Positions 1 to 64,000 of a stretch of DNA of 64,000 nt are shown here, piece by piece. Below the pieces are notes generated by a model, which saw only the letters and a list, made by a program, of their open reading frames with translations, was not told where the DNA came from and made no database searches. Position numbers and translations under genes: made by a program. Every line of letters begins with the position of its first letter. Position 1 is the first letter of the stretch. This stretch comes from Sporichthya brevicatena (lineage in GTDB: Bacteria > Actinomycetota > Actinomycetes > Sporichthyales > Sporichthyaceae), in NCBI RefSeq assembly GCF_039525035.1, contig NZ_BAAAHE010000008.1:136625-200624 (forward strand), read 5' to 3'.

Positions 1-33
1 CGGGACGTCATCCCGCAGGTTTGGGAACGGCCG

Positions 34-1500
34 CTACGGCACGGTGTGGGTCTCGACGCCGACGTAGGTGTCGAGACCGGGGCCACCGAAGCCCGTGTCC
101 GTGCCGCGGCCGCCGGCGAGGTGGTCGTGGCCGCGGTTGCCGTAGAGCTTGTCGTTGCCGCGCCCACCGCTGAGGCGGTCTGCCCCGTTGCCGCCGCGCA
201 GCGTGTCGTTGCCGCGCTGGCCGAACAGGCGGTCGCTGCCCGCTCCGCCGTACAGGACGTCGTCGCCGGCGCCGCCGTGGATGCGGTCGTTGCCCCCGCC
301 GCCGCGGACGTTGTCGTTGCCGGCGCCGGCGCAGATCAGGTCGTCACCACCGCGACCGCGGATGACGTCGTTGCCGCCGAGGCCGACGATGACGTCGCGG
401 CCGGCCGTCCCGATGAGGACGTCGTCACCCGGGGTGCCGACGATCGTGGCCTTCTCCCCGCGGCAGGTCGCCGTCGCGACCGGCGGCTTCGGCCCGACCG
501 GGTCGGCACCGGCGAAGACCGCCACGGCCTCACCGCAGACGTTCGCACCGTCGAGCGCCTGCTGCCCACAGGTCGTGTTGTCGGACATGGCCGAGACGCG
601 GTCCGAGGACTTCTGGCCGGTCCCGCCGTTCCGCGGCCCGGGGTCGCCGGCGGCCTTGACGTCGAGGGTGGACACGCTCTCGGCGTCGGTGGCGATCGCC
701 AGCGGCCGGTAGTCGGCGGGGAAGGTGTCGAAATAGGCGTGGGCCGTGGCGCCCCAGCCCGGCAGGTCGGCCGGGGCCAGGCCCGGGAAGCTCGCGCCGG
801 GGGTGCGGACCAGATGAACGTCGTTGCTGGTGGCCGCGAGGTGGCTCTGCACGGTGAAGCCCGTTCCGGCGGTGCTGAGCTTGTTCGCGATCGCCGTCCA
901 CGCCTCGGACTCGGTGAAGCAGGCCGGGCCGAAGTACAGGCCGGTGGCGCCCGCCTTCGCGCCGGCGAAGCGGATCGCGGCCTCGACGAAGCGCGCGGTG
1001 GGGGCGGTCGACGGGTTCCCCGGCTCGGTCGGGCCCTTGTTCTGGGCGTAGTGCCACGACGGGTCGAGGCCGGACAGGACGCGGTTGCCCGGGACGTCGT
1101 TGGCCGGCGTGGCGCCGAGCACGACCGGTGCCCAGGTGTCCACGTTGCCGACCGACTCGTCGAGGGCCGGGCCCGCCTCGCCGCACTCGTTGTCCCCGAC
1201 GATCAGGAGTTGGTACCGCGCGAAGTGGGCGGCGCTCGTGCCCGCCCAGGTCTCGCCGTCGACGACGGTGACGTTGAAGCCGGCGCGCTCGGCGGCGTAC
1301 TGCTCGAGGCTGATCGGCGTCCCGTTCTTGGTGATGCCGACATTGGTCGAGACCGTGCTGCCGTTGAGCAGCGCGGTCATCGGCAGGTAGCCCGGCGCCG
1401 CGGCGGTGGCGGCGGTCGAGTTCAGGGAAGTCAGCCCGGTGAGGGCGAGGACCCCGGCGGCGAACCCGATCAGGGCGCGGCCGGTTCGTGCTCGGTGCAT
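34..1500 (-). CDS. Secreted RTX-type (hemolysin-type calcium-binding repeat) protein
   Basis: Encodes 488 residues. An N-terminal signal peptide (about residues 1-34: basic start, hydrophobic core, Ala-rich end) indicates Sec export. Residues of about 35-340 form a domain of unclear function with GDNEC and DTFPADY stretches. From about 354 to 475 there are tandem GGxGxD-type nonapeptides (GGAGDD, GQRGND, GGRGND), the calcium-binding parallel beta-roll of RTX proteins. The start is the ATG at 1500, which follows an AAGGAAA ribosome site; the frame stays open further upstream, but that part looks non-coding. Calcium binding is well supported. Any enzymatic or adhesive role is unknown, and no type I secretion genes are adjacent. 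Confidence 0.85.
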
Positions 1501-1748
1501 GTGTGTTTCCTTCTGTGCAGTGGCCGGGCAGCGCCGTCCGGCGCGTGCCCGGGTGCGGGCCGAGTGCCACGCACGGTGAGGCCGACGACAGGACCCCCGT
1601 TGGCCCCCTGCGTCCCCCCGAGTGGGTGACGCTACGAACGTGCGCACCGTGGGTCGAGCAAAAGCCGCCGTTCGGGTCGCGCGTGTCGACCCAGCTTGAT
1701 CAGGTAGAAATCCAGACAGGTCCGTCCGGCTCGACGAGGAGTCCAGAT

Positions 1749-2831
1749 ATGCACGAAGTACGCGCGGTCGTCGCCAAGAGCAAGGGTGCTCCGGTCTCGG
1801 TCGAGACGATCCTGGTTCCCGACCCCGGCCCCGGTGAGGCGCTGGTGAAGGTCGAGGCCTGCGGGGTCTGCCACACCGACCTGCACTACCGCGAGGGCGG
1901 CATCAACGACGACTTCCCGTTCCTGCTCGGCCACGAGGCCGCCGGCCGGGTCGAGGCCGTCGGCGCCGGCGTCACCGACCTGGCGCCGGGTGACTTCGTC
2001 ATCCTGAACTGGCGTGCGGTGTGCGGCGAGTGCCGCTCCTGCAAGCGCGGCCGGCCCTGGTACTGCTTCGCCACGCACAACGCCAAGCAGAAGATGACGC
2101 TGGCCGACGGCACCGCGCTCTCGCCGGCGCTCGGCATCGGCGCGTTCGCGGAGAAGACGCTGGTCGCGGCGGGGCAGTGCACGAAGGTCGACCCGGCGGC
2201 TCCGGCCACCGCGGCGGGCCTGCTCGGCTGCGGCGTCATGGCCGGCATCGGTGCGGCCATCAACACCGGCAACGTCACGCGCGGGGACTCGGTCGCGGTC
2301 ATCGGGTGCGGCGGTGTCGGCAACGCGGCGATCGCGGGTGCCCGCCTCGCCGGTGCGCGCAAGATCATCGCCGTCGACATCGACGACCGGAAGCTCGACA
2401 TGGCCGTCAAGCTCGGTGCCACGCACACGGTGAACTCGAAGAGCACCGACGCGGTCGAGGGCATCCGCGCGGCGACCGAGGGCAACGGCGCGGACGTCGT
2501 CATCGAGGCCGTCGGCCGGCCCGAGACCTACAAGCAGGCCTTCTTCGGCCGCGACCTCGCCGGCACCGTCGTGCTCGTCGGCGTCCCGACGCCGGACATG
2601 GTCCTGGACCTGCCGATGATCGAGGTGTTCGGCCGCGGCGGTTCGCTCAAGTCGTCCTGGTACGGCGACTGCCTGCCTTCGCGCGACTTCCCGATGCTCA
2701 TCGACCTGTACCTGCAGAAGCGCCTGGACCTCGACGCCTTCGTGTCCGAGACCATCGGCATCGACGACGTGGAGAAGGCCTTCGAGCGCATGCACCACGG
2801 CGACGTGCTCCGCTCGGTCGTAGTTTTCTGA
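1749..2831 (+). CDS. mscR: S-(hydroxymethyl)mycothiol dehydrogenase (mycothiol-dependent formaldehyde dehydrogenase)
   Basis: A 360-residue zinc-dependent medium-chain alcohol dehydrogenase, the usual length for MscR/AdhE2. It oxidises the formaldehyde-mycothiol adduct with NAD and can reduce S-nitrosomycothiol. Visible features are the catalytic zinc motif CGVCHTD near residue 40 with GHE shortly after, the structural zinc cysteines CGECRSC with a further Cys (about 90-105), and the Rossmann motif GCGGVGNAA near 185. The ATG at 1749 is chosen because homology begins at once with MHEVRAVV. The next gene encodes a metallo-hydrolase, the pairing I recall from mycobacteria. Cytosolic; detoxifies formaldehyde and NO. 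Confidence 0.93.
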
Positions 2832-2872
2832 CGCACCGTCTGCCTCGCCACTCCGACTAAGGGATCCTTCTG

Positions 2873-3502
2873 ATGGCCGCTCGCATCGAACGCCTCGTCA
2901 CCTCCGGTCAGTTCACGCTCGACGGCGGGACCTGGGACGTGGACAACAACGTCTGGCTCGTCGGTGACGACCGCGAGGTGGTGGTGATCGACGCGGCGCA
3001 CGACGCGGCGGCTATCGAGGAGGCCGTGGCCGGCCGGCGCCTGGTCGGGATCGTCTGCACCCACGCGCACAACGACCACGTCAACGCGGCAGCCGAACTC
3101 GCCGACAACACCGGGGCGCCGATCCTTCTGCACCCGGACGACGACGTGCTCTGGCGGATGGTCTACGCCGACCGCAAGCCCGACCGCACGCTGCACGGCG
3201 GCGACGTGATCACCGTCGCCGACACCGTGCTCGAAGTCATGCACACCCCGGGCCACGCGCCCGGGGCCGTGTGCCTCTACGCGCCGGAGCTCGGCGCGCT
3301 GTTCTCCGGCGACACGCTGTTCCAGGGCGGCCCCGGTGCGACCGGCCGCTCGTACAGCGACTTCGGCACGATCATCACCTCGATCCGCGACCAGCTGCTC
3401 GTCCTGCCGGGCGACGTCAAGGTCCACACCGGCCACGGCGAGGTCACCACGATCGGGGGAGAGGCCCCGCACCTCGACGAGTGGATCGCCCGGGGGCACT
3501 GA
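2873..3502 (+). CDS. Metallo-beta-lactamase-fold hydrolase, partner of MscR
   Basis: Encodes 209 residues of the glyoxalase-II-like MBL fold. The binuclear metal site is visible as HAHNDH (about residue 62), a later His in HTPGHAPG, SGDTLF with the bridging Asp, and HTGHG near the C terminus. It starts at an ATG 41 bp after mscR and is probably co-transcribed with it. From context the likely substrate is a thioester of mycothiol, such as S-formylmycothiol made by MscR; this is inference, since the fold alone does not fix the substrate. Cytosolic, with no signal peptide. Confidence 0.85.
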   Translation: MAARIERLVTSGQFTLDGGTWDVDNNVWLVGDDREVVVIDAAHDAAAIEEAVAGRRLVGIVCTHAHNDHVNAAAELADNTGAPILLHPDDDVLWRMVYADRKPDRTLHGGDVITVADTVLEVMHTPGHAPGAVCLYAPELGALFSGDTLFQGGPGATGRSYSDFGTIITSIRDQLLVLPGDVKVHTGHGEVTTIGGEAPHLDEWIARGH

Positions 3503-3514
3503 TCCTCCGACGAT

Positions 3515-3537
3515 CCCCCTGACGGTCCGTCAGGGGG
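3515..3537. terminator. Bidirectional hairpin between convergent genes
   Basis: CCCCCTGACG and CGTCAGGGGG form a perfect 10-bp stem with a 3-nt loop. The hairpin lies between the hydrolase stop (3502) and the end of the kinase gene (3530) and contains the kinase stop codon. It has no T-tract, so it could act as a weak bidirectional terminator or an mRNA 3' stabiliser. Its core, CTGACGG with CGTCAG, recurs at other gene ends in the window. Confidence 0.6.
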
Positions 3538-4849
3538 CGGGCGTCTCGGCGGGGGTCGGATCGGGCGTCGGGACCGGGGTCGGGTCCGGCGTCGGGACCG
3601 GGGTCGGGTCCGGGGTCGGGGTCGGCAGCACGATGATCGGCGCCGGGGTCGGCGTGGGCGTCGGGGTCGGTTCCGGCGTCGTCAGCGGGTTCGGGGTCGG
3701 CGGCGGGCCGAGCGTCGGCGTCGTCGACGGCTCGATCGTCGCCTCCGGCGTCGGTGAGGGCGTGGGCGTCGGGGTGTCCGGCACGAACGGGATGCGGGTG
3801 CCGGGGGAGTCGTCGCTCTCCTGCATGACCGCCCAGCCGACACCGCCGGCGGCGAGCAGGGCGACCACCGCGAGCACGATCAGCAGCGGCTTGACCCGGT
3901 TGCGCTCGGCGGCGTGGCTGTACACCGGCATGGCCGCCGTGGGACCGGCCTCCGCGTAGATCGGGGGCGGGGGCGCGTAGCCCCCGCGCGGCGGCAGCGG
4001 CACCGGGCCGGGGAGCGGTCGCGTACCGGTGGCACCGCCGAGCCGGTCGGCGACCTCGGCCGCACTCGCCGGCCGCAGTTCGGGCTGCTTGGACAGCAAC
4101 TGCATCACGAGGTCGTCGAGGTCCGGCGGCACCTCGGGCCGGCGGTCCGAGGGCCGGGCCGGGGCGTCGTTGAGGTGCCGGGTGAGGATCTCGACGGGGG
4201 AGTCGTCGTCGAACGGCGGACGGCCCGTCAGCAGCGTCATCAGCAGGCAGCCGAAGCCGTACAGGTCCGAGCGGGTGTCCGCGCGGCCGCCGGTGGCCTG
4301 CTCCGGCGCGAGGTAGGCGGCGCTGCCGATGATCGCGCCGTGCTCGGTCAGCGTGTGGTCGGCGACCGACCCGAGCGCGATGCCGAAGTCGACGAGCCGG
4401 CAGTTGCCGGAGGAGTCGATGACGAGGTTCGCGGGCTTGATGTCGCGGTGCACCACGCCGGCGTCGTGGACGGCCTGGAGCGCGGACGCGGCCTGGGTGC
4501 CGTAGCGGCGGACGCTCTCGATCGGGAGCGGGCCGTCCGCGCGCAGGAGCTCGGCGAGCGACGGCCCGGGCAGCAACTCCATGACCAGGTACGGCCGGTC
4601 GTTGTCGACGCCGTAGTCGTAGACGATGACGACGCCGGGGTGCCGGATCGAGGCCAGCGTGCGGGCCTCGCGGGAGAACCGCTCGACGGTCGCCGCGTCC
4701 TGGGTCTGGCGCAGGACCTTGATCGCGCAGAAGCGGTTCAGGCGCTCGTCGAACGCCTTCCAGACCTCACCCATCCCGCCGCGACCGAGCGTCTCGACGA
4801 AGCGGTAGCGGTTGGCGATGTGGCTCGGTGGGGTCGACACGGCAGGCAT
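3530..4849 (-). CDS. Membrane Ser/Thr protein kinase (Pkn family) with Pro/Thr-rich extracellular tail
   Basis: A 439-residue Hanks-type kinase. The glycine loop GRGGMGEVW is near residue 20 and the catalytic Lys is in CAIKVL. The catalytic loop HRDIKPANL is near 135, followed by DFG and the SAAYLAPEQ activation segment. The kinase domain ends near 270. A single membrane helix (about 325-345) follows a linker, and the last ~90 residues are almost entirely Thr-Pro repeats with no PASTA domain. The C-terminal TPDPTPVP octapeptide is encoded by a 24-bp tandem repeat. The topology implies a cytosolic kinase and an extracytoplasmic low-complexity stalk, perhaps a cell-wall sensor. No obvious substrate gene lies beside it. 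Confidence 0.92.
3567..3614. repeat. 24-bp tandem repeat inside the kinase gene
   Basis: Two adjacent 24-bp units, almost identical (only the final base differs), encode the octapeptide TPDPTPVP in the extracellular tail of the kinase. Further degenerate units follow. This is a coding minisatellite that could vary in copy number without shifting the frame. Confidence 0.75.
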
Positions 4850-5012
4850 TCTTCCAATCCGCCCGCGGTGAGGTGGACACCGGCGCGATCTTGCTGCGGA
4901 TTCTCTGGATCAGTTGCAGAAGTGGTCTGCTGGGGTCAAAGTGAATGGAGTTGCATACTGATACAGCACGTGAGTCCGGCCCCGCCCGGCCCACGCCCCG
5001 GAGGTCCGTCAC

Positions 5013-5861
5013 ATGCGTCCGTCTTTGCCCCGTTTCCTGTCCCATCCCGCGGCCCTGGTCGTCCCGGTCGCGGCCGCGACCGGGCTCGTCCTGGTCGTCT
5101 CCACGTCCGCGGCGGACGCGAAGGCCAAGAAGCCGGCCGACAAGACGGCGCCGGTGATCTCCTCGATGGCGATCAGCCCCTCGCCGCTGATCCTCGCGGT
5201 GAAGAGCGGGGGCAAGACCTCGTTCAAGGTGACGGTGCGGGCGAACGACGACACCGGCGTCGACCGCATCACGATCGGTCTCTACGACCCGAGCGACAAG
5301 AACGGCCGCGCCTACCGGCTCTCCCGCAGTTCGGGCACCGCCGCCTCCGGCGTGTGGACGGGGTCGCTGTCGTTGCCGAACAACGCCAAGACCGGCATGT
5401 ACGCCGTGCGCGCGTTCGCGACCGATCTGTCGAGCAACTCGACCAACCCGGACCTCGTGTACACGAACTTCCGCGTGGTCAACAAGACGCGGCTGTCGAG
5501 CTTCAAGATCACCGTCGACTCGAAGACCGGCGCCATGACCGCGAGCGCGTTGCTCGAGCGGTTCCGGTCGGGCAAGTGGGAGCCGTTCACCGCGCGGGAG
5601 ATCGCGCTGGAGTTCGCGGCGGCCGGGACCCAGGCCTACAAGCCGGTCACGACCGGGACGACCAACGACAAGGGTGTGGTCAGCTTCGACAAGGTGACCG
5701 CGAGCAAGTCCGGTTCCTGGCGGGTCGTCTTCGCCGGTCACCCGAACTACGGTCCGTCCGAGAAGGCGAAGGACGTCACCGTCAACCTGCCGGCCGCGTC
5801 GCCGACCCCCTCGCCGGCCGCTTCCCCGGCCGCGACCCCGGCCGCGACCCCGAAGGCCTGA
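5013..5861 (+). CDS. Secreted Ig-like/cell-surface protein of unknown function
   Basis: Encodes 282 residues with a signal peptide (about 1-33, ending in an Ala-rich stretch before AKAKKPADK). The body contains beta-rich repeats typical of bacterial Ig-like folds, including 'VTVRANDDTGVDRITIG' near residue 75. The last ~25 residues are a Pro/Ala/Ser tail (SPTPSPAASPAATP) typical of wall-spanning or glycosylated regions in actinobacteria. No catalytic motif and no sortase signal is seen. It is divergent from the kinase gene and followed by a 44-bp palindrome. Function unknown. Confidence 0.75.
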   Translation: MRPSLPRFLSHPAALVVPVAAATGLVLVVSTSAADAKAKKPADKTAPVISSMAISPSPLILAVKSGGKTSFKVTVRANDDTGVDRITIGLYDPSDKNGRAYRLSRSSGTAASGVWTGSLSLPNNAKTGMYAVRAFATDLSSNSTNPDLVYTNFRVVNKTRLSSFKITVDSKTGAMTASALLERFRSGKWEPFTAREIALEFAAAGTQAYKPVTTGTTNDKGVVSFDKVTASKSGSWRVVFAGHPNYGPSEKAKDVTVNLPAASPTPSPAASPAATPAATPKA

Positions 5862-5882
5862 CCCACCCCCCAGGTGGTCAAT

Positions 5883-5926
5883 AAAGGGTGACACCCCTTA
5901 CTGCGCAGTAAGGGGTGTCACCCTTT
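5883..5926. repeat. 44-bp perfect palindrome, copy 1 (intergenic)
   Basis: A perfect 44-bp inverted repeat with arms beginning AAAGGGTGACACCCC and a centre TTACTGCGCAGTAA. Each arm also contains its own small palindrome, GGGTG-A-CACCC. Identical copies occur at 41452-41495 and 58451-58494. The left flank GTCAAT resembles those of the other copies (GTCAAG, GTCAAA). It lies between a gene end (5861) and the tetR start (6004), where it could act as a terminator, since it begins with AAA and ends with TTT. Confidence 0.95.
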
Positions 5927-5941
5927 CTTCGCAGCGGCGTC

Positions 5942-5956
5942 CTTACCTGGGGTAAG
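5942..5956. promoter_or_regulatory. Possible TetR operator
   Basis: CTTACC and GGTAAG form a 15-bp inverted repeat with a 3-nt spacer, 47 bp before the tetR-family start codon. The position and symmetry suit an autoregulatory operator; this is inference only. Confidence 0.4.
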
Positions 5957-6003
5957 TTGGGTCTGTAGGTTTCGTGCCCCGCTCCGCAGGGAGGTAGGTC
6001 TGC

Positions 6004-6654
6004 GTGAGCGCCAGCCACCACCCCGGTCCGGACGGCCCCGCGCCGCGGCGGCGGATGCCGCGGGCCGAGCGCGAGGCCCTCATGCTCGACGTCGCGGAGC
6101 AGATCTTCGGCGAGCAGGGCTACCAGGCCTCGTCGATGGACGAGATCGCCGCGCGGGCGGGCGTCTCGAAGCCGATGCTCTACCACTACTACGGCTCGAA
6201 GGAGCGGCTGTTCCTTGCCTGCCTGCGGCGGGCGCGGGACGGGATGCGTGCCGCGATCCTCGAGGGCGTCGGTGGCGGATCACGCCCGGACGAGCAGCTC
6301 TACCTGGGCCTGGTGCACTGGTTCCGCTTCATCGACGCGCACCCCGCGCTCTGGACGATGATGGTCGACGAGGGGCTGCTCGAGTTCGGCCCGGCGGCCG
6401 AGGAGATCGAGTCGATCCGCTCCGAGCACACCGAGCTGATCGCGGCGCTGATCCTGGCGCAGGCCCCGCCCGGTCACGCGGACATGCTCGAGGTGGAGCT
6501 CGTCGCGGCGGCGATCAGCGGCGCCGGCGAGCGCATCACGCGCTGGCGGGCCCGGCGTCCCGACCTGACGCCCGAGCTGACCGCGCGCCATCTGATGCAA
6601 CTGCTCTGGACCGGCATGTCCGGCATGGCCCGGGGCGAGGTCTGGGGACTGTGA
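6004..6654 (+). CDS. TetR/AcrR-family transcriptional regulator
   Basis: Encodes 216 residues. The N-terminal helix-turn-helix is clear: an EQGYQASSMDEIAARAGVSK-type stretch followed by MLYHYYGSKERLF (about residues 38-75). The C-terminal ligand-binding half is unassigned. It starts at GTG 6004 with GGGAGG upstream. A 15-bp inverted repeat in the promoter region is a candidate operator. The downstream lipoprotein and membrane protein genes lie on the same strand about 120 bp away and may be regulated with it. The ligand cannot be inferred. Confidence 0.9.
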   Translation: MSASHHPGPDGPAPRRRMPRAEREALMLDVAEQIFGEQGYQASSMDEIAARAGVSKPMLYHYYGSKERLFLACLRRARDGMRAAILEGVGGGSRPDEQLYLGLVHWFRFIDAHPALWTMMVDEGLLEFGPAAEEIESIRSEHTELIAALILAQAPPGHADMLEVELVAAAISGAGERITRWRARRPDLTPELTARHLMQLLWTGMSGMARGEVWGL

Positions 6655-6774
6655 CCGTCCCGACATGATCGGGCCGGAACTCGACGACGTCGCCCGACGA
6701 CCGGTCGGACGGGAGTGCCTGCATTCCGCCGTCGCGCACGCCCGCCGCCCCCAGATCTGTGGAAGGACGACCCC

Positions 6775-7254
6775 ATGAACCGCCCCGCGTACCGGACCGC
6801 CGCGGCCGCCCTCGCCGCGTCGCTGCTGCTCGTGCTCGCCGCCTGCGGCGACGATGACGACGACGCGGCCCAGGACCCGACGCCCACCCCGGCTGCGACC
6901 GTGACGCCGTCGGCCTCCCCGTCGGCGGACGCCTCCGCGAGCCCCAGCGACTCCGCGAGCCCGAGTGCGTCCGCGGACGCCGAGGAGGGTCAGCGGATCG
7001 AGATCAACCTCGTGGACGGCAAGCCGACCGAGAAGGTCGGGCCGACGGTCTCGGTCGCGAAGGGCGAGAAGCTCACCCTCGTCATCACCTCGGACAAGGC
7101 GCAGGAGATCCACGTCCACGGCCTCGACGAGTACATCAAGGTCGGGGCCGGGGAGACCGTGACCAAGACCTTCACCGTCGACATCGCGGCCGGTTCGTAC
7201 GAGGTCGAGGTCCACGACGGCTCGGTGCTGCTGTTCAAGCTGCAGGTCAAGTAA
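6775..7254 (+). CDS. Cupredoxin-like lipoprotein
   Basis: Encodes 159 residues. The signal peptide ends in a lipobox (LAAC, Cys at about residue 24), followed by an acidic patch and a Ser/Ala/Pro/Thr linker to about residue 70. The C-terminal ~90 residues resemble a plastocyanin/cupredoxin-like beta sandwich (EKLTLVITSDKAQEIHVHG and EVEVHDGS). Histidines occur in HVHG and VHDG, but no Cys copper ligand is seen, so copper binding is uncertain. The ATG at 6775 follows GGAAGGA. The next gene starts 6 bp later and is probably translationally coupled. Confidence 0.8.
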   Translation: MNRPAYRTAAAALAASLLLVLAACGDDDDDAAQDPTPTPAATVTPSASPSADASASPSDSASPSASADAEEGQRIEINLVDGKPTEKVGPTVSVAKGEKLTLVITSDKAQEIHVHGLDEYIKVGAGETVTKTFTVDIAAGSYEVEVHDGSVLLFKLQVK

Positions 7255-7260
7255 GTCGGC

Positions 7261-8607
7261 ATGGGAACGCCCGCCCCGGGGGGCGCGACCGACGTGCTGC
7301 TCGCGCACGGCGTCGGATCGCGCCAGGATCTGCCGCTGCCCTTCGGGTACGCCCTCACCGGAGCCGTGCTCGCGCTCGCGGTGTCGTTCGGCGTGCTCGC
7401 GTTGCGCTGGCGGCAGTCGAAACTCACCGGGGCGGCGTCCGGCCGCGAGCTCCCCGGATCGCTCGGGGAGTTCGCGGACTCCAGTGAGCTGCGGTGGGCC
7501 CTGCGGCTGCTCGGCCTCGCGATCACCGGCTTCGTCGCCTGGTGCGCGATCGCGGGGCCGGACCTCGCGAAGAACCCGACCGCCGGGTTCGTCTACGTCC
7601 TCTTCTGGGTCGGCCTGGTGCCGGCGTCGCTGCTGTTCGGCCCGGTCTGGCGGCTGCTGAACCCGCTGCGGACGGTCCACCTGCTCGTCTGTCTGGCGCT
7701 TCGCCTCGACCCCCGCGACCCGCCCTTCACGATGCCGCGCTGGGTCGGGTACTGGCCCGCCGCTCTCGGCCTCGCGTCGTTCGTCTGGCTCGAGCTGTGC
7801 GCCAACGACCGCGACTCCACGGGCACGCTGACGACGTACTTCTCGCTCTACGCCGGTGCGAACCTGCTCGGCGCCATGGCCTACGGCCAGCAGTGGTTCG
7901 CCAAGTGCGACGGGTTCGAGGTGTTCTCCGCCCTGATCGGCCGCCTCGCCCCGCTCGGCCGGCGTGAGGACGGCGCGATCGTCCTGCGGAACCCGTTGAA
8001 CAACCTCGACTCGACCCCCGAGGACCGCGGCCTCGTCGCCGTCCTCGGCGTCATGCTCGGGTCCACCGCCTTCGACTCGTTCACCTCGACGACCTGGTGG
8101 TACGACCGGACCTTTGAGTCGAACATGTCGCCGCAGACGCTCTCGACCATCGCGCTCGCGATCTCCATCGGTGGCGTCACCCTCGCGTTCGGCATCGCCT
8201 CCTGGCTCGCGGGTGTCCTGTCCCGCCGGGGCCCGCACGGCATCGCCACCGCGTTCTCCCACTCGCTGATCCCGATCGCGGTCGGCTATCTGATCGCGCA
8301 CTACTTCTCGTTGCTGGTCTTCGTCGGCCAGCAGACCGTCATCTACGCCTCGGACCCGATGGTCGACGGCTCGAACCTGTTCGGCACCGCGAACTGGACC
8401 GTGAACTACGAGGTCGTGACGGTGGGTCAGATCGCCACGATCCAGGTGCTCGCGATCGTCGTCGGCCACGTCCTCGGCGTCTTCGCCGCCCACGACCGCT
8501 CGGTCCGCCTGTTCCCCACCCGCGCCGCGGTGATGGGGCAGATCCCGATGATGGTCCTGATGGTCGCCTACACGATCGGCGGACTCTCGCTGCTGTTCTC
8601 CGAGTAG
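7261..8607 (+). CDS. Polytopic membrane protein of unknown function, paired with the cupredoxin-like lipoprotein
   Basis: Encodes 448 residues with about 10-12 hydrophobic helices and no signal peptide cleavage site. Charged loops include SNMSPQTLSTI and conserved-looking Asp/Trp residues near 265-285 (FTSTTWWYDRTF). I do not recognise a named family. It starts at the ATG 6 bp after the lipoprotein gene, so the two are very probably one operon. A role in metal or small-molecule handling with the lipoprotein is a guess. It ends against a long nested hairpin shared with the convergent sigma-factor gene. Confidence 0.75.
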   Translation: MGTPAPGGATDVLLAHGVGSRQDLPLPFGYALTGAVLALAVSFGVLALRWRQSKLTGAASGRELPGSLGEFADSSELRWALRLLGLAITGFVAWCAIAGPDLAKNPTAGFVYVLFWVGLVPASLLFGPVWRLLNPLRTVHLLVCLALRLDPRDPPFTMPRWVGYWPAALGLASFVWLELCANDRDSTGTLTTYFSLYAGANLLGAMAYGQQWFAKCDGFEVFSALIGRLAPLGRREDGAIVLRNPLNNLDSTPEDRGLVAVLGVMLGSTAFDSFTSTTWWYDRTFESNMSPQTLSTIALAISIGGVTLAFGIASWLAGVLSRRGPHGIATAFSHSLIPIAVGYLIAHYFSLLVFVGQQTVIYASDPMVDGSNLFGTANWTVNYEVVTVGQIATIQVLAIVVGHVLGVFAAHDRSVRLFPTRAAVMGQIPMMVLMVAYTIGGLSLLFSE

Positions 8608-8613
8608 CGCTCT

Positions 8614-8673
8614 GCACTGGAGAAGACATCTCTAGTGCAGGCAGCCGTGCACTAGAGATGTCATCTCCGGTGC
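8614..8673. repeat. Nested four-copy palindrome between convergent genes
   Basis: Two 26-bp arms (8614-8639 and 8648-8673, two mismatches) flank an 8-nt loop. Each arm is itself a palindrome of the 11-mer TGCACTRGAGA and its complement. The element therefore holds four alternating copies of one 11-mer, able to form a cruciform or cloverleaf. It sits between convergent stops at 8607 and 8681. It could be a bidirectional terminator, though it lacks T-tracts, or a multimeric protein site. Confidence 0.85.
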
Positions 8674-8680
8674 GCGGAGG

Positions 8681-9271
8681 TCAGCGGGAGCGGCGGAGGC
8701 GGCGCGCGGGCTTGGCGGCCGGGGCGGCGGCGGGGGAGTCGGCCTGCATGGCGGCGAGGAGGTCCTCGCGAGCGCGGGCGACGCGGGAGCGGATCGTGCC
8801 GATCGGGACGCCGCAGGCGACGGCGGCCTCCTCGTAGGACAGGCCGTTGATTTGGGTGAGGACGAAGGCCGCGCGGCGGTCGGGGTCGAGACCGGCGACG
8901 AGGGTCTGCAGGCTGACGGCGTTGGCCGGGTCCGGGGACGCAGGGGCGATGCGGTCGGCGACGGTGGTGTCGGCGTCGAGACTCGCGGCGACGGCCGGGC
9001 TGCGGCCCTGCTTGCGGAAGTGGTCGACGGCGGCGCGGCGGGCGATCGAGAGCAGCCACACGCGGGCGGGGACGTCGCCGCGGTAGGTGCGGACACCGCG
9101 CAGGGCGCGCAGGAACGTCTCCTGCGTCAGGTCGTCGGCGTGCTCGCGGTCGACGAGGTAGGCCACGTACCGCCAGACGTCCGCCTGGGTCGCGCGGACG
9201 AAGGCCGTGATCGCGTCGGCGTCGCCGCGGCCCGCCGAGAGGGCGTGGGCGGTGATCTCGTCGTCGCGCAT
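8681..9271 (-). CDS. ECF RNA polymerase sigma factor (SigC-like)
   Basis: Encodes 196 residues with sigma-70 region 2 (VWRYVAYLVDREHADDLTQETFLRAL, residues about 30-56) and region 4 (LSYEEAAVACGVPIGTIRSRVARAREDL, about 140-170). A basic Ala/Arg tail follows. The ATG at 9271 is preceded by GGAGG. The divergent gene at 9458 encodes a zinc-finger membrane protein that is probably its anti-sigma factor, and CopC/CopD and YcnI genes follow that, which points to copper or redox control. I recall SigC-like factors in this context, but the regulon is inference. Confidence 0.9.
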   Translation of the reverse strand: MRDDEITAHALSAGRGDADAITAFVRATQADVWRYVAYLVDREHADDLTQETFLRALRGVRTYRGDVPARVWLLSIARRAAVDHFRKQGRSPAVAASLDADTTVADRIAPASPDPANAVSLQTLVAGLDPDRRAAFVLTQINGLSYEEAAVACGVPIGTIRSRVARAREDLLAAMQADSPAAAPAAKPARRLRRSR

Positions 9272-9331
9272 GAGTGGGGGCCTCCTGAGCTGCGTACGTT
9301 GCCGACCCTATTCGGCGCATGTAAGCGCTCG

Positions 9332-9359
9332 GTTTCCAGAGTGTCGCGATTTGTTTCCA
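9332..9359 (-). promoter_or_regulatory. Repeated TGGAAAC motif upstream of the ECF sigma gene
   Basis: TGGAAAC occurs twice on the minus strand (9338-9332 and 9359-9353), 21 bp apart, 61-88 bp before the sigma start. GGAA-type sequences are common -35 elements of ECF promoters, so one may serve autoregulation. No matching -10 was fixed. Confidence 0.3.
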
Positions 9360-9457
9360 AAGTTAGTTGGTCGAGATTATGCCCTGAGGGGCCGCTGCGC
9401 CGAAATTTCCCGGGCGGCTCCGGGAACTGGCCCGGTCGGGCCGGCGACTCCTTCGAC

Positions 9458-10099
9458 ATGGACTGCGAGCGCTGGCGCACCGCCCTCTCGGCGCGGCTCG
9501 ACTCCGAGTCGCTCGGGGTGGACGAGGCGCTGCTCGACGCCCACCTGGCCACGTGCTCGGCGTGCTGCGACCACGCCGAAGCGTTGGCCGCACTCCACCG
9601 GAGTCTCCGGCTGCGACCGGCCGACGACGTTCCGGATCTCACCTCCTCGATCCTGGCCGCCGCGGCCGCCGACCCCCGCCGCCGGCGGGTCTCCCCGACG
9701 CTCCTGCTGCGTTGGGTGCTGGTCGTCATCGCGGCGGTCGAGATCGGTCTGGCCTCGCCGGACCTGCTCGGGCGCTGGCACACCGGCAGCGAGCTCGGTA
9801 CGTGGAGCATCGCGGTCGGGGCCGGCTTCCTCTCGGTCGCGATGAAGCCGGCGCGGGCGGCCGCGCTGGTGCCGATGCTGGGCATCGCCGGCCTGCTGAC
9901 CGCACTGGTGACGACTCGTCACCTCCTGGACGGCGTCGCCCAGCTCTCGGACGAGTGGCCGCACGGCCTCGTGCTGGCCGGGGTGGTTGTGCTCGTGGCG
10001 ATCTCCCGCCTCGAGCGGACCGCGGACCACCCCGGCCCACGGTCGGCCGACACCGTCGGAGCGGACGGACGTCCGGCCCGGGTCCGGCGGGCGGCATGA
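9458..10099 (+). CDS. Putative zinc-finger anti-sigma factor, membrane-bound
   Basis: Encodes 213 residues. The N terminus carries the zf-HC2 anti-sigma signature (His in DAHLATCSACC, i.e. HxxxCxxC, at about residues 29-36). Four hydrophobic segments follow between about 80 and 195 (VLVVIAAVEIGLA, LVPMLGIAGLL, GLVLAGVVVLVA). Start ATG 9458. It is divergent from the ECF sigma gene rather than downstream of it, which is unusual for a sigma/anti-sigma pair. It overlaps copCD by ATGA and so belongs to the copper operon. The anti-sigma role is inferred from the motif and location. Confidence 0.78.
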   Translation: MDCERWRTALSARLDSESLGVDEALLDAHLATCSACCDHAEALAALHRSLRLRPADDVPDLTSSILAAAAADPRRRRVSPTLLLRWVLVVIAAVEIGLASPDLLGRWHTGSELGTWSIAVGAGFLSVAMKPARAAALVPMLGIAGLLTALVTTRHLLDGVAQLSDEWPHGLVLAGVVVLVAISRLERTADHPGPRSADTVGADGRPARVRRAA

Positions 10100-11904
10100 G
10101 ACCGGCCCCACTCGGGGCGGGCGGCAGGCGCAACCGGCGCCTCGCCGCCCTGTTGCTTTTTCTGCTGACGTGGTTCTCGATCGGCGTGGGGGCCGCCGGC
10201 CCGGCCGCGGCGCACGCCGAGCTCGCGTCCTCCAGTCCCGCCTCCGGAGCGGCGCTCGACACCGCGCCCGAGGAGCTCACGCTGCGCTTCACCGAGTCGA
10301 TCACCCAGGTGCCGGGCGCGATGAAGCTGATCGCCGCCGACGGCACCGAGGCGCCCCTCGGACGGACCGTCGTCGAGGGGAACACCCTCCGTGTCCCGGT
10401 CCCGGGTCCCTTGCCCGACGCCGGTTACGTCTTCGTCTACCGCGTCATCTCGGCGGACTCCCACCCCATCGCGGGTGCGATCACCTTCACCCTCGGCGAG
10501 ACCGCGACGGCCGCGTCCGCCGACCGCGTCGCGGAGGCCGTGGGCGGCGGCGGGGACTCCGTCGTCTCCGCCCTGGCCGGCGTCAACCGCTGGGCCGGGT
10601 ACGCCGGGGTGATCCTGCTGCTGGGCGTGCCCGCCTTCGTCGTGCTCTGCCGGCGCGAGAGTGCGAGCGACCCCGTCCTGCGGGGCCTGACGGCCACCGG
10701 TGGCGGGCTGATCCTGCTCACCACGCTCGCGAGCCTGCCGCTGCAGTCGGCCCGCAGCGTCGGCGGTGGGCTGGCCGACGGGTTCGACGAGATCGACACC
10801 GTCCTCGACACCACCTACGGCGAGGCGGCGCTCGCCCGCCTCGCGCTCCTCGTCGTCGCGGGTGCCGGTCTGCTGCTCGCGCGCCGTTCGCCCGTCGCCC
10901 TGGCCGTCGCGGGCCTCGCCGGGTTCGGGGTGTTGCTCACCTACGCCCGCTCCGGTCACCCGGCGGTCGGGGAGTACCCGTGGGCGACGACGACGCTCGA
11001 CGCCGTGCACTTCGGTGCCGTCGCCCTCTGGGTCGGCGGCCTGCTCGTGCTCGCCGTCCATCTGCTGCCCCGCCCGCCCGCGGACTGCGCGGCCGTCCTG
11101 GCCCGCTGGTCGCCGGTGGCGATGAACGCGGTCGGCGTGCTCGCGGTCGCCGGCAGCATCCAGGCCTGGCGCGAGCTGCGGTCGGTCGAGGCCCTCTACG
11201 ACACCGAGTACGGCCGCTGGGTGCTGGCCAAGGCCGCGGGGCTCGTGCTGCTCCTCCTCGCCGCCGAGTACGGGCGGCGCCGGGTCCGGGCGATGGCGGC
11301 CGCCGCTCCGGCCCCGCTCGTCAGCGCCTCCCTCGGGGCCGCGCTCGCCGAGCGTCCCGACGCGGACGTCCGGACGCTGCGCCGCTCCGTCGCCCTTGAG
11401 CTCGGTCTCGCCGGCGCCGTCCTCGCCGCGACCTCCGCGCTCGTCGTCACCACTCCCGGCGGCGGGCACGCGGAGCACGGCGAGGACCACTTCACCAACC
11501 ACGTCGTCGGGGCCCACGGGGACCACGACCCGGCAGGCCACGGAGCGCAGGGCTCCGAATCCCCGGTGGCGGGTCCGGTGTCCGCCTCGATCGAACTCCC
11601 CAACGACGTCCGCGTGGAGGTGGTCGCCGACCCGGCGCGCGCGGGCTCCGCGGTCCTCACGCTCACCGTCCGCTCGCTGGACGGCGAGCTCGTCGACCCG
11701 CCCGAGGTCAACGTCACCGCCGCCCTGCCGTCCGGGGGCATCGCCCCCATCACCCTCTCGCCCGTCCGGGCGGAGCCCGGTCGCTTCACCGTGGACGCGA
11801 CGCCGATGCTCCTGGCCGGAACCTGGAAGATCACCGTCACCGTTCGCACCACCGAGACCGACGCCGGCGTCGGCTCGGTGGAGATTCCGCTGGCCCCCGC
11901 CTGA
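10096..11904 (+). CDS. CopC-CopD copper resistance fusion protein with C-terminal FixH/YtkA-like domain
   Basis: Encodes 602 residues. A signal peptide (about 1-41) ends in AAAHAEL; the mature His is the CopC copper ligand, with a second CopC His in SADSHPIAG near 125. CopD-type transmembrane helices run from about 170 to 455. A His-rich loop (residues about 455-485, AEHGEDHF then GAHGDHD) precedes a beta-sandwich of FixH/YtkA type (about 500-602). CopC binds copper outside the membrane and CopD passes it inward. The start overlaps the upstream gene (ATGA), and ycnI follows by 30 bp. Confidence 0.88.
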   Translation: MRPAPLGAGGRRNRRLAALLLFLLTWFSIGVGAAGPAAAHAELASSSPASGAALDTAPEELTLRFTESITQVPGAMKLIAADGTEAPLGRTVVEGNTLRVPVPGPLPDAGYVFVYRVISADSHPIAGAITFTLGETATAASADRVAEAVGGGGDSVVSALAGVNRWAGYAGVILLLGVPAFVVLCRRESASDPVLRGLTATGGGLILLTTLASLPLQSARSVGGGLADGFDEIDTVLDTTYGEAALARLALLVVAGAGLLLARRSPVALAVAGLAGFGVLLTYARSGHPAVGEYPWATTTLDAVHFGAVALWVGGLLVLAVHLLPRPPADCAAVLARWSPVAMNAVGVLAVAGSIQAWRELRSVEALYDTEYGRWVLAKAAGLVLLLLAAEYGRRRVRAMAAAAPAPLVSASLGAALAERPDADVRTLRRSVALELGLAGAVLAATSALVVTTPGGGHAEHGEDHFTNHVVGAHGDHDPAGHGAQGSESPVAGPVSASIELPNDVRVEVVADPARAGSAVLTLTVRSLDGELVDPPEVNVTAALPSGGIAPITLSPVRAEPGRFTVDATPMLLAGTWKITVTVRTTETDAGVGSVEIPLAPA

Positions 11905-11934
11905 TCACGCACCACTGCAGAAAGAGAACCCACG

Positions 11935-12717
11935 ATGCGACGAGTCCTCACCACCGCCGCCCTCGCCCTCGCCGGCTTCGCCGCGGCCGCGCTCCCCGCC
12001 GCCGCGCACGTCTCCGTCCAGCCGGGCACGGCCCAGCAGGGCGGCTACGCGACGCTGACCTTCAAGGTGCCGAACGAGCGGGACAACGCCGGCACGACCA
12101 AGCTCGAGGTCGAGTTCCCCGCCGACCAGCCCCTGGCGAGCGTGTCGTACCAGCCGAAGCCGGGCTGGACGGTGGCGGTCGAGAAGGCCGCGACGGACCA
12201 GCCGCTGTCGGTGCACGGTGAGGAGGTCTCCGAGCGCGTCGCGAAGGTGACCTGGACCGCCGCGCAGGGCACCCGCATCGCCCCCGGCGAGTTCGACGTC
12301 TTCCCGATCAGCGTCGGCCCGCTCCCGACCGCCGACAAGATGGTGTTCAAGGCGCTGCAGACCTACGAGGGCGGCGAGGTCGTCCGTTGGATCGAGGAGG
12401 CCGCCGAGGGCTCCACGGAGGAGCCGGAGAAGCCCGCGCCCGTCCTCACCCTGACCCCGGCCGGCTCCACCGGCGCCGCGGCGGGCGACACCGCCAAGAT
12501 CGACGAGGTCAAGGCCACCGCCGAGGAGGCCAAGACGGTCGCGCTCGAGGCCCGAACTGCGGCGAGCGAGGTCGAGGACGGTCCGTCCAACGGTCAGGTC
12601 AACGCCGCGATCGGGCTCGCGATCGCGGGCATCGTCCTCGCGCTGATCGCCGGGGGCATCGGCGGCATGGCGCTCGGTCGGCGAAGCAACTCCTCGTCGG
12701 TCCCGCCGGCGTTCTGA
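11935..12717 (+). CDS. YcnI-family (DUF1775) copper-binding membrane-anchored protein
   Basis: Encodes 260 residues. The signal peptide ends at AAAH and the new N-terminal His (HVSVQPGTAQQGGY) is the copper ligand of the family. The DUF1775 domain spans about residues 25-160 and includes a conserved Trp (KPGWTVAV). A low-complexity and coiled segment (about 180-210) leads to a C-terminal membrane helix (about 222-245) and a short cytosolic tail. YcnI proteins act as periplasmic copper chaperones. It completes the operon with copCD. The stop codon lies inside a small TGACGG-type hairpin shared with the convergent kinase gene. Confidence 0.88.
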   Translation: MRRVLTTAALALAGFAAAALPAAAHVSVQPGTAQQGGYATLTFKVPNERDNAGTTKLEVEFPADQPLASVSYQPKPGWTVAVEKAATDQPLSVHGEEVSERVAKVTWTAAQGTRIAPGEFDVFPISVGPLPTADKMVFKALQTYEGGEVVRWIEEAAEGSTEEPEKPAPVLTLTPAGSTGAAAGDTAKIDEVKATAEEAKTVALEARTAASEVEDGPSNGQVNAAIGLAIAGIVLALIAGGIGGMALGRRSNSSSVPPAF

Positions 12718-12733
12718 CGGACCGTCGGGTCAG
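12714..12733. terminator. Short hairpin containing both stop codons of convergent genes
   Basis: CTGAC and GTCAG enclose an inner GACGG-A-CCGTC stem. The YcnI stop TGA (12715-12717) and the histidine-kinase stop (12730-12732) both lie within it. No T-tract. It is similar in sequence to hairpins at 3515, 39982 and 49251. Confidence 0.45.
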
Positions 12734-14208
12734 GACAGGGCGGGGATCCGGACCCGGAACGTCGCGCCCCGGCCGGGGGCGGAGTCGACGGTGACGTCGC
12801 CACCGTGCGCGGCGACGAGCGCGGCGACGATGGACAGACCGAGACCGGTTCCTCCCGTGCTCCGCGCACGGGAGGAGTCGGTCCGGTAGAAGCGCTCGAA
12901 GACCCGGTCCCGCTCCTCCTCGGAGAGCCCGGGCCCGGAGTCGGCGACCTCGAGGACCGCCCAGTGCCGGCCGTCGATCACCTCGGCGCCGACCCCGACC
13001 CGGACCGGGGTGCCGGGCGGGGTGTGGGTGCAGGCGTTGGAGACGAGGTTGTCCGCGATCTGCCGCAGCCGGCCCTCGTCGCCGATCACCCCGGGCGGCT
13101 CGTCGCCGTTGAGCATGCCGACCTCGATCGGGCGGTCCGGGTCCGCGGCGCGGGCCGCGTGGACGGCGTCGGTCGCGACCGTCACGAGATCGACCGGCTC
13201 CTGGCGCAGCGGCCGCTGCTGGTCGAGGCGGGCGAGCAGCAGGAGATCCTCGACGAGCAGGCCCATACGGGTCGCCTCGTCCTCGATCCGGCGCAGCAGC
13301 GAGGGCATCTGCTCCGGCCCGGCCGCCCCCTGGCGGTAGAGCTCGGCGAAGCCCCGGATCGACGTCAGCGGCGTCCGGAGCTCGTGGCTCGCGTCGGTGA
13401 CGAACTGCCGCATCCGCTTCTCCGACGTGCGCGCCTCGGCGGCTGCGCTCTCGCGCTCGCGGACCGCGGACTCGATCTGCGTGAGCATGCCGTTGACCGC
13501 GGCCGAGAGCTGGCCGACCTCGGTGCGGTGGGGGTGGTCGGGGACACGGCGGGAGAGGTCGCCGGCGGCGATCGCCAGCGCCGTGGTCTCGACCTCGCGG
13601 AGCGGGCGCAGGCTGCTGCGCACGATCGCGTACGCCAGCACCGCGACGAGGGTGAGCACGGAGAGCCCGACCGCGATCAGGATGCGCGTCAGCCGGGACA
13701 CGGTGATGTCGACCTCGTTGAGGCTGACGGCGACCATCAGGCTGCCCGTGCCGTCGGGCAGCGGGGTCAGCAGCGCGCGCCAGTCGGGTTGATTGCCGCC
13801 GAGGGCTTCGACGTCGAAGGGTGCCCCGGCCTTGGCCTCGGCCTCGGCCAGGCGGACCGGCTTCAGCCGGGGGGCCGCGCCGGGCGCCTCGAACTGGGCG
13901 TTCTCGCGGCGCAGCTCGTTGCCCTCGGCGTCCCAGGTGATGAGGAAGTACGGGTTGGGCAGGCGGGGCAACGTCAGCGCCGAGGTGGCGGGCGCCGGCA
14001 CCGGCTGGCTCATGTACGGCATCGCCGTGTTCGTGTAGAGCTCGAGCCGGTTGTCGAGCCGGTCGACGAGGTAGTCCCGGAGGACCGCGGTCGCGGTCGC
14101 GCCGGTGATGCCGACGGCCGCCGTGGTGAGGACCAGCAGCGCGGCCATCAGCTTGACCCGGAGCGGTACCTGCGCGGACAGGCCGCGCAGCCGGGCCCGG
14201 GGACTCAC
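12730..14208 (-). CDS. Sensor histidine kinase (OmpR-class partner, PhoR-like)
   Basis: Encodes 492 residues: membrane helix 1 (about 20-42), an extracytoplasmic sensor region to about 160, helix 2 (about 165-190), HAMP (about 190-245), the HisKA box SHELRTPLTSI (phospho-His about 275) and the HATPase boxes NLVSNACTHTP, DSGPGLSEEERD and GGTGLGLSI. The GTG at 14208 follows GGAGACGAG. It lies 70 bp after the response-regulator gene in the same operon. The regulator most resembles mycobacterial PhoP, so this would be PhoR-like, but the signal is unknown. It is a different system from SenX3 at 50 kb. Confidence 0.9.
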   Translation of the reverse strand: MSPRARLRGLSAQVPLRVKLMAALLVLTTAAVGITGATATAVLRDYLVDRLDNRLELYTNTAMPYMSQPVPAPATSALTLPRLPNPYFLITWDAEGNELRRENAQFEAPGAAPRLKPVRLAEAEAKAGAPFDVEALGGNQPDWRALLTPLPDGTGSLMVAVSLNEVDITVSRLTRILIAVGLSVLTLVAVLAYAIVRSSLRPLREVETTALAIAAGDLSRRVPDHPHRTEVGQLSAAVNGMLTQIESAVRERESAAAEARTSEKRMRQFVTDASHELRTPLTSIRGFAELYRQGAAGPEQMPSLLRRIEDEATRMGLLVEDLLLLARLDQQRPLRQEPVDLVTVATDAVHAARAADPDRPIEVGMLNGDEPPGVIGDEGRLRQIADNLVSNACTHTPPGTPVRVGVGAEVIDGRHWAVLEVADSGPGLSEEERDRVFERFYRTDSSRARSTGGTGLGLSIVAALVAAHGGDVTVDSAPGRGATFRVRIPALS

Positions 14209-14278
14209 CTCGTCTCCGCCACGGACGTCGTCCTCACGGAGCCGGGCTCAGTGCCGATGGTGAGCTCGCTGCGCTCGC

Positions 14279-14983
14279 TCACGACGGGGGCAGGCGCAGG
14301 ACGTAACCCACGCCGCGCAACGTGTGCAGCAGGCGCGGTTCCACGGTGTCGATCTTGCGACGCAGGTACGACACGTAGGACTCCACGATGTTCACTTCGC
14401 CGTTGAAGTCGTAGTTCCACACGTGGTCCAGGATCTGGGCCTTCGACAGCACCCGGCGCGGGTTGGTCATGAAGTAGCGCAGGAGCTTGAACTCCGTGGG
14501 CGACAGCATGACGCTCTGCCCGGCCCGCCACACCTCGTGGGTCTCGGTGTCGAGCTCGAGGTCGGCGAAGACCAGCCGCGGCGGCGCCGCCGGCTCCGGG
14601 CGTGCGGTCCGGCGCAGCACGGCCCGGATGCGGGCGATGACCTCGTCGAGGCTGAACGGCTTGGTCACGTAGTCGTCGCCGCCGAGCGTGAGGCCGGAGA
14701 TCCGGTCCTCGGTCGCGTCCCGGGCGGTCAGGAAGACGACCGGCACCGTCGAGCCCTGTGCCCGCAGCTTCTTCACGACGCCGAAGCCGGAGATGTCCGG
14801 CATCATCACGTCGAGGACGAGCAGGTCGGGGTCGAAGGTGCCGACGGCCTCGAGAGCCTCCTCGCCGTTCCGGGCGGTCGCGACCTCGAACCCGGCGTAG
14901 CGCAGCGACGTGCTCAGGAGCTCGACGATGTTCTCCTCGTCGTCCACCACCAGCAAACGCTGCGGGCCGTCCTCGTCGCTCAT
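14279..14983 (-). CDS. OmpR/PhoB-family response regulator (PhoP-like)
   Basis: Encodes 234 residues. The receiver domain has the acidic pair DDEE, the phospho-acceptor Asp in LLVLDVMMPD (about residue 58), Thr in FLTARD and Lys in YVTKPF. A winged-helix output follows, with LSPTEFKLLRYF and VESYVSYLRRKID-RLLHTLRGVGY. The output-domain sequence, including THEVWRAGQ, closely matches what I remember of M. tuberculosis PhoP. The ATG at 14983 follows GGAAGGGAA; a longer upstream frame exists but starts poorly. Operon with the kinase gene downstream. Confidence 0.9.
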   Translation of the reverse strand: MSDEDGPQRLLVVDDEENIVELLSTSLRYAGFEVATARNGEEALEAVGTFDPDLLVLDVMMPDISGFGVVKKLRAQGSTVPVVFLTARDATEDRISGLTLGGDDYVTKPFSLDEVIARIRAVLRRTARPEPAAPPRLVFADLELDTETHEVWRAGQSVMLSPTEFKLLRYFMTNPRRVLSKAQILDHVWNYDFNGEVNIVESYVSYLRRKIDTVEPRLLHTLRGVGYVLRLPPS

Positions 14984-15090
14984 GGTTTCCCTTCCGCGAT
15001 CGACTGCAGGATCCATCTCATGTGGTGGAACTGAACGTTTCCTGGGAGATCCCCGGGACACCCTGTCCGCGCGGCCAAATCATTCGGCGT

Positions 15091-15104
15091 GTTACTTAGG
15101 TAAC
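15091..15104. promoter_or_regulatory. Short inverted repeat before xdhC
   Basis: GTTAC-TTAG-GTAAC lies 11 bp before the xdhC ATG, in the gap between divergent regulator and xdhC genes. It could be an operator or part of a -10 region; unproven. Confidence 0.3.
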
Positions 15105-15114
15105 CTCAGTTTTC

Positions 15115-16242
15115 ATGCGGGACGTCCTCGACGAGATCCGGCGCTGGTACGACGCCGGTGAGTCATTTGCCCTGGCCACGGTCGTGAACATCTCCAAGAG
15201 CGCCCCGCGCCAACCCGGCGCCGCGATGGCGATCTCGGCCGGTGGCGAGGCCGTCGGCAGTGTGTCCGGCGGGTGCGTCGAGGGCGCCGTGTACGAGCTC
15301 GGCCAGGAGATCCTGGGCTCGGGCACGCCGGCCTTCCAGACCTACGGCTACTCCGACGACGACGCGTTCGCGGTCGGTCTGACCTGCGGCGGGATCATCG
15401 ACATGTTCGTCGAGCGGGTCTCGCCCACCGAGTACCCGGAGTTCCCCGAGGTCGTCGCCGCCATCGACGCGGACGAACCGATCGCGGTGGCCACCGTCGT
15501 CTACGGCCCCGGCCAGGTCGGCGCCCGGATGATCATCTGGCCGGACCGCCACAGCGGCTCGCTCGGCTCCGAGCGCCTCGACGCCGCCGTCCTCGACGAC
15601 GGCCGCGGCCAGCTCTCGCAGGGTCGTTCGGGTCTGCTCCGCTACGGCGCGGACGGCGAGCGGCTCGGCATCGAGCTCGCGGTCTTCGTGCAGTCGTTCT
15701 CCCCGGCTCCGCGGATGCTGGTCTTCGGTGCGATCGACTTCGCCGCCGCGGTCACCCGCGCCGGCAAGTTCCTCGGCTACCACGTGACCGTGTGTGACGC
15801 CCGGCCCGTGTTCGCCACCGCGAAGCGGTTCAAGGAGGCCGACGAGGTCGTCGTCGAGTGGCCCCATCGGTACCTGGAGGCGCAACTCGCCGCCGGCAAG
15901 GTCGACGAGCGGACCGTCATCTGCGTCCTCACGCACGACCCGAAGTTCGACGTCCCCGTCCTCAAGCTCGCGCTGCGGACCGACGCCGCCTACATCGGTG
16001 CGATGGGCTCACGCCGGACCCACGAGGACCGGCTCGCGCGGCTGCGCGCCGAGGGGGTCACCGAGGACGAGATCGCCCGGCTGTACTCCCCGATCGGGCT
16101 GGACATCGGCGCCCGGACCCCGGAAGAGACTGCGATCTCCATCGCCGCCGAGATGATCAGTAAGCGCTGGGGCGGCACGGGCAAAGAGCTCCGCCAGGTC
16201 GAGGGCGCGATCCACCGCGAGTCCCTCGCCGTCGACGCCTGA
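15115..16242 (+). CDS. XdhC/CoxI-family molybdenum cofactor insertion protein
   Basis: Encodes 375 residues with the N-terminal XdhC/CoxI domain (PGAAMAISAGGEAVGSVSGGCVEG, about 38-60) and the C-terminal Rossmann domain (about 190-345; CVLTHDPKFDVPVL and GAMGSRRTHEDRLARL). Family members bind sulfurated molybdenum cofactor and load it into xanthine dehydrogenase or CO dehydrogenase-type enzymes. No molybdoenzyme gene lies beside it in the window, so its client is unknown. ATG at 15115; divergent from the PhoP-like regulator gene. Confidence 0.9.
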   Translation: MRDVLDEIRRWYDAGESFALATVVNISKSAPRQPGAAMAISAGGEAVGSVSGGCVEGAVYELGQEILGSGTPAFQTYGYSDDDAFAVGLTCGGIIDMFVERVSPTEYPEFPEVVAAIDADEPIAVATVVYGPGQVGARMIIWPDRHSGSLGSERLDAAVLDDGRGQLSQGRSGLLRYGADGERLGIELAVFVQSFSPAPRMLVFGAIDFAAAVTRAGKFLGYHVTVCDARPVFATAKRFKEADEVVVEWPHRYLEAQLAAGKVDERTVICVLTHDPKFDVPVLKLALRTDAAYIGAMGSRRTHEDRLARLRAEGVTEDEIARLYSPIGLDIGARTPEETAISIAAEMISKRWGGTGKELRQVEGAIHRESLAVDA

Positions 16243-16257
16243 CCCGGCCGGGCGGTC

Positions 16258-17976
16258 CTACCGGCGGATGCTCGGGACGACGTTGACGGCGTCCCAGGTC
16301 GCCGCGACCGCGGTGGCCTCGGCGCTGCGGGGGCCGTGGAGGTCCTCGGCGGCCTTGAGGGTCGCGGTGCGGGCGTCGAAGTAGTCCGTCGCGCTGGTGA
16401 AGTAGAGCGTGAGCGCGCGGTACCAGATCTCGGCGGCCTTCTCGCGGCCGATGCCGGCCAAGCGCTCGTCGTTGCACGTCGGGCTGCGGTACTCGACGCC
16501 GAGGATGCTCTTGGCCTTGCTGCCCTCGGCGAGCAGGTAGAAGAAGTGGTTCCCGATCCCGGCGGCGTCGTGGACGCCGAGGTTCTGCACCTTGGCTGAC
16601 CAGCAGTCAGGTGACGACTTGTCGAGGCTCGGCCGGTACATGTAGCGGATCGCCTGCGGGGTGGTCCGCCGCTGCGGCATCTCGCCCACGAGGTAGTCGC
16701 CGACGTCCTTCGAGTTCCGCGCGTAGAACTCGATCATCGTGCCGAAGATGTCGCTGGTCGCCTCGTTGAGACCACCGGCCTCGCCGCTGTTCATCAGCGC
16801 GGCCGTCCGCGAGGTCAGGCCGTGGGTGATCTCGTGGCCGGCGATGTCGAGCGAGACCAGGGCGCCCAGTTCCTTGCCGTCGCCGTCACCGAAGGTCATG
16901 CACCGGCAGTTGTCGTTCCAGAACGCGTTCGCGTAGTTGTTGCCGTAGTGCACCCGGCTGTAGACCCCGACGCCGTCGTTGGCGTTGCCGAGGCGGTTGT
17001 GCACCTTCGCGAAGTAGTCCCACGTGGTCGCGGCGCCGTACTGCGCGTCGACCGCGACGGTCTGGCGGTCCAGGACGCTGCCGTTGCCCCAGTCGTTGTC
17101 CGCGTCGGTGAACGTCTTGCCGGGTGCGGTCGAGGTGCACAGCGGCAGCAGGATCGGCAGGCAGTCGTCGGTGCGGTTGTCGACGTCCCCGACGTAGTTG
17201 CCGCCGCGGGTCAGGTCGCGCAGCTCGTAGGCGTCCGTGTTCAGGACGGTGCTCAGCGGCACCCGGCCGGAGTAGAGCGAGGACCCGACGCCGTCGGCGG
17301 TGTGGATCTCCTCGTCGACGAGGCGGACCTTCCCGGTCGCCGCGTCGACGTAGGTGTGGCGCAACGAGGGCGTGCCGTCCGCCTGGGTGCCGGCGGTGAG
17401 GACGTCCCACGCGAGCGCGGGTGAGGTGGCGTCAGTTCCGGAGCGCGACGCGGCCCGTGTCGTCACCGCGTCGACGACCAGCGTCGGTGCGGTCACCGGG
17501 ACCAGGCCGGCGATCCCGCGGGTGGTGGCGAGGACGGTCGCGGTCGCCGTCGCCGGGCTGACCGCGGGCGTCAGGTCGAGAGAGATCGGGGACCGGAAGG
17601 TCGCACTGGCGCCGTTCCACGCGCCGTCGGCGGTGCGGTGGACGACGAGGTCGCCGCCCAGGACGGGCAGGCCGGCGTACGTGCGGTGCAGACGGACGTG
17701 GCTCGCGCCGGACGCCTCCGTCACGACGTCGGTGACGATCACGCCGTGCGCGGGCCCGAGGTCCTGGTCGCCACCCCGCCCGAAACCAAGACCGCCGCCG
17801 TGCGCACGAAGCGCATCGACGGCGGCGGTGACGGTGTCCGAGCGGAGCTGCTCCGCCGGGCCCAAGGTCGTGGATCCGGACGCGGAGGAGGCTGACCCCA
17901 GCCCCGCTCCGGCGGTGGTGACCACCAGGGCGCCCAACAGCGCCCACGATGCGGTGCGGAACCGTCCCCTGGTCAT
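16258..17976 (-). CDS. Secreted M4-family (thermolysin-like) metallopeptidase
   Basis: Encodes 572 residues with a signal peptide (about 1-35). An FTP-type propeptide (about 40-220) is followed by the catalytic domain, in which the zinc motif HEITH and the downstream glutamate helix NEATSDIFG are clear (about residues 385-415). A further HDAAGIGNHFFYLLAEGSK stretch carries the catalytic His region (about 475). The mature enzyme would be an extracellular neutral protease. The ATG at 17976 is chosen because it begins a typical signal peptide; the frame is open upstream but that part overlaps the lipase gene antiparallel codons. Convergent with xdhC. Confidence 0.9.
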   Translation of the reverse strand: MTRGRFRTASWALLGALVVTTAGAGLGSASSASGSTTLGPAEQLRSDTVTAAVDALRAHGGGLGFGRGGDQDLGPAHGVIVTDVVTEASGASHVRLHRTYAGLPVLGGDLVVHRTADGAWNGASATFRSPISLDLTPAVSPATATATVLATTRGIAGLVPVTAPTLVVDAVTTRAASRSGTDATSPALAWDVLTAGTQADGTPSLRHTYVDAATGKVRLVDEEIHTADGVGSSLYSGRVPLSTVLNTDAYELRDLTRGGNYVGDVDNRTDDCLPILLPLCTSTAPGKTFTDADNDWGNGSVLDRQTVAVDAQYGAATTWDYFAKVHNRLGNANDGVGVYSRVHYGNNYANAFWNDNCRCMTFGDGDGKELGALVSLDIAGHEITHGLTSRTAALMNSGEAGGLNEATSDIFGTMIEFYARNSKDVGDYLVGEMPQRRTTPQAIRYMYRPSLDKSSPDCWSAKVQNLGVHDAAGIGNHFFYLLAEGSKAKSILGVEYRSPTCNDERLAGIGREKAAEIWYRALTLYFTSATDYFDARTATLKAAEDLHGPRSAEATAVAATWDAVNVVPSIRR

Positions 17977-18107
17977 CGCAGCCCCCCGGCCTGGACTGGG
18001 CTCATCCTGGACCATGATGACGGCTCCCGGGGGCATTCCGGTTAAATCGCCCGCCCGGTGTGGAACGAGCTGATGTCGTAGTACCCCGCCGCGCCCGGCG
18101 CACGCAA

Positions 18108-18929
18108 CTAGGCAGCGGCCCCCGGCTGCGCGGGGCGGAGCCCGGTGAGCGACGGCAGGTGCTCGGCCAGCGCCCGGTACACGCCCGGGTTGACCGTCAT
18201 GCCGCAGTGGCTGCCGTCGACCTCGACGTGCTGGGCGGCCGGGTCCTGCGCCGCCTTGAAGTCGATGATTCCGTCGGAGCGGGAGTACACCGACAGGAAC
18301 GGGATGTGCGCCGGGAACGGCCCGGCCAGTTCCGCGCGGGAGTCGGCCGCGCACTCGCCGTGGACGCAGTCCGCGTTCATCAGCTTCTTCAGGCCGGCGC
18401 GGTTCAGTGCGGACAGCAGCGCGACGTCCGCGAGCAGCAGCTTGTGACTGGCCGTCGGGGCGAGCAGCGGGCTGCCCAGCGTGACGACGCCGTTGACCAG
18501 CTCGGGCCGGCGCATCGCGATCGTCTTCGCGTAGATGCCGCCGAGGCTGTGACCGATCAGGGTGATCGGGCGGTTCTCGTGCAGGGCGGCGATCTCCACC
18601 CGGCGCGTCAGGCGGTCCAGGGTGTTCCGCGAGCACTCCACGTTCAGCCGGACCTGCGAGCGCAGCGGGGCGTAGCCCGCGCGGCGCAGCCAGCGGGAGA
18701 GCAGGCTCATCGAGTAGTCGCCGCTCATGAAGCCGGGGAGCAGCAGAACCGGGCGGTGCTCGCCGTGCGGCGTGCCCGGGTCGGTCCAGATCGGGTCACG
18801 CAGCAGGGTGCGGCCCTCGGCGACCGTGCGGCGCTCGTCCAGCAGGGCGCGGGTGCCGCGCGGGCCGGCGAAGCCTTCGGGGCACAGGAGCGTGCCGAAG
18901 CCGGTCGGGATACGGCTCACGAACTTCAT
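18108..18929 (-). CDS. Alpha/beta-hydrolase, lipase/esterase type
   Basis: Encodes 273 residues. The nucleophile elbow GHSLGG (Ser at about residue 117) and an oxyanion region LLLPGFMSGDYS (about 54-65) are visible; a catalytic Asp/His pair is plausible in SRSDGIIDF and GSHCGM. The protein resembles bacterial triacylglycerol lipase/EstA types and lacks a clear signal peptide. The ATG at 18929 is preceded by GGAGG; a longer upstream frame lacks a better start. The substrate is unknown. It is divergent from another alpha/beta-hydrolase gene, with no sequence similarity strong enough to suggest duplication. Confidence 0.82.
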   Translation of the reverse strand: MKFVSRIPTGFGTLLCPEGFAGPRGTRALLDERRTVAEGRTLLRDPIWTDPGTPHGEHRPVLLLPGFMSGDYSMSLLSRWLRRAGYAPLRSQVRLNVECSRNTLDRLTRRVEIAALHENRPITLIGHSLGGIYAKTIAMRRPELVNGVVTLGSPLLAPTASHKLLLADVALLSALNRAGLKKLMNADCVHGECAADSRAELAGPFPAHIPFLSVYSRSDGIIDFKAAQDPAAQHVEVDGSHCGMTVNPGVYRALAEHLPSLTGLRPAQPGAAA

Positions 18930-19122
18930 CGCGGCCTCCTTGCGGTCGGGCGGTGGTGCCGGGGCGGTGCGTGGTGGAGCTGAGACGCGGGAGAGAACGG
19001 ACACGTTCCCGTAATTTGGAGGCTAGGTCACCGAGCGTGAATCGGCGCCGGGAAGCGAGCATTTTTCGGGGAAACTTGTGGGGCCTCTGGGGAGCAGAGT
19101 GTCCGGAAGGGGGAGTTTGTCC

Positions 19123-19995
19123 GTGGCGCCGACTACAGCGCGTGTCAACGGGATCGAGCTCTGTTACGAGGAGTTCGGGAAGCCCACCGATCCGACCGTC
19201 CTGCTGATCATGGGGCTGGGCGGCCCGATGTTCTGGTGGGAGGACGACTTCTGCGCCGATCTGGCCGGGCGCGGCTTCCGCGTCGTCCGCTTCGACAACC
19301 GGGACTGCGGGCGCTCCACCGGCGGCACCGCGCCGGCCCGGCTCGTCCCCGCCTACCTGCGCCGCGTCGCCCCGGAGTACACGCTGGAGGACATGGCCGC
19401 CGACGCGGCCGGCCTGCTCCGCCACCTCGGCGTCGAGCGCGCGCACGTCGTCGGCGTCTCGATGGGCGGGATGATCGCCCAGGTGCTCGCAATCCGGCAC
19501 CCGGAGCTCGTCCGCTCGCTCGTGTCGATGATGTCGACGACGGGCTCCCGCAAGGTCGGCCGCATCTCGGCCAAGGTGCTGGTCTCCATGTTCCGCACGA
19601 TCCCCGAGGGGGAGGACGCGTACGTCGCGCGCAACCTGGAGGGATTCAGGCGCATCGGCTCGCCCGCGTACTACCGGTCCAACCTCGAGCGTCAGACCGC
19701 CCGTGCGCGCCGGACCTACGCCTACGGCCTCAATCCGGCCGGGACGATGCGTCAGTTCGCCGCGATCGTCTCCGCCCCCGACCGGACCGCCGACCTGGCC
19801 CGGATCCGCGTCCCCACCACCGTCATCCACGGCACCGCCGACCCGCTGGTGCACGTGTCCGGTGGGAAGGCCACCGCCCGCGCGATCCCGGGCGCCGAGC
19901 TCGTGCTCATTCCGGGCATGGGCCACGACATGCCGCGCGAACTGTGGCCTGTCCTACTCGACGCGATCGACCGAACCGCCGCCCGCGCGGTGTGA
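19123..19995 (+). CDS. Alpha/beta-hydrolase fold protein
   Basis: Encodes 290 residues. Shows the typical N-terminal beta strand with an oxyanion Gly pair (LLIMGLGGPMFWW), DNRDCGRST, the nucleophile motif GVSMGGMI (Ser about residue 109), a catalytic Asp in HGTADPLV and a His in GMGHDMP. It resembles the AB-hydrolase_1 group that includes aclacinomycin methylesterase-like and epoxide hydrolase-like enzymes. GTG 19123 is chosen because GGAAGGGGGAG lies just upstream; an in-frame start further upstream has no ribosome site. Substrate unknown. Confidence 0.85.
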   Translation: MAPTTARVNGIELCYEEFGKPTDPTVLLIMGLGGPMFWWEDDFCADLAGRGFRVVRFDNRDCGRSTGGTAPARLVPAYLRRVAPEYTLEDMAADAAGLLRHLGVERAHVVGVSMGGMIAQVLAIRHPELVRSLVSMMSTTGSRKVGRISAKVLVSMFRTIPEGEDAYVARNLEGFRRIGSPAYYRSNLERQTARARRTYAYGLNPAGTMRQFAAIVSAPDRTADLARIRVPTTVIHGTADPLVHVSGGKATARAIPGAELVLIPGMGHDMPRELWPVLLDAIDRTAARAV

Positions 19996-20043
19996 TTGCA
20001 GCGGGTTTGTCCGGGTTACGACCCATCAGATCGCACGGACACC

Positions 20044-20068
20044 GCCATTCGGGGTTGCCCTGAATGGC
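20044..20068. promoter_or_regulatory. Inverted repeat upstream of the flavohemoprotein gene
   Basis: GCCATTCGGGG and CCCTGAATGGC (one mismatch) flank TTG. It ends 44 bp before the flavohemoprotein GTG. A TATCGT hexamer at 20101-20106, only 6 bp before that GTG, suggests a leaderless transcript, which would put the repeat near the -35 or activator position. It could instead be the terminator of the upstream hydrolase gene. Confidence 0.4.
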
Positions 20069-20112
20069 TCGTTCGTGATCGCTACGACAAATCCGAGGGG
20101 TATCGTCGATCC

Positions 20113-21231
20113 GTGCTGGATCCGCGGCTGATCAAGGAAAGCTTCGAAGCGGTCGAGCCGGTCGCCGACAAGGTCGCCGGGTACTTCTACGCGCGCCTGT
20201 TCATCGAGAACCCCGGCGTCCGCGAGATGTTCCCGCCCTACATGGACATCCAGCGCGACCGCCTCCTCGGCGCGATCATCCGCATCGTCCAGGGCATCGA
20301 CCGGCCCGAGTTCCTCACCAACTTCCTCGAGCAGCTCGGCCGCGACCACCGCAAGTTCGGTGCGAAGCCGGCCCACTACGAGGCCGTCGGCCGCGCCCTG
20401 ATCGCCGCGCTCAAGCGCTACGCCGGTGACGCCTGGACCCCCGAGGTCGAGGCCGCCTGGGTCGCCGCCTACAGCGTCGCCGCCGAGGCGATGATCGAGG
20501 CCTCCCGTCGCGCCGCGCTCGACACCCCGGACTGGTGGCTCGCCGAGATCGTCGCCCACGAGCAGCGCTCGAGCGACGTCGCCGTTCTGTGGCTCAAGCC
20601 CGACCAGCCCTACCCGTACGAGGCCGGCCAGTACGTCTCGGTCGAGACCCCGTGGTGGCCCCGCGTCTGGCGCAACTACTCGATGGCCAACGCGCCCCGC
20701 AAGGACGGCCTGATCGAGCTCCACGTCCACGGCGTCGACGCCGGGTGGGTCAGCCAGGCCCTGGTCAACAAGGCCCGCCTCGGCGACGTCGTCCGGCTCG
20801 GCCACTCGACCGGCACGATGGTCGCCGACCGGACCTCCACGCGTGACCTCGTCTGCATCGCCGGCGGCACCGGCCTCGCCCCGATGAAGGCGATCATCGA
20901 GGACATGGCCCGGTGGAACTGGTACCGCCGCGTCCACCTCTTCTTCGGCGCCCGCCGCCCCGAGGGGCTCTACGACCTCCCCGCCATGCAGGCCCTCGCC
21001 GCCGAGAACAGCTGGCTCAACGTCGTCCCCGCCGTCTCCCACGACGACCGGTACGACGGCGAGCAGGGCCTGATCGGCGACGTCGCCCTCGCCCACGGCG
21101 ACTGGACCGACCACGACGTCTTCGTCGCCGGCTCTCCGGACATGGTCCGCGGCACCATCGACCGCCTCCTCGCCCGCGGCATCTCCGTCTCCCGGGTCAA
21201 GTTCGACACCTTCGGCGACATCCGGTACTGA
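20113..21231 (+). CDS. Flavohemoprotein (globin-FAD/NAD oxidoreductase; NO dioxygenase type)
   Basis: Encodes 372 residues. The globin domain (about 1-135) has the proximal His in DHRKFGAKPAHYEAVG. The ferredoxin-reductase domain follows, with the FAD motif RNYSMANAP (about 190), the NAD-binding GGTGLAPMKAI (about 255) and VFVAGSPDMV near the end. Such proteins detoxify nitric oxide to nitrate or act as globin-reductases. The start is GTG 20113, since homology begins with LDPRLIKESFE and a -10-like TATCGT lies 6 bp upstream (leaderless). It stands alone, not in an operon. Its short length compared with E. coli Hmp (396 aa) fits the actinobacterial type. Confidence 0.9.
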   Translation: MLDPRLIKESFEAVEPVADKVAGYFYARLFIENPGVREMFPPYMDIQRDRLLGAIIRIVQGIDRPEFLTNFLEQLGRDHRKFGAKPAHYEAVGRALIAALKRYAGDAWTPEVEAAWVAAYSVAAEAMIEASRRAALDTPDWWLAEIVAHEQRSSDVAVLWLKPDQPYPYEAGQYVSVETPWWPRVWRNYSMANAPRKDGLIELHVHGVDAGWVSQALVNKARLGDVVRLGHSTGTMVADRTSTRDLVCIAGGTGLAPMKAIIEDMARWNWYRRVHLFFGARRPEGLYDLPAMQALAAENSWLNVVPAVSHDDRYDGEQGLIGDVALAHGDWTDHDVFVAGSPDMVRGTIDRLLARGISVSRVKFDTFGDIRY

Positions 21232-21467
21232 GACATTGGCGCGCTCCGCGCGCGTCGCGTTCGCGGGGGCGGGCGTGGGCCGCTTGGTCTCGGCTCCTCC
21301 GGTCGCGAGCGCCTGACGTCGGCGGGGCTTCCGGTCCGGAGCGCTCGCTCCCTCCGTCGCCTCGACCGGCGCGCCCACGGCCGCCCGCCGCTCGCCGCTT
21401 GCCGAAACGCGGACCGGCGCGGCCCCCCGGAGGAGGGGACCGCGCCGGTGACCGAGTGCTGGCTGAT
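21232..21467. other. Intergenic region with GC-rich palindromic segments
   Basis: No gene recognised. It contains GGAGCG-CT-CGCTCC (21338-21351), alternating CGCG tracts near 21240 and then a strong hairpin at 21413-21449. The segment looks like degenerate repetitive intergenic DNA of the kind seen beyond actinobacterial gene ends. Confidence 0.4.
21413..21449 (-). terminator. Strong hairpin downstream of the secreted-protein gene
   Basis: ACCGGCGCGG and CCGCGCCGGT form a perfect 10-bp outer stem. After one mismatch an inner CCCC/GGGG stem continues. It lies 18 bp beyond the stop of the minus-strand gene. No clear T-run, as is common for actinobacterial terminators. Confidence 0.65.
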
Positions 21468-22526
21468 CTACAGGGCGTCGGCGTTGACGTTGTCGCCCCA
21501 CCAGGTGATGGTGGCGAAGCGGGCGCCGAAGTTCTGGCCGATCGTGCCGGCGCGGGCGGCGAAGCCCAGGTTGCCGGCCGCCGCGGGGGCGGTGATCGTC
21601 GTCAGGCCGTTGTCCTGGTCCGCGTAGACCTGCGGGGACAGGATCTGCAGGCCCGCCGGGCCGAGGGCCGAGGCCGACTGCGAGAACGAGGCCGACTGGC
21701 TGTTGAACTGGTCGACGAGCTCGCTCGCCGGGACCGCGGAGCCGAAGAACGTCACGCCGTCGCTCGCGAAGGCGCTGTTGCTCGCCGAGGAGTCGAAGAA
21801 GGACATCCGGTAGGTGACCTTCGGCTCCTGGCTGGGCACGTGCGTGACCTGCATCAGCGAGGTGATCGTGTCGAACGCGCCGTTGATGCCGGTGATGTAG
21901 GCGCGGCCGGTGCTCGTGTAGATGCCCGTCGCCGGGTCGACCTGCGAGGTCACCGAGCTGCCCGCGATCCGGACGCCGGAGGCGTTGATCGTGTCGCCGG
22001 TGCCGGAGCCGCCGAAGAAGTCCGGGTTGCACTTCGAGGTCCACAGCGGGCCGTTGCCGTTCGCCGGGAACTGCGGCTTCCGGTCGGACGACGCCCCACC
22101 CGCGGCCTCGCCGGCCGGGCGGAACTCACGGTGGATGGTCGGGTTGTCGTACGGGCTGGCGTCGGTGGCGGTCTGGCCCTCGCCGATCGGCGCGGCACCG
22201 CCCTTGAGGACGCCCTCTTCGAGAATGTCGTCCAGCCAGTAGCCCGCGCCGTCCGCGATGCAGCGCGGAGACTGCTCCTGGATGTCCTTGACCAGCGCCA
22301 CACGGGCGTAACCCAGGTTCTGCGGGAGCTGGCGGGGGATCTCGGCGTACCACTCGATGGCGCCGGAGCGCATCGCCTGGTTGTAGCCGATCTGGTTGAT
22401 GTCGAACTTGGGCTTCTTGGCCGTTTCCGCCGCGGCGGCGGGGGTAGCGAGCACCCCACCCGTCAGAGCGAGCGTGGCGGCGACAGCGAGACCCGGGACA
22501 AGGCTGCTGCGAAGGGACTTGGGCAC
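21468..22526 (-). CDS. Secreted protein of unknown function
   Basis: Encodes 352 residues with a twin-basic-free signal peptide (about 1-35, cleavage after TPAAAA). The mature protein holds a conserved-looking N-terminal region (KPKFDINQIGYNQAMRSG), two Cys that may form disulfides (near SPRCIADG and SKCNPDF) and a C-terminal half rich in Ser, Ala and Thr with possible beta strands. No motif links it to a known enzyme. GTG 22526 follows AGGAG. It ends on a strong hairpin and is divergent from the phosphate transporter operon across 386 bp. Function unknown. Confidence 0.7.
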   Translation of the reverse strand: MPKSLRSSLVPGLAVAATLALTGGVLATPAAAAETAKKPKFDINQIGYNQAMRSGAIEWYAEIPRQLPQNLGYARVALVKDIQEQSPRCIADGAGYWLDDILEEGVLKGGAAPIGEGQTATDASPYDNPTIHREFRPAGEAAGGASSDRKPQFPANGNGPLWTSKCNPDFFGGSGTGDTINASGVRIAGSSVTSQVDPATGIYTSTGRAYITGINGAFDTITSLMQVTHVPSQEPKVTYRMSFFDSSASNSAFASDGVTFFGSAVPASELVDQFNSQSASFSQSASALGPAGLQILSPQVYADQDNGLTTITAPAAAGNLGFAARAGTIGQNFGARFATITWWGDNVNADAL

Positions 22527-22912
22527 TGGAGAACTCCTGCGGGTGTGATCCGTGCGTGGGGATGTAGGACCTGATCGCACTATCGGCCCGAATTGCGGGG
22601 ACGTTTCACACCGTAGCGGGAAGGCCGATTCTGTAACCGCACGGTGACTGTTCGTGAGCACGAGGCGCCCTGGGGGTTCGGGACACATCCGTGCTCTACG
22701 AACATCAACGTCGATATCGGGCGGGCGTCACGCGGCGCAGGCTGTGGATTCACTAAGAGACACGCCCGACCGCGCGCCCGGGGGCGCCCCGTGAACGCGA
22801 GAGCCTCGCCACAACGTGAGCGTGAGCGCCGGAGCCGCCGCACCGTTCGGTAACCCGGGGTGCGTAGCATTCCGGCGGCAGGTCCCCTTCTCGATCCGGA
22901 CCGGAGTTCCCC
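22527..22912. promoter_or_regulatory. 386-bp divergent intergenic region before the Pit operon
   Basis: No gene is seen. A TAGCAT hexamer at 22865-22870 is a plausible -10 for the DUF47-pit operon, giving a leader of about 35 nt. A single GTGAAC half-site (22791-22796) resembles half of a PHO/RegX3 box, but no phased partner is present, so phosphate control here is unproven. Confidence 0.4.
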
Positions 22913-23533
22913 GTGAAGTTTCGCGTCACCCCCCGGGCGAACGCGTTCTACGACATGTTCGCGGCCTCGGCGGCGAACCTGCTGGTCGGCGTGAAGATCC
23001 TGACCGAGCTCCTGGGCTCCAGCCCGGAGGAGCGGGCCGCGATCGGTGATCGCATGAAGGTCGCCGAGCACGCGAGCGACGAGATCACCCACGCGATCAT
23101 GAACGAGGTCAACTCCTCGTTCATCACGCCGTTCGACCGCGAGGACATCTACCGCCTCGCCTCCAGCCTCGACGACGTCATGGACGCCATGGAGGCGGCC
23201 GTCGACCTCGTGGTGCTCTACAACATCGTCGAGCTGCCGGCCGGCCTGGCCGACCAGGTCGAGATGCTGGAGCGCGCGGCCGAGGTGACGGCCGAGGCGA
23301 TGCCCCGCCTCAAGGTGATGAAGAACCTGCGTGAGTACTGGATCGAGATCAACCGCCTGGAGAACACGGGTGACGCGATCTACCGCCGGCTGCTCGCGAA
23401 GCTCTACAGCGGTGAGTACGACGCACTGATGGTCCTCAAGCTCAAGGAGGTCGTCGACCAGCTCGAGGCGGCCGCGGACGCGTTCGAGAACGTGGCCAAC
23501 ACCGTCGAGAGCATCGCCGTCAAGGAGTCCTGA
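22913..23533 (+). CDS. DUF47 (PhoU-like) accessory protein of the Pit transporter
   Basis: Encodes 206 residues, all helical. It matches the DUF47/YkaA family: an N-terminal NAFYDMFAASAANL-type helix, conserved SSFITPFDREDIYRLAS (about 68-84) and LDDVMDAMEAA. These PhoU-fold proteins are usually encoded just before pit and modulate Pit activity. GTG 22913 starts the frame. The next gene begins 4 bp after the stop, so coupling to pit is nearly certain. Cytosolic, no signal peptide. Confidence 0.92.
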   Translation: MKFRVTPRANAFYDMFAASAANLLVGVKILTELLGSSPEERAAIGDRMKVAEHASDEITHAIMNEVNSSFITPFDREDIYRLASSLDDVMDAMEAAVDLVVLYNIVELPAGLADQVEMLERAAEVTAEAMPRLKVMKNLREYWIEINRLENTGDAIYRRLLAKLYSGEYDALMVLKLKEVVDQLEAAADAFENVANTVESIAVKES

Positions 23534-23537
23534 CCCG

Positions 23538-24536
23538 GTGGAGGACGTCACGACGGTCTGCGTCGTCCTGTTCGCGCTGGGCTTCGGCTACACCAACGGG
23601 TTCCACGACTCCGCGAACGCGATCGCGACCTCGATCTCCACGCGCGCCCTCACCCCGCGCGTCGCCCTGCTCATGGCCGCGACCATGAACTTTCTCGGTG
23701 CGTTCCTCGGGACGCAGGTGGCGAGCACCGTCGGCAAGGGCATCATCGCCACGCCCGAGGGCCAGCACGGCCTCGTCGTCGTGCTCGGGGCGTTGGTCGG
23801 CGCGATCGCCTGGAACCTGATCACCTGGTACTTCGGGCTGCCGAGCTCGTCGTCCCACGCCCTGTTCGGCGGCCTGATCGGCGCGGCCCTCGCCGGCGGG
23901 ATCGACGTCAAATGGGGCGGGATCCGGGACAAGATCCTCATCCCGATGGTCGTCTCGCCGGTGTTCGGCTTCTTCGCGGCCTTCGCGCTGATGACCGCGA
24001 TCCTCTGGATCTTCCGCAAGGGGAAGCCGAACCCGCTCAACCGCGGCTTCCGGGTCGCCCAGACGGTGTCGGCCACCGCGATGGCGCTCGGGCACGGTAT
24101 CCAGGACGTCCAGAAGACGATGGGCGTCATCTTCCTGGCCCTGCTGACGACGAATCACGTCGACGCCGACGGCGGGATCCCGATCTGGGTGACCGTGTCC
24201 TCGGCCGCCGCGATCTCGCTCGGCACCTACGCCGGCGGCTGGCGCATCATGCGGACGCTTGGCCGCCGGATCATCGACCTCGACCCGCCCCGTGGCTTCG
24301 CCTCCGAGACCGTCGCCGCCGGCGTGCTCTACACGACCGCGTACGTCTACGCGGCGCCGATCTCGACGACGCACACCATCACCTCGGCGGTCATGGGCGC
24401 CGGCGCGACCAAGCGGGTCTCCGCGGTCCGCTGGGGCGTCGCCGGGAACATCGTGCTGGCGTGGGTCTTCACGATCCCCGCCGCCGGCGTCGTCGCGGCC
24501 TGCTCGTACTACCTGCTCAACCCCGTCCTGGGTTAG
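23538..24536 (+). CDS. pit: Low-affinity inorganic phosphate transporter, Pit family
   Basis: Encodes 332 residues with about 9-10 membrane helices. Both family signatures are present: [17 protein letters not shown] near the N terminus and the inverted second half with [16 protein letters not shown] near the C terminus (about 285). It takes up metal-phosphate complexes driven by proton motive force. GTG start at 23538, 4 bp after the DUF47 gene. It ends in a TTAG overlap with the convergent pstB, so low- and high-affinity phosphate systems share a boundary. Confidence 0.95.
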
Positions 24537-25312
24537 CCAAAGCGTCCCGAGATGTAGTCCTCGGTGGCCTGCTGGCTCGGGGTGGAGAAGACCTTCGTGG
24601 TCGGGCCGACCTCGATCAGCTTGCCGGGCTTGCCGGTGCCGGCGATGTTGAAGAACGCGCAGCTGTCGCTGACCCGGGCGGCCTGCTGCATGTTGTGCGT
24701 GACGATGACGATCGTGTAGTTCGCCTTGAGCTCGGAGATGAGCTCCTCGATCGCGAGGGTGGAGATCGGGTCGAGGGCGGAGCACGGCTCGTCCATGAGC
24801 AGCACCTCGGGCTGCACGGCGATGGCGCGGGCGATGCACAGCCGCTGCTGCTGCCCGCCGGAGAGCCCGGCGCCTGGCTTGTCCAGACGGTCCTTGACCT
24901 CGTTCCAGAGGTTCGCCCCGCGCAACGACCGCTCGACGACGTCGTCGACGGTGGCCTTATTCATCCGCTTGCCGTTGAGCTTCAGACCCGCGGCGACGTT
25001 CTCCCGGATCGACATCGTGGGGAACGGGTTCGGCTTCTGGAACACCATGCCGACCGACGCGCGGACGCGGACGGGGTCCACCTCGGGGGCGTAGAGGTCC
25101 TGGCCGTCGATGACGACCCGGCCCTGCACCCGGGCGCCGGGAATGACCTCGTGCATGCGGTTCAGCGACCGCAGGAACGTGGACTTGCCGCACCCGGACG
25201 GGCCGATGAAGGCGGTGACCGAGCGCGCCTCGATGGACATCGAGACGTCCTCCACGGCGAGGAAGTCCCGGTAGTAGATGTTCAGCCGTTCCACGTCGAT
25301 CTGCTTGGCCAC
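24533..25312 (-). CDS. pstB: Phosphate ABC transporter ATP-binding protein
   Basis: Encodes 259 residues, standard for PstB. Walker [10 protein letters not shown] (about residue 38), Q-loop FQKPNPFP, signature LSGGQQQR (about 152) and Walker [14 protein letters not shown] (about 172) are visible. It energises phosphate import through PstCA. GTG 25312 is chosen as the first start matching homologues ([11 protein letters not shown]). It lies 11 bp after pstA. The stop overlaps the pit stop by 4 bp on the opposite strand, leaving no room for a terminator. Confidence 0.95.
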
Positions 25313-25323
25313 GGGGAGTCCTC

Positions 25324-26448
25324 TCAGGGGGTCTTCGGCGCGAACACGCGGGCGATCAGCCGGCCCAGCAGGTTCAGCGTCAGCACGATCAGGATCAGGA
25401 TCAGCGCGGCGGTCCACGCGCGGTCGAGGTAAGCCTCGCGGTTGACGCCCGGGTTGGCGTACTGCGTGTAGGCGAACACCGGCAAGGTGGCCATGCGCTC
25501 GTCGAACGGGTTGAGGTTCACACCGGTCGTGATGCCGACGGTGATGAGGAGCGGCGCCGTCTCCCCGACGATGCGGGCGATCGCGAGCGTGACGCCGGCT
25601 GCGATGCCACCGAGGGCCGTGGGGAGGACGACCTTGAGGATCGTCCGCCACGGCGGCACGCCCAACGCCAGGGACGCCTCGCGCAGTTCGTTGGGGACGA
25701 TCTTGAGCATCTCCTCGGTCGTGCGCACCACGACCGGGATCATCAGCACCGACAGGGCCACGGCGCCCACGATGCCCATGCGTACGCCGGGGCCGACGAT
25801 CATCGCGAACAGCGAGTAGGCGAACAGACCGGCGACGATCGACGGGATCCCGGTCATGACATCGACGAAGAACGTCAGGGCCTTCGAGAGCCGGTCGCCC
25901 CGGCCGTACTCGACGAGGTAGACGGCGGCCAGCAGCCCGATCGGGATGGAGATCAGGCACGCGAGCGCAGTGATGATCAGCGTGCCCTGGACGGCGTGCG
26001 CGGCCCCGCCCCCGGCGCCCACGACGCCGCGCATCGAGTCGGTGAAGAACGCGCCGTCGAACCGGTCGGAGCCGTTCTTGGCGACGGTCCAGCCCACCGA
26101 GGCGAGGGGGATCAGCGCGAGACCGAACGCGGAGGTGACGACGGCGGTGACGAGGCGGTCGAGCGCGTACCGCGGACCCTCGACCGACCGTGACCAGGCG
26201 TAGAGGAAGGCCGCCGAGGACACCAGCACCGCGAGGACGACGAGCCCGGGGGAGACCCCCGACGGCAGCGCGGCCGCCCCGCCGGCGGCGAACCCGGCCG
26301 GCACCGCCCAGCCCGCGGCCCGGGGCAGTCGTTGCCCGGTGATGCTCCGGCCGGGCCCTGCCGGAGGCGTCGGCGTCGTCGGTTCCGTCGGTTCCGTCGG
26401 CGCCGTCGCGACGGGGATCGGGACCGGAGGCAGCAGGGTCGTCGTCAT
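25324..26448 (-). CDS. pstA: Phosphate ABC transporter permease
   Basis: Encodes 374 residues, longer than usual because of a ~75-residue N-terminal extension rich in Pro/Thr ([12 protein letters not shown]). Six membrane helices follow, with the EAA-type loop [26 protein letters not shown] near residue 260. It forms the channel with PstC. ATG 26448 overlaps the pstC stop (ATGA). The low-complexity cytosolic extension is unusual, and its role is unknown. Confidence 0.93.
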
Positions 26449-27380
26449 CAGTCGGCTCCCGAGAACTCGCGCCGCCGGTTGACGATCGCCCGCGCGACGA
26501 CGTTGACGGCCAGGGTGATCGCGAACAGCACGAGACCGCTCGCGATGAGGGCGTGAACCTTGACGCCGCTGGACTCGGGGAAGTCGAGCGCGATGTTCGC
26601 GGCGATCGTCCCGGAGTTCTCCCGGCTGATCAGGTCGAACGTGACCGCGCCGGAGGCCGACAGGATGATGGCGACCGCCATCGTCTCCCCGAGCGCGCGG
26701 CCGAGGCCGAGCATCGCGCCGCTGACGATGCCGGAGCGGCCGAACGGCAGCACCGTCATGCGGATTATCTCCCAGCGCGTGGCGCCGAGCGCCAGCGCGG
26801 CCTCCTGGTGCAGCGCCGGGGTCTGCTTGAAGACCTCGCGGGCGACGGCGGTGACGACCGGCAGGATCATCACGCCGAGCACGATCCCGACGACGAGCAT
26901 CGTGCGCCCGGTCGAGGTCGCAGGTCCGTCGAAGAACGGGAGGAATCCGAGGTTGTTCTCCAGCCACCGCGACAGGCCCACCGACGTCGGCGCCAGGACG
27001 GCAATGCCCCAGAGGCCGTAGATGATGCTCGGCACCGCGGCGAGCAGGTCGATCGTCAGGCCCAGCGGTCCGGCGAGCCGCCGCGGCGCGTAGTGCGTGA
27101 TGTAGAGCGCGATCGCGACGGCCATCGGCGCGGCGAGGAGCACCGCGATCGTCGCGCCGAGGACCGTGCCGAAGGCGAGCGGTGCGATCCACGCGAGCAG
27201 GTTCTTCCGGTCCGGCAGATCGGCCCGGTCGGCGGTGAACGCCGGCCACGCCTCCAGGATCAGGAAGAGCGCGACGCCGGCGAGGACGACGAGGATCGTC
27301 ACTCCGGCCGCGGTCGCGGCGCCCCGGAACGCGCGGTCGCCGAGGCGAACCGGGGGCCGGCTCACCTGAAGGGTGCTCAC
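26448..27380 (-). CDS. pstC: Phosphate ABC transporter permease
   Basis: Encodes 310 residues with six helices. The EAA loop ([26 protein letters not shown]) lies near residue 205, and [11 protein letters not shown] near 125 is typical of PstC. GTG 27380 overlaps the pstS stop (GTGA); a second in-frame GTG 15 bp later is an alternative. Part of pstSCAB. Confidence 0.93.
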
Positions 27381-28465
27381 TTCAGGCGGATCGCGTCGAC
27401 GGCGGCCGAGAACTCGGTGCGCTGCGCCGCTGACAGCGGCGCCGAGCCGGCGGCCTCCTGGGCGGTCCGCTGACCCTCCTCGCTGAGGATCCAGCCGAGG
27501 AACGCCCTCACCAGATCGACGTCGCTCTGGGCGCCGTACCGGGTGCACGCGAGCGCGTACGAGACGAGGACGACCGGGTAGGTCCCGGCGGCGTCGGTGG
27601 CGCGGTCGAGCTCGTAGACGAAGCCGAACTCGCCCTGATCGGCGATGCGCTCGGAGGCACCGAGGATCGAGGCGGCGGCCTCGGGGGACGGACCGACGAA
27701 GCTCTCGCCGACGGCGACCTTGACCGTCCCGAGGTTGCCGGCCTGGCTGGCGTCGGCGTAGCCGATGGTCCCGTCGCCGGCCTGAATCGCGCCGACGACG
27801 CCGGACGTGCCCTGGGCGGCCTCGCCGCCGGGGACGGGCCAGTCGCCGCTCGGTTCGTGCGGCCAGGCGTCGGGCGCGGCGGCCTTGAGGTACTCGGTGA
27901 AGTTCTCGGTCGTGCCCGACTCGTCCGAGCGGTTGACCGGGGTGATCTCCAGGTCGGGCAGGTTCACGCCGGGGTTGTCGGCGGTGATCGCCGCGTCGTT
28001 CCACCGGGTGATCTTCTGGTCGAAGATCTTCGCGACCGTGTCCGGCCGAAGGTTCAGTTCCGTGACGCCGTCGAGGTTGAACGCGATGGCGATCGGCGAG
28101 ACGTAGACGGGGATCTGGATCACGTCGACGCACACGCTCTTCGCCTTGGCGAGTTCGTCGGCCTTGAGCGGGGCGTCGCTGCCGGCGAAGCGGATCGCGC
28201 CGGCGGAGAACTGCTCGCGACCGGCGCCGGAGCCGGTCGGCTCGTAGTTGACCGTGACGCCGGAGTGCTGGGCGGTGAAGGCGGCGATCCAGGCCTCCAT
28301 GGCGGCGGCCTGCGAGCTCGCGCCCGCGCCGGAGACGGTGCCGGACAGGCCGGTGTTGCCCGTCGGGGTCAGGGTGTTCTCGTCGTCGCCGCAGGCGGCG
28401 AGGCCGGCGCACAGGGCGGTGGCGACGACGGCCGCGGCCAGCCGGCGCGGCGTGCGAAGGATCAT
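27377..28465 (-). CDS. pstS: Phosphate-binding lipoprotein
   Basis: Encodes 362 residues. Lipobox LAAC (Cys at about residue 25) follows a short signal peptide. Phosphate-binding motifs are present: SGTVSGAGASSQ (about 43-54), YEPTGSGAGREQF with FAGSDAPL (about 76-100) and NRSDESGTTENF (about 178-189). It captures phosphate at the membrane surface for PstCAB and heads the operon. Two GGTGAAC half-sites 11 bp apart lie about 100 bp upstream, matching a RegX3/PhoP box. Ppk1 is encoded next upstream on the same strand. Confidence 0.95.
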   Translation of the reverse strand: MILRTPRRLAAAVVATALCAGLAACGDDENTLTPTGNTGLSGTVSGAGASSQAAAMEAWIAAFTAQHSGVTVNYEPTGSGAGREQFSAGAIRFAGSDAPLKADELAKAKSVCVDVIQIPVYVSPIAIAFNLDGVTELNLRPDTVAKIFDQKITRWNDAAITADNPGVNLPDLEITPVNRSDESGTTENFTEYLKAAAPDAWPHEPSGDWPVPGGEAAQGTSGVVGAIQAGDGTIGYADASQAGNLGTVKVAVGESFVGPSPEAAASILGASERIADQGEFGFVYELDRATDAAGTYPVVLVSYALACTRYGAQSDVDLVRAFLGWILSEEGQRTAQEAAGSAPLSAAQRTEFSAAVDAIRLK

Positions 28466-28561
28466 CGAAGTCCTCTGGTTCTCCTCGTGTCCGCGCGCGG
28501 GCGGACGGGCGGCGTGGTGCGGGCCGGCAGGCCCGCGCCGCTCCCCAGAGAACGTGGACGG

Positions 28562-28579
28562 GGTGAACGCACGGTGAAC
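28562..28579 (-). promoter_or_regulatory. PHO box / RegX3-type box before pstS
   Basis: Two direct repeats of GGTGAAC (GTTCACC on the coding strand of pstS) at 28562-28568 and 28573-28579, spaced 11 bp, about 100 bp before the pstS ATG. This is the 11-bp direct-repeat pattern known for Streptomyces PhoP and mycobacterial RegX3 sites. RegX3 is encoded at 51.2 kb. Confidence 0.65.
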
Positions 28580-28628
28580 CTCAGGTGCCCGGCGGGGAGG
28601 GCCCTGCGTTAACTGTTCGAGGTCACAC

Positions 28629-30776
28629 TCAGTCCGTGTCGGCGCGACGGCGCGACTTGGCCCGGATCAGGTGTTCCTGCAGGTCGGTCAGGTCCGACCC
28701 GTCGGCCGCCCGGTGGTGCCGGGTCCAGGTGCCGTCCTGGTCCAGCCACCAGGCGGCGGTGGTGTCCGCGAACGCGAGGTCCATCAGGTCCGTCAGTTCG
28801 CGGATGTGGTCGGTGCTGGACAGCCGCACCAGCGCCTCGACACGACGGTCGAGGTTACGGTGCATCAGATCCGCGCTGCCGATCCAGACCTGGGGCTCGC
28901 CACCGTTGGCGAACCAGAAGATCCGGGAGTGTTCGAGGAAGCGGCCGAGGATGCTGCGGACACGGATGGTCTCCGACATCCCGGGGACGCCGGGACGCAG
29001 CGCACAGATGCCGCGCGTCCAGATGTCGACGGGCACCCCGGCGGCCGAGGCGCGGTAGAGCGCCTCGATCGTGGCCTCGTCGACGATCGAGTTCACCTTG
29101 AACCGGATCCGGGCCTCGCGGCCGGCGCGGTGGTTGTCGATCTCGTGCTCGATCCGGGCGACGATCCCGCTGCGCACCGAGTGCGGTGCGACCAGCAGTC
29201 GCCGGAACGACGTGCCGCGGGCGTAGCCCGAGAGTTGGTTGAACAGGTTCGCGACGTCCTCGCCCACCACGGGGTCGGCGGTGAGCAGACCGAAGTCCTC
29301 GTACCCGCGCGCCGTCTTCGGGTTGTAGTTCCCGGTCCCGATGTGGCAGTAGCGGCGCAGCCGCTCGCCCTCCTCGCGCACCACGAGCGCGAGCTTGCAG
29401 TGGGTCTTGAGGCCGACCTGGCCGTAGACGACGTGGCAGCCGGCCTGCTCCAGCTTGCGGGCCCACGTGATGTTGGCCTGCTCGTCGAACCGTGCCTTGA
29501 GTTCGACGAGGACCACGACCTGCTTGCCGGCCTCGGCGGCGTCGATCAGGGCGTCGACGATCGGAGAGTCACCACTGGTCCGGTACAGCGTCTGCTTGAT
29601 CGCGAGGACGTGCGGGTCCGCGGCTGCCTGCTCGATGAACGCTTGGACGCTGGTCGAGAACGAGTCGTACGGGTGGTGCAGCAGGACGTCCCGGGCGCGG
29701 ACGGCGGCGAACACGTCGGCCGCCTTCGCGCTCTCGACGGCCGCGAGGTGCGGGTGCGTGGTCGGCACGAACGTCGGGAAGTGCAGGTCGGCGCGGGGGA
29801 TGTCGGCGATCGCGTGCAACCCGGACAGGTCGAGCGGACCGGGCGAGGCGACGACCTCCGAGGGGCTGATGCCGAGCTCGCGCACGAGCAGGTCGAGAGC
29901 GTCCTCGTCGATGCTCGCGTCGACCTCGAGCCGGACGGGCGGCCCGAACCGACGCCGCATCAGTTCGCGCTCGATCGCCTGCAGGAGGTTCTCGGCGTCG
30001 TCCTCCTCGACCTCGAAGTCCTCGTTGCGTGTCACCCGGAACGCGTGGTGGGCCTCGATGACCATGCCGGGGAAGAGCTCCTGCAGGTGCGCCGAGATCA
30101 GGTCCTCGAGCGGGACGAACCGCGAGTCCGAGGCCGCGACGAACCGGGGCAGCAGCGGCGGCACCTTCACCCGCGCGAAGTTCTCGCGGTCGGTGGCCGG
30201 GTTGCGCACCACGACCGCGAGGTTGAGCGAGAGCCCGGAGATGTAGGGGAACGGGTGCGCCGGGTCGACGGCGAGGGGCGTCAGGACCGGGAACACCTTG
30301 TCCCGGAACAGCCCGTGGAGGGTGTTCTGCTCCTCGTCGGTGAGCTCGTCCCAGCGCAGGATGTTGATGTTCTCGTCGGCCAGGCGAACCAGCAGGTCGC
30401 GGCGGAAGCACCGGGCCGCGCGCTGGGCGAGCTCGCCGGACCGGGCCCAGATCTGCTCGAGGATCTCCAGCGGCGCGAGCCCGCTGGTGGAGGTGACGGC
30501 GACCCCGGCCGCGATGCGGCGCTTGAGCCCGGCGACGCGGACCATGAAGAACTCGTCGAGGTTCGAGGCGAAGATCGCGAGGAAGCGGACGCGCTCCAGC
30601 AGCGGGAGGGTCTGGTCCTCCGCGAGCTCCAGGACCCGGGAGTTGAACTCCAGCCAGCTCGCCTCGCGGTCGAGGAACGCCTCGGGACCGAGTTCGAGCT
30701 CGTCGGGCGGCGGGGGCGGCACGCTGCGCAGCGCGCCGGACGAGGGTCCCGAGGCCGAGGCGGCAGTCACGGACAT
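28629..30776 (-). CDS. ppk1: Polyphosphate kinase 1
   Basis: Encodes 715 residues, typical of Ppk1. It polymerises ATP gamma-phosphate into polyphosphate. The N domain ([17 protein letters not shown], about 36-52), the HxGTGNYN motif with catalytic His ([12 protein letters not shown], about 480) and the Arg/Lys-rich PLD-like core ([14 protein letters not shown]) are visible. ATG 30776. It lies directly upstream of the pst operon and downstream of mshD (4-bp gap), linking polyphosphate storage to phosphate uptake. The Pho box lies between ppk1 and pstS, so ppk1 itself is probably transcribed with mshD. Confidence 0.95.
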
Positions 30777-30780
30777 AGCG

Positions 30781-31701
30781 TCACACGGTTTCGGCGGCTG
30801 CGTACATCACGCTCACGGCCTCGGTGCGGAACCCGAGGCGGGTGTAGACGGCGACGGCGGAGGTGTTGTCGGCGTCGACGTACAGCAGGACCGATCCCAG
30901 GCTCTGGTCGGCGAGGTGGCGCAGCCCGATCCGGGACAGCGACCGGCCGAGCCCGTTGCCCTGCTCGCCGGGGTCGACGCCGAGGACGTAGATCTCCCCG
31001 GCGGCCGGCTCCGCGCCCGCGGCCGGGTGGATCTTCGTCCAGTGGAAGCCGACGAGCCGGACGCCACCGGGTTCGCTGCGTTCGGCCAGGAAGAACCCGG
31101 CGGCCGAGAACCAGTCGGTGGCGATCCGGGCGTCGAGGTCGGCGCGGGTCAGCCGGCCCTGCTCGCCGTGGGCGGCGAACGCGGTCGCGTTCAGGGCGAG
31201 CCAGGCGTCCTCGTCGCGGCCGACCTCGAACGTCCGGACCCGCACGCCGTCGGGCAGCGGCACGGGGCCGGGCGGGTCGGCGTCCGGGTCGAGCGGGAGC
31301 GGACGGCGCATCCGCCACAGTTCTCGGACCGGCGTGAGGCCGACCGCGGCGGCCAGGGGCCCCGCGGCGGGATGCGGCCCGTGCGCCCAGACCCGCAGCG
31401 CGGGGGCGCCCGGCAGGGCCGTCAGCAGCGCGTGCCCGTGGCCGGCGCGCCGCGCGTCGGGGTGGACCGCGAGCTCGGTCGTGCCCGCGGCGTCGCGCTG
31501 GGCGTAGCCGACGACGCGGCCGGTCCCGTCGCGTCGCACCGCGTGCACGACGCCGGCGGCGTCCGCGCTCTGGGCCAGCACGAGACGGGTCTGCTCGGTG
31601 AACGGCTCACGCCCGTCGACGGCCCCGGCCGCGGCCGCGAGGTCCGCGATCGCGGCGCGGGTGGCGGCGTCCGGGGGTCCGAGTTCGGTGGTTCCGGCCA
31701 T
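30781..31701 (-). CDS. mshD: Mycothiol synthase (acetyl-CoA:Cys-GlcN-Ins acetyltransferase)
   Basis: Encodes 306 residues forming two tandem GNAT domains. It performs the last step of mycothiol synthesis. The C-terminal GNAT has [21 protein letters not shown] as the acetyl-CoA loop (about 228-248) and [19 protein letters not shown]. The N-terminal domain carries [18 protein letters not shown] 31701. It lies between ppk1 (4 bp) and glnR (38 bp), the order seen in mycobacteria (glnR-mshD). Confidence 0.93.
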
Positions 31702-31739
31702 GGGCCGTCACCCTAGATCGCCCGGGCGAGCCCGGGTGT

Positions 31740-32561
31740 TCAGGAGGGCCCGCCGCCCCCACGCTGCTCGGGCGGGGCCACCGCGGTCCGGTCGGGCGCC
31801 GGGTCGGGGTCGTCGTCCCCGCCGTCGGAGTCGCCGGCCATGTCGAGGTCGAGGTCGGTGGGGATGTCGTTGCCGCGGCCCGAGGGCGAGTTCGGCACGA
31901 CGAACCGGTACCCGACGTTGCGGACCGTCCCGATCAGCGACTCGTGCTCGCTGCCGAGCTTGGCCCGCAGGCGCCGGACGTGGACGTCGACGGTGCGGGT
32001 GCCCCCGAAGTAGTCGTAGCCCCAGACCTCCTGCAGCAACTGGGCGCGGGTGAACACGCGGCCCGGGTGTTGGGCCAGGAACTTCAGGAGCTCGAACTCC
32101 TTGAACGTGAGGTCGAGGAACCGGTTGCGGACCTTCGCCGTGTAGGTCGCCTCGTCGATGACGAGGTCGCCGCTGCGGATCTCGTCCGGCCCGTCGTCGG
32201 CCGCGGCGGCGGCGAGGCGGCCGATCGCGAGCCGCAGCCGGGCCTCCACCTCGGCCGGGCCGGCGGTGTTCAGCACGACGTCGTCCACGCCCCAGTCGGC
32301 GGTGGCGGCGGCGAGGCCGCCCTCGGTCGCGACGAGCAGGAGGGGGCAGTCGATCCCCGTGGTCCGGATCAGCCGGCACAGGCTGCGGACCTGGGGCAGG
32401 TCGCGGCGGCCGTCGATGAGCACGGCGTCCACGGGCGGGGTGTCGAGGAGGGCGCTGACCTCGGCGGGGGCGACCCGCACGTTGTGCAGCAGCAGGCCCA
32501 GGGCGGGCAGGACCTCGGCGGAGGGTTGCATCGAGTTCGACAGCAGCAGCAGGGTGCTCAC
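31740..32561 (-). CDS. glnR: Nitrogen regulator GlnR (orphan OmpR-class response regulator)
   Basis: Encodes 273 residues. The receiver-like domain (about 1-120) lacks the usual acidic pair but keeps an Asp in AVLIDGR; the orphan regulator works without a kinase. The winged helix (about 135-225) is near-identical in motif to mycobacterial Gln[41 protein letters not shown] and [11 protein letters not shown] ~45-residue acidic and Pro-rich tail is extra. GTG 32561; GGAGGAGG lies upstream. It would control nitrogen genes such as the nirBD operon at 54 kb. Confidence 0.9.
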
Positions 32562-32754
32562 CGGTGAGTGGCCTCCTCCGGGGCGGCGCTGTTACGCGCT
32601 GGTGACCGAGTTCAAGAATCCCACATCCGTGGGGCGCCGTTGCCGCTGGAAGAGACCAGAGAACACGCTCCGTGTTTCGTCGGTGTGAACTGCGCCGTAC
32701 TGCGTCTGTGGGGTGGCTCTCGCCGGAGCGGCCCGCGCCAGGCAGGATGGACAA

Positions 32755-33009
32755 ATGGCACAGGGGACGATCCGCTACTGGGCCGCCGCGAAGGCGGCGG
32801 CCGGCACCGACAGTGAGCCGTACGACGCGGCGACGCTGGCGGAGGCGCTCGACGCCGCCCGCGCGGCCCACGGGCCGGACTTCGCGCGGGTGATCGGCGT
32901 CTGCTCGTTCGTGGTGGACTCCGACCCCGTCGGCACCCGGGACCACGCCGAGGTGAAGCTGCCCGAGGGCGGCGTCGTCGAGGTCCTGCCCCCGTTCGCC
33001 GGCGGGTGA
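32755..33009 (+). CDS. MoaD/ThiS-family sulfur-carrier-like protein
   Basis: Encodes 84 residues of the ubiquitin-like MoaD/ThiS fold, ending in ...PPFAGG; the C-terminal Gly-Gly is the thiocarboxylate site. It could serve molybdopterin synthase or another sulfur-transfer reaction; no partner moaE or thiG is nearby. ATG 32755 is the first start giving the correct length. It is divergent from glnR and overlaps the next gene (GTGA). Confidence 0.85.
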   Translation: MAQGTIRYWAAAKAAAGTDSEPYDAATLAEALDAARAAHGPDFARVIGVCSFVVDSDPVGTRDHAEVKLPEGGVVEVLPPFAGG

Positions 33010-33833
33010 CCGGCCCCCTGCTCGCCGTCGTCGTCGCCGCCGTCGGCGCCGGCGCCTCGCTGCTCGGCCAGACCGCGCTCGCGGTCGCCGTCCTGCTCGC
33101 CCAGATCCTGCTGGTCGTCGGCTGGTTCGCGATCGTCGACGTCCCCGGCAAGGAGGTCGGGGCACTGCTCGCGATCGGGTCGGGCGCGGCGGCGGACGCC
33201 GCGATGCTCGAACGCGGTTCGGACATCTCGCTCGGTCCGCTGGCCGGGGTGCTCGGCCCGGCGCTCGTCCTGGCCCTGATCCACCAGTTCACGCGCAAGG
33301 ACAAGAAGGGCCGCGTCACCGCGTCCCTGACCGCGATCCTGATGGCGATCACGCTGTCGGTGGTCGCCGCGGCCCTGGTCGCCGAGCGCGCCGCCACCCA
33401 CGGGGAGGCGGTGACGATCACGGCGATCGTGGCCGCGGGCGCGGCGTCGGCCGTCGTCGCGTCGCCGCTGGCGGCCGCGGTCGCCGACCCGCTGGCCCTC
33501 GCCGTCGGAACCGCAGCGGGGGCGGGCGCCGGCTTCGCCGTCGGGGACATGGACGCGGGCTACACGCTCGGCATCGCCGCCGGGGCCGCGGTGCTCGCGG
33601 TGATGGGCCGGCGTGCCGCCACGTTCACCGCCTACGACGTCGCCGCCGAGGCCGCGCGCGCCGCCGCCGGTGCTCCGGCCGCTACCGGTCGCGCCGCGGG
33701 CCGGCAGGCCCGCCGCCAGGCCGCCCGGCAGGCCCGCCGCTCGGGGGAGGCGGTCCTGGTGATGGGATCCGCGCTCCCGTTGGTCCTCGCCGCCCCTGCC
33801 GCGTACGTACTCGGCCGCCTGCTGGTGGGATAG
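33006..33833 (+). CDS. Alanine-rich integral membrane protein, unknown function
   Basis: Encodes 275 residues with about seven to eight hydrophobic helices, rich in Ala and Val, and a basic Arg/Ala-rich linker near 222-245 before a final helix (LVMGSALPLVLAAPAAYVL). GTG 33006 overlaps the MoaD-like stop. It is followed 4 bp later by the LmeA-like gene. Conserved actinobacterial context, but no enzymatic motif; role unknown. Confidence 0.75.
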   Translation: MTGPLLAVVVAAVGAGASLLGQTALAVAVLLAQILLVVGWFAIVDVPGKEVGALLAIGSGAAADAAMLERGSDISLGPLAGVLGPALVLALIHQFTRKDKKGRVTASLTAILMAITLSVVAAALVAERAATHGEAVTITAIVAAGAASAVVASPLAAAVADPLALAVGTAAGAGAGFAVGDMDAGYTLGIAAGAAVLAVMGRRAATFTAYDVAAEAARAAAGAPAATGRAAGRQARRQAARQARRSGEAVLVMGSALPLVLAAPAAYVLGRLLVG

Positions 33834-33837
33834 CCCG

Positions 33838-34569
33838 ATGTTCCGTCCCCGGTTCTGGCTCGTCAGCGCCGTCGTCCTCGTCGTGCTCCTGCTCGTCGCG
33901 GACCGCGGCGGGCAGTACGTCGTGCAGAAGATCGTCGCCGGCCAGATTCAGTCCAGCCTGTCGACGCCGGACGAGCCGTCGGTCGACATCAAGGGCTTCC
34001 CGTTCCTGCCGCAGCTGATCAGCCAGAAGTTCGACGACGTCGATGTCGACATCCGCGACGCCGACGCCGGTCAGATCCGCGTCGAGCGCATCAGTGCGGT
34101 CCTGACGGGCGTTCAGCGCAAGGGCTCCGGGGCGCACGTCGACTCGCTGTCGGGTGGTGGGCGCATCTCGTACGCGGCCGCGTCCGAGGCCGCGGGTGGC
34201 TACCGGGTGTCCTACGGCGGCAACAACCTGGTGAAGATCAGCGGGGACGTCCGGATCGCCGGGCAGACGCGCACCGCGTCGGCGACCGGGAAGCCCCGGA
34301 TCGTCGGCAACGAACTGCTGATCCGCCCGGAACAGGTCAGCGTCGACGGTGTGGCGGCGCCCGTGTCCGGGCTGATCCCGGACATCCGTTACCCCCTGCG
34401 CGAGATCCCCAAGGGTCTGAACATCCGGATCAAGCCGACCGAGGCCGGCATCGAGTTCAGCTTCGACGGCGAGGACCTGCAGCTCTCCAGCGAGGACTTC
34501 ACCGGGGCCTGGGGGCTCTGGGGGCCCGTGCGCGAGGTCACGTCCGCACCCGGCCGCGTCCGTACGTAG
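33838..34569 (+). CDS. LmeA-like (DUF2993) secreted lipid-binding-type protein
   Basis: Encodes 243 residues. An N-terminal hydrophobic segment (about 7-22) acts as signal or anchor. The remainder has the DUF2993 pattern: DIKGFPFLPQLISQKFDDVDVDI (about 43-65) and IPKGLNIRIKPTEAGIEFSF near the C terminus. In mycobacteria LmeA helps lipomannan maturation and sits next to glnR, as here (inferred role). The stop codon overlaps the -10 hexamer of the cysteine-leader promoter downstream. Confidence 0.82.
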   Translation: MFRPRFWLVSAVVLVVLLLVADRGGQYVVQKIVAGQIQSSLSTPDEPSVDIKGFPFLPQLISQKFDDVDVDIRDADAGQIRVERISAVLTGVQRKGSGAHVDSLSGGGRISYAAASEAAGGYRVSYGGNNLVKISGDVRIAGQTRTASATGKPRIVGNELLIRPEQVSVDGVAAPVSGLIPDIRYPLREIPKGLNIRIKPTEAGIEFSFDGEDLQLSSEDFTGAWGLWGPVREVTSAPGRVRT

Positions 34570-34572
34570 CAT
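34567..34572 (+). promoter_or_regulatory. -10 hexamer TAGCAT of a leaderless transcript
   Basis: TAGCAT ends 7 bp before the GTG of the cysteine-rich leader ORF, the spacing expected when transcription starts at the start codon. It overlaps the stop codon of the preceding gene. Confidence 0.55.
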
Positions 34573-34579
34573 GGACCCT

Positions 34580-34660
34580 GTGTGCCGGCCTGCAGTTCTG
34601 ACCAAACGGCGCGCGGTCGACCTGTGCCGCGTGGCCACGTGCTTGTGTCTCTGCGCCTGA
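34580..34660 (+). CDS. Cysteine-rich leader peptide (attenuator sORF)
   Basis: A 26-residue frame beginning at GTG and ending CRVATCLCLCA-stop. Six Cys occur, three of them clustered in the last six residues (CLCLCA). Polycysteine leaderless sORFs are known in mycobacteria as cysteine-responsive attenuators upstream of sulfurtransferase (cysA2) genes, and the same gene follows here. Ribosome stalling at the Cys codons in low cysteine would let the downstream genes be expressed. A GCGCGCC/GGCGCGC hairpin lies 35-59 nt beyond the stop. Confidence 0.8.
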   Translation: MCRPAVLTKRRAVDLCRVATCLCLCA

Positions 34661-34695
34661 CGCCGCCTCCGTTCTCTTCTCGCGCTCACCACATC

Positions 34696-34719
34696 GCGCG
34701 CCGATTCGCTCTGGCGCGC
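34696..34719 (+). promoter_or_regulatory. Attenuator-like hairpin after the cysteine leader
   Basis: GCGCGCC and GGCGCGC form a perfect 7-bp stem with a 10-nt loop between the leader stop (34660) and the sulfurtransferase ATG (34763). It is a candidate element of the cysteine attenuation mechanism. Confidence 0.45.
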
Positions 34720-34762
34720 TGCCGCGACATTTCCTGCATTCCGCTGTGGAAGGACATCTGCC

Positions 34763-35626
34763 ATGAGCCGCGCTGACGCGCTCGTCGACGCCGACTGGGT
34801 CGAGGCCCGGATCGACGACCCCAACGTCGTGATCGTCGAGGTCGACGAGGACACCGCCGCCTACGACAAGGGCCACATCCGTAACGCCGTCCGGATCGAC
34901 TGGAAGGACGACCTCCAGGACCCGGTCCGCCGCGACTTCGTGAACAAGGAGCAGTTCGAGAAGCTGCTCTCCGAGCGGGGCATCGGCAACGAGCACACCG
35001 TCGTCCTGTACGGCGGCAACAACAACTGGTTCGCCGCTTACGCGTACTGGTACTTCAAGCTTTACGGCCACGCGGACGTGAAGCTCCTCGACGGTGGGCG
35101 CAAGAAGTGGGAGCTGGACTCCCGCGAGCTCGTCACCGAGGTGCCGACCCGTCCGGCGACGCAGTACCGGGCGAAGGAGCAGGACCCGGCCATCCGTGCG
35201 TACCGGGACGACGCGGTGAACGCGATCGGGACGCTGAACCTCATCGACGTCCGGTCGCCGGACGAGTACGCGGGGCGCATCCTCGCCCCGGCGCACCTGC
35301 CCCAGGAGGGTTCGCAGCGCCCGGGTCACATCCCGACGGCGGTGAACGTCCCGTGGTCGAAGACCGCGAACGACGACGGCAGCTTCCGGTCCGACGACGA
35401 GCTGCGCACGCTCTACGGCGACGCGGGCCTGGACTTCAGCAAGGACACCGTCGTCTACTGCCGCATCGGCGAGCGCTCGGCCCACACGTGGTTCGTCCTG
35501 CACGAGCTCCTCGGGCAGACCAGCGTCCGCAACTACGACGGCTCCTGGACCGAGTACGGCGCGCTCGTCGGCGTCCCGATCGCGCTCGGCGACGAGCCGG
35601 GCGGCCCGGACGGAGGGGTGTCCTGA
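34763..35626 (+). CDS. Thiosulfate sulfurtransferase (rhodanese), CysA2 type
   Basis: Encodes 287 residues with two rhodanese domains. The active-site Cys is in VYCRIGERSAHTW (about residue 233), a CxxGxRS loop. It transfers sulfane sulfur from thiosulfate or 3-mercaptopyruvate to acceptors. ATG 34763 follows GGAAGG. It is preceded by a polycysteine leader peptide and overlaps the SseC-like gene (TGATG), so the pair is under cysteine control. Confidence 0.92.
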   Translation: MSRADALVDADWVEARIDDPNVVIVEVDEDTAAYDKGHIRNAVRIDWKDDLQDPVRRDFVNKEQFEKLLSERGIGNEHTVVLYGGNNNWFAAYAYWYFKLYGHADVKLLDGGRKKWELDSRELVTEVPTRPATQYRAKEQDPAIRAYRDDAVNAIGTLNLIDVRSPDEYAGRILAPAHLPQEGSQRPGHIPTAVNVPWSKTANDDGSFRSDDELRTLYGDAGLDFSKDTVVYCRIGERSAHTWFVLHELLGQTSVRNYDGSWTEYGALVGVPIALGDEPGGPDGGVS

Positions 35627-35922
35627 TGTGCGGCGCGACCCCGGGCGGTCCGGCCCTGCCGGCCAACGTCGACGTCGGCAAGGAGGCGATCATCCAGGGG
35701 ATCGTCACCCGCGACGGCATCGGCGTCCCGAACGCCTACGTCCGGCTCCTCGACCGCACCGGTGAGTTCACCGCCGAGGTCCCGACCTCGGCGACCGGCC
35801 AGTTCCGCTTCTTCGCGGGACCGGGGGACTGGACCCTGCGCACCCTCGCCCCCGGGGCCTCCGTCGACCGCGCGGTCGTCGCCACCCGGGGCGAGATCGC
35901 GGAGGTCGAGGTCGTCCTCTAA
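35626..35922 (+). CDS. SseC-like protein (DUF1416)
   Basis: Encodes 98 residues that match the small DUF1416 family: N-terminal MCGATPGG, IIQGIVTRDG and VPNAYVRLLDRTGEFTAEVPTSATGQFRFFAGPGDWTLR. Its fold resembles a transthyretin-like or carboxypeptidase regulatory domain. In actinobacteria it is invariably encoded after the rhodanese gene (sseC2 after cysA2). ATG 35626 overlaps the previous stop. Likely accessory to sulfur transfer; exact role unknown. Confidence 0.88.
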   Translation: MCGATPGGPALPANVDVGKEAIIQGIVTRDGIGVPNAYVRLLDRTGEFTAEVPTSATGQFRFFAGPGDWTLRTLAPGASVDRAVVATRGEIAEVEVVL

Positions 35923-35937
35923 AACTCCCGGCTCTCC

Positions 35938-35998
35938 CACGAAAGCGCAGTTGCGTACGCGAAATCGCCAATCTTCCGTACGGGACTGCGCTTTCGTG
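35938..35998. repeat. Hairpin repeat family B, copy 1
   Basis: A 61-bp inverted repeat: 14-bp arms CACGAAAGCGCAGT / ACTGCGCTTTCGTG, then CGTACG on each side of a 17-nt loop. It shares 20 consecutive identical bases (35941-35960 with 37034-37053) and the right arm with copy 2 at 37031-37092, in the same orientation. The pair brackets the DUF559 gene. Confidence 0.9.
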
Positions 35999-36041
35999 CG
36001 TCCTCAGGTGGACGTGGGGTACGGGGGCGCGGGCGGCGGGT

Positions 36042-36941
36042 CTACGGGCGACGCCAACCGCGGCTGATGAGCGCGTCGCGGATGCGCTCGATCACGGTTG
36101 CCGGGCGGACCAGCAGGTCCATCTTCGTGACCTTGATCAGGATCCACCCGTGGACGCGGTAGAGCTCGTCGCGTTTGATGTCGCGACGCCACTGCCCCTC
36201 GTCGAGGTGGTGGTGATCCCCTTCGTACTCGATCGCGATCTTGAACTCGGCGAACTGCAGATCCGGTTCGGCGAACATCTCGCCGGCGTCGTCGAAGACG
36301 GGCTTGTTCACCAGCACCGGGCCGAGGAGGGCCGTGACGACGAGGAAGCGCAGCCGCGATTCCATCGGGGACTTCGACGCCGGATCGAGCAGCGGGAGCG
36401 CGGCGCGCGCGAGCTTGACGCCGCGGCGGCCGACTCCGGCTTCGACCGCCACCCGCAGGTCCGCGACACCGTTCTGGGCCCGACCTGCCAGTCCGTCACC
36501 CGCGATGACGAGGGAGAGCAGGTCGAGACGGGCGGCCAGGTCCAGGAACGTACGGCCCGGCGTCGTCACGCGCAGGCCGCGCAACCAACAGGAGTCGCCT
36601 TCGCCGAGAGTGAGAATGCGGTGGGCGACCACGCCCCCGATCCGCGGCTCGACGGGCTGCATCGTGCAGACGTGGATCAGCGGCTCGTCGGGCACCGGCA
36701 CCCGGTACAGCGACGCGGCCGTGTAGTGGCTGAACACCGCATCTCGGGGCAGCCCGGCGCGCAGCGCCCCGCATCGCTGCCACAGGTTGTCGGGCACGTC
36801 GCTGGGGACCCACAACCCTCGCGCGACGCGGCGATGCCGCCGTCGGTCCTCCAGGTGACGCCGCTTCATCCCGGCGTCGAGCGCCTCTTTCCGTCGGAGG
36901 GCCTCGACGGGTTCCGGTGCCGGTTCACGAGGGATCCACAT
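36042..36941 (-). CDS. DUF559 (Vsr/PD-(D/E)XK-like nuclease-fold) domain protein, AbiEi-like
   Basis: Encodes 299 residues. The N-terminal part (about 20-85) resembles the wing/HTH half of AbiEi-like antitoxin families (SHYTAASLYRVP). The C-terminal ~120 residues are DUF559: PMESRLRFLVV, EPDLQFAEFKIAIEYEGDHHH (the Asp and Glu are probable metal ligands) and RRDIKRDELYRVHGW. Such proteins are abundant and variable in actinobacteria. ATG 36941 is favoured over an upstream GTG. It is flanked on both sides by hairpin repeats of one family and lies between sseC and dsrE/FABP genes, suggesting a mobile insert. Activity not proven. Confidence 0.8.
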   Translation of the reverse strand: MWIPREPAPEPVEALRRKEALDAGMKRRHLEDRRRHRRVARGLWVPSDVPDNLWQRCGALRAGLPRDAVFSHYTAASLYRVPVPDEPLIHVCTMQPVEPRIGGVVAHRILTLGEGDSCWLRGLRVTTPGRTFLDLAARLDLLSLVIAGDGLAGRAQNGVADLRVAVEAGVGRRGVKLARAALPLLDPASKSPMESRLRFLVVTALLGPVLVNKPVFDDAGEMFAEPDLQFAEFKIAIEYEGDHHHLDEGQWRRDIKRDELYRVHGWILIKVTKMDLLVRPATVIERIRDALISRGWRRP

Positions 36942-37030
36942 GGCGCGGAAGCGTCGCCGATTTCTCCGTTGCCCGCTCGCCCCCACCCGCGATCTGTGGA
37001 TAACGGTGCGCCCACCCGTCCAGCGGTACC

Positions 37031-37092
37031 CGCGAAAGCGCAGTTGCGTACGCCGAATCCGACAAAATCGCGTACGGATGTGCGCTTTCGTG
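37031..37092. repeat. Hairpin repeat family B, copy 2
   Basis: CGAAAGCGCA / TGCGCTTTCG arms with internal CGTACG on both sides. Identical over 20 bp with copy 1 (35938-35998) and in the same orientation. It sits 90 bp beyond the DUF559 start and 15 bp before the dsrE stop. Confidence 0.88.
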
Positions 37093-37106
37093 GGGGAAGG
37101 GGCGGG

Positions 37107-37469
37107 TCAGTAGACGAGGGCCTGAGTGTCGTCGGCGCAGGACTCGGCGACGAAGACAGCGGCCCCGGCGATGCGGACACCGTCCAGCACGTCGTCGGGG
37201 CCGATGTCCCGTCGCGCCGCGCACTGGGTGCAGAGGGTGACGCGGCCGAGCTCCAGCACGGTCGCGAGCAGGGTCTCCAGCGGCTCGGAGTGGGGCAGGT
37301 CGAAGTCCGCGGCCTTGCCCGGGAGGGCGAACCACGAGCTCTCGCCGGTGAGCCAGAGCGAGACGTCGAGCCCCGAGGCGGCGGCGACGGAGGCGACGGT
37401 GAAGGCCTGGGCGCACCGTTCGGGGGCGTCCGCGCCCGCGGTGACCTTGACGACCAGGGAACGAGCCAT
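37107..37469 (-). CDS. DsrE-family sulfur-relay-like protein
   Basis: Encodes 120 residues. It has the DsrE/F-like alpha/beta fold: an N-terminal VVKVTAGADAPERCAQAF, then LDVSLWLTGESSWFALPG (about 38-55). A CTQCAARRDI motif near residue 82 gives cysteines that could carry sulfur. ATG 37469. Divergent from the nitrobindin gene and near the rhodanese/SseC pair, so a sulfur-transfer role is plausible but inferred. Confidence 0.78.
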   Translation of the reverse strand: MARSLVVKVTAGADAPERCAQAFTVASVAAASGLDVSLWLTGESSWFALPGKAADFDLPHSEPLETLLATVLELGRVTLCTQCAARRDIGPDDVLDGVRIAGAAVFVAESCADDTQALVY

Positions 37470-37511
37470 ACGGTCAACGTATCGAGCGGGCTTCGACCGT
37501 AGACTCGCGCG

Positions 37512-38036
37512 GTGTTCGAGATTCCGCCGAACCTGCATCCGGCTAACATGCCGCTCGCGTTCCTGCTCGGTGTCTGGGAGGGCGAGGGCGTCGTCGAGTA
37601 CCCGACGATCCAGCGCCGCCTGTTCCGCCAGCGCGTCGAGTTCGAGCAGAACGGCAAGCCGTTCGTCCACTACACCTCGCGGTCCTGGGAGATCGACCAG
37701 GCCGGCAACGAGCTCGGTCCGCTGAACATGGAGACCGGTTTCTGGCGTCCCCGTCCGGACGACAAGCGGGAGGACCAGGAGGGCACGCCGCTCGAGGTGC
37801 TGCTCTCCCACCCGACCGGCTTCCTGGAGGCGATGATCGGGGAGATCCGCGGGCCGCGGATCGAGTTCGCGACGACCGGGGTGATGAAGGTCGAGTCCGC
37901 GAAGGACTACCGGCGCGGCCACCGGCTCTACGGCCTGGTGAAGGGCGAGCTGATGTGGGTCTACGAGATGGAGGCCATGGGCGAGCAGCTCCAGCCGCAC
38001 ATCTCCGCCGCCCTCAAGCGGGTCCCGGCGGAGTGA
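37512..38036 (+). CDS. FABP-family nitrobindin-like heme protein
   Basis: Encodes 174 residues. It has the family signature LLGVWEGEGVVEYPT (about 19-33), and a conserved His (KPFVHYTSRSWE near 56 or later HRLYG) could be the heme axial ligand. Bacterial nitrobindins bind heme in a beta-barrel and may scavenge NO or peroxynitrite. GTG 37512. The mycobacterial homologue (Rv0813c) sits beside sseC2, as here but for the DUF559 insert. The 42-bp gap to the divergent dsrE is short. Confidence 0.85.
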   Translation: MFEIPPNLHPANMPLAFLLGVWEGEGVVEYPTIQRRLFRQRVEFEQNGKPFVHYTSRSWEIDQAGNELGPLNMETGFWRPRPDDKREDQEGTPLEVLLSHPTGFLEAMIGEIRGPRIEFATTGVMKVESAKDYRRGHRLYGLVKGELMWVYEMEAMGEQLQPHISAALKRVPAE

Positions 38037-38040
38037 GGAC

Positions 38041-38484
38041 ATGAGCCAGGACTGGCGCACGATGCTGCGGGAGAAGGGCTACCGCCTGACGCCGCAGCGC
38101 GAACTCGTCCTGGCCGCGGTCAACGATCTCGAGCACGCGACGCCCGAGCAGGTCTGCGCCCGGGTGCAGGAGACCGCGAGCGGGATCAACATCTCGACGG
38201 TCTACCGGACGCTGGAGCTGCTCGAGGAGCTCGGCCTCGTCCGGCACGCGCACCTCGGGCACGGGGCGCCGTCGTACCACCCGGCCGGGCACTCGCACCA
38301 CCTGCACCTGGTGTGCCGGGACTGCGGGGCGGTGTCGCAGGTCGAGTCGACGGTGGCGACCTCGCTGACCGCGACCCTGCTGGAGACGCAGGGGTTCGAG
38401 GTCGACCTCGAGCACTTCGCGATCTACGGCCGGTGCGGGGACTGTCGCGGCCAGAATCTGACGGGTCATCATCCCCATGAGTGA
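38041..38484 (+). CDS. Fur-family transcriptional regulator
   Basis: Encodes 147 residues. The N-terminal winged helix includes YRLTPQRELVLAAV and SGINISTVYRTLELLEELGLV (about 44-65). The C-terminal domain has His-rich HSHHLHLVCRDCG and a second CxxC (CGDC) for the structural zinc. Which metal it senses cannot be told; members may be Fur, Zur or Mur. ATG 38041, 4 bp after the nitrobindin gene. It overlaps the GNAT gene by 8 bp. Confidence 0.9.
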   Translation: MSQDWRTMLREKGYRLTPQRELVLAAVNDLEHATPEQVCARVQETASGINISTVYRTLELLEELGLVRHAHLGHGAPSYHPAGHSHHLHLVCRDCGAVSQVESTVATSLTATLLETQGFEVDLEHFAIYGRCGDCRGQNLTGHHPHE

Positions 38485-38959
38485 CGTGCAGCTGCGCGGG
38501 CCGCGGCCCGGTGACTGGGGCTGGATCGTCTCCCGCCACGGTGCGCTGTACTTCGCCGAGTACGGCTGGGGCACCGACTACGAGGCGTACGTCGCCCACG
38601 CCGTCGGTGAACTGGCGGAGAACTTCGACCCGGCCCGCGAAGCGGTCTGGATCGCCGAGCTCGGCGGCGCACCGGTCGGGTCGATCGCGTGCGCGCGCAA
38701 GGACGACGAGACGGCGCAGTTGCGCTTCTTCCTCGCCGAGCCCGAGGCCCGGGGTCGCGGCGTCGGGCTGGCACTGATCCGGGCCTGCCTGGAGTTCGCG
38801 ACCGAGGTCGGCTACCGGCGGATGCTGCTCTGGACGTGCAGCGGGCTGGTGGCCTCCCGCGCGCTGTACGAGCGGCACGGTTTCACGCTCGAGTCCGAGC
38901 CCGGCCCGTTCCCGTACGATGCCACCCGCACCGAGCAGATCCTCGCGCGCGACCTCTGA
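38477..38959 (+). CDS. GNAT-family N-acetyltransferase
   Basis: Encodes 160 residues. The acetyl-CoA motif is clear: LRFFLAEPEARGRGVGLALI (about 77-96, R-x-x-G-x-G/A form), then a beta-strand/helix YRRMLLWTCSGLVASRALYERHGF. Typical single GNAT domain. ATG 38477 overlaps fur by 8 bp, so it is translated with it. Substrate unknown. Confidence 0.87.
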   Translation: MSDVQLRGPRPGDWGWIVSRHGALYFAEYGWGTDYEAYVAHAVGELAENFDPAREAVWIAELGGAPVGSIACARKDDETAQLRFFLAEPEARGRGVGLALIRACLEFATEVGYRRMLLWTCSGLVASRALYERHGFTLESEPGPFPYDATRTEQILARDL

Positions 38960-38997
38960 CCCGGCGTCGCGGACGAGGGCTGCATACAGTGGGGGAC

Positions 38998-39978
38998 GTG
39001 TCGACCGACGTTCTCACCTCGCCCCTGCTCACCCGTCCCGGGGCCGTGGCTGCGGACGGCCCGGACGCCGGTGTCGCGGCCCACTACGGCGACCCCTACG
39101 GCGAGCAGCGCGACCTCGCGCTCGGGAGGGCCGCGGTCGACCTCTCGCACCGCGGCGTCGTCCGGGTCTCCGGCCCGGACCGGCTGACCTGGCTGCACTC
39201 GCTGACCACGCAGCACCTGTCCGACCTCGCCCCGCGCACGCCGGCCCAGGCGCTGGTCCTGAGCCCGCACGGGCACATCGAGCACGACCTGCACCTCGTC
39301 GACGACGGCGAGGCCGCGTGGATCACCGTCGAACCCCGCACGGCGCCGGAACTCGTCGCGTTCCTCGACCGGATGCGGTTCCTGCTGCGTGTCGAGGTCG
39401 CGGACGTGACGGCGGACTGGGCCGCCGTGTGGGTCCCCGCCGGTGGCGCGGACGTTCCCGGCAAGGAGCACGCCTGGCACCACGCACGGCCGGCCGAGGC
39501 GCTCGGCGAGTACGCCGGCCGCGAGGTGCTCGTCCCGCGCGCCCGGCTGGCCGACGCCCTCGGGCCGCTCGCCGGGGTGTGGGCGCACGAGGCCCTGCGC
39601 ATCGCGGCGCGCGTGCCGCGGCTCGGCTTCGAGACCGATCACCGGACAATCCCGCACGAGCTCGGCCTGCTCGAACCGGCCGTGCACCTGAACAAGGGCT
39701 GCTACCGCGGCCAGGAGACGGTGGCCCGGGTCCACAACCTCGGTCGCCCGCCGCGGCGGATGGTGTTCCTCCACCTCGACGGCAGCGACCTCGAACTGCC
39801 GCCCCACGGTGCCGAGATCACCCTCGACGGCCGGGCGATCGGTTTCGTCGGCAGCTCGGCCCGGCACTACGAGTTCGGGCCGATCGCGCTCGGCGTCATC
39901 AAGCGGAACACCCCGTACGACGCGCCCCTGCTGGCCGGCGGAGTGGCCGCGGCCGCTGAAGTCGTCGTCGAAGCCTGA
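38998..39978 (+). CDS. ygfZ: YgfZ/GcvT-like folate-binding protein (Fe-S cluster repair)
   Basis: Encodes 326 residues. It shows the conserved YgfZ motif KGCYRGQETVARV (about 230-242) with the active Cys, and the GcvT-like N-terminal WLHSLTTQHLSDL. Bacterial YgfZ uses tetrahydrofolate to help build or repair Fe-S enzymes. GTG 38998 follows a GGGGGA. It starts 38 bp after the GNAT gene. A small CTGAC-type hairpin separates it from the RNase gene. Confidence 0.9.
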   Translation: MSTDVLTSPLLTRPGAVAADGPDAGVAAHYGDPYGEQRDLALGRAAVDLSHRGVVRVSGPDRLTWLHSLTTQHLSDLAPRTPAQALVLSPHGHIEHDLHLVDDGEAAWITVEPRTAPELVAFLDRMRFLLRVEVADVTADWAAVWVPAGGADVPGKEHAWHHARPAEALGEYAGREVLVPRARLADALGPLAGVWAHEALRIAARVPRLGFETDHRTIPHELGLLEPAVHLNKGCYRGQETVARVHNLGRPPRRMVFLHLDGSDLELPPHGAEITLDGRAIGFVGSSARHYEFGPIALGVIKRNTPYDAPLLAGGVAAAAEVVVEA

Positions 39979-39981
39979 GGT

Positions 39982-39996
39982 CTGACGGGCTGTCAG
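39982..39996 (+). terminator. Short CTGAC/GTCAG hairpin
   Basis: CTGAC and GTCAG enclose GGGCT just before the GTG of the RNase gene. It resembles the hairpins at 3515, 12714 and 49251 but may simply be a weak stem in the ribosome-binding region. Confidence 0.35.
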
Positions 39997-41460
39997 GTGC
40001 CACGACCGAAGATTGCCGTCGCGGCTCTGCCGCCCTGGTACCCGCCGGCGTTCGAGAAGCTGACGGCGGACCTGCAGGCGCCGGTGGCCTTCCCGTCCGA
40101 GGTGCTCGCGGCGGCGGAGCGAGCCGGCGCGGCCGACGTCGGTGACCGAGCGGACCGCCGTGACGTCGAGCTCGTCACCCTCGACCCGGAGACGTCGCTG
40201 GACCTTGACCAGGCCTTCGCGATCGAGACGCGTGGTGCGGGTTTCCGGCTGCACTACGCGATCGCGGACGTCGCCGCGTTCGTCCGCGCCGGCGACCCGG
40301 TCGACCTCGAGTCCCAGCGTCGCGTGGAGACCCGTTACGCCCCGGACCGGCGGCTGCCGCTGCACCCGCCGGAGCTCTCCGAGGGCGCGGCGAGCCTGCT
40401 GCCGGACGTCGACCGACCGGCCGTGCTCTGGACCCTCGATCTCGACGAGGGTGGTGAGCTCGTCGAGACGCGGGTGGAGCGGGCGATGGTCCGATCGCGC
40501 GCGAAGCTGGCCTACGACACCGTGCAGGCGCAGGTGGACGCCGGGACTGCCGACCCGGCGATCGAGCGGCTGCGGGCGCTCGGGGAGCTCCGGCTGGCGG
40601 CCGAACGGCGTCGCGGCGGGGTGAGCCTCCCGCTGCCCGAACAGGTCGTCGACGTCGCGAACGGGGACGGGTGGCGCCTGCGGGCCCGGCTGCAGACGCC
40701 GGTCGAGACGTGGAACGCCCAGCTCTCGCTGCTGACCGGCACCGCCGCCGCGCGCCTCATGCTCGACGCCGGGATCGGCGTGCTGCGGACCCTCCCGCCG
40801 CCGGAGGACGACGCGGTCGCGGAACTGCGCCGCCGCGCCCACGCCCTCGGGTTCGAGTGGCCGGCCGGCCAGCCGTACCCGGAGTTCGTCCGCGCGATCG
40901 ACCCGGCCGCGCCGCGCGCCCCGGCCATGCTGCGGGCGTGCACGACGCTGTTCCGCGGCGCGGGCTATGTCGCCTTCGACGCCGCGGGCGGCGTGGCCGC
41001 TCCCGCCGACGCGGAGCACGCGGCGATCGCTGCGCCCTACACACACGTCACCGCCCCGCTCCGCCGACTGGCGGACCGCTACGCCGCCGAGGTCTGCCTC
41101 GCGGTCTGCGCGGGTGCCGAGGTCCCGGAGTGGGTCCGCGCCGCCCTGCCCGGCCTGCCGGACCGGATGCGCGAGGGCGGCCGCGCGGTGAACTCCTTTT
41201 CCGCCGAGGTGCTCAACCTCGTCGAGGCGGGCCTGCTCGCCCAGCGCGTCGGCGAGACGTTCGGGGGCACCGTCGTCGCGACCAACAACGACCGGAGCTC
41301 CGGCACTCTCGTCGTCGCGGACCCGTACGTCGAGGCGAAGGTCGAGGGCCCCGACCTGCCGCTCGGCGACCCCGTCGACGCCCGCCTCGTCACCGCCGAC
41401 CCGATGACCCGTCAGATCCGCTTCGCCGTCGGCGCGGGGACGACTGTCAAGAAAGGGTGA
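39997..41460 (+). CDS. RNB-domain (RNase II/R-family) exoribonuclease
   Basis: Encodes 487 residues. The catalytic RNB site is visible as LDPETSLDLDQAFAIE (Asp cluster, about residues 61-76), followed by DYAIADV-like HYAIADVAAFV and a terminal conserved RYAAEVCLAV. It lacks the cold-shock and S1 domains of full RNase R, which fits the short actinobacterial type. GTG 39997. The last three codons (KKG) and the TGA lie in the left flank and arm of a 44-bp palindrome, so that element provides the stop codon. Confidence 0.9.
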   Translation: MPRPKIAVAALPPWYPPAFEKLTADLQAPVAFPSEVLAAAERAGAADVGDRADRRDVELVTLDPETSLDLDQAFAIETRGAGFRLHYAIADVAAFVRAGDPVDLESQRRVETRYAPDRRLPLHPPELSEGAASLLPDVDRPAVLWTLDLDEGGELVETRVERAMVRSRAKLAYDTVQAQVDAGTADPAIERLRALGELRLAAERRRGGVSLPLPEQVVDVANGDGWRLRARLQTPVETWNAQLSLLTGTAAARLMLDAGIGVLRTLPPPEDDAVAELRRRAHALGFEWPAGQPYPEFVRAIDPAAPRAPAMLRACTTLFRGAGYVAFDAAGGVAAPADAEHAAIAAPYTHVTAPLRRLADRYAAEVCLAVCAGAEVPEWVRAALPGLPDRMREGGRAVNSFSAEVLNLVEAGLLAQRVGETFGGTVVATNNDRSSGTLVVADPYVEAKVEGPDLPLGDPVDARLVTADPMTRQIRFAVGAGTTVKKG

Positions 41461-41495
41461 CACCCCTTACTGCGCAGTAAGGGGTGTCACCCTTT
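41452..41495. repeat. 44-bp perfect palindrome, copy 2 (ends the RNase gene)
   Basis: Identical to copies at 5883 and 58451. The TGA at 41458-41460 stops the RNase frame. The flanks extend the symmetry: CTGTCAA on the left and TTGACAG on the right (41444-41503), each with one mismatched base before the core. It lies between the convergent RNase and dtd genes, a terminator position. Confidence 0.95.
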
Positions 41496-41525
41496 GTTGA
41501 CAGAGCGGGTGCGCGGGCCCCGGGG

Positions 41526-41951
41526 TCAGAGGTCGAGGAGGACGGTGAAGGGGCCGTCGTTGACGAGCTCGACCTTCATGTCGGCGCCGAAGACGCCGGT
41601 CGCGACGGTGGCGCCGCGGGAGCGGAGGCCGGTGACGACGGCGTCGACCAGCGGCTCGGCGACCGGGCCGGGGGCGGCGGCGATCCAGGTGGGACGGCGG
41701 CCCTTCCGGGCGTCGCCGTAGAGCGTGAACTGGCTGACGACGAGCAGCGGGGCGTCGAGGTCGGAGCAGGATTTCTCGCCGTCCAGGATCCGCAGGCCCC
41801 ACAGCTTTTCGGCCAGTTTGTCCGCGATCGCCGGGGTGTCGTCGTGGGTGACGCCGACCAGGGCGCACAGGCCCGGGGTCTCGATCGCGCCGACGATCCG
41901 GCCGTCGACGGTGACACTCGCCCGGCTGACTCGCTGCACCACTGCTCGCAT
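41526..41951 (-). CDS. dtd: D-aminoacyl-tRNA deacylase
   Basis: Encodes 141 residues, standard for Dtd. It removes D-amino acids from tRNA. Motifs VSQFTLYGD (about 78-86) with the catalytic Thr, and NDGPFTV near the C terminus with the conserved Gly-Pro, are present. [17 protein letters not shown] is the typical start. ATG 41951; divergent by 18 bp from the BKACE gene. Confidence 0.95.
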
Positions 41952-41969
41952 CCTGCGATTGTGGTTCAC

Positions 41970-42806
41970 ATGTCCGCGCAGATTCCCCACGGCACCCTGA
42001 TCACCGTCGCGCCCACGGGTGCGGAGCTGGCCAAGGCCGAGCACCCGAACCTGCCGACGACCCTCGACGAACTGGTGACCACCGCGAAGGCGTGCGCCGC
42101 CGCCGGGGCGGGGATGATCCACGTCCACCTGCGGGACGAGCAGGACCGCTCGTGTCTCGACGTCGGCCGGCTCTCCGAGGCGGTCGCGGCGATCCGCGCC
42201 GAGACCGACCTGCTGGTCCAGCTCTCCACCGGCGGCGGGGTCACCGACTCCTTCGAGTCGCGCCTGGCCGTCCTCGACGCCCGGCCGGACTCCTGCTCGC
42301 TCACCTGCGGCACCGTGAACTTCGGCGACGAGGTCTTCTCGAACCCGTGGTCGCTGATCGTCGAGCTCTACCGCAGGGCGCAGGACCTCGGCGTGGTGCC
42401 GGAGTTCGAGCTGTTCGACCTCGGTCACGTCGCGACGCTGCGCCGCCTGCTCGACACCTACGGCCCGCCGCCCAACGGCCGCGTCCACGCCGACCTCGTG
42501 ATGGGCGTCCCGGGCGGCATGCCGGGCGACGCGGCGACGCTGGTCGCGGTCGTCGGTGCGCTGCCCGCCGGGGCGACGTTCTCCGCGACCGGCATCGGCC
42601 GCTCCGCGCTGCCCGTCGCGTTCGCCGCGCTCGCGGCCGGCGGACACCTGCGCGTGGGGCTGGAGGACACCGTGACGTTCGCGAAGGGCCGCCCGGTGCG
42701 CGACAACGCCGAGCTCGTCGAACGCGCCGCGACGCTCGCGCACCTCGCGCAGCGGCCCCCGATCACCGGCCCGGACACGCGCCGGTTCCTCGGGTTCGCG
42801 GCCTGA
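41970..42806 (+). CDS. BKACE-family (3-keto-5-aminohexanoate cleavage-like) enzyme
   Basis: Encodes 278 residues of the DUF849/BKACE TIM-barrel. The zinc ligands are expected in MIHVHLRD (about 50-57, HxH), with a later acid in ELFDLGHV. These enzymes condense beta-keto acids with acetyl-CoA. Specificity cannot be read from the sequence. It begins at ATG 41970, 18 bp from divergent dtd. It is a single-gene unit. Confidence 0.85.
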
Positions 42807-42837
42807 GATTCACCTCACGGCCGAAGTGCTGCCTGCG

Positions 42838-42855
42838 TGCTTGCAATTGTTAGCA
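42838..42855. promoter_or_regulatory. Imperfect palindrome in the HTH-hbhA promoter
   Basis: An 18-bp sequence, TGCTTGCAATTGTTAGCA, with 14 of 18 positions symmetric, 20 bp before the ATG of the HTH regulator. It could be an autoregulatory operator. Confidence 0.35.
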
Positions 42856-42875
42856 CCCTGCGCGAGCATGGCGTC

Positions 42876-43274
42876 ATGGCAACGCTTCCCGGCGGCCTCG
42901 GGGAGTACCTGAGGGAGCAACGCAAGAGCGCCAAGCTGTCGATCCGTCAGCTGGCGGCGGTTGCGGGGGTCTCCAACCCCTACCTCAGCCAGATCGAACG
43001 TGGGCTGCGCAAGCCGTCCGCGGAGATCCTGCAGCAGCTCGCCAAGGGGCTGCGGATCTCGGCGGAGCAGCTCTACATGCACGCGGGGATCCTCGACGAA
43101 CGGGACGACTCCAGCAGTGAGTACGCCACGGTCGTCCTCGCCGATCCGCACCTGTCCGAGCGACAGAAGAGCGTGCTCCTGGACGTGTACGACTCGTTCC
43201 GCAGAGAGAACGAGCTGACGGCCGGACCCGAGTCCGACACCGCAGCCGGTGCCGAGCCGGCCGAACCGAAGTGA
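42876..43274 (+). CDS. XRE-family helix-turn-helix transcriptional regulator
   Basis: Encodes 132 residues. The HTH (LRQQ-type EYLREQRKSAKLSIRQLAAVAGVSNPYLSQIERG, about 7-40) is clear, with a Ser/Glu-rich linker and an acidic Glu/Pro tail. In mycobacteria an HTH gene (Rv0474) sits next to hbhA, as here. ATG 42876 is chosen over an upstream start. A 14-bp gap leads to the HbhA gene. It probably controls hbhA (inference). Confidence 0.86.
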   Translation: MATLPGGLGEYLREQRKSAKLSIRQLAAVAGVSNPYLSQIERGLRKPSAEILQQLAKGLRISAEQLYMHAGILDERDDSSSEYATVVLADPHLSERQKSVLLDVYDSFRRENELTAGPESDTAAGAEPAEPK

Positions 43275-43287
43275 GAGGGAGCCAGTC

Positions 43288-43809
43288 ATGGCCAGCACCG
43301 CCGAGATCCGCAAGACCTACACCGACCTCGCCAAGACCCTGACCGGCCCGAAGCCGCTCTACGCCTTCGCCGGCGTCGGCGACCTGGCCGTCGAGAAGGT
43401 CAAGAGCCTCCGTCCGACCGCCGAGGACGCGGGTCTGCGTGAGCGCGCCACCAAGCTGCCGAAGCAGTTCGCCGAGAAGCTCGTCGACCTCCCCAAGGAG
43501 GCCCGCAAGATCGGTGACAAGCTGACCGACCGCGTCGACACGCAGGTCAAGGCCGCCGACGAGCGCTACGAGGAGCTGGCCAAGCGCGGCGAGGACATCC
43601 TCAAGCGCGTTCGTACCCAGAAGTCCACCAAGGACCTGGTCGAGCAGGCCAAGACCACGATCAGCAAGGCCCGCAACGTCCGTGGCACCGCCACCGAGGG
43701 CGCCAAGAAGACCGCCACCGCGGCCAAGACCACCGCCACCTCGGCCCGTAAGACGGCCACCAAGGCCCGCAGCGCTGCCAACGCGGCCGCGGACAAGGCC
43801 GGCGAGTGA
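43288..43809 (+). CDS. hbhA: HbhA-like heparin-binding hemagglutinin homologue
   Basis: Encodes 173 residues. N-terminal coiled-coil helix, then a Lys/Ala-rich C-terminal tail (KKTATAAKTT, KTATKARSAANAAADKAGE, about 138-173) like the heparin-binding tail of mycobacterial HBHA. The beginning (STAEIRKTYTDLAKTL) also matches. In mycobacteria it is a surface adhesin and lipid-domain protein. ATG 43288. It lies between an XRE HTH and a DUF2516 gene. Whether this organism uses it as an adhesin is unknown. Confidence 0.85.
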   Translation: MASTAEIRKTYTDLAKTLTGPKPLYAFAGVGDLAVEKVKSLRPTAEDAGLRERATKLPKQFAEKLVDLPKEARKIGDKLTDRVDTQVKAADERYEELAKRGEDILKRVRTQKSTKDLVEQAKTTISKARNVRGTATEGAKKTATAAKTTATSARKTATKARSAANAAADKAGE

Positions 43810-43842
43810 CCTTTCCTGGACCGATCGTCTGATCGATCTCCC

Positions 43843-43860
43843 GACCCCTGACCAGGGGTC
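43843..43860 (+). terminator. Short stem after hbhA
   Basis: GACCCCT / AGGGGTC with a 4-nt loop, 34 bp after the hbhA stop. A stronger hairpin follows at 43875. Confidence 0.4.
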
Positions 43861-43874
43861 AGATGTACGACCCG

Positions 43875-43914
43875 ACACCCGGTCGGGAGCCGCACCCGGC
43901 TCCCGACCGGGTGT
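43875..43914 (+). terminator. Strong 18-bp stem terminator
   Basis: ACACCCGGTCGGGAGCCG pairs perfectly with its complement over 18 bp around a 4-nt loop (CACC), then TTCGTT. It lies between hbhA and the DUF2516 gene and probably ends the HTH-hbhA transcript. Confidence 0.8.
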
Positions 43915-43982
43915 TTCGTTAGGCTTCCCGGGAAGGCGTTGCAGTCGCAGCGGCCAGTGGGTGGGACCGGAAGGGTGTGGGC

Positions 43983-44312
43983 GTGGAGATCTGGTTCCTG
44001 CCACCGGAGTCGGCGGCCGGCCTCGGGACCCTGGCCCTGTTCGCGTTGCACCTCTACGCGTTCCTCGACTGCCTGATCCGGCCGACGAACGCGTTCGTCG
44101 CGGCCGGGAAGAAGACCAAGCAGTTCTGGCTGATCCTCACCGGCGTCGCGTCGGGCTGCACCCTGCTGCTCTCGAACGTGACGTTCACGTTCGTCATCGC
44201 GGCGACCGTGATCGCGCTGATCTACATCCTCGACGTCCGCCCGGCCGTGCAGACCTACCGCGGGCCCCGCGGGGGCGGCGGTCGCAAGCCTCGCGGCACC
44301 GGCGGCTGGTAG
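43983..44312 (+). CDS. DUF2516 family membrane protein
   Basis: Encodes 109 residues with three hydrophobic helices (about 15-30, 50-70, 75-90) and the typical DUF2516 string IRPTNAFVAAGKKTKQFWL in the first loop. GTG 43983 is chosen over one 6 bp upstream because GGAAGG is 8 nt away. Conserved in actinobacteria beside hbhA (Rv0476-like). Function unknown. Confidence 0.83.
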   Translation: MEIWFLPPESAAGLGTLALFALHLYAFLDCLIRPTNAFVAAGKKTKQFWLILTGVASGCTLLLSNVTFTFVIAATVIALIYILDVRPAVQTYRGPRGGGGRKPRGTGGW

Positions 44313-45194
44313 CTACTTCTTCTTGCTCTTCTTGAGCTGCTCCGGCGAGCGGCTCGTGTAGACGACGACGCGGTCGCCGAGCTTCGCGCGGCCGAACAGC
44401 GTCTTCATCGCGTTGTAGTCCCGGGTGTTCACACAGCCGTGCGAGGCGCCGGCGTACCCGCGGCGGGCGAAGTCCGGCGAGTAGTGCACGGCCTGGCCGC
44501 CGTCGAAGAACAGCGCGAACGGCATCGACGTGTGGTACAGCGTGGAGACGTGGTCCCGGCTCTTGCGCTGGACGACGAAGACGCCCTCCCGGGTGGGGGT
44601 CTCGGCCGACCCGAACCGGGCGTCGAGGCGCATCTTCACCTTGCCGTTCACGACCCAGCGCACGGTCCGTGCGCGCTGGTCGACGCAGACCACCTTGCCG
44701 TGCTGGCAGCTCGCCGGCAGCCGGCCGCCGTACGGCTTGTCCGCGCCGGTGGCGAGGGCGATCTGATCGACCTTGCCGGTGCGGGCCTCGAGCGCCTTCA
44801 GCGTCGCCTCGTCGACGGCGCCGGTGCGGGCGAACTTCAGCTGCTTCTGGAAGGCCTTCACCTGTGCGACGGTCTCCTTGCCGTAGCGACCGGTCGTCGG
44901 CATGTCCCGCACGCCGACGCGCTGCAGGCGGACCTGCAGGACCTTGACCGCCTTGCCTCGGTCGCCGGCGGCGAGAATCGGGTCGCCCTCGCCGGGGCGG
45001 ATCGGCTTGTCCTCGGTCGTGTCGACCTGCGAGGGCTCGGGCTCCGCGGGCTCGGACTGCGCCGGACCGAGCGGCGGCGGGAGCGGGTCGGCCGCGGCCG
45101 GACCGGCCTGTGCGAGGCCACCGGTCAGCGACGCGGCGGTGAGCAGCGCCAGGACAGCGCTGAGCCGGACGTGGCGGACCTGCACCCGACGCAT
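44313..45194 (-). CDS. L,D-transpeptidase with peptidoglycan-binding domain
   Basis: Encodes 293 residues: signal peptide (about 1-35), Pro/Glu linker, PGBD-type peptidoglycan-binding repeat (about 75-140; LQVRLQRVGVRDMPTTGRYGKETVAQVKAFQK) and a YkuD catalytic domain with HYSPDF and GASHGCVNTRD (Cys near residue 257). It would form 3-3 cross-links in peptidoglycan. ATG 45194. Its catalytic domain is very like those of the next two genes, which are shorter. A Lys-rich C terminus is extra. Confidence 0.93.
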   Translation of the reverse strand: MRRVQVRHVRLSAVLALLTAASLTGGLAQAGPAAADPLPPPLGPAQSEPAEPEPSQVDTTEDKPIRPGEGDPILAAGDRGKAVKVLQVRLQRVGVRDMPTTGRYGKETVAQVKAFQKQLKFARTGAVDEATLKALEARTGKVDQIALATGADKPYGGRLPASCQHGKVVCVDQRARTVRWVVNGKVKMRLDARFGSAETPTREGVFVVQRKSRDHVSTLYHTSMPFALFFDGGQAVHYSPDFARRGYAGASHGCVNTRDYNAMKTLFGRAKLGDRVVVYTSRSPEQLKKSKKK

Positions 45195-45328
45195 AAGAGA
45201 CGAAATCCCCCGCCCTCGTAAGACGACATCGGCCGCCCGTGGTGGTGCAACGGACGGCCGACGCCGATTCTACGTGGCGATCGCGCGGGCTCCTACTGAG
45301 AGATTTCTGGGCGCCTTCCCGGCCGGGG

Positions 45329-45799
45329 CTACCAGTAGATGTAGACCCGCGTCCCGGTCGGGGTGCGGTCGAACAGCTTGCGCATGCGCGAGTAGTCGCG
45401 GGTGTTCACGCAGCCGTGGGAGGCGCCGGAGTAGCCGCGGCGGGCGAAGTCCGACGAGTAGTGGATGGCCTGGCCGCCGCTGAAGAACAGCGAGAACGGC
45501 ATTGCGCTGCCGTACAGGGACGAGACGTGGTTCCGGCTCTTCCAGTACACGCGGAACATGCCGTTGCGGGTCGGTGTGCGCGAGGACCCGAACCGCGCGT
45601 CGAGGCGAACGCTGATCTTGCCCTTGTTCACCAGCCGGACCACGCGCTTCGACTTGTCGACGCAGATGATCTTGCCGGTGTAGCAGGTGCGCGGCATGGC
45701 GCGCTTGGCCTCGGCCGGGCTCGCCGTCACCAGACCGGCGCCGAGCAGGGTGGTGCAGAGCGCGCCGGCCATGGTCGCGCGGAAGGACTTCGACGCCAT
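45329..45799 (-). CDS. Compact L,D-transpeptidase (second of three)
   Basis: Encodes 156 residues. Signal peptide (about 1-28), then a minimal YkuD domain with CYTGKIICVDKS, HYSSDF and GASHGCVNTRD (active-site Cys about residue 127). It lacks a peptidoglycan-binding domain. ATG 45799; the SD GAAAGG is in the stem of a hairpin at 45808-45835. The third copy, at 46005, is very similar in the catalytic part, indicating tandem duplication. Confidence 0.9.
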   Translation of the reverse strand: MASKSFRATMAGALCTTLLGAGLVTASPAEAKRAMPRTCYTGKIICVDKSKRVVRLVNKGKISVRLDARFGSSRTPTRNGMFRVYWKSRNHVSSLYGSAMPFSLFFSGGQAIHYSSDFARRGYSGASHGCVNTRDYSRMRKLFDRTPTGTRVYIYW

Positions 45800-45807
45800 C
45801 GGGGAAC

Positions 45808-45835
45808 CTTTCGGGGAACGTGCGGTACCCCGAAG
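45808..45835 (-). promoter_or_regulatory. Hairpin hiding the ribosome site of the second L,D-transpeptidase
   Basis: On the coding strand TTCGGGG and CCCCGAA pair (7 bp), and the ribosome-binding AAAGG overlaps the 3' arm, 6-9 nt before the ATG. This could limit translation until the stem is opened. Unproven. Confidence 0.4.
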
Positions 45836-46004
45836 TGTTCGGCAGAAGGTGAGACACCCTCAGGCTTAATTGCCATTTTCCCGGACCGGTTTTAACGATC
45901 ACCCGCGTGTCAGCCGTGCGTTAGGTGTGTACATGGCGTAAACGCGACGCGGCCCCCCGTCACCGCGTACGCGTCCGTACCGTCCCTAGGTGTCCCGGGT
46001 CGGC

Positions 46005-46469
46005 CTAGTAGTGCACGTACACCTTGTCGCCGACGCGCACCGAGTCGAACAGGGCGCGGGTGGCGGCGTAGTCGCGGGTGTTCACGCAGCCGTGGGAGGC
46101 CCCGGAGTAGCCGCGGCGGGCGAAGTCCGACGAGTAGTGGATCGCCTGGCCGCCGCTGAAGAACATCGAGAACGGCATCGCGCTGCCGTAGAGGCTCGAC
46201 ACGTGGTTCCGGTTCTTCCAGTACACCGAGAACAGGCCGTTGCGGGTCGGCGTCCGCGAGGAGCCGAACCGGGCGGACATGGAGATGACCGTCCGGCCGT
46301 TGACCACGAACGCCAGCTGGCGCGTCGACTTGTTGACGCAGATGACGCGGCCCTTGTTGCAGACGCTCGGGCGGGCCGACGCCTCCGAGGGGAGGGCGAT
46401 CAGCGTCGCGCCCAGCAGGGTGCTCGATGCCAGCCCGACGAGGGCAGCGCGCTTACGGTTCGTGGCCAT
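46005..46469 (-). CDS. Compact L,D-transpeptidase (third of three)
   Basis: Encodes 154 residues. Signal peptide (about 1-32), then CNKGRVICVNKS, HYSSDF and GASHGCVNTRD. It shares about two-thirds of its catalytic residues with the gene at 45329. ATG 46469. It is divergent from mshA across a 205-bp region that contains TTCACC-TCT-GGTGAA. It lies in the same orientation as the other two, but with about 200 bp between them each has its own promoter space. Confidence 0.9.
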   Translation of the reverse strand: MATNRKRAALVGLASSTLLGATLIALPSEASARPSVCNKGRVICVNKSTRQLAFVVNGRTVISMSARFGSSRTPTRNGLFSVYWKNRNHVSSLYGSAMPFSMFFSGGQAIHYSSDFARRGYSGASHGCVNTRDYAATRALFDSVRVGDKVYVHY

Positions 46470-46505
46470 TTGCCGACTCCTTGATGCTTGCTAACCAGAG
46501 CGAAG

Positions 46506-46520
46506 TTCACCTCTGGTGAA
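46506..46520. promoter_or_regulatory. Inverted repeat between ldt and mshA
   Basis: TTCACC-TCT-GGTGAA, perfect 6-bp arms, in the divergent promoter region. The halves resemble GGTGAA motifs used by phosphate regulators, but inverted rather than direct. A dimeric-regulator site is possible. Confidence 0.35.
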
Positions 46521-46674
46521 GGGCACGCTATGCGGAATGTGCGATTTGCACCAGATGTGGGATTTCGTCCACATCACGTACGACGCCTTGCGATGCTGTT
46601 CGGTTGACCGGAATGCGGGAAGATCTGCGGCGGTTGCCGTAGCGGGGTTCCGGATCGATCGGGGAGGTTCTCGA

Positions 46675-47970
46675 GTGCGCGTCCTGCCGGTCGCCGGCGT
46701 CATGCCGCGCCGTGTCGCGACTCTCTCCGTGCACACCTCGCCCCTGGACCAACCGGGGACGGGTGACGCCGGCGGGATGAACGTCTACGTCGTCGAGGTC
46801 GCCAAACGGCTCGCCCAGGCGGGCGTCGAGGTCGAGATCTTCACGCGTACGACCTCGTCGGACTTACCGCCCGTGGTCGAGATGGCACCGGGAGTCACGG
46901 TCCGTCACGTCACCGCCGGGCCCTTCGAAGGGCTCGCGAAGGAGGACCTGCCGGCCCAGCTGTGCGCCTTCACGACGGGCGTCCTGCGGGCCGAGGCGAC
47001 CCGCGACCCGGGGCACTACGACCTCGTCCACTCCCACTACTGGCTCTCCGGTCAGGTGGGCTGGCTGGCCGCCGAGCGGTGGGGAATTCCGCTCGTGCAC
47101 TCCATGCACACGATGGCGAAGGTGAAGAACGCCACACTCGCCGAGGGCGACATTCCGGAGCCGGCGGCCCGGATCATCGGCGAGACCCAGGTCGTCGACG
47201 CCGCGGACCGGCTCGTCGCCAACACCGCCGAGGAGGCGGAGCAGCTCGTCGACCTCTACGGCGCGAACCCCGGCCGGGTGGACGTGGTCTCGCCCGGCGT
47301 CGACCTCGACGTCTTCGTTCCCGGCCGCCGCTCCGCCGCGCGCGTCGAGCTCGGCATCGCGGACACCGACGACGTGATCCTGTTCGTGGGCCGCATCCAG
47401 CCGCTCAAGGCGCCGGACGTCCTGCTCGCCGCGGTCGCCAAGCTGGTCGACGGGGATCTCGCCCGCCGGCAGCGGACGATGGTGGCCGTCGTCGGCGGGC
47501 CGAGCGGGTCCGGCACCGCCGAGCCCGAGCTGCTGCAGAAGATGGCGGTCGAGCTGGGGATCAGCGACCTGGTGCGCTTCATCCCCGCCCTGCCCCAGCC
47601 CGAACTCGTGCGCTGGTACCAGGCCGCGGACGTCACCGTCGTCCCCTCGTACTCCGAGTCGTTCGGGCTGGTGGCCGTCGAGTCGCAGGCCTGTGGGACG
47701 CCCGTGGTCGCCGCCTCCGTCGGTGGTCTGCGGACCGCGGTGTCCGCGGGCGAGTCCGGCCTGCTGGTGAAGGGCCACGACCCGCACGACTACGCCGCCG
47801 CCCTGCACCGCCTGATCACCGACCACGACCTGCGCCGCCGCCTCGGTGACGGGGCGGTCGAGCACGCCGGCCGGTTCGGCTGGTCCGCGACGGCCGCCCG
47901 CCTGCTCGGCGTCTACGCCAACGCGATGACCGGTTCGCCGGCGGCCGCCGCCCTGCGGGCGCGCGGATGA
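46675..47970 (+). CDS. mshA: D-inositol-3-phosphate glycosyltransferase
   Basis: Encodes 431 residues of GT-B fold (GT4 family). It joins GlcNAc to inositol phosphate in the first step of mycothiol synthesis. [23 protein letters not shown] is the typical N terminus with the nucleotide-binding GDAGG; the C-terminal E-x7-E-type [23 protein letters not shown] is clear. GTG 46675 with GGGGAGG upstream. It overlaps the YbjN gene by ATGA. In mycobacteria mshA is followed by the same YbjN-gpm order. Confidence 0.95.
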
Positions 47971-48488
47971 CGGGCTCCTCGACCGACCAGGCCGCGGTCT
48001 GCGGGCTCCTGCGCCGGGAGCTCGACGCGATGGAGCTCGACTGGACCGAGGCACGCCCGGGTCTGTTCGTCGTCACCCTGCCGGGGACGAAGAAGCTCTC
48101 GACGACCTGCGCGCTCGCGGTCGGGCCGCACGCCCTGACGATCAACGCGTTCGTCGCGCGCCGCCCCGACGAGAACCACGAAGAGGTCTACCGCTGGCTG
48201 CTGGAGCGCAACGCCCGCATGTACGGCGTCGCGTTCATGATCGACCGGCTCGGTGACATCTACCTCTCGGGCCGGGTCGCGCTGAAGGCGCTCGACGCCG
48301 ACGAGGTGGACCGGCTGCTCGGCTCGGTGCTGGAGTACGCCGACGGCAGCTTCAACCCGATCCTGGAGCGGGGCTTCGCGTCCTCGATCCGCAAGGAGCA
48401 CGCCTGGCGGGTCTCGCGGGGCGAGTCCACGCACAACCTCGACGCGTTCCGCCACCTCCTCGACGCCGCGGATCCGAGCGAGTCCTAG
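47967..48488 (+). CDS. YbjN-domain protein
   Basis: Encodes 173 residues with the YbjN fold: [17 protein letters not shown] and a conserved [19 protein letters not shown]. YbjN-like proteins resemble type III secretion chaperones and are of unclear function in actinobacteria. ATG 47967 overlaps mshA, and gpmA begins 11 bp after it. Same placement as Rv0487. Confidence 0.83.
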
Positions 48489-48498
48489 GCTGCGGGCC

Positions 48499-49254
48499 AT
48501 GCCCGAGGCGACGTACCGACTCGTCCTGCTCCGTCACGGCGAGTCCGAGTGGAATGCGAAGAACCTCTTCACCGGCTGGGTCGACGTCGACCTGTCGGCC
48601 AAGGGGGAGGCGGAGGCCGCCAAGGGCGGCCGCCTGCTGACGGAGGCGGGCGTCCTGCCGGACGTCGTGCACACCTCCCTGCTCCGCCGGGCGATCCGGA
48701 CGTCGGAGATCGCGCTGCACGCCGCGGACCGGCACTGGATCCCGGTCCGGCGCAGCTGGCGGCTCAACGAGCGCCACTACGGCGGGCTGCAGGGCAAGGA
48801 CAAGAAGGCGACGCTCGAGGCGTACGGCGAGGAGCAGTTCATGCTCTGGCGCCGGTCCTACGACACCCCGCCGCCGCCGCTGCCGGACGACGACGAGTAC
48901 TCGCAGGTGCACGACCCGCGCTACGCCGGCCTCGCGCCGGAGATCGTCCCGCGGACCGAGTGCCTCGCCGACGTGGTCGAGCGGCTGCTGCCGTACTGGT
49001 ACGACGCGATCGTCCCCGACCTGCGCGCCGGCCTGACCGTCGCGGTCGCGGCGCACGGCAACTCGCTGCGGGCCCTGGTCAAGCACCTCGACGGGATGAG
49101 CGAGGAGGCCGTGGTCGGCCTCAACATCCCGACCGGCATCCCGCTGCTCTACGAGCTCGACGCCGACCTGCGCCCGGTGCAGACCGGGGGCCGGTACCTC
49201 GACCCCGACGCGGCCGCCGCGGCGATCAGCGCCGTCGCGAACCAGGGCCGCTGA
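48499..49254 (+). CDS. gpmA: 2,3-bisphosphoglycerate-dependent phosphoglycerate mutase
   Basis: Encodes 251 residues. Catalytic His in [24 protein letters not shown] (about residue 11), second His in [12 protein letters not shown] (about 186). It interconverts 3- and 2-phosphoglycerate in glycolysis. ATG 48499. Stop TGA lies in a CTGACG hairpin with the convergent phoU. Same neighbourhood as mycobacterial gpm1 before senX3-regX3. Confidence 0.95.
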
Positions 49255-49265
49255 CGGGTCGTCAG
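49251..49265. terminator. Hairpin holding the stop codons of gpmA and phoU
   Basis: CTGACG-GGT-CGTCAG, perfect 6-bp arms. The gpmA TGA (49252-49254) and the phoU stop (49262-49264) both lie inside it. Fourth member of the TGACGG-type hairpins. Confidence 0.5.
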
Positions 49266-49921
49266 TCCGAGGTGCTGACCGGCCACTCCCCGGTGACGAG
49301 GTAGACCACGCGGCGGGCGACCGAGACCGCGTGGTCGGCGTACCGTTCGTAGAACCGGGCGAGCTGGGACAGGTCGACCGCGGTCTGGATGCCGTGCGGC
49401 CAGTCCGGTGACATCAGCGTGCGGAACATGCGTGCGTGCAGGTGGTCCATCTCGTCGTCACTGGCCTCGAGCTCCAGCGCCGCCGAGACGTCGCGCGAGG
49501 CGACAACGCTGCCGGCCTTGGTCACGATCCGCTGGGCGAGGTGACCCATCTCCATCAGCAGCGCGACCATCTCCGGCGGCACCGCCGAGGCGGGGTACCG
49601 CATCCGGGCGACCTTCGCGACGTGCAGCGCGAGGTCGCCCATCCGCTCGATGTCCGCGGTCATCTGCAGGCTGGTGATCACCGTGCGCAGGTCGGTGGCG
49701 ACGACGGGCTGCTGACGCACCAACAGGTCGCAGGCCTTCTCCTCCAGCTCGTCGCGGCGCTGGTCGATCGCCTTGTCGTGCGAGATGACGCTCTCGGCGA
49801 GCGCCAGGTCCGCCTCGAGCAGGGCGTTGGTCGCGCGGGCCATCGCGAACCCGACGAGCTGCGTCATCTCGACCAGCCCGTTGCGCAGATGGTCCAGCTC
49901 TCCCTGAAAGGCGTCCCGCAT
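49262..49921 (-). CDS. phoU: Phosphate signalling protein PhoU
   Basis: Encodes 219 residues, two three-helix bundles with the conserved acidic/His motifs (VISHDKAIDQRRDELEEKACDLL, about 43-65, and DIERMGDLALHVAKVA, about 90-105). It links the Pst transporter to histidine-kinase output and represses phosphate genes in high phosphate. ATG 49921; divergent from senX3 across 150 bp that contains phased GGTGAAC-type sites. Confidence 0.94.
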   Translation of the reverse strand: MRDAFQGELDHLRNGLVEMTQLVGFAMARATNALLEADLALAESVISHDKAIDQRRDELEEKACDLLVRQQPVVATDLRTVITSLQMTADIERMGDLALHVAKVARMRYPASAVPPEMVALLMEMGHLAQRIVTKAGSVVASRDVSAALELEASDDEMDHLHARMFRTLMSPDWPHGIQTAVDLSQLARFYERYADHAVSVARRVVYLVTGEWPVSTSD

Positions 49922-49944
49922 GCGTCCCAGGCTGCCGTGCCTGC

Positions 49945-49973
49945 GGTGAACGCCGACCGTCCCGAAGATGAAC
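49945..49973. promoter_or_regulatory. Possible RegX3/PHO box between phoU and senX3
   Basis: GGTGAAC at 49945-49951 and GATGAAC at 49967-49973, exactly 22 bp (two 11-bp steps) apart, with a degenerate middle unit. The location between phoU and senX3 fits autoregulation. Confidence 0.4.
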
Positions 49974-50071
49974 AGTCGGCGTCACCGCCGTGATCGGCGC
50001 CTCAGCGCGCCGACGGGCCCGCTTTGGCCACCTACGATCGGTGCCATGACGCCCCGACCGGGAGCCGCCGG

Positions 50072-51229
50072 GTGGAAGCCTCGCTGATCGCGCTGGGTGC
50101 CCTTGTCGGCCTCGTCGTCGGGCTCGCCGCCGGCCTGGCCCATCGGTTCAGTGAGCGCGCGTACCGGGCGCCGGTGCCGGAGACCGAGGCGGGACTGCCG
50201 AAGGGCGTCGCCCAGGTGCTCTCGGTGCTGCAGTCGCTCGCGGTCGTCGTCGACGCCGAGGACAAGGTGCTGCGCGCCAGCCCGGCTGCCTACGCGTTCG
50301 GCATCGTGAAGGCCGGACGCCTCGTCGTCGACGACCTCGCCGACCTCGTGGGGAACACGCGGCGGGACGGGCGGATCCGCAACGTCGAGCTCGAGTTGCC
50401 GCGCGGCCCGGTCGGCGAGGGGACGCTCGCAGTTCGCGCGCGGGTCGCCCCGCTCGGCGCCGACCACGTCCTGGTCCTGATCGAGGATCAGACCGACGCC
50501 CGCCGCGTCGACGCGATCCGCCGCGACTTCGTCGCCAACGTCAGCCACGAACTCAAGACCCCGGTGGGGGCGCTGCGTCTGCTCGCCGAGGCGGTGCAGG
50601 ACGCCTCCGACGACCCCGAGGCCGTCGTCCGGTTCGCCGGCCGGATGCAGCACGAGTCGCTGCGTCTGTCGCACCTGGTGCAGGAACTGATCGACCTCTC
50701 CCGGCTGGAGAGCGACGACCCGCTCAAGGGTGCCGCCGCCGTCGGGATCGACGCGGTGGTGGACGCCGCGGTCGACCGCACGCTCGAACTCGCGGCCGCG
50801 AAGCGCATCGAGATCAGCTCCGGCGGTGAGCACGGGCTCAAGGTGTGGGGCAGCGAGGTCCAACTCGTCATGGCGGTCGGCAACCTCATCGAGAACGCCG
50901 TGAACTACAGCCCCGAGCGCACCCGCGTCGAGGTGACGGTCCGTCGGGCCCGCGACCTCGCCGAGATCACCGTGACCGACCAGGGCATCGGGATCTCCGG
51001 CGCCGAGCTCGAGCGGATCTTCGAGCGGTTCTACCGCGTCGACCCGGCCCGGTCGCGGGTCACGGGCGGGACCGGGCTCGGGCTCTCGATCGTCAAGCAC
51101 ATCGCGCAGAACCACGGCGGCGACGTCCGGGTGCGGAGCACCGAAGGATCCGGCTCCACGTTCACCCTGCGCCTGCCGCTGCTGACGTCCGCCTCCGGCG
51201 CCGGCCGGCGGCTTCCGGAGGAGGAGTAG
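50072..51229 (+). CDS. senX3: Sensor histidine kinase SenX3 (phosphate sensing)
   Basis: Encodes 385 residues. One N-terminal membrane helix (about 2-24), a PAS-like region (about 45-140), His[13 protein letters not shown] (phospho-His about 155), then HATPase: [34 protein letters not shown] and [10 protein letters not shown]. It partners RegX3 in the phosphate response; PhoU is divergent. GTG 50072 is chosen with GGAGCC upstream. A 2-bp gap to regX3. Confidence 0.93.
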
Positions 51230-51231
51230 CC

Positions 51232-51912
51232 GTGACCCGTCTGCTGGTCGTCGAGGACGAGGAGTCGTTCTCCGACGCGCTGTCCTACATGCTCCGCAAG
51301 GAGGGGTTCGAGGTCGCGGTCGCCGCCACCGGGCCCGCCGCGCTGGAGGAGTTCGACCGCAGCGGGGCCGATCTGGTCCTGCTCGACCTGATGCTGCCCG
51401 GCCTGCCCGGCACCGAGGTCTGCCGCGCGCTGCGGCAGAAGTCGAACGTGCCGGTGATCATGCTGACCGCGAAGGACAGCGAGATCGACAAGGTCGTCGG
51501 CCTGGAGATGGGCGCCGACGACTACGTGACCAAGCCGTTCTCGCACCGCGAGCTGCTCGCGCGGATCCGGGCGGTGCTGCGCCGGCAGGGCGACGCCGAG
51601 GAGCCCGCCTCCGCCACCCTCGCCGCCGGCCCGGTCCGGATGGACGTGGACCGGCACGTGGTGACGGTGAACGGCGACCCGGTCGCCCTGCCGCTCAAGG
51701 AGTTCGAGCTGCTCGAACTGCTGCTGCGCAACGCGGGCCGGGTACTCACCCGCGGGCAGCTGATCGACCGCGTCTGGGGTGCCGACTACGTCGGCGACAC
51801 CAAGACGCTCGACGTCCACGTCAAGCGTCTGCGGTCCAAGATCGAGCCCGATCCGGGGGCCCCGAAGCACCTCGTCACGGTCCGCGGACTGGGCTACAAA
51901 TTCGAGCCCTGA
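51232..51912 (+). CDS. regX3: Response regulator RegX3
   Basis: Encodes 226 residues. Receiver: [16 protein letters not shown] (phospho-Asp about 51), TAKD, VTKPFS. Winged helix: [41 protein letters not shown] and [11 protein letters not shown]. It activates phosphate genes such as pstS (box at 28562). GTG 51232. The gene order senX3-regX3 downstream of divergent phoU is standard for actinobacteria. Confidence 0.93.
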
Positions 51913-52081
51913 ATCGGTCCCGGAATCGGTCATGTGCCACGCGTCATAACGATTTGGCGTGTCGCTGCACGGTCCGGCTGACCTGCGGGAGTACGAGCAC
52001 TTCTCGGTTGTCAAGTACCTATCGGGGCCGGTCCATGGCTCTGACCTGCACAAACGTCCGAGGGGCCCGCTCCGGCGCGTG

Positions 52082-52087
52082 GTATCC
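52082..52087 (+). promoter_or_regulatory. Possible -10 (TATCCT) of carD
   Basis: TATCCT lies 31 bp before the carD ATG with GGAAGGGGAA as ribosome site between. No confident -35 was seen. The upstream gap of 206 bp holds no other recognised feature. Confidence 0.35.
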
Positions 52088-52118
52088 TTGGATTGCCAAA
52101 GGAAGGGGAACGACACCA

Positions 52119-52601
52119 ATGGCGTTCAAGGTCGGCGAGACGGTGGTGTACCCGCACCATGGCGCAGCGCTCATCGAGGCTATCGAAACCCGCCAGATCA
52201 AGGGCGTTGACCGGACGTACCTCGTCCTGAAGGTTGCCCAGGGCGACCTCACAGTGCGCGTACCTGCCGACAACGTCGATCTGGTCGGCGTTCGTGACGT
52301 GGTGGGCCAGGAAGGGCTGGACCGCGTGTTCGAGGTGCTTCGCGCCCCGCACACCGAGGAGCCTACGAACTGGTCGCGCCGCTACAAGGCGAACCTCGAG
52401 AAGCTCGCGTCCGGTGACGTCATCAAGGTCGCCGAGGTCGTCCGCGACCTGTGGCGTCGCGAGCGTGACCGCGGTCTGTCCGCGGGTGAGAAGCGGATGC
52501 TCGCGAAGGCCCGTCAGATCCTGGTCTCCGAGCTCGCGCTCGCCGAGAACACGAATGAGGACAAGGCCGAGGCGATCCTCGACGAGGTTCTCGCCAGCTG
52601 A
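52119..52601 (+). CDS. carD: RNA polymerase-binding transcription factor CarD
   Basis: Encodes 160 residues. The N-terminal RNAP-interaction domain ([21 protein letters not shown]) and the C-terminal helical DNA-binding part with the conserved Trp ([22 protein letters not shown], about 110-131). CarD stabilises open complexes and supports rRNA transcription. ATG 52119 follows GGAAGGGGAA. It precedes ispD (18 bp), as in mycobacteria. Confidence 0.95.
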
Positions 52602-52618
52602 CTGGCAAGCTGTCCGCC

Positions 52619-53329
52619 ATGCGGATAGCGGCCGTCGTCCCCGCCGCGGGACGTGGTGAACGCCTGGGTCCCGGCGGACCGAAGGCGTTGCGTGAGCTGT
52701 CCGGCGTGCCGATCCTGGTGCACGCCGTACGGGCTGTCGCAGCGTCGCGGAGCGTCGAGCTCGTGGTCGTCGCCGCGCCCCCGGACGGGGTGAGCCTGGT
52801 CGCGTCGTTGCTGGCGGACCACGACGTCCCGGCCGAGCTGACGGTGGTCGCCGGCGGCGCCACGCGCCAGGACTCGGTGCGGCGGGCCGTTGCGAGCCTG
52901 CCGCCGGAGTTCACCGGCGTGCTCGTGCACGACGCCGCGCGTCCGCTGGTGCCGGTCGAGCTCGTGGACGCCGTCGCGGCCGCGCTCCGGGGCGGTGCCG
53001 AGGCGGTCATCCCGGCGTTGCCGGTGACCGACACCGTCAAGCAGGTGGACGACGGGGTCGTCGTCGCGACGCCGGACCGCGCGGGCCTGGTCGCGGTCCA
53101 GACGCCGCAGGGGTTCTCGCGCGCCGTGCTGGAGAAGGCCCACGCCGCCGCGACCGACTCCGCCACGACCGACGCCGCCGCGACCGACGACGCCGGGCTG
53201 GTGGAGCGCATCGGCATCGCCGTCCGGACCGTGCCGGGCAGCGAGGAGGCCTTCAAGGTCACTCGGCCGCTCGACCTGGTCTTTGCGGAGGCGATCCTCG
53301 CCCGCCGGCGGGCGGAGCGGATCCGATGA
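52619..53329 (+). CDS. ispD: 2-C-methyl-D-erythritol 4-phosphate cytidylyltransferase
   Basis: Encodes 236 residues. CTP-binding [18 protein letters not shown] at the N terminus and the later [12 protein letters not shown]. It makes CDP-ME in the MEP isoprenoid pathway. The ATDDA segment (about 175-192) is expanded by three 15-bp tandem repeats (53147-53191) encoding A-[AT]-T-D-x, which is not typical. ATG 52619; ispF begins 8 bp after the stop. Confidence 0.92.
53147..53191. repeat. 15-bp tandem repeat inside ispD
   Basis: Three 15-bp units (GCCGCGACCGACTCC, GCCACGACCGACGCC, GCCGCGACCGACGAC) encode [10 protein letters not shown] and AATDD in ispD. They extend a normally short ATDDA segment in frame. 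Confidence 0.8.
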
Positions 53330-53336
53330 GGGCCCG

Positions 53337-53813
53337 ATGAGGGTCGGCATCGGGGTCGACGTCCACGCGTTCGCGACGCTGCCGACGCCGGGGCGCGATC
53401 TCTGGCTGGCCGGCCTGCGGTGGCCGGGGGAGCATGCGCTGCTCGGGCACTCGGACGCGGACGTCGCGGCGCACGCCTGCTGCGACGCGCTGTTCTCCGC
53501 GGCGGGGCTCGCCGACCTCGGGGCCCAGTTCGGCACCGCCGAACCCGAGTGGGCCGGGGCGTCGGGCTCCGCTCTCCTGGCGGAGGCCGCGCGCCGGGTC
53601 CGCGAGGCCGGGTTCGAGATCGGCAACGTCGCGGTGCAGGTGATCGGCAACCGGCCGCGTCTCGGGCCGCGCCGCGCGGAGGCGTCCGAGGCGCTCTCGA
53701 CGGCGGCCGGGGCGCCGGTGTCGGTGTCCGCCACGACGACCGACGGACTGGGCCTGACGGGTCGCGGCGAGGGCATTGCGGCCGTCGCAACCGCGCTCGT
53801 GTTCCCCGCCTGA
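53337..53813 (+). CDS. ispF: 2-C-methyl-D-erythritol 2,4-cyclodiphosphate synthase
   Basis: Encodes 158 residues. Zinc ligands Asp and His of GIGVDVHAF (about 6-10), then [28 protein letters not shown] and [15 protein letters not shown] near the C terminus. It cyclises CDP-MEP phosphate to MEcPP. ATG 53337 matches the family start; it follows ispD by 8 bp. The next usual gene, cysS, is displaced 8.5 kb downstream. Confidence 0.95.
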
Positions 53814-53848
53814 GCCGCTTCAAACCCCGCTGACCTGGGGAAATCCGC

Positions 53849-53889
53849 GCGCACCGGCGCTGTGAGATCTCGTGATGAGACCGGTGCGC
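53849..53889. terminator. Inverted repeat after ispF
   Basis: GCGCACCGG and CCGGTGCGC, 9-bp arms with a 23-nt loop, in the ispF-nirB gap. It could end the ispF transcript. Confidence 0.4.
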
Positions 53890-53894
53890 CGCTT

Positions 53895-53921
53895 GTAACA
53901 ATCCCGACGCAACCGGGAAAC
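53895..53921. promoter_or_regulatory. Possible GlnR-type box before nirB
   Basis: GTAAC (53895-53899), GACGC (53906-53910) and GAAAC (53917-53921) at 11-bp phase. The GTnAC and GAAAC pentamers match the known GlnR consensus, although the middle unit is poor and the a/b alternation is not ideal. GlnR targets nirB in Streptomyces; this is inference. Confidence 0.3.
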
Positions 53922-53978
53922 GCCACTGCGTTGCCATGGGGTCACCATCACGACGTGACCCAGTGGAAGGAGCAGGCG

Positions 53979-56549
53979 TTGTCCCCCGATCGCCGCTCTC
54001 TCGTGGTCCTCGGCCATGGCATGGTCGGCCACAAGTTCGTCACCGCGGCGCTCGACCGCGGGCTCACTGCCGAGTACGAGATCACCGTCCTCGGCGAGGA
54101 GTCCCGGCCCGCGTACGACCGGGTCGCGCTCTCGTCGGTGTTCGCCGGCAGCAGCGCCGAGGACCTCTCGCTGCTCCCCGACGGTCACTACCCCGACCCG
54201 GGGGTGACGCTGGAGCTGCGGGCGCAGGTCACCGGGATCGACCGGGCGGCGCGCACCGTGACCCTGGCGGACGGCCGCGTCGTCGCCTACGACGTGCTCG
54301 TGCTGGCGACCGGGTCGTACCCGTTCGTGCCGCCCGTGCCCGGCCGCGAGGCGGAGAACTGCTTCGTCTACCGGACGATCGACGACCTGGACGCGATCCG
54401 CGCGGCCGCGGTCGACGCGAGTGCCGGTGCGGTGATCGGCGGGGGCCTGCTCGGGCTGGAGGCGGCGAACGCGCTGCTCAACCTCGGACTCACCACGCAC
54501 GTGGTCGAGATGGCGCCGCGTCTGATGCCGCTTCAGGTCGACGACGCCGGCGGCGCGATGCTTGCCCGGCACATCCGCGACCTCGGCGTGCACGTCCACC
54601 TCGGCGCGACGACCGAGGAGATCGTGGCCGACGAGCGGGGCCGGGTCGCGCAGCTCAAGCTCAAGGACGCGGAGCCGCTTGACATCGGCGTGCTGGTGTT
54701 CTCCGCCGGCATCCGGCCGCGCGACGAGCTCGCCCGGGCCTGTGGGCTGGAGATCGGGCCGCGCGGCGGCGTCGTCGTCGACGAGGACTGCCGGACCTCC
54801 GACCCGGCGATCTTCGCGGTCGGCGAGGTCGCGTGCGCGCAGGGCATGGTCTACGGCCTGGTCGCCCCGGGTTACTCGATGGCGGAGACGGCCGCGACGG
54901 CGATCGCCGGGGAGTCCCGCCCGTTCACCGGCGCGGACCTGTCGACGAAGCTGAAGCTGATGGGCGTGGACGTCGCCAGCTTCGGCGACGCGTTCGCGAC
55001 GACGCCGGATGCGCTCGAGCTGACCTACGCGGACCCGATCACCCGCGTCTACAAGAAGTTGGTCGTGAGCGCCGACGCCACGCGGCTGCTCGGCGGCATC
55101 CTCGTCGGGGACGCCTCGGCGTATCTGACGCTGCGTCCGATGGCCGGTTCGGACATCGCGCTCCCCGCCAACCCGGAAGACCTGATCCTCCCGCCGCGCT
55201 CGGGGTCCGGCGGGGGGATCGGCCCGGTGGCGCTGCCGGACGAGGCGACGATCTGCTCCTGCGAGAACGTCTCGAAGGGCGAGATCGTCGGCGCGGTCAC
55301 CTCCCACGGGTGCACGACGATCCCCGACGTCAAGGGCTGCACGAAGGCCGGCACCGGCTGCGGCTCCTGCGTCCCGCTGCTGAAGACGCTGCTCGACCAC
55401 GAGCTCACCAAGCTCGGAGTCACGGTGAGCAAGGCGATCTGCGAGCACTTCGCCTACAGCCGCGCCGAGCTCTTCGACATCGTCCGCGTCACGGGGGCAC
55501 GGAGCTTCTCCGACATCCTCGCCTCGCACGGCACGGGCCGCGGGTGCGACATCTGCAAGCCGGCGATCGCCTCGATCCTCGCGAGCCGCTACAACGAGCA
55601 CGTCCTCGAGGGCGAGCGCGGGAAGCTGCAGGACACCAACGACCACCTGCTCGCGAACATGCAGCGCAACGGCACGTACTCGGTGGTGCCGCGGATCCCC
55701 GGTGGGGAGATCACGCCGGAGGGCCTGATCCTCATCGGCGAGGTCGCGAAGGAGTTCGGGCTCTACACGAAGATCACCGGCGGGCAGCGGATCGACCTGT
55801 TCGGTGCCCGCGCCGAGCAGCTGCCGCTGATCTGGCAGCGGCTCGTCGACGGCGGGTTCGAGTCCGGGCACGCGTACGGGAAGTCGCTGCGGACGATCAA
55901 GTCGTGCGTCGGCTCGACCTGGTGCCGGTACGGCGTGCAGGACTCCGTCGGGATGGCGATCGCTCTTGAGCTGCGGTACCGCGGTCTGCGGGCGCCGCAC
56001 AAGTTGAAGTCCGCGGTCTCCGGGTGCGCGCGTGAGTGCGCCGAGGCCCGGGGGAAGGACTTCGGGATCATCGCGACGGAGAAGGGCTGGAACCTCTACG
56101 TCGGCGGCAACGGCGGCATGACGCCGAAGCACGCGATCGAACTCGCCCGCGACCTCGACGACGAGACGCTGATCCGCTACATCGACCGGTTCCTGATGTT
56201 CTACATCCGCACCGCCGACCGGCTGCAGCGCACGGCGCCGTGGCTCGAGGCCCTCGACGGCGGCATCGAGTACCTCAAGGCGGTCATCGTCGAGGACTCC
56301 CTCGGCATCTGCGCCGACCTCGAGGCGGACATGGCGCGGCACGTCGCCACGTACGCCGACGAGTGGGCGGCCACCATCGCGGACCCGGAGAAGCTCAAGC
56401 GCTTCGTGTCCTTCGTCAACGCTCCCGACGTCCCCGATCCGACGATCACGTTCGTCGACGAACGCGGCCAGATCCGACCCGCCGGGCCCGGCGAGTCCGG
56501 AGAGCCGCACATCGTCGCCGGTCCGACCCTGAAGGTAGGTGCGGTATGA
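53979..56549 (+). CDS. nirB: Assimilatory nitrite reductase (NADH) large subunit
   Basis: Encodes 856 residues. FAD-binding LVVLGHGMVGHKFV at the N terminus; NAD part with VIGGGLLGLEAANAL (about 150-164); BFD-like [2Fe-2S] ICSCENVSKGEIVGAV with GTGCGSC (about 425-460); siroheme/[4Fe-4S] part with IKSCVGSTWCRYG and SGCARECAEARGKDFG (about 640-695). It reduces nitrite to ammonium. TTG 53979 is preferred because GAAGGAG is 6-7 nt upstream and homologues begin there; a GTG 24 bp upstream is an alternative. Overlaps nirD (ATGA). Confidence 0.93.
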   Translation: MSPDRRSLVVLGHGMVGHKFVTAALDRGLTAEYEITVLGEESRPAYDRVALSSVFAGSSAEDLSLLPDGHYPDPGVTLELRAQVTGIDRAARTVTLADGRVVAYDVLVLATGSYPFVPPVPGREAENCFVYRTIDDLDAIRAAAVDASAGAVIGGGLLGLEAANALLNLGLTTHVVEMAPRLMPLQVDDAGGAMLARHIRDLGVHVHLGATTEEIVADERGRVAQLKLKDAEPLDIGVLVFSAGIRPRDELARACGLEIGPRGGVVVDEDCRTSDPAIFAVGEVACAQGMVYGLVAPGYSMAETAATAIAGESRPFTGADLSTKLKLMGVDVASFGDAFATTPDALELTYADPITRVYKKLVVSADATRLLGGILVGDASAYLTLRPMAGSDIALPANPEDLILPPRSGSGGGIGPVALPDEATICSCENVSKGEIVGAVTSHGCTTIPDVKGCTKAGTGCGSCVPLLKTLLDHELTKLGVTVSKAICEHFAYSRAELFDIVRVTGARSFSDILASHGTGRGCDICKPAIASILASRYNEHVLEGERGKLQDTNDHLLANMQRNGTYSVVPRIPGGEITPEGLILIGEVAKEFGLYTKITGGQRIDLFGARAEQLPLIWQRLVDGGFESGHAYGKSLRTIKSCVGSTWCRYGVQDSVGMAIALELRYRGLRAPHKLKSAVSGCARECAEARGKDFGIIATEKGWNLYVGGNGGMTPKHAIELARDLDDETLIRYIDRFLMFYIRTADRLQRTAPWLEALDGGIEYLKAVIVEDSLGICADLEADMARHVATYADEWAATIADPEKLKRFVSFVNAPDVPDPTITFVDERGQIRPAGPGESGEPHIVAGPTLKVGAV

Positions 56550-56914
56550 CCACCCTGGACACCCACGAGCTGACGTACACCGAGGTCGACACCTGGGTGG
56601 ACGTCCTTCCCGAGGCCGAACTCTCCACGGAGATCGGCGTTCCGGCCCTCGTGGGTAACGCGCCCGTCGCGGTGTTCCGGACCTGGGACGGCGAACTCCA
56701 CGCGGTGTCGAACCTCGACCCGAAGACGGGGGCGTCGGTGATTGCGCGCGGCATCGTCGGCACCCGCGGGGACGTGCCGACCGTCGCGTCGCCGCTGTAC
56801 AAGCACGTGTTCGACCTGCGCACCGGGCGGTGCCTGGACGACGACTCGCTCGCGTTGGCGCGCTACCAGGCGCGGGTGCGTGAGGGCGTGATTCAGGTGC
56901 GTGCAGCCGGATGA
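56546..56914 (+). CDS. nirD: Nitrite reductase small subunit
   Basis: Encodes 122 residues. It has the Rieske-like fold without the [2Fe-2S] ligands: no CxH..CxxH pair is seen, which is normal for NirD. Region ELHAVSNLDPKTG and SPLYKHVFDLRTGRC match the family. ATG 56546 overlaps nirB, and hemD overlaps its end (56911). Confidence 0.92.
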   Translation: MTTLDTHELTYTEVDTWVDVLPEAELSTEIGVPALVGNAPVAVFRTWDGELHAVSNLDPKTGASVIARGIVGTRGDVPTVASPLYKHVFDLRTGRCLDDDSLALARYQARVREGVIQVRAAG

Positions 56915-58062
56915 CCGTGCTGGGCGACCGCGAGGTCGGGGGCGCCTCGTTGCCCAGCCAGGCGACGGTGCTCACGGGCTTCAGCGTGGCCATCACCGCG
57001 TGCCGGCGGCGGGAGGAACTCGCCGGTCTGCTGGAGCGCCGGGGCGCTCGGGTCATCTCCGCGCCGGCGGTGCAGATCCGTCCGCTGGCCGACGACACCG
57101 ATCTGGTCGCGGCGACGCGCGCGTGTATCGCGGCGCCGCCGGCGATCGTGATCGCCAGCACCGGCGTGGGCTTCCGGGGCTGGATGGAGGCCGCCGACGG
57201 CTGGGGACTCGGCGACGCCCTGCGACGGGTGCTGGACTCGGCGAACGTGCTCGCGCGGGGGCCGAAGGCGATGGGCGCGATCCGCGCGGCCGGGCTGCGC
57301 GAGTCGTGGTCGCCGGTGTCGGAGTCGCTGCGGGAGGTGCTCGACCACCTGCGGGCCGGCGACGTCCGCGGCGTGCGCATCGCGGTGCAGCTGCACGGCG
57401 ATCCGGAGCCGGAGCTGATCGAGGGTCTGCGGGCCGCCGGGGCCGACGTCATCCCGGTGCCGGTCTACCGCTGGCGGGCGCCCGACGACGTCGGACCGTT
57501 GATGAAGCTCGTCGAACTCGTGGCGACGCGGAACGTCGACGCGGTCGCGTTCACCAGCAAGCCGGCGGTGCAGGCGCTGCTCGACCTCGCCGAGCAGGTG
57601 GGTCGCCGCGAGGCGGTCCTGGCCGCGTTCCGGGGCGATGTCGTGCCGGCGTGCGTGGGCCAGGTGACCGCCGAGCCGCTCGAGATCATCGGCGTCAAGA
57701 CGTTGCAGCCGGACCGTCCGCGGCTCGGCGCCCTCGTGCGTGTGATCGCCGAGGAACTGCCGCGGCGGCGACCCGACGGATTGATGGTCGGCGGGCACCG
57801 GCTGGAGATCCGTGGGCACGCGGTGCTGGTCGACCAGCGCATGGTCGACCTCCCGCCGGCGCCGATGGCCGTGCTGCGCGCACTCGCCGAACAGCCGGGC
57901 CGGGTGATGTCACGGGCACAACTGGTGCCGCGCCTCCCGTCGGGTGACGCGGCCTCAGAACACGCGGTCGAGATGGCGGTGACCCGGCTCCGCGCGGCGC
58001 TGGGTGACGGCGCCTGCGTCCAGACCGTCGTCAAGCGCGGCTACCGGTTGCGCGTCGAATGA
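56911..58062 (+). CDS. hemD: Uroporphyrinogen-III synthase fused to a response-regulator-type winged helix
   Basis: Encodes 383 residues. The HemD domain (about 25-265) is two-lobed: ERRGARVISAPAVQIRPL and IASTGVGFRGWMEAA, then VDAVAFTSKPAVQALLDL. The C-terminal ~100 residues are a winged helix as in OmpR/GlnR proteins (VDLPPAPMAVLRALAEQPGRVMSR, VEMAVTRLRAALG and VVKRGYRLRV). Such fusions occur in actinobacteria (cf. Rv0260c). It may make uroporphyrinogen III for siroheme, regulate the nir operon, or both. ATG 56911 overlaps nirD (ATGA). Confidence 0.88.
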   Translation: MTVLGDREVGGASLPSQATVLTGFSVAITACRRREELAGLLERRGARVISAPAVQIRPLADDTDLVAATRACIAAPPAIVIASTGVGFRGWMEAADGWGLGDALRRVLDSANVLARGPKAMGAIRAAGLRESWSPVSESLREVLDHLRAGDVRGVRIAVQLHGDPEPELIEGLRAAGADVIPVPVYRWRAPDDVGPLMKLVELVATRNVDAVAFTSKPAVQALLDLAEQVGRREAVLAAFRGDVVPACVGQVTAEPLEIIGVKTLQPDRPRLGALVRVIAEELPRRRPDGLMVGGHRLEIRGHAVLVDQRMVDLPPAPMAVLRALAEQPGRVMSRAQLVPRLPSGDAASEHAVEMAVTRLRAALGDGACVQTVVKRGYRLRVE

Positions 58063-58868
58063 GCGCTCCCACGCTGGTTGCCGTCGCGCACGGCAGCCGC
58101 AATCCGGCTGCCCAGGCGAACATCCGGGCCCTGCTGGCGGCGGTCCGCGCCGCCCGACCGGGGCTGGAGGTCCGCGAGGCCTTCGTCGAGCTCGCCGCCC
58201 CCTCGCTCCCCGAGGTCCTCCGCGCCGTCGAAGGGGAGGTCGTCGTCGTCCCGCTGCTCCTCGGCAACGGGTACCACGTCGCGCACGACGTCGCGGGCGT
58301 CGCCGACTTCCACCGCCCCGGGACGCCCTGCGCCCCCGCCCTCGGACCGGACCCCCTCCTCGCCCTCGCCCTCGCCGACCGCCTCGCCGCCGCCGAGTCC
58401 GCCGCCGAGTCCGCCACCGAATCCGCCGCGGCGGCCGCCGCTGTGTCAAAAAAGGGTGACACCCCTTACTGCGCAGTAAGGGGTGTCACCCTTTGTGAAC
58501 GGGGGCCGGTGGTGCTCGCCGCGGCGGGGTCGTCGGACCCGCGGTCGCACGCCGACGTCGACGCGATGGCGGTGCTGCTGGAGCAGCAGCTCGGGCGCCC
58601 GGTGATCCCGGCCTACAACTCGGCGACGACGCCGTCGGTGCGGGACGCGGTCACGGCGGCGCGCGCGATGGGCCGTCGCTCGGTGTCGGTCGCGACCTAC
58701 CTGCTCTCCCCGGGCCGCTTCGCGACGGAGGTGCAGGCCTGCGGAGCTGACGTAGTGTCAGCTCCGCTCGGCGTGCACCCGGCTCTCGTCGGCCTCGTGC
58801 TCGCGCGTTACGACGCGGCGCGGGCTCTCACCCCATCGTCTTCTGCCCGTCGAGCGACTCTCGGATGA
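58059..58868 (+). CDS. Sirohydrochlorin chelatase (CbiX family) carrying an in-frame 44-bp palindrome
   Basis: Encodes 269 residues in two CbiX half-domains. N half (about 1-110): AVAHGSRNPAAQ with the catalytic His and LLLGNGYHVAHDV. C half (about 150-255): VLAAAGSSDPRSHAD and CGADVVSAPLGVHPAL. The linker (about 110-150) has three 12-bp AAES repeats, then KGDTPYCAVRGVTL, encoded entirely by the 44-bp palindrome in its only open frame. It inserts ferrous iron (or Co) into sirohydrochlorin for siroheme. ATG 58059 overlaps hemD; its 3' end overlaps dinB by 41 bp. Function is probably kept, as both domains stay in frame. Confidence 0.88.
   Translation: MSAPTLVAVAHGSRNPAAQANIRALLAAVRAARPGLEVREAFVELAAPSLPEVLRAVEGEVVVVPLLLGNGYHVAHDVAGVADFHRPGTPCAPALGPDPLLALALADRLAAAESAAESATESAAAAAAVSKKGDTPYCAVRGVTLCERGPVVLAAAGSSDPRSHADVDAMAVLLEQQLGRPVIPAYNSATTPSVRDAVTAARAMGRRSVSVATYLLSPGRFATEVQACGADVVSAPLGVHPALVGLVLARYDAARALTPSSSARRATLG
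58389..58424. repeat. 12-bp tandem repeats in the chelatase linker
   Basis: GCCGCCGAGTCC twice and GCCACCGAATCC once, encoding AAES/AAES/ATES. They lie 27 bp before the inserted palindrome, in the flexible domain linker. Confidence 0.75.
58451..58494. repeat. 44-bp perfect palindrome, copy 3 (inside the chelatase gene)
   Basis: Identical to copies at 5883 and 41452. Here it is inside a coding region and read in its single open frame (of three) as KGDTPYCAVRGVTL. The flank GTCAAA resembles the other left flanks. Confidence 0.95.
58741..58767. repeat. 27-bp perfect inverted repeat within the chelatase gene
   Basis: GCGGAGCTGAC and GTCAGCTCCGC around GTAGT. It encodes the conserved CGADVVSAPL stretch but with codons rare for this genome (GTA, TCA, GCT), so the DNA symmetry may be selected. 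Possible protein site near the 3' end of the gene. Confidence 0.6.
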
Positions 58869-59382
58869 TGTCCGCGTGGCCGGCGTGCTGCGCGGTCTCG
58901 GCCACGATGTGCGTGATCACGCGGCGGGCGGTCCAGCGGGCCCCCGGCGGGAACCACGGCGCCTCGGGCAGCGGGTGCGAGGAGTTCAGGTCGACCTCGG
59001 CCAGCAGTGCGTCGGTCTGCGCGGCGACCTCGGCGTAGTCGGCGAGGACCCCCGCGAGCGTCTCGCCCGGCAACAGGCGGAACGAGTTGCCGTGCGCGGC
59101 GTAGGACTCCTCGGTCATCTCCATCGCCGCCGGGCCGCGGCGGATGAACTCGGCCCACCCGCGCTCGACGAAGGCGACGTGCTTGACCAGCCCGCCGAGG
59201 GTGAGCTCGCTGACGGTGGTGCGCTTGGTCGCGGCCTCGTCGTCCAGGCCCGCGACGGTGGTGCGCAGGAAGAAGCGGTGCTTGGTCAGGAGGTCGAGCA
59301 GGTCGGCGCGCTCGATCGCGGCGGGGTCGTCGGTGGCCGGCGCGGGGGTGGTCATGGCCTTGTACTCCTCGATCGTGGTCAT
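58828..59382 (-). CDS. DinB-superfamily (DUF664) protein
   Basis: Encodes 184 residues, a four-helix bundle of the DinB/YfiT type. The conserved Hs (KHVAFVERGW near 86, HIVAETAQHAGHADIIRE near 157-174) could bind a divalent metal. Some actinobacterial members are mycothiol-dependent enzymes, but here the role is unknown. ATG 59382 follows AGGAG. Divergent from a YafY-type regulator that has a strong operator in the gap; convergent with the chelatase gene, overlapping it by 41 bp. Confidence 0.85.
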   Translation of the reverse strand: MTTIEEYKAMTTPAPATDDPAAIERADLLDLLTKHRFFLRTTVAGLDDEAATKRTTVSELTLGGLVKHVAFVERGWAEFIRRGPAAMEMTEESYAAHGNSFRLLPGETLAGVLADYAEVAAQTDALLAEVDLNSSHPLPEAPWFPPGARWTARRVITHIVAETAQHAGHADIIRESLDGQKTMG

Positions 59383-59435
59383 CTCGGGACTCCTGGTCGG
59401 TGACGGTTCGGGCTCGTGAGAACCACGCTAGAAGG

Positions 59436-59460
59436 ATTGCGGTCAGTTTCTGTCCGCAAT
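59436..59460. promoter_or_regulatory. Operator between dinB and the WYL regulator
   Basis: ATTGCGGTCAG-TTT-CTGTCCGCAAT, 11-bp arms with one mismatch. It is centred between divergent starts at 59382 and 59479 and likely binds the regulator encoded at 59479. Confidence 0.65.
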
Positions 59461-59478
59461 GTCAGGCAGACTTTCGGC

Positions 59479-60441
59479 ATGGCGAACACGAGTTCCCGGA
59501 CCCTGCGGCTGCTCTCCCTCCTGCAGGCGCACCGGCACTGGCGGGGCAGCGAGCTCGCGGAACGGCTCGGCGTCTCGGAGCGGACGCTGCGGCGCGACGT
59601 GGACCGGCTCCGCGAGCTCGGCTACGACGTCGACGCAACGCCCGGTGTGGACGGTGGGTACCAGCTGCGGGCCGGGTCCGCGCTGCCGCCGCTGGTCGTC
59701 GACGACGAGGAGGCGGTGGCCCTGGCGGTCGGGATGCAGGCCGCGACCGACGGCGCGGTGCCGGGGCTGGAGGAGGTGTCGGTCCGGGCGCTCGGCAAGG
59801 TCGTGCAGGTTCTGCCGCCGCGGCTGCGCCGCCGGGTCGAGACGTTGCGCGCGATGACCGTGCCTGCGACCTGGGGGCCGAGCAGCGGTGGGCCGAGCGT
59901 CGACACTGAGGCGCTCGTCGTCGTCGCGCAGGCCTGTCGGGACGGTGAACGGCTGCGGTTCGACTACACCGCGCGCGAGGCCGAGGAGACCGCGCGCCAC
60001 GTCGAGCCGCACCGGGTCGTCAAGCTCGGCCGGCGGTGGTACCTCGCCGCGTGGGACGTCGAGCGCGCGGACTGGCGCAGCTTCCGGCTGGACCGGCTGC
60101 GCAATCCGCGCGGCACGGGTGCGCGGTTCGCTCCGCGGACGCCACCGGGTGGCGATGCGGCCGAGTACGTGAAGTCCTCGATCGTCGGGCTGCGGGAGCC
60201 GCAGCGGGTGGTGGCGGAGGTCGAGGCGCCCGCCGACCGCGTGCGGGTGCGGATCGGCCGGTGGGCGCTGGTCACCCCCGTCGACGACGAGAGGTGCCGC
60301 GTGGAAATGACGGCGGATCAGTTCGAGTGGCCGGCGATGGCCCTCGGTTCACTCGGCGCCGAGTTTCGTGTGGTCGAGCCCGACGAGTTGCGTGTCTATC
60401 TGCGCGACTGGTCCGAGCGGTTCGGCCGTGCGACCGCGTGA
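59479..60441 (+). CDS. YafY/WYL-family helix-turn-helix regulator
   Basis: Encodes 320 residues. HTH_11-type N terminus (LQAHRHWRGSELAERLGVSERTLRRDVDRLRELGY, about 16-50) and a WYL domain (about 140-215) with RRWYLAAWDVERADWRSFRLDR. These sense ligands via the WYL fold. ATG 59479. A 25-bp near-perfect operator sits 19 bp upstream. Its last 93 bp overlap the convergent MFS gene. Confidence 0.88.
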   Translation: MANTSSRTLRLLSLLQAHRHWRGSELAERLGVSERTLRRDVDRLRELGYDVDATPGVDGGYQLRAGSALPPLVVDDEEAVALAVGMQAATDGAVPGLEEVSVRALGKVVQVLPPRLRRRVETLRAMTVPATWGPSSGGPSVDTEALVVVAQACRDGERLRFDYTAREAEETARHVEPHRVVKLGRRWYLAAWDVERADWRSFRLDRLRNPRGTGARFAPRTPPGGDAAEYVKSSIVGLREPQRVVAEVEAPADRVRVRIGRWALVTPVDDERCRVEMTADQFEWPAMALGSLGAEFRVVEPDELRVYLRDWSERFGRATA

Positions 60442-61656
60442 GGCGAACAGGTAGAGCGGTGCGGACAGCACGAGCAGGACGGCGGAGACCGCGAACCCCG
60501 CGACCAGACCCTGACCGCCGGCGAGCGCGCCGAGCGCGGGCGCGGCGACCATGCCGCCCAGGCGGGACGTCAGGCTGTTGACGCTCACCATCGTCGCGCG
60601 GTGGGCGGCGGTCGTGTGGCGGTGCACCAGCCCGTAGTGGGCGACGTTCGCGGTGCCGTGCACCAGGTAGAAGCCGAGGTAGCCGAGCACGAGGCCGATC
60701 GGCCCGGCGATGACCACCGCGAGAGCGACGCCCACGCCCTGCGCGATGCGCGCGACGATCGCCGCGCGGACCCACGAGCCGGTGCGCCGGGCGACCCACG
60801 GTGCGACGGCGGCGCCCGCCCCGCTGACGCCCCAGGCCACCGCGGCGGTGACCGCGTAGGCGAGGACGCCCTGCTCGGTGTCGCCGACGAGGTCGACCAT
60901 GCGCAGGCCGGACAGGATCTCGACGCCGGTCATGCCGGCTCCCCAGAACAGCTCGATCGCCGCGAGGGCGCACAGCGCGCCGGACACGCGCAGCAGCCCG
61001 ATCGCATCGCGGATCGTGCGCGCGGAGTCGCGGATCGGGGACCACCCGGAGCCGGCGGGCCGCGCCCGGCTCTCGTCGAGCAGGTGCCACAGGAACGCGA
61101 GGTCCACGATCCGCAGGACGATCGCGACGACGATCGGCAGCGCGAGCGCCGGCCAGGCCGACGGGGTCGGGACCAGCGCGAGGACCCCGCCGAGCAGGGC
61201 GCCGCCCCCGAGCGCGGCGGAGATGACGACGCTCTCGGCGGCGAGGCCGGACTCGATGTCGGCGTCGACGTCGGCAGCCTGGGCGGCGTCGACGAACCAG
61301 GACTCGAGCGGGCCGGAGTCGAGGGCGCGGTAGACGCCCTCGATCGCCCAGGCGAGGACGAACAGCCACGTCGCCTCGGAGAACGAGATCAGCGACATCG
61401 AGAGCAGGCTGAGCAGCCCGGCGACGAGCAGGACGGGGCGGCGCCCGATCGTGTCCGCGAGACCACCCGTCGGGAGTTCGAAGAGCACGACCATCGCGCT
61501 GGACAGACCGGAGAGCAGACCGATCGTCGCGACCGTCATGCCGCGTTCCTGCAGCAGGACCGTGAGGACCGGGATGAGCAGACCGACGGGGAACCACCGG
61601 GTCGCGCTCAGCACGATGAAGCGCCGCCGAACGCGACGCGCGTCGTCGAGGGACAT
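60349..61656 (-). CDS. MFS transporter
   Basis: Encodes 435 residues with about 12 helices. The motif-A-like loop GGLADTIGRRPVLLVAGLL (about 65-83) and LFELPTGG just before it fit a drug or small-molecule exporter of the MFS. ATG 61656 overlaps arsR (ATGA), so the two form one operon: the ArsR-type gene is upstream. The last 31 codons overlap the WYL gene on the other strand, which is unusual for either. Substrate unknown. Confidence 0.85.
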   Translation of the reverse strand: MSLDDARRVRRRFIVLSATRWFPVGLLIPVLTVLLQERGMTVATIGLLSGLSSAMVVLFELPTGGLADTIGRRPVLLVAGLLSLLSMSLISFSEATWLFVLAWAIEGVYRALDSGPLESWFVDAAQAADVDADIESGLAAESVVISAALGGGALLGGVLALVPTPSAWPALALPIVVAIVLRIVDLAFLWHLLDESRARPAGSGWSPIRDSARTIRDAIGLLRVSGALCALAAIELFWGAGMTGVEILSGLRMVDLVGDTEQGVLAYAVTAAVAWGVSGAGAAVAPWVARRTGSWVRAAIVARIAQGVGVALAVVIAGPIGLVLGYLGFYLVHGTANVAHYGLVHRHTTAAHRATMVSVNSLTSRLGGMVAAPALGALAGGQGLVAGFAVSAVLLVLSAPLYLFASRGRTAEPLGPVAQIDTQLVGLDHTKLGAE

Positions 61657-62282
61657 CAGCCGGACACGTCGGGATGCACGTGCAGGATCGCGGCCACCGG
61701 GGCGAGCCCGGCGCCGTCGGCGGGCGGGTCGTTGACGTCGATCACCGGTTCGCCGGCGGCACGGGCGGACTCGCCCAGCGCGCGGTAACGGAGAACGACC
61801 TCGTGCAACTCGGCGAGGATCGCCTTCGTCTGATCCACCGTCAGGTAGAGCCTGTAGTCGGAGAGGTCGGAGATCTCCAGCCAGGGGCGCGGCCAGTCGT
61901 TGTGGACGTCGAGCCAGGCCTGCGTCTTGTCGGTGTTCGTGCGCAGGTGGTAGCCGACGAGCCAGTCGGCGGCGGCGCGGGCGTCGGGGTCGTCGCGGAA
62001 CTCCGAACTCGACCAGGACGTGAACTCGTGGACCGCGCGCCACCAGCGGTCGCGGCCGTCGCCGGAGTCGGGGACCTCGGAGACCATGCCGATCTCGGCG
62101 AGCTTGCGCAGGTGGTAGCTCGTCGTGCCGCTGTTGGTGCCGAGGCGGGCCGCGAGCCCGGTCGCCGTCGCCGGGCCGTGCGAGCGCAGCGCCCCGAGAA
62201 TCCGGTTGCGCAGGGGGTGCGCGAGTGCGCGGACGGACTCGGAGTCGAGGCGCTTCTGGGTGGGCGGCGGCACGTCGGTCAT
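61656..62282 (-). CDS. ArsR-type winged-helix regulator with C-terminal extension
   Basis: Encodes 208 residues. Winged helix (RALAHPLRNRILGALRSHGPATATGLAARLGTNSGTTSYHLRKLAEIGMV, about 17-68). The C-terminal half resembles ligand-binding parts of multidrug or aromatic-responsive regulators (WWRAVHEFT, WLVGYHLRTNTDKTQ). ATG 62282 is used; a GTG 33 bp upstream would put the start inside an operator-like palindrome. The MFS gene overlaps its end, so it probably controls that exporter. Confidence 0.85.
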   Translation of the reverse strand: MTDVPPPTQKRLDSESVRALAHPLRNRILGALRSHGPATATGLAARLGTNSGTTSYHLRKLAEIGMVSEVPDSGDGRDRWWRAVHEFTSWSSSEFRDDPDARAAADWLVGYHLRTNTDKTQAWLDVHNDWPRPWLEISDLSDYRLYLTVDQTKAILAELHEVVLRYRALGESARAAGEPVIDVNDPPADGAGLAPVAAILHVHPDVSG

Positions 62283-62298
62283 GACCTCATCGTGGATC

Positions 62299-62313
62299 GC
62301 AGAAATTTTCTGC
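62299..62313. promoter_or_regulatory. Operator site 1 for the ArsR-type regulator
   Basis: GCAGAAATTTTCTGC, a perfect 15-bp palindrome with a central T, 17 bp before the regulator ATG at 62282. A second, weaker copy lies at 62325. Confidence 0.6.
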
Positions 62314-62324
62314 ACAAGTCTTCT

Positions 62325-62339
62325 GCAGAGAAATTCTGC
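62325..62339. promoter_or_regulatory. Operator site 2, ArsR/cysS gap
   Basis: GCAGAGAAATTCTGC, 5-bp outer arms matching site 1. It lies 30 bp before the cysS GTG, so the regulator might also affect cysS. Confidence 0.45.
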
Positions 62340-62368
62340 GATTGGCGCCCGCCGTTAGGCTGGGACGT

Positions 62369-63760
62369 GTGACGCTGCGTTTGTACGACACCGCGACCCG
62401 TTCGACCAGGGATTTTGTGCCCGCCGAGCCCGGCCGGGCGTCGATCTATCTGTGTGGGGCGACCGTTCAGGCCCCGCCGCACATCGGGCACATCCGCTCC
62501 GGCGTCAACTTCGACATCCTGCGGCGGTGGCTGGAGCACACCGGCTCCACGGTCACGTTCGTCCGGAACGTCACCGACATCGACGACAAGATCCTCCGCA
62601 AGGCGGAGGAGCAGGGCGTGCCGTGGTGGCAGGTCGCGCAGACGAACGAGAACGCGTTCGCCTGGGCGTACGACGTGCTCGGCTGCCTGCGTCCGACGGT
62701 CGAGCCGCGCGCGACCGGGCACGTGCCGGAGATGATCGTGCTGATGCGCGAGCTCATCGAGCGGGGCGCCGCGTACGCCGCCGGGGGTGACGTCTACTTC
62801 TCCGTCGGGTCGTTCGCGGACTACGGCGCCCTGTCGGGGCAGAAGCCGGACGCGATGCAGGCGGCCGGCGACACCGACGTCGAGACCCACAAGCGCGACC
62901 CGCGCGACTTCGCGCTGTGGAAGTCGGCGAAGCCGGGGGAGCCGTTCTGGGAGACTCCGTGGGGGCCGGGCCGGCCGGGCTGGCACCTGGAGTGCTCGGC
63001 GATGGCCGGGAAGTACCTCGGGGACCGCTTCGACATCCACGGCGGCGGTCTGGACCTGGTGTTTCCGCACCACGAGAACGAGATCGCGCAGTCGAAGGCC
63101 GCAGGCCAGGAGTTCGCCCGGTACTGGCTGCACAACGGCTGGGTGACGATGTCCGGGGAGAAGATGAGCAAGTCGCTCGGCAACTCCCTGCTGGTCTCGG
63201 AGATCGTGAAGCGGGTGCGGCCGGTCGAGCTGCGGTACTTCCTCGCGGCGCCGCACTACCGCTCGATGGTCGAGTACTCCGAGGAGTCGCTCGCCGAAGC
63301 GGCGACGGCCTACGCGCGCATCGAGACGTTCGTGCGCAACGCGACCGACCTCGTCGGTGACGTGACGCCGGGTCAGGTCCCCCCCGCCTTCGCGGATGCG
63401 ATGAACGACGACCTCGGGACGCCGCTCGCGCTTGCGGCCGTGCACACCGCGGTGCGCGAGGGGAACACTGCCCTCGCGTCCGGGGACAAGGACACCGTGA
63501 CGGCCCGTCTGGCCGAGGCGCGGGCGATGCTCGGGGTGCTCGGGCTGGACCCGGTCGCGTGGGCGGACTCCTCCGGCAGCGACCTGCACGCGGTCGTCGA
63601 CGGCCTCGTCGCGCTGGCGCTGGAACAGCGGGCCGCGGCCCGCGAACGCAAGGACTACGCCGCGGCGGACGCGATCCGTGATCGCCTCCGCGCCGCCGGC
63701 GTGGTCATCGAGGACACCCCCCACGGCCCGCGCTGGACCGTCGGCAATCCGGAGGCCTGA
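62369..63760 (+). CDS. cysS: Cysteinyl-tRNA synthetase
   Basis: Encodes 463 residues. The class-I HIGH motif is HIGHIRSG (about 38-45), and the KMSKS loop is [10 protein letters not shown] (about 270-279). [18 protein letters not shown] is the zinc-site and active region of CysS. It charges tRNA-Cys. GTG 62369 is chosen. The rlmB-like gene starts at 63760 by a GATG overlap. It normally follows ispF. Confidence 0.95.
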
Positions 63761-64000
63761 TGGCGGGCAACAGCAAGCGACAGGGCGCGGTCCGCAAGGG
63801 CGCGTCGAAGAAGGGCGCGACGGTCGGGTCGGGCGGTCAGGCCCGCCGGGCGCTCGCGCCGAAGGGGCCGACGCCGAAGGCGACCGAGCGCACCGGGCAC
63901 CCGGCCGCGCGCCGCGCTGCCGCGGCGGCGAAGCGGGAGGCCGCGGGGCGGCGTCCGGCGACGGGGCCCTCGCGCACCGGCAAGCCGTCGGGCAAGGCGC
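63760..64000 (+). CDS. rlmB: 23S rRNA 2'-O-methyltransferase (TrmH/RlmB family), 5' part only
   Basis: The first ~80 codons are present. They encode a Lys/Arg/Ala/Gly-rich N-terminal extension ([19 protein letters not shown]) typical of actinobacterial RlmB. The catalytic SPOUT domain is beyond the window. ATG 63760 overlaps the cysS stop (GATG). The assignment rests on the N terminus and the cysS-rlmB order. Confidence 0.8.

Follow-up and report, generated by a model that had tools for sequence, protein, structure and literature searches.

A nuclease gene with AbiEi-like and Vsr-like parts lies between paired palindromes whose arm sequence follows the protein

In Sporichthya brevicatena (genome G000), the sseC-like (DUF1416) and DsrE-like genes are separated by a gene for a predicted nuclease that lies between two palindromes, H1 and H2 (Table 1). 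Positions refer to the window, the whole 64,000-nucleotide stretch of contig NZ_BAAAHE010000008.1 that was analyzed. Each palindrome is ~61 bp long, and the two share an identical 21-nt run (CGAAAGCGCAGTTGCGTACGC), which bears out the observation in an earlier note, made from the sequence alone, that the gene stands between two similar hairpin repeats. That note also gave them the same right arm, which overstates the likeness, as the right arms are only similar (19 of 22 bases identical). The arms of H1 (22 nt) are 91% complementary and those of H2 (25 nt) 84% complementary over 37029-37094, and H2 lies ~45 bp upstream of the nuclease gene. No T-run follows either palindrome in the sequence, leaving the criterion for an intrinsic terminator (a GC stem plus a T-run) unmet; Rfam returned no match up to E 0.1 for 35850-37200, and inspection of the dyads in this genome revealed no GTAG/CGTC tag at their ends. 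No AbiEii (DUF1814) toxin gene stands beside the nuclease gene, whose neighbors in the window are DUF1416 and DsrE, and no known partner genes were found adjoining the cassette.

Table 1. Features of the cassette and its neighbors (positions in the window)
Feature	Position	Strand	Description
DUF1416/sseC-like gene	35627..35922	+	Left neighbor of the cassette
Palindrome H1	35938..35998		Two inverted ~22-nt arms (CACGAAAGCGCAGnnnCGTACG), 17-nt spacer; 15 bp past the DUF1416 (sseC) stop
Nuclease gene	36042..36986	-	314 aa; N-terminal part AbiEi-like, C-terminal part a Vsr-like REase (MTES_1575/DUF559)
Nuclease domain	36057..36380	-	Residues ~203-310; invariant S206, E209, D242, H259, D269
AbiEi-like region	36528..36890	-	Residues 33-153, predicted DNA-binding part; PADLOC and Foldseek
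Palindrome H2	37031..37092		Arms as in H1, 16-18-nt spacer; 14 bp past the DsrE stop
DsrE-like gene	37107..37470	-	Right neighbor of the cassette; in relatives without the cassette it converges with DUF1416

Calling this a DUF559 gene, as the earlier note did, is loosely right in that MTES_1575 and DUF559 are both Vsr-like REase families, but MTES_1575 is the top Pfam match (E 1.6e-7, under the curated cut-off) and the DUF559 match is weak (E 0.03). The N-terminal part matches AbiEi models in PADLOC (E 8.4e-11). The AlphaFold model is confident (mean pLDDT 89.8), and its best solved-structure matches in Foldseek are AbiEi (6y8q; E 1.4e-4 for the AbiEi-like part) and, for the C-terminal domain, I-Bth0305I (PDB 3r3p; TM 0.81 by target length). 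By alignment and Foldseek the protein meets the description of a Vsr-like fold with conserved acidic residues and a histidine, the five residues named in Table 1 being invariant in 25 aligned family sequences, although their spatial overlay was unchecked. Because of this invariance the nuclease is probably active, in the absence of cleavage data. The gene product is not a Y1 HUH tyrosine transposase: Pfam gives only MTES_1575/DUF559 and AbiEi, and the fold is that of AbiEi joined to I-Bth0305I.

Searching the genome with the outer arms, as GAAAGCGCA and TGCGCTTTC separated by 20 to 50 nt, gave 16 occurrences and none when the pattern was reversed, so H1 and H2 are not products of chance. Copy counts here rest on patterns that require exact outer arms and miss diverged copies; with two one-mismatch copies added, the 16 become 18 palindromes that fall into two main types and one odd copy. 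A type 1 pair flanks the window gene (on contig C8) and a type 2 pair flanks its closest paralogue (on C44, 48% identical), while the next closest paralogue, on C20, has a third palindrome sequence on both sides. The direct orientation that the earlier note described holds for the window pair but not for the pair on C44, which is inverted, as judged from the loops. The remaining 14 of the 18 are solitary and scattered through the genome, and all 14 were observed 2-35 bp past a stop codon, nine of them between convergent genes, five between tandem genes, and none between divergent genes, with gene context assigned by a home-made codon-based gene caller. A further palindrome family, TGGAGATGTCATCTCCA-like, is present in G000 and its congener G001 (L042 5593-5656; L098 942-1020) and once adjoins a more distant DUF559 gene (C25).

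Homologues of the nuclease were found in 47 of 60 related genomes, and 38 of the 65 family genes examined have a strong palindrome within 400 bp. Single strong palindromes also occurred in 64 of 1500 random windows and at 33 of 175 control genes, which shows that gene edges have a higher base rate of single hairpins than random windows do. The argument therefore rests on matched pairs, which were observed at 31 of the 65 family genes versus 0 of the 175 control genes. A pair in the relatives counted as matched when the palindrome on the opposite flank scored above all 300 control flanks; for control genes the threshold was an alignment score of at least 24, which 30 of the 31 family pairs also reach (the pair at G002_C215 scores 21). 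An independent set of named genomes (Jiangella, Curtobacterium, Cryobacterium, Arthrobacter, Leifsonia, Microbacterium, Promicromonospora, and others), found by a scan with a narrower family alignment since a more diverse one was unsuitable, had a palindrome at 55 and a matched pair at 42 of 72 family genes. Some relatedness exists among the genes of each set, and the pairs are thus not fully independent events, but arm sequences vary between groups. The linkage of hairpins to family genes on which the earlier note had staked its proposal was thus strong in S. brevicatena, in its relatives, and in the independent set.

In the protein tree, palindromes accompany 29 of 35 genes of the main clade (with an IEYDGxHH-like motif) and 4 of 15 genes of the outer clades. 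The genes are chromosomal, and homologues are nearly absent from the phage and plasmid collections searched; a scan of the contig collection with a single protein recovered no relatives. The single pattern match in G014 was set aside as part of a larger, 116-nt palindrome with no family gene beside it. At G002:C215 (L105 3124-3195), five perfect 14-bp tandem repeats (CGGCGGGAACTGGG) abut the palindrome of the window-locus gene.

Arm similarity climbs with protein identity, from a median score of 5 below 40% identity to 8 at 50-60%, 13 at 60-80%, and 19 above 80%, a relation that was matched by none of 999 permutations in a Mantel test, and paralogues at ~45% identity in one genome have different arms. 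It is the protein and not the genome that arm sequence tracks. The GAAAGCGCA type has 12-16 copies in each of G000-G003 (12 in G003) and none in G004, which instead holds about 28 copies of the CTGCCTGTCCCAC type, absent from G000-G003 and flanking G004's own gene on C88. Although G003 and G004 are members of one genus, each has the palindrome type that fits its resident gene, and solitary copies of a type, few in number (4-30 per type), were observed only in genomes with the matching gene. Large families of palindromes ending in TGATCAT also exist, in G022 (about 160 copies at 162 places) and in G043, G044, G059, G009, and G033; the sole family gene found in G022 (C25:205860) has a different palindrome, TTTCTCGGGC..., at its flanks and not one of the TGATCAT-ended family.

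Palindromes also vary between closely related genomes. At five sites examined, presence or absence of a solitary copy differs between the congeners G000 and G001. These comparisons demonstrated neither clean insertions nor target-site duplications, and the empty sites were not taken for clean insertions because two of them in G001, matching C44:130325 and C20:18632, retain remnants of the arms, making loss as likely as gain there. The cassette idea would weaken, by the earlier note, if all relatives had the gene at the sseC-DsrE locus, and they do not: G000-G003 have palindrome, gene, and palindrome there, while G004 lacks the gene and has one solitary palindrome of its own type, and in outgroups, G022 among them, both the gene and palindromes of these types are missing. 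The pyk and gltD genes have about 97 bp between them in G000 and G001 and are closely spaced in G022 and G043, but G004 carries a cassette between the two; in G003 a cassette lies beside gltD, with the pyk side outside the examined locus. To judge from the assemblies compared, whole cassettes come and go at these two loci. The protein tree places the window gene nearer the gene on C147 of G003, which has similar arms, than the G003 gene at the same locus, with weak support (88/55).

Other differences were recorded at palindrome sites. A ~2.5-kb insert in G000 (C44:130319-132899; L036 4320-6900), containing a MarR-like gene, an IS3-like orfA, and another ORF, is bounded by two type 2 palindromes, where G002:C255 (L106) has one. 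Two intergenic spots are each occupied in both G000 and G001, but by palindromes whose sequences differ and are unrelated (L043 5680-5748 and L156 near 13100-13200; L036 10297-10342 and L097 2022-2089), and a ~308-bp stretch beside a solitary type 1 palindrome in G001 (L137 3153-3460) is absent from G000:C29 (L049 5313).

Covariation between the arms bears on whether the palindrome acts as a duplex or as a hairpin. It is uninformative at the outer 9-13 nt, which the search pattern fixes. Degenerate positions of the two arms vary independently in the G004 and type 2 sets, with pairing at the shuffled expectation, and in the type 1 set, which mixes two genera, a few positions (12, 17, and 20) covary. 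Because variable arm positions mostly do not covary, duplex half-sites are favored over a hairpin, and the pattern suggests, without binding data, that each palindrome is a pair of inverted half-sites bound by protein on duplex DNA and not a hairpin kept by selection. Recognition at the RNA level was weighed on the same evidence, with covariation absent from the G004 and type 2 sets and confined to the few type 1 positions from mixed genera.

We think it likely, if well short of certain, that the cassette is a REPtron-like system built on an unrelated, non-HUH enzyme, with binding, cutting, and dispersal driven by cutting all inferred. A chromosomal nuclease joining an AbiEi-like part to an EDxHD/Vsr-type domain would recognize a gene-specific dyad, composed of two inverted ~22-nt half-sites and ~60 bp overall, which it would bind on duplex DNA, probably as a dimer. 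The nuclease's own gene would sit between two cognate dyads. Through cutting or nicking at dyads, solitary dyads would be gained, lost, and dispersed to sites just past stop codons, as would, at times, the whole dyad-gene-dyad cassette. A dimeric nuclease that reads its own dyad is inferred because the protein joins AbiEi and I-Bth0305I folds and the palindrome sets two ~22-nt arms in ~60 bp. The matched pairs establish that gene and palindrome belong together; that the enzyme binds, cuts, mobilizes, or processes palindromes is an inference. Counting against a REPtron-like reading are the site comparisons without clean insertions or target-site duplications, the 6 of 35 main-clade and 11 of 15 outer-clade genes without a palindrome, and the small number of solitary copies.

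Other roles for the dyads have to be considered. AbiEi regulates its own expression through 23-bp inverted repeats (PMC7319586), and the protein might be an AbiEi-like autorepressor whose nuclease domain has decayed or is accessory, with the dyads as operators of its own gene and, elsewhere, of a regulon. The placement of H2 upstream of the gene agrees with this, as does the missing arm covariation, which suits duplex operators, but solitary dyads past stop codons and never between divergent genes, a dyad also beyond the gene's 3' end, and invariant active-site residues do not, and we regard regulation as unlikely without dismissing it. Positions right past stop codons, often between convergent genes, would suit strong hairpins that terminate transcription of the neighboring genes and resemble one another through gene conversion, with the nuclease gene a bystander, and terminators could also accommodate different palindrome families at one intergenic spot in two species. 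Bystander status is hard to square with pairs confined to family genes in the control comparison (31/65 versus 0/175) and with a palindrome type that tracks the nuclease protein; nor would terminators be expected to lack a T-run (H1 and H2), to have arms mostly without covariation, or to stand on the gene's 5' side too, and we hold this account to be very unlikely.

The match of the catalytic domain to the homing endonuclease I-Bth0305I raises the possibility of a homing-type selfish gene, whose nuclease would cut solitary dyads as vacant targets into which repair copies the dyad-gene-dyad unit, recombination between the dyads later leaving a solitary one. Empty cassette sites exist, and the sseC-DsrE locus, with one solitary dyad and no gene in G004 and dyad-gene-dyad in G000-G003, has the arrangement such a cycle would leave; the G004 dyad is nevertheless of a different type from those of G000-G003, the gene does not lie midway within a split target, family members are chromosomal and barely found on phages or plasmids, and new solitary dyads are not explained by homing alone. 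We give homing only a slim chance. Conflict systems commonly contain AbiEi-like and Vsr-like domains, so that a defense or genome-marking nuclease controlled by chromosomal dyads, for example titrated by them or guided by them against invading DNA, can be imagined, but with no known partner genes beside the cassette and dyad numbers that are low and variable, it is barely credible.

For actinobacteria, we lean toward a separate class of palindrome-dispersing systems, in which AbiEi-EDxHD nucleases with private duplex dyads, evolved independently of RAYT/REP, seed solitary dyads at gene 3' ends. The open-access literature on DUF559, Vsr, or MTES_1575 proteins with REP-like palindromes and on actinobacterial REPs left the association undescribed (subscription papers and preprints were outside the scope), and the same literature yielded no described function or repeat association for DUF559/MTES_1575. 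If REPtron-like action by these nucleases is correct, it would provide a function for a widespread family of unknown nucleases, name a likely agent behind intergenic palindrome families in actinobacteria, and mean that systems pairing an enzyme with palindromes have arisen on more than one occasion, around unrelated catalysts. As the dyad of each protein is known from sequence, specificity is directly testable in vitro, and the family is a natural source of DNA-binding nucleases with long targets.

REPtrons combine a RAYT/TnpA_REP gene with REP palindromes (PMC3733652, PMC8266576), and the likeness extends to a chromosomal nuclease gene with palindromes on both sides, solitary copies of the matching type scattered between genes, and several gene-specific types per genome. 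The window cassette is not a member, because its enzyme does not belong to the HUH transposases and its palindromes were seen to have no GTAG/CGTC tag: a Vsr/EDxHD REase fold with an AbiEi-like part replaces the Y1 HUH enzyme of REPtrons, and each palindrome spans ~60 bp and contains two ~22-nt half-sites whose variable positions mostly lack covariation. In TIRtrons, or TIRYTs, a gene for a tyrosine transposase is bracketed by terminal inverted repeats drawn from repeat families (PMC3733652); the window cassette likewise has its gene between repeats belonging to families, but the enzyme differs and each end is itself a palindrome. DUF559/MTES_1575 (PF04480, PF18741) is the family of the C-terminal domain in the window protein and its relatives. 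I-Bth0305I shares the fold of that catalytic domain and forms a dimer on its target, which is nearly 60 bp long (PMC3943268), comparable to the ~60-bp dyad, but is a phage homing endonuclease with an unrelated N-terminal part and a target that does not flank its own gene on both sides. The AbiEi antitoxin lacks a nuclease domain, is paired with the AbiEii toxin, and has its repeats in its own promoter, whereas in N-terminal fold, and in the ~23-bp inverted repeats that it binds (PMC7319586) beside the ~22-nt arms described here, it resembles the window protein and its palindromes.
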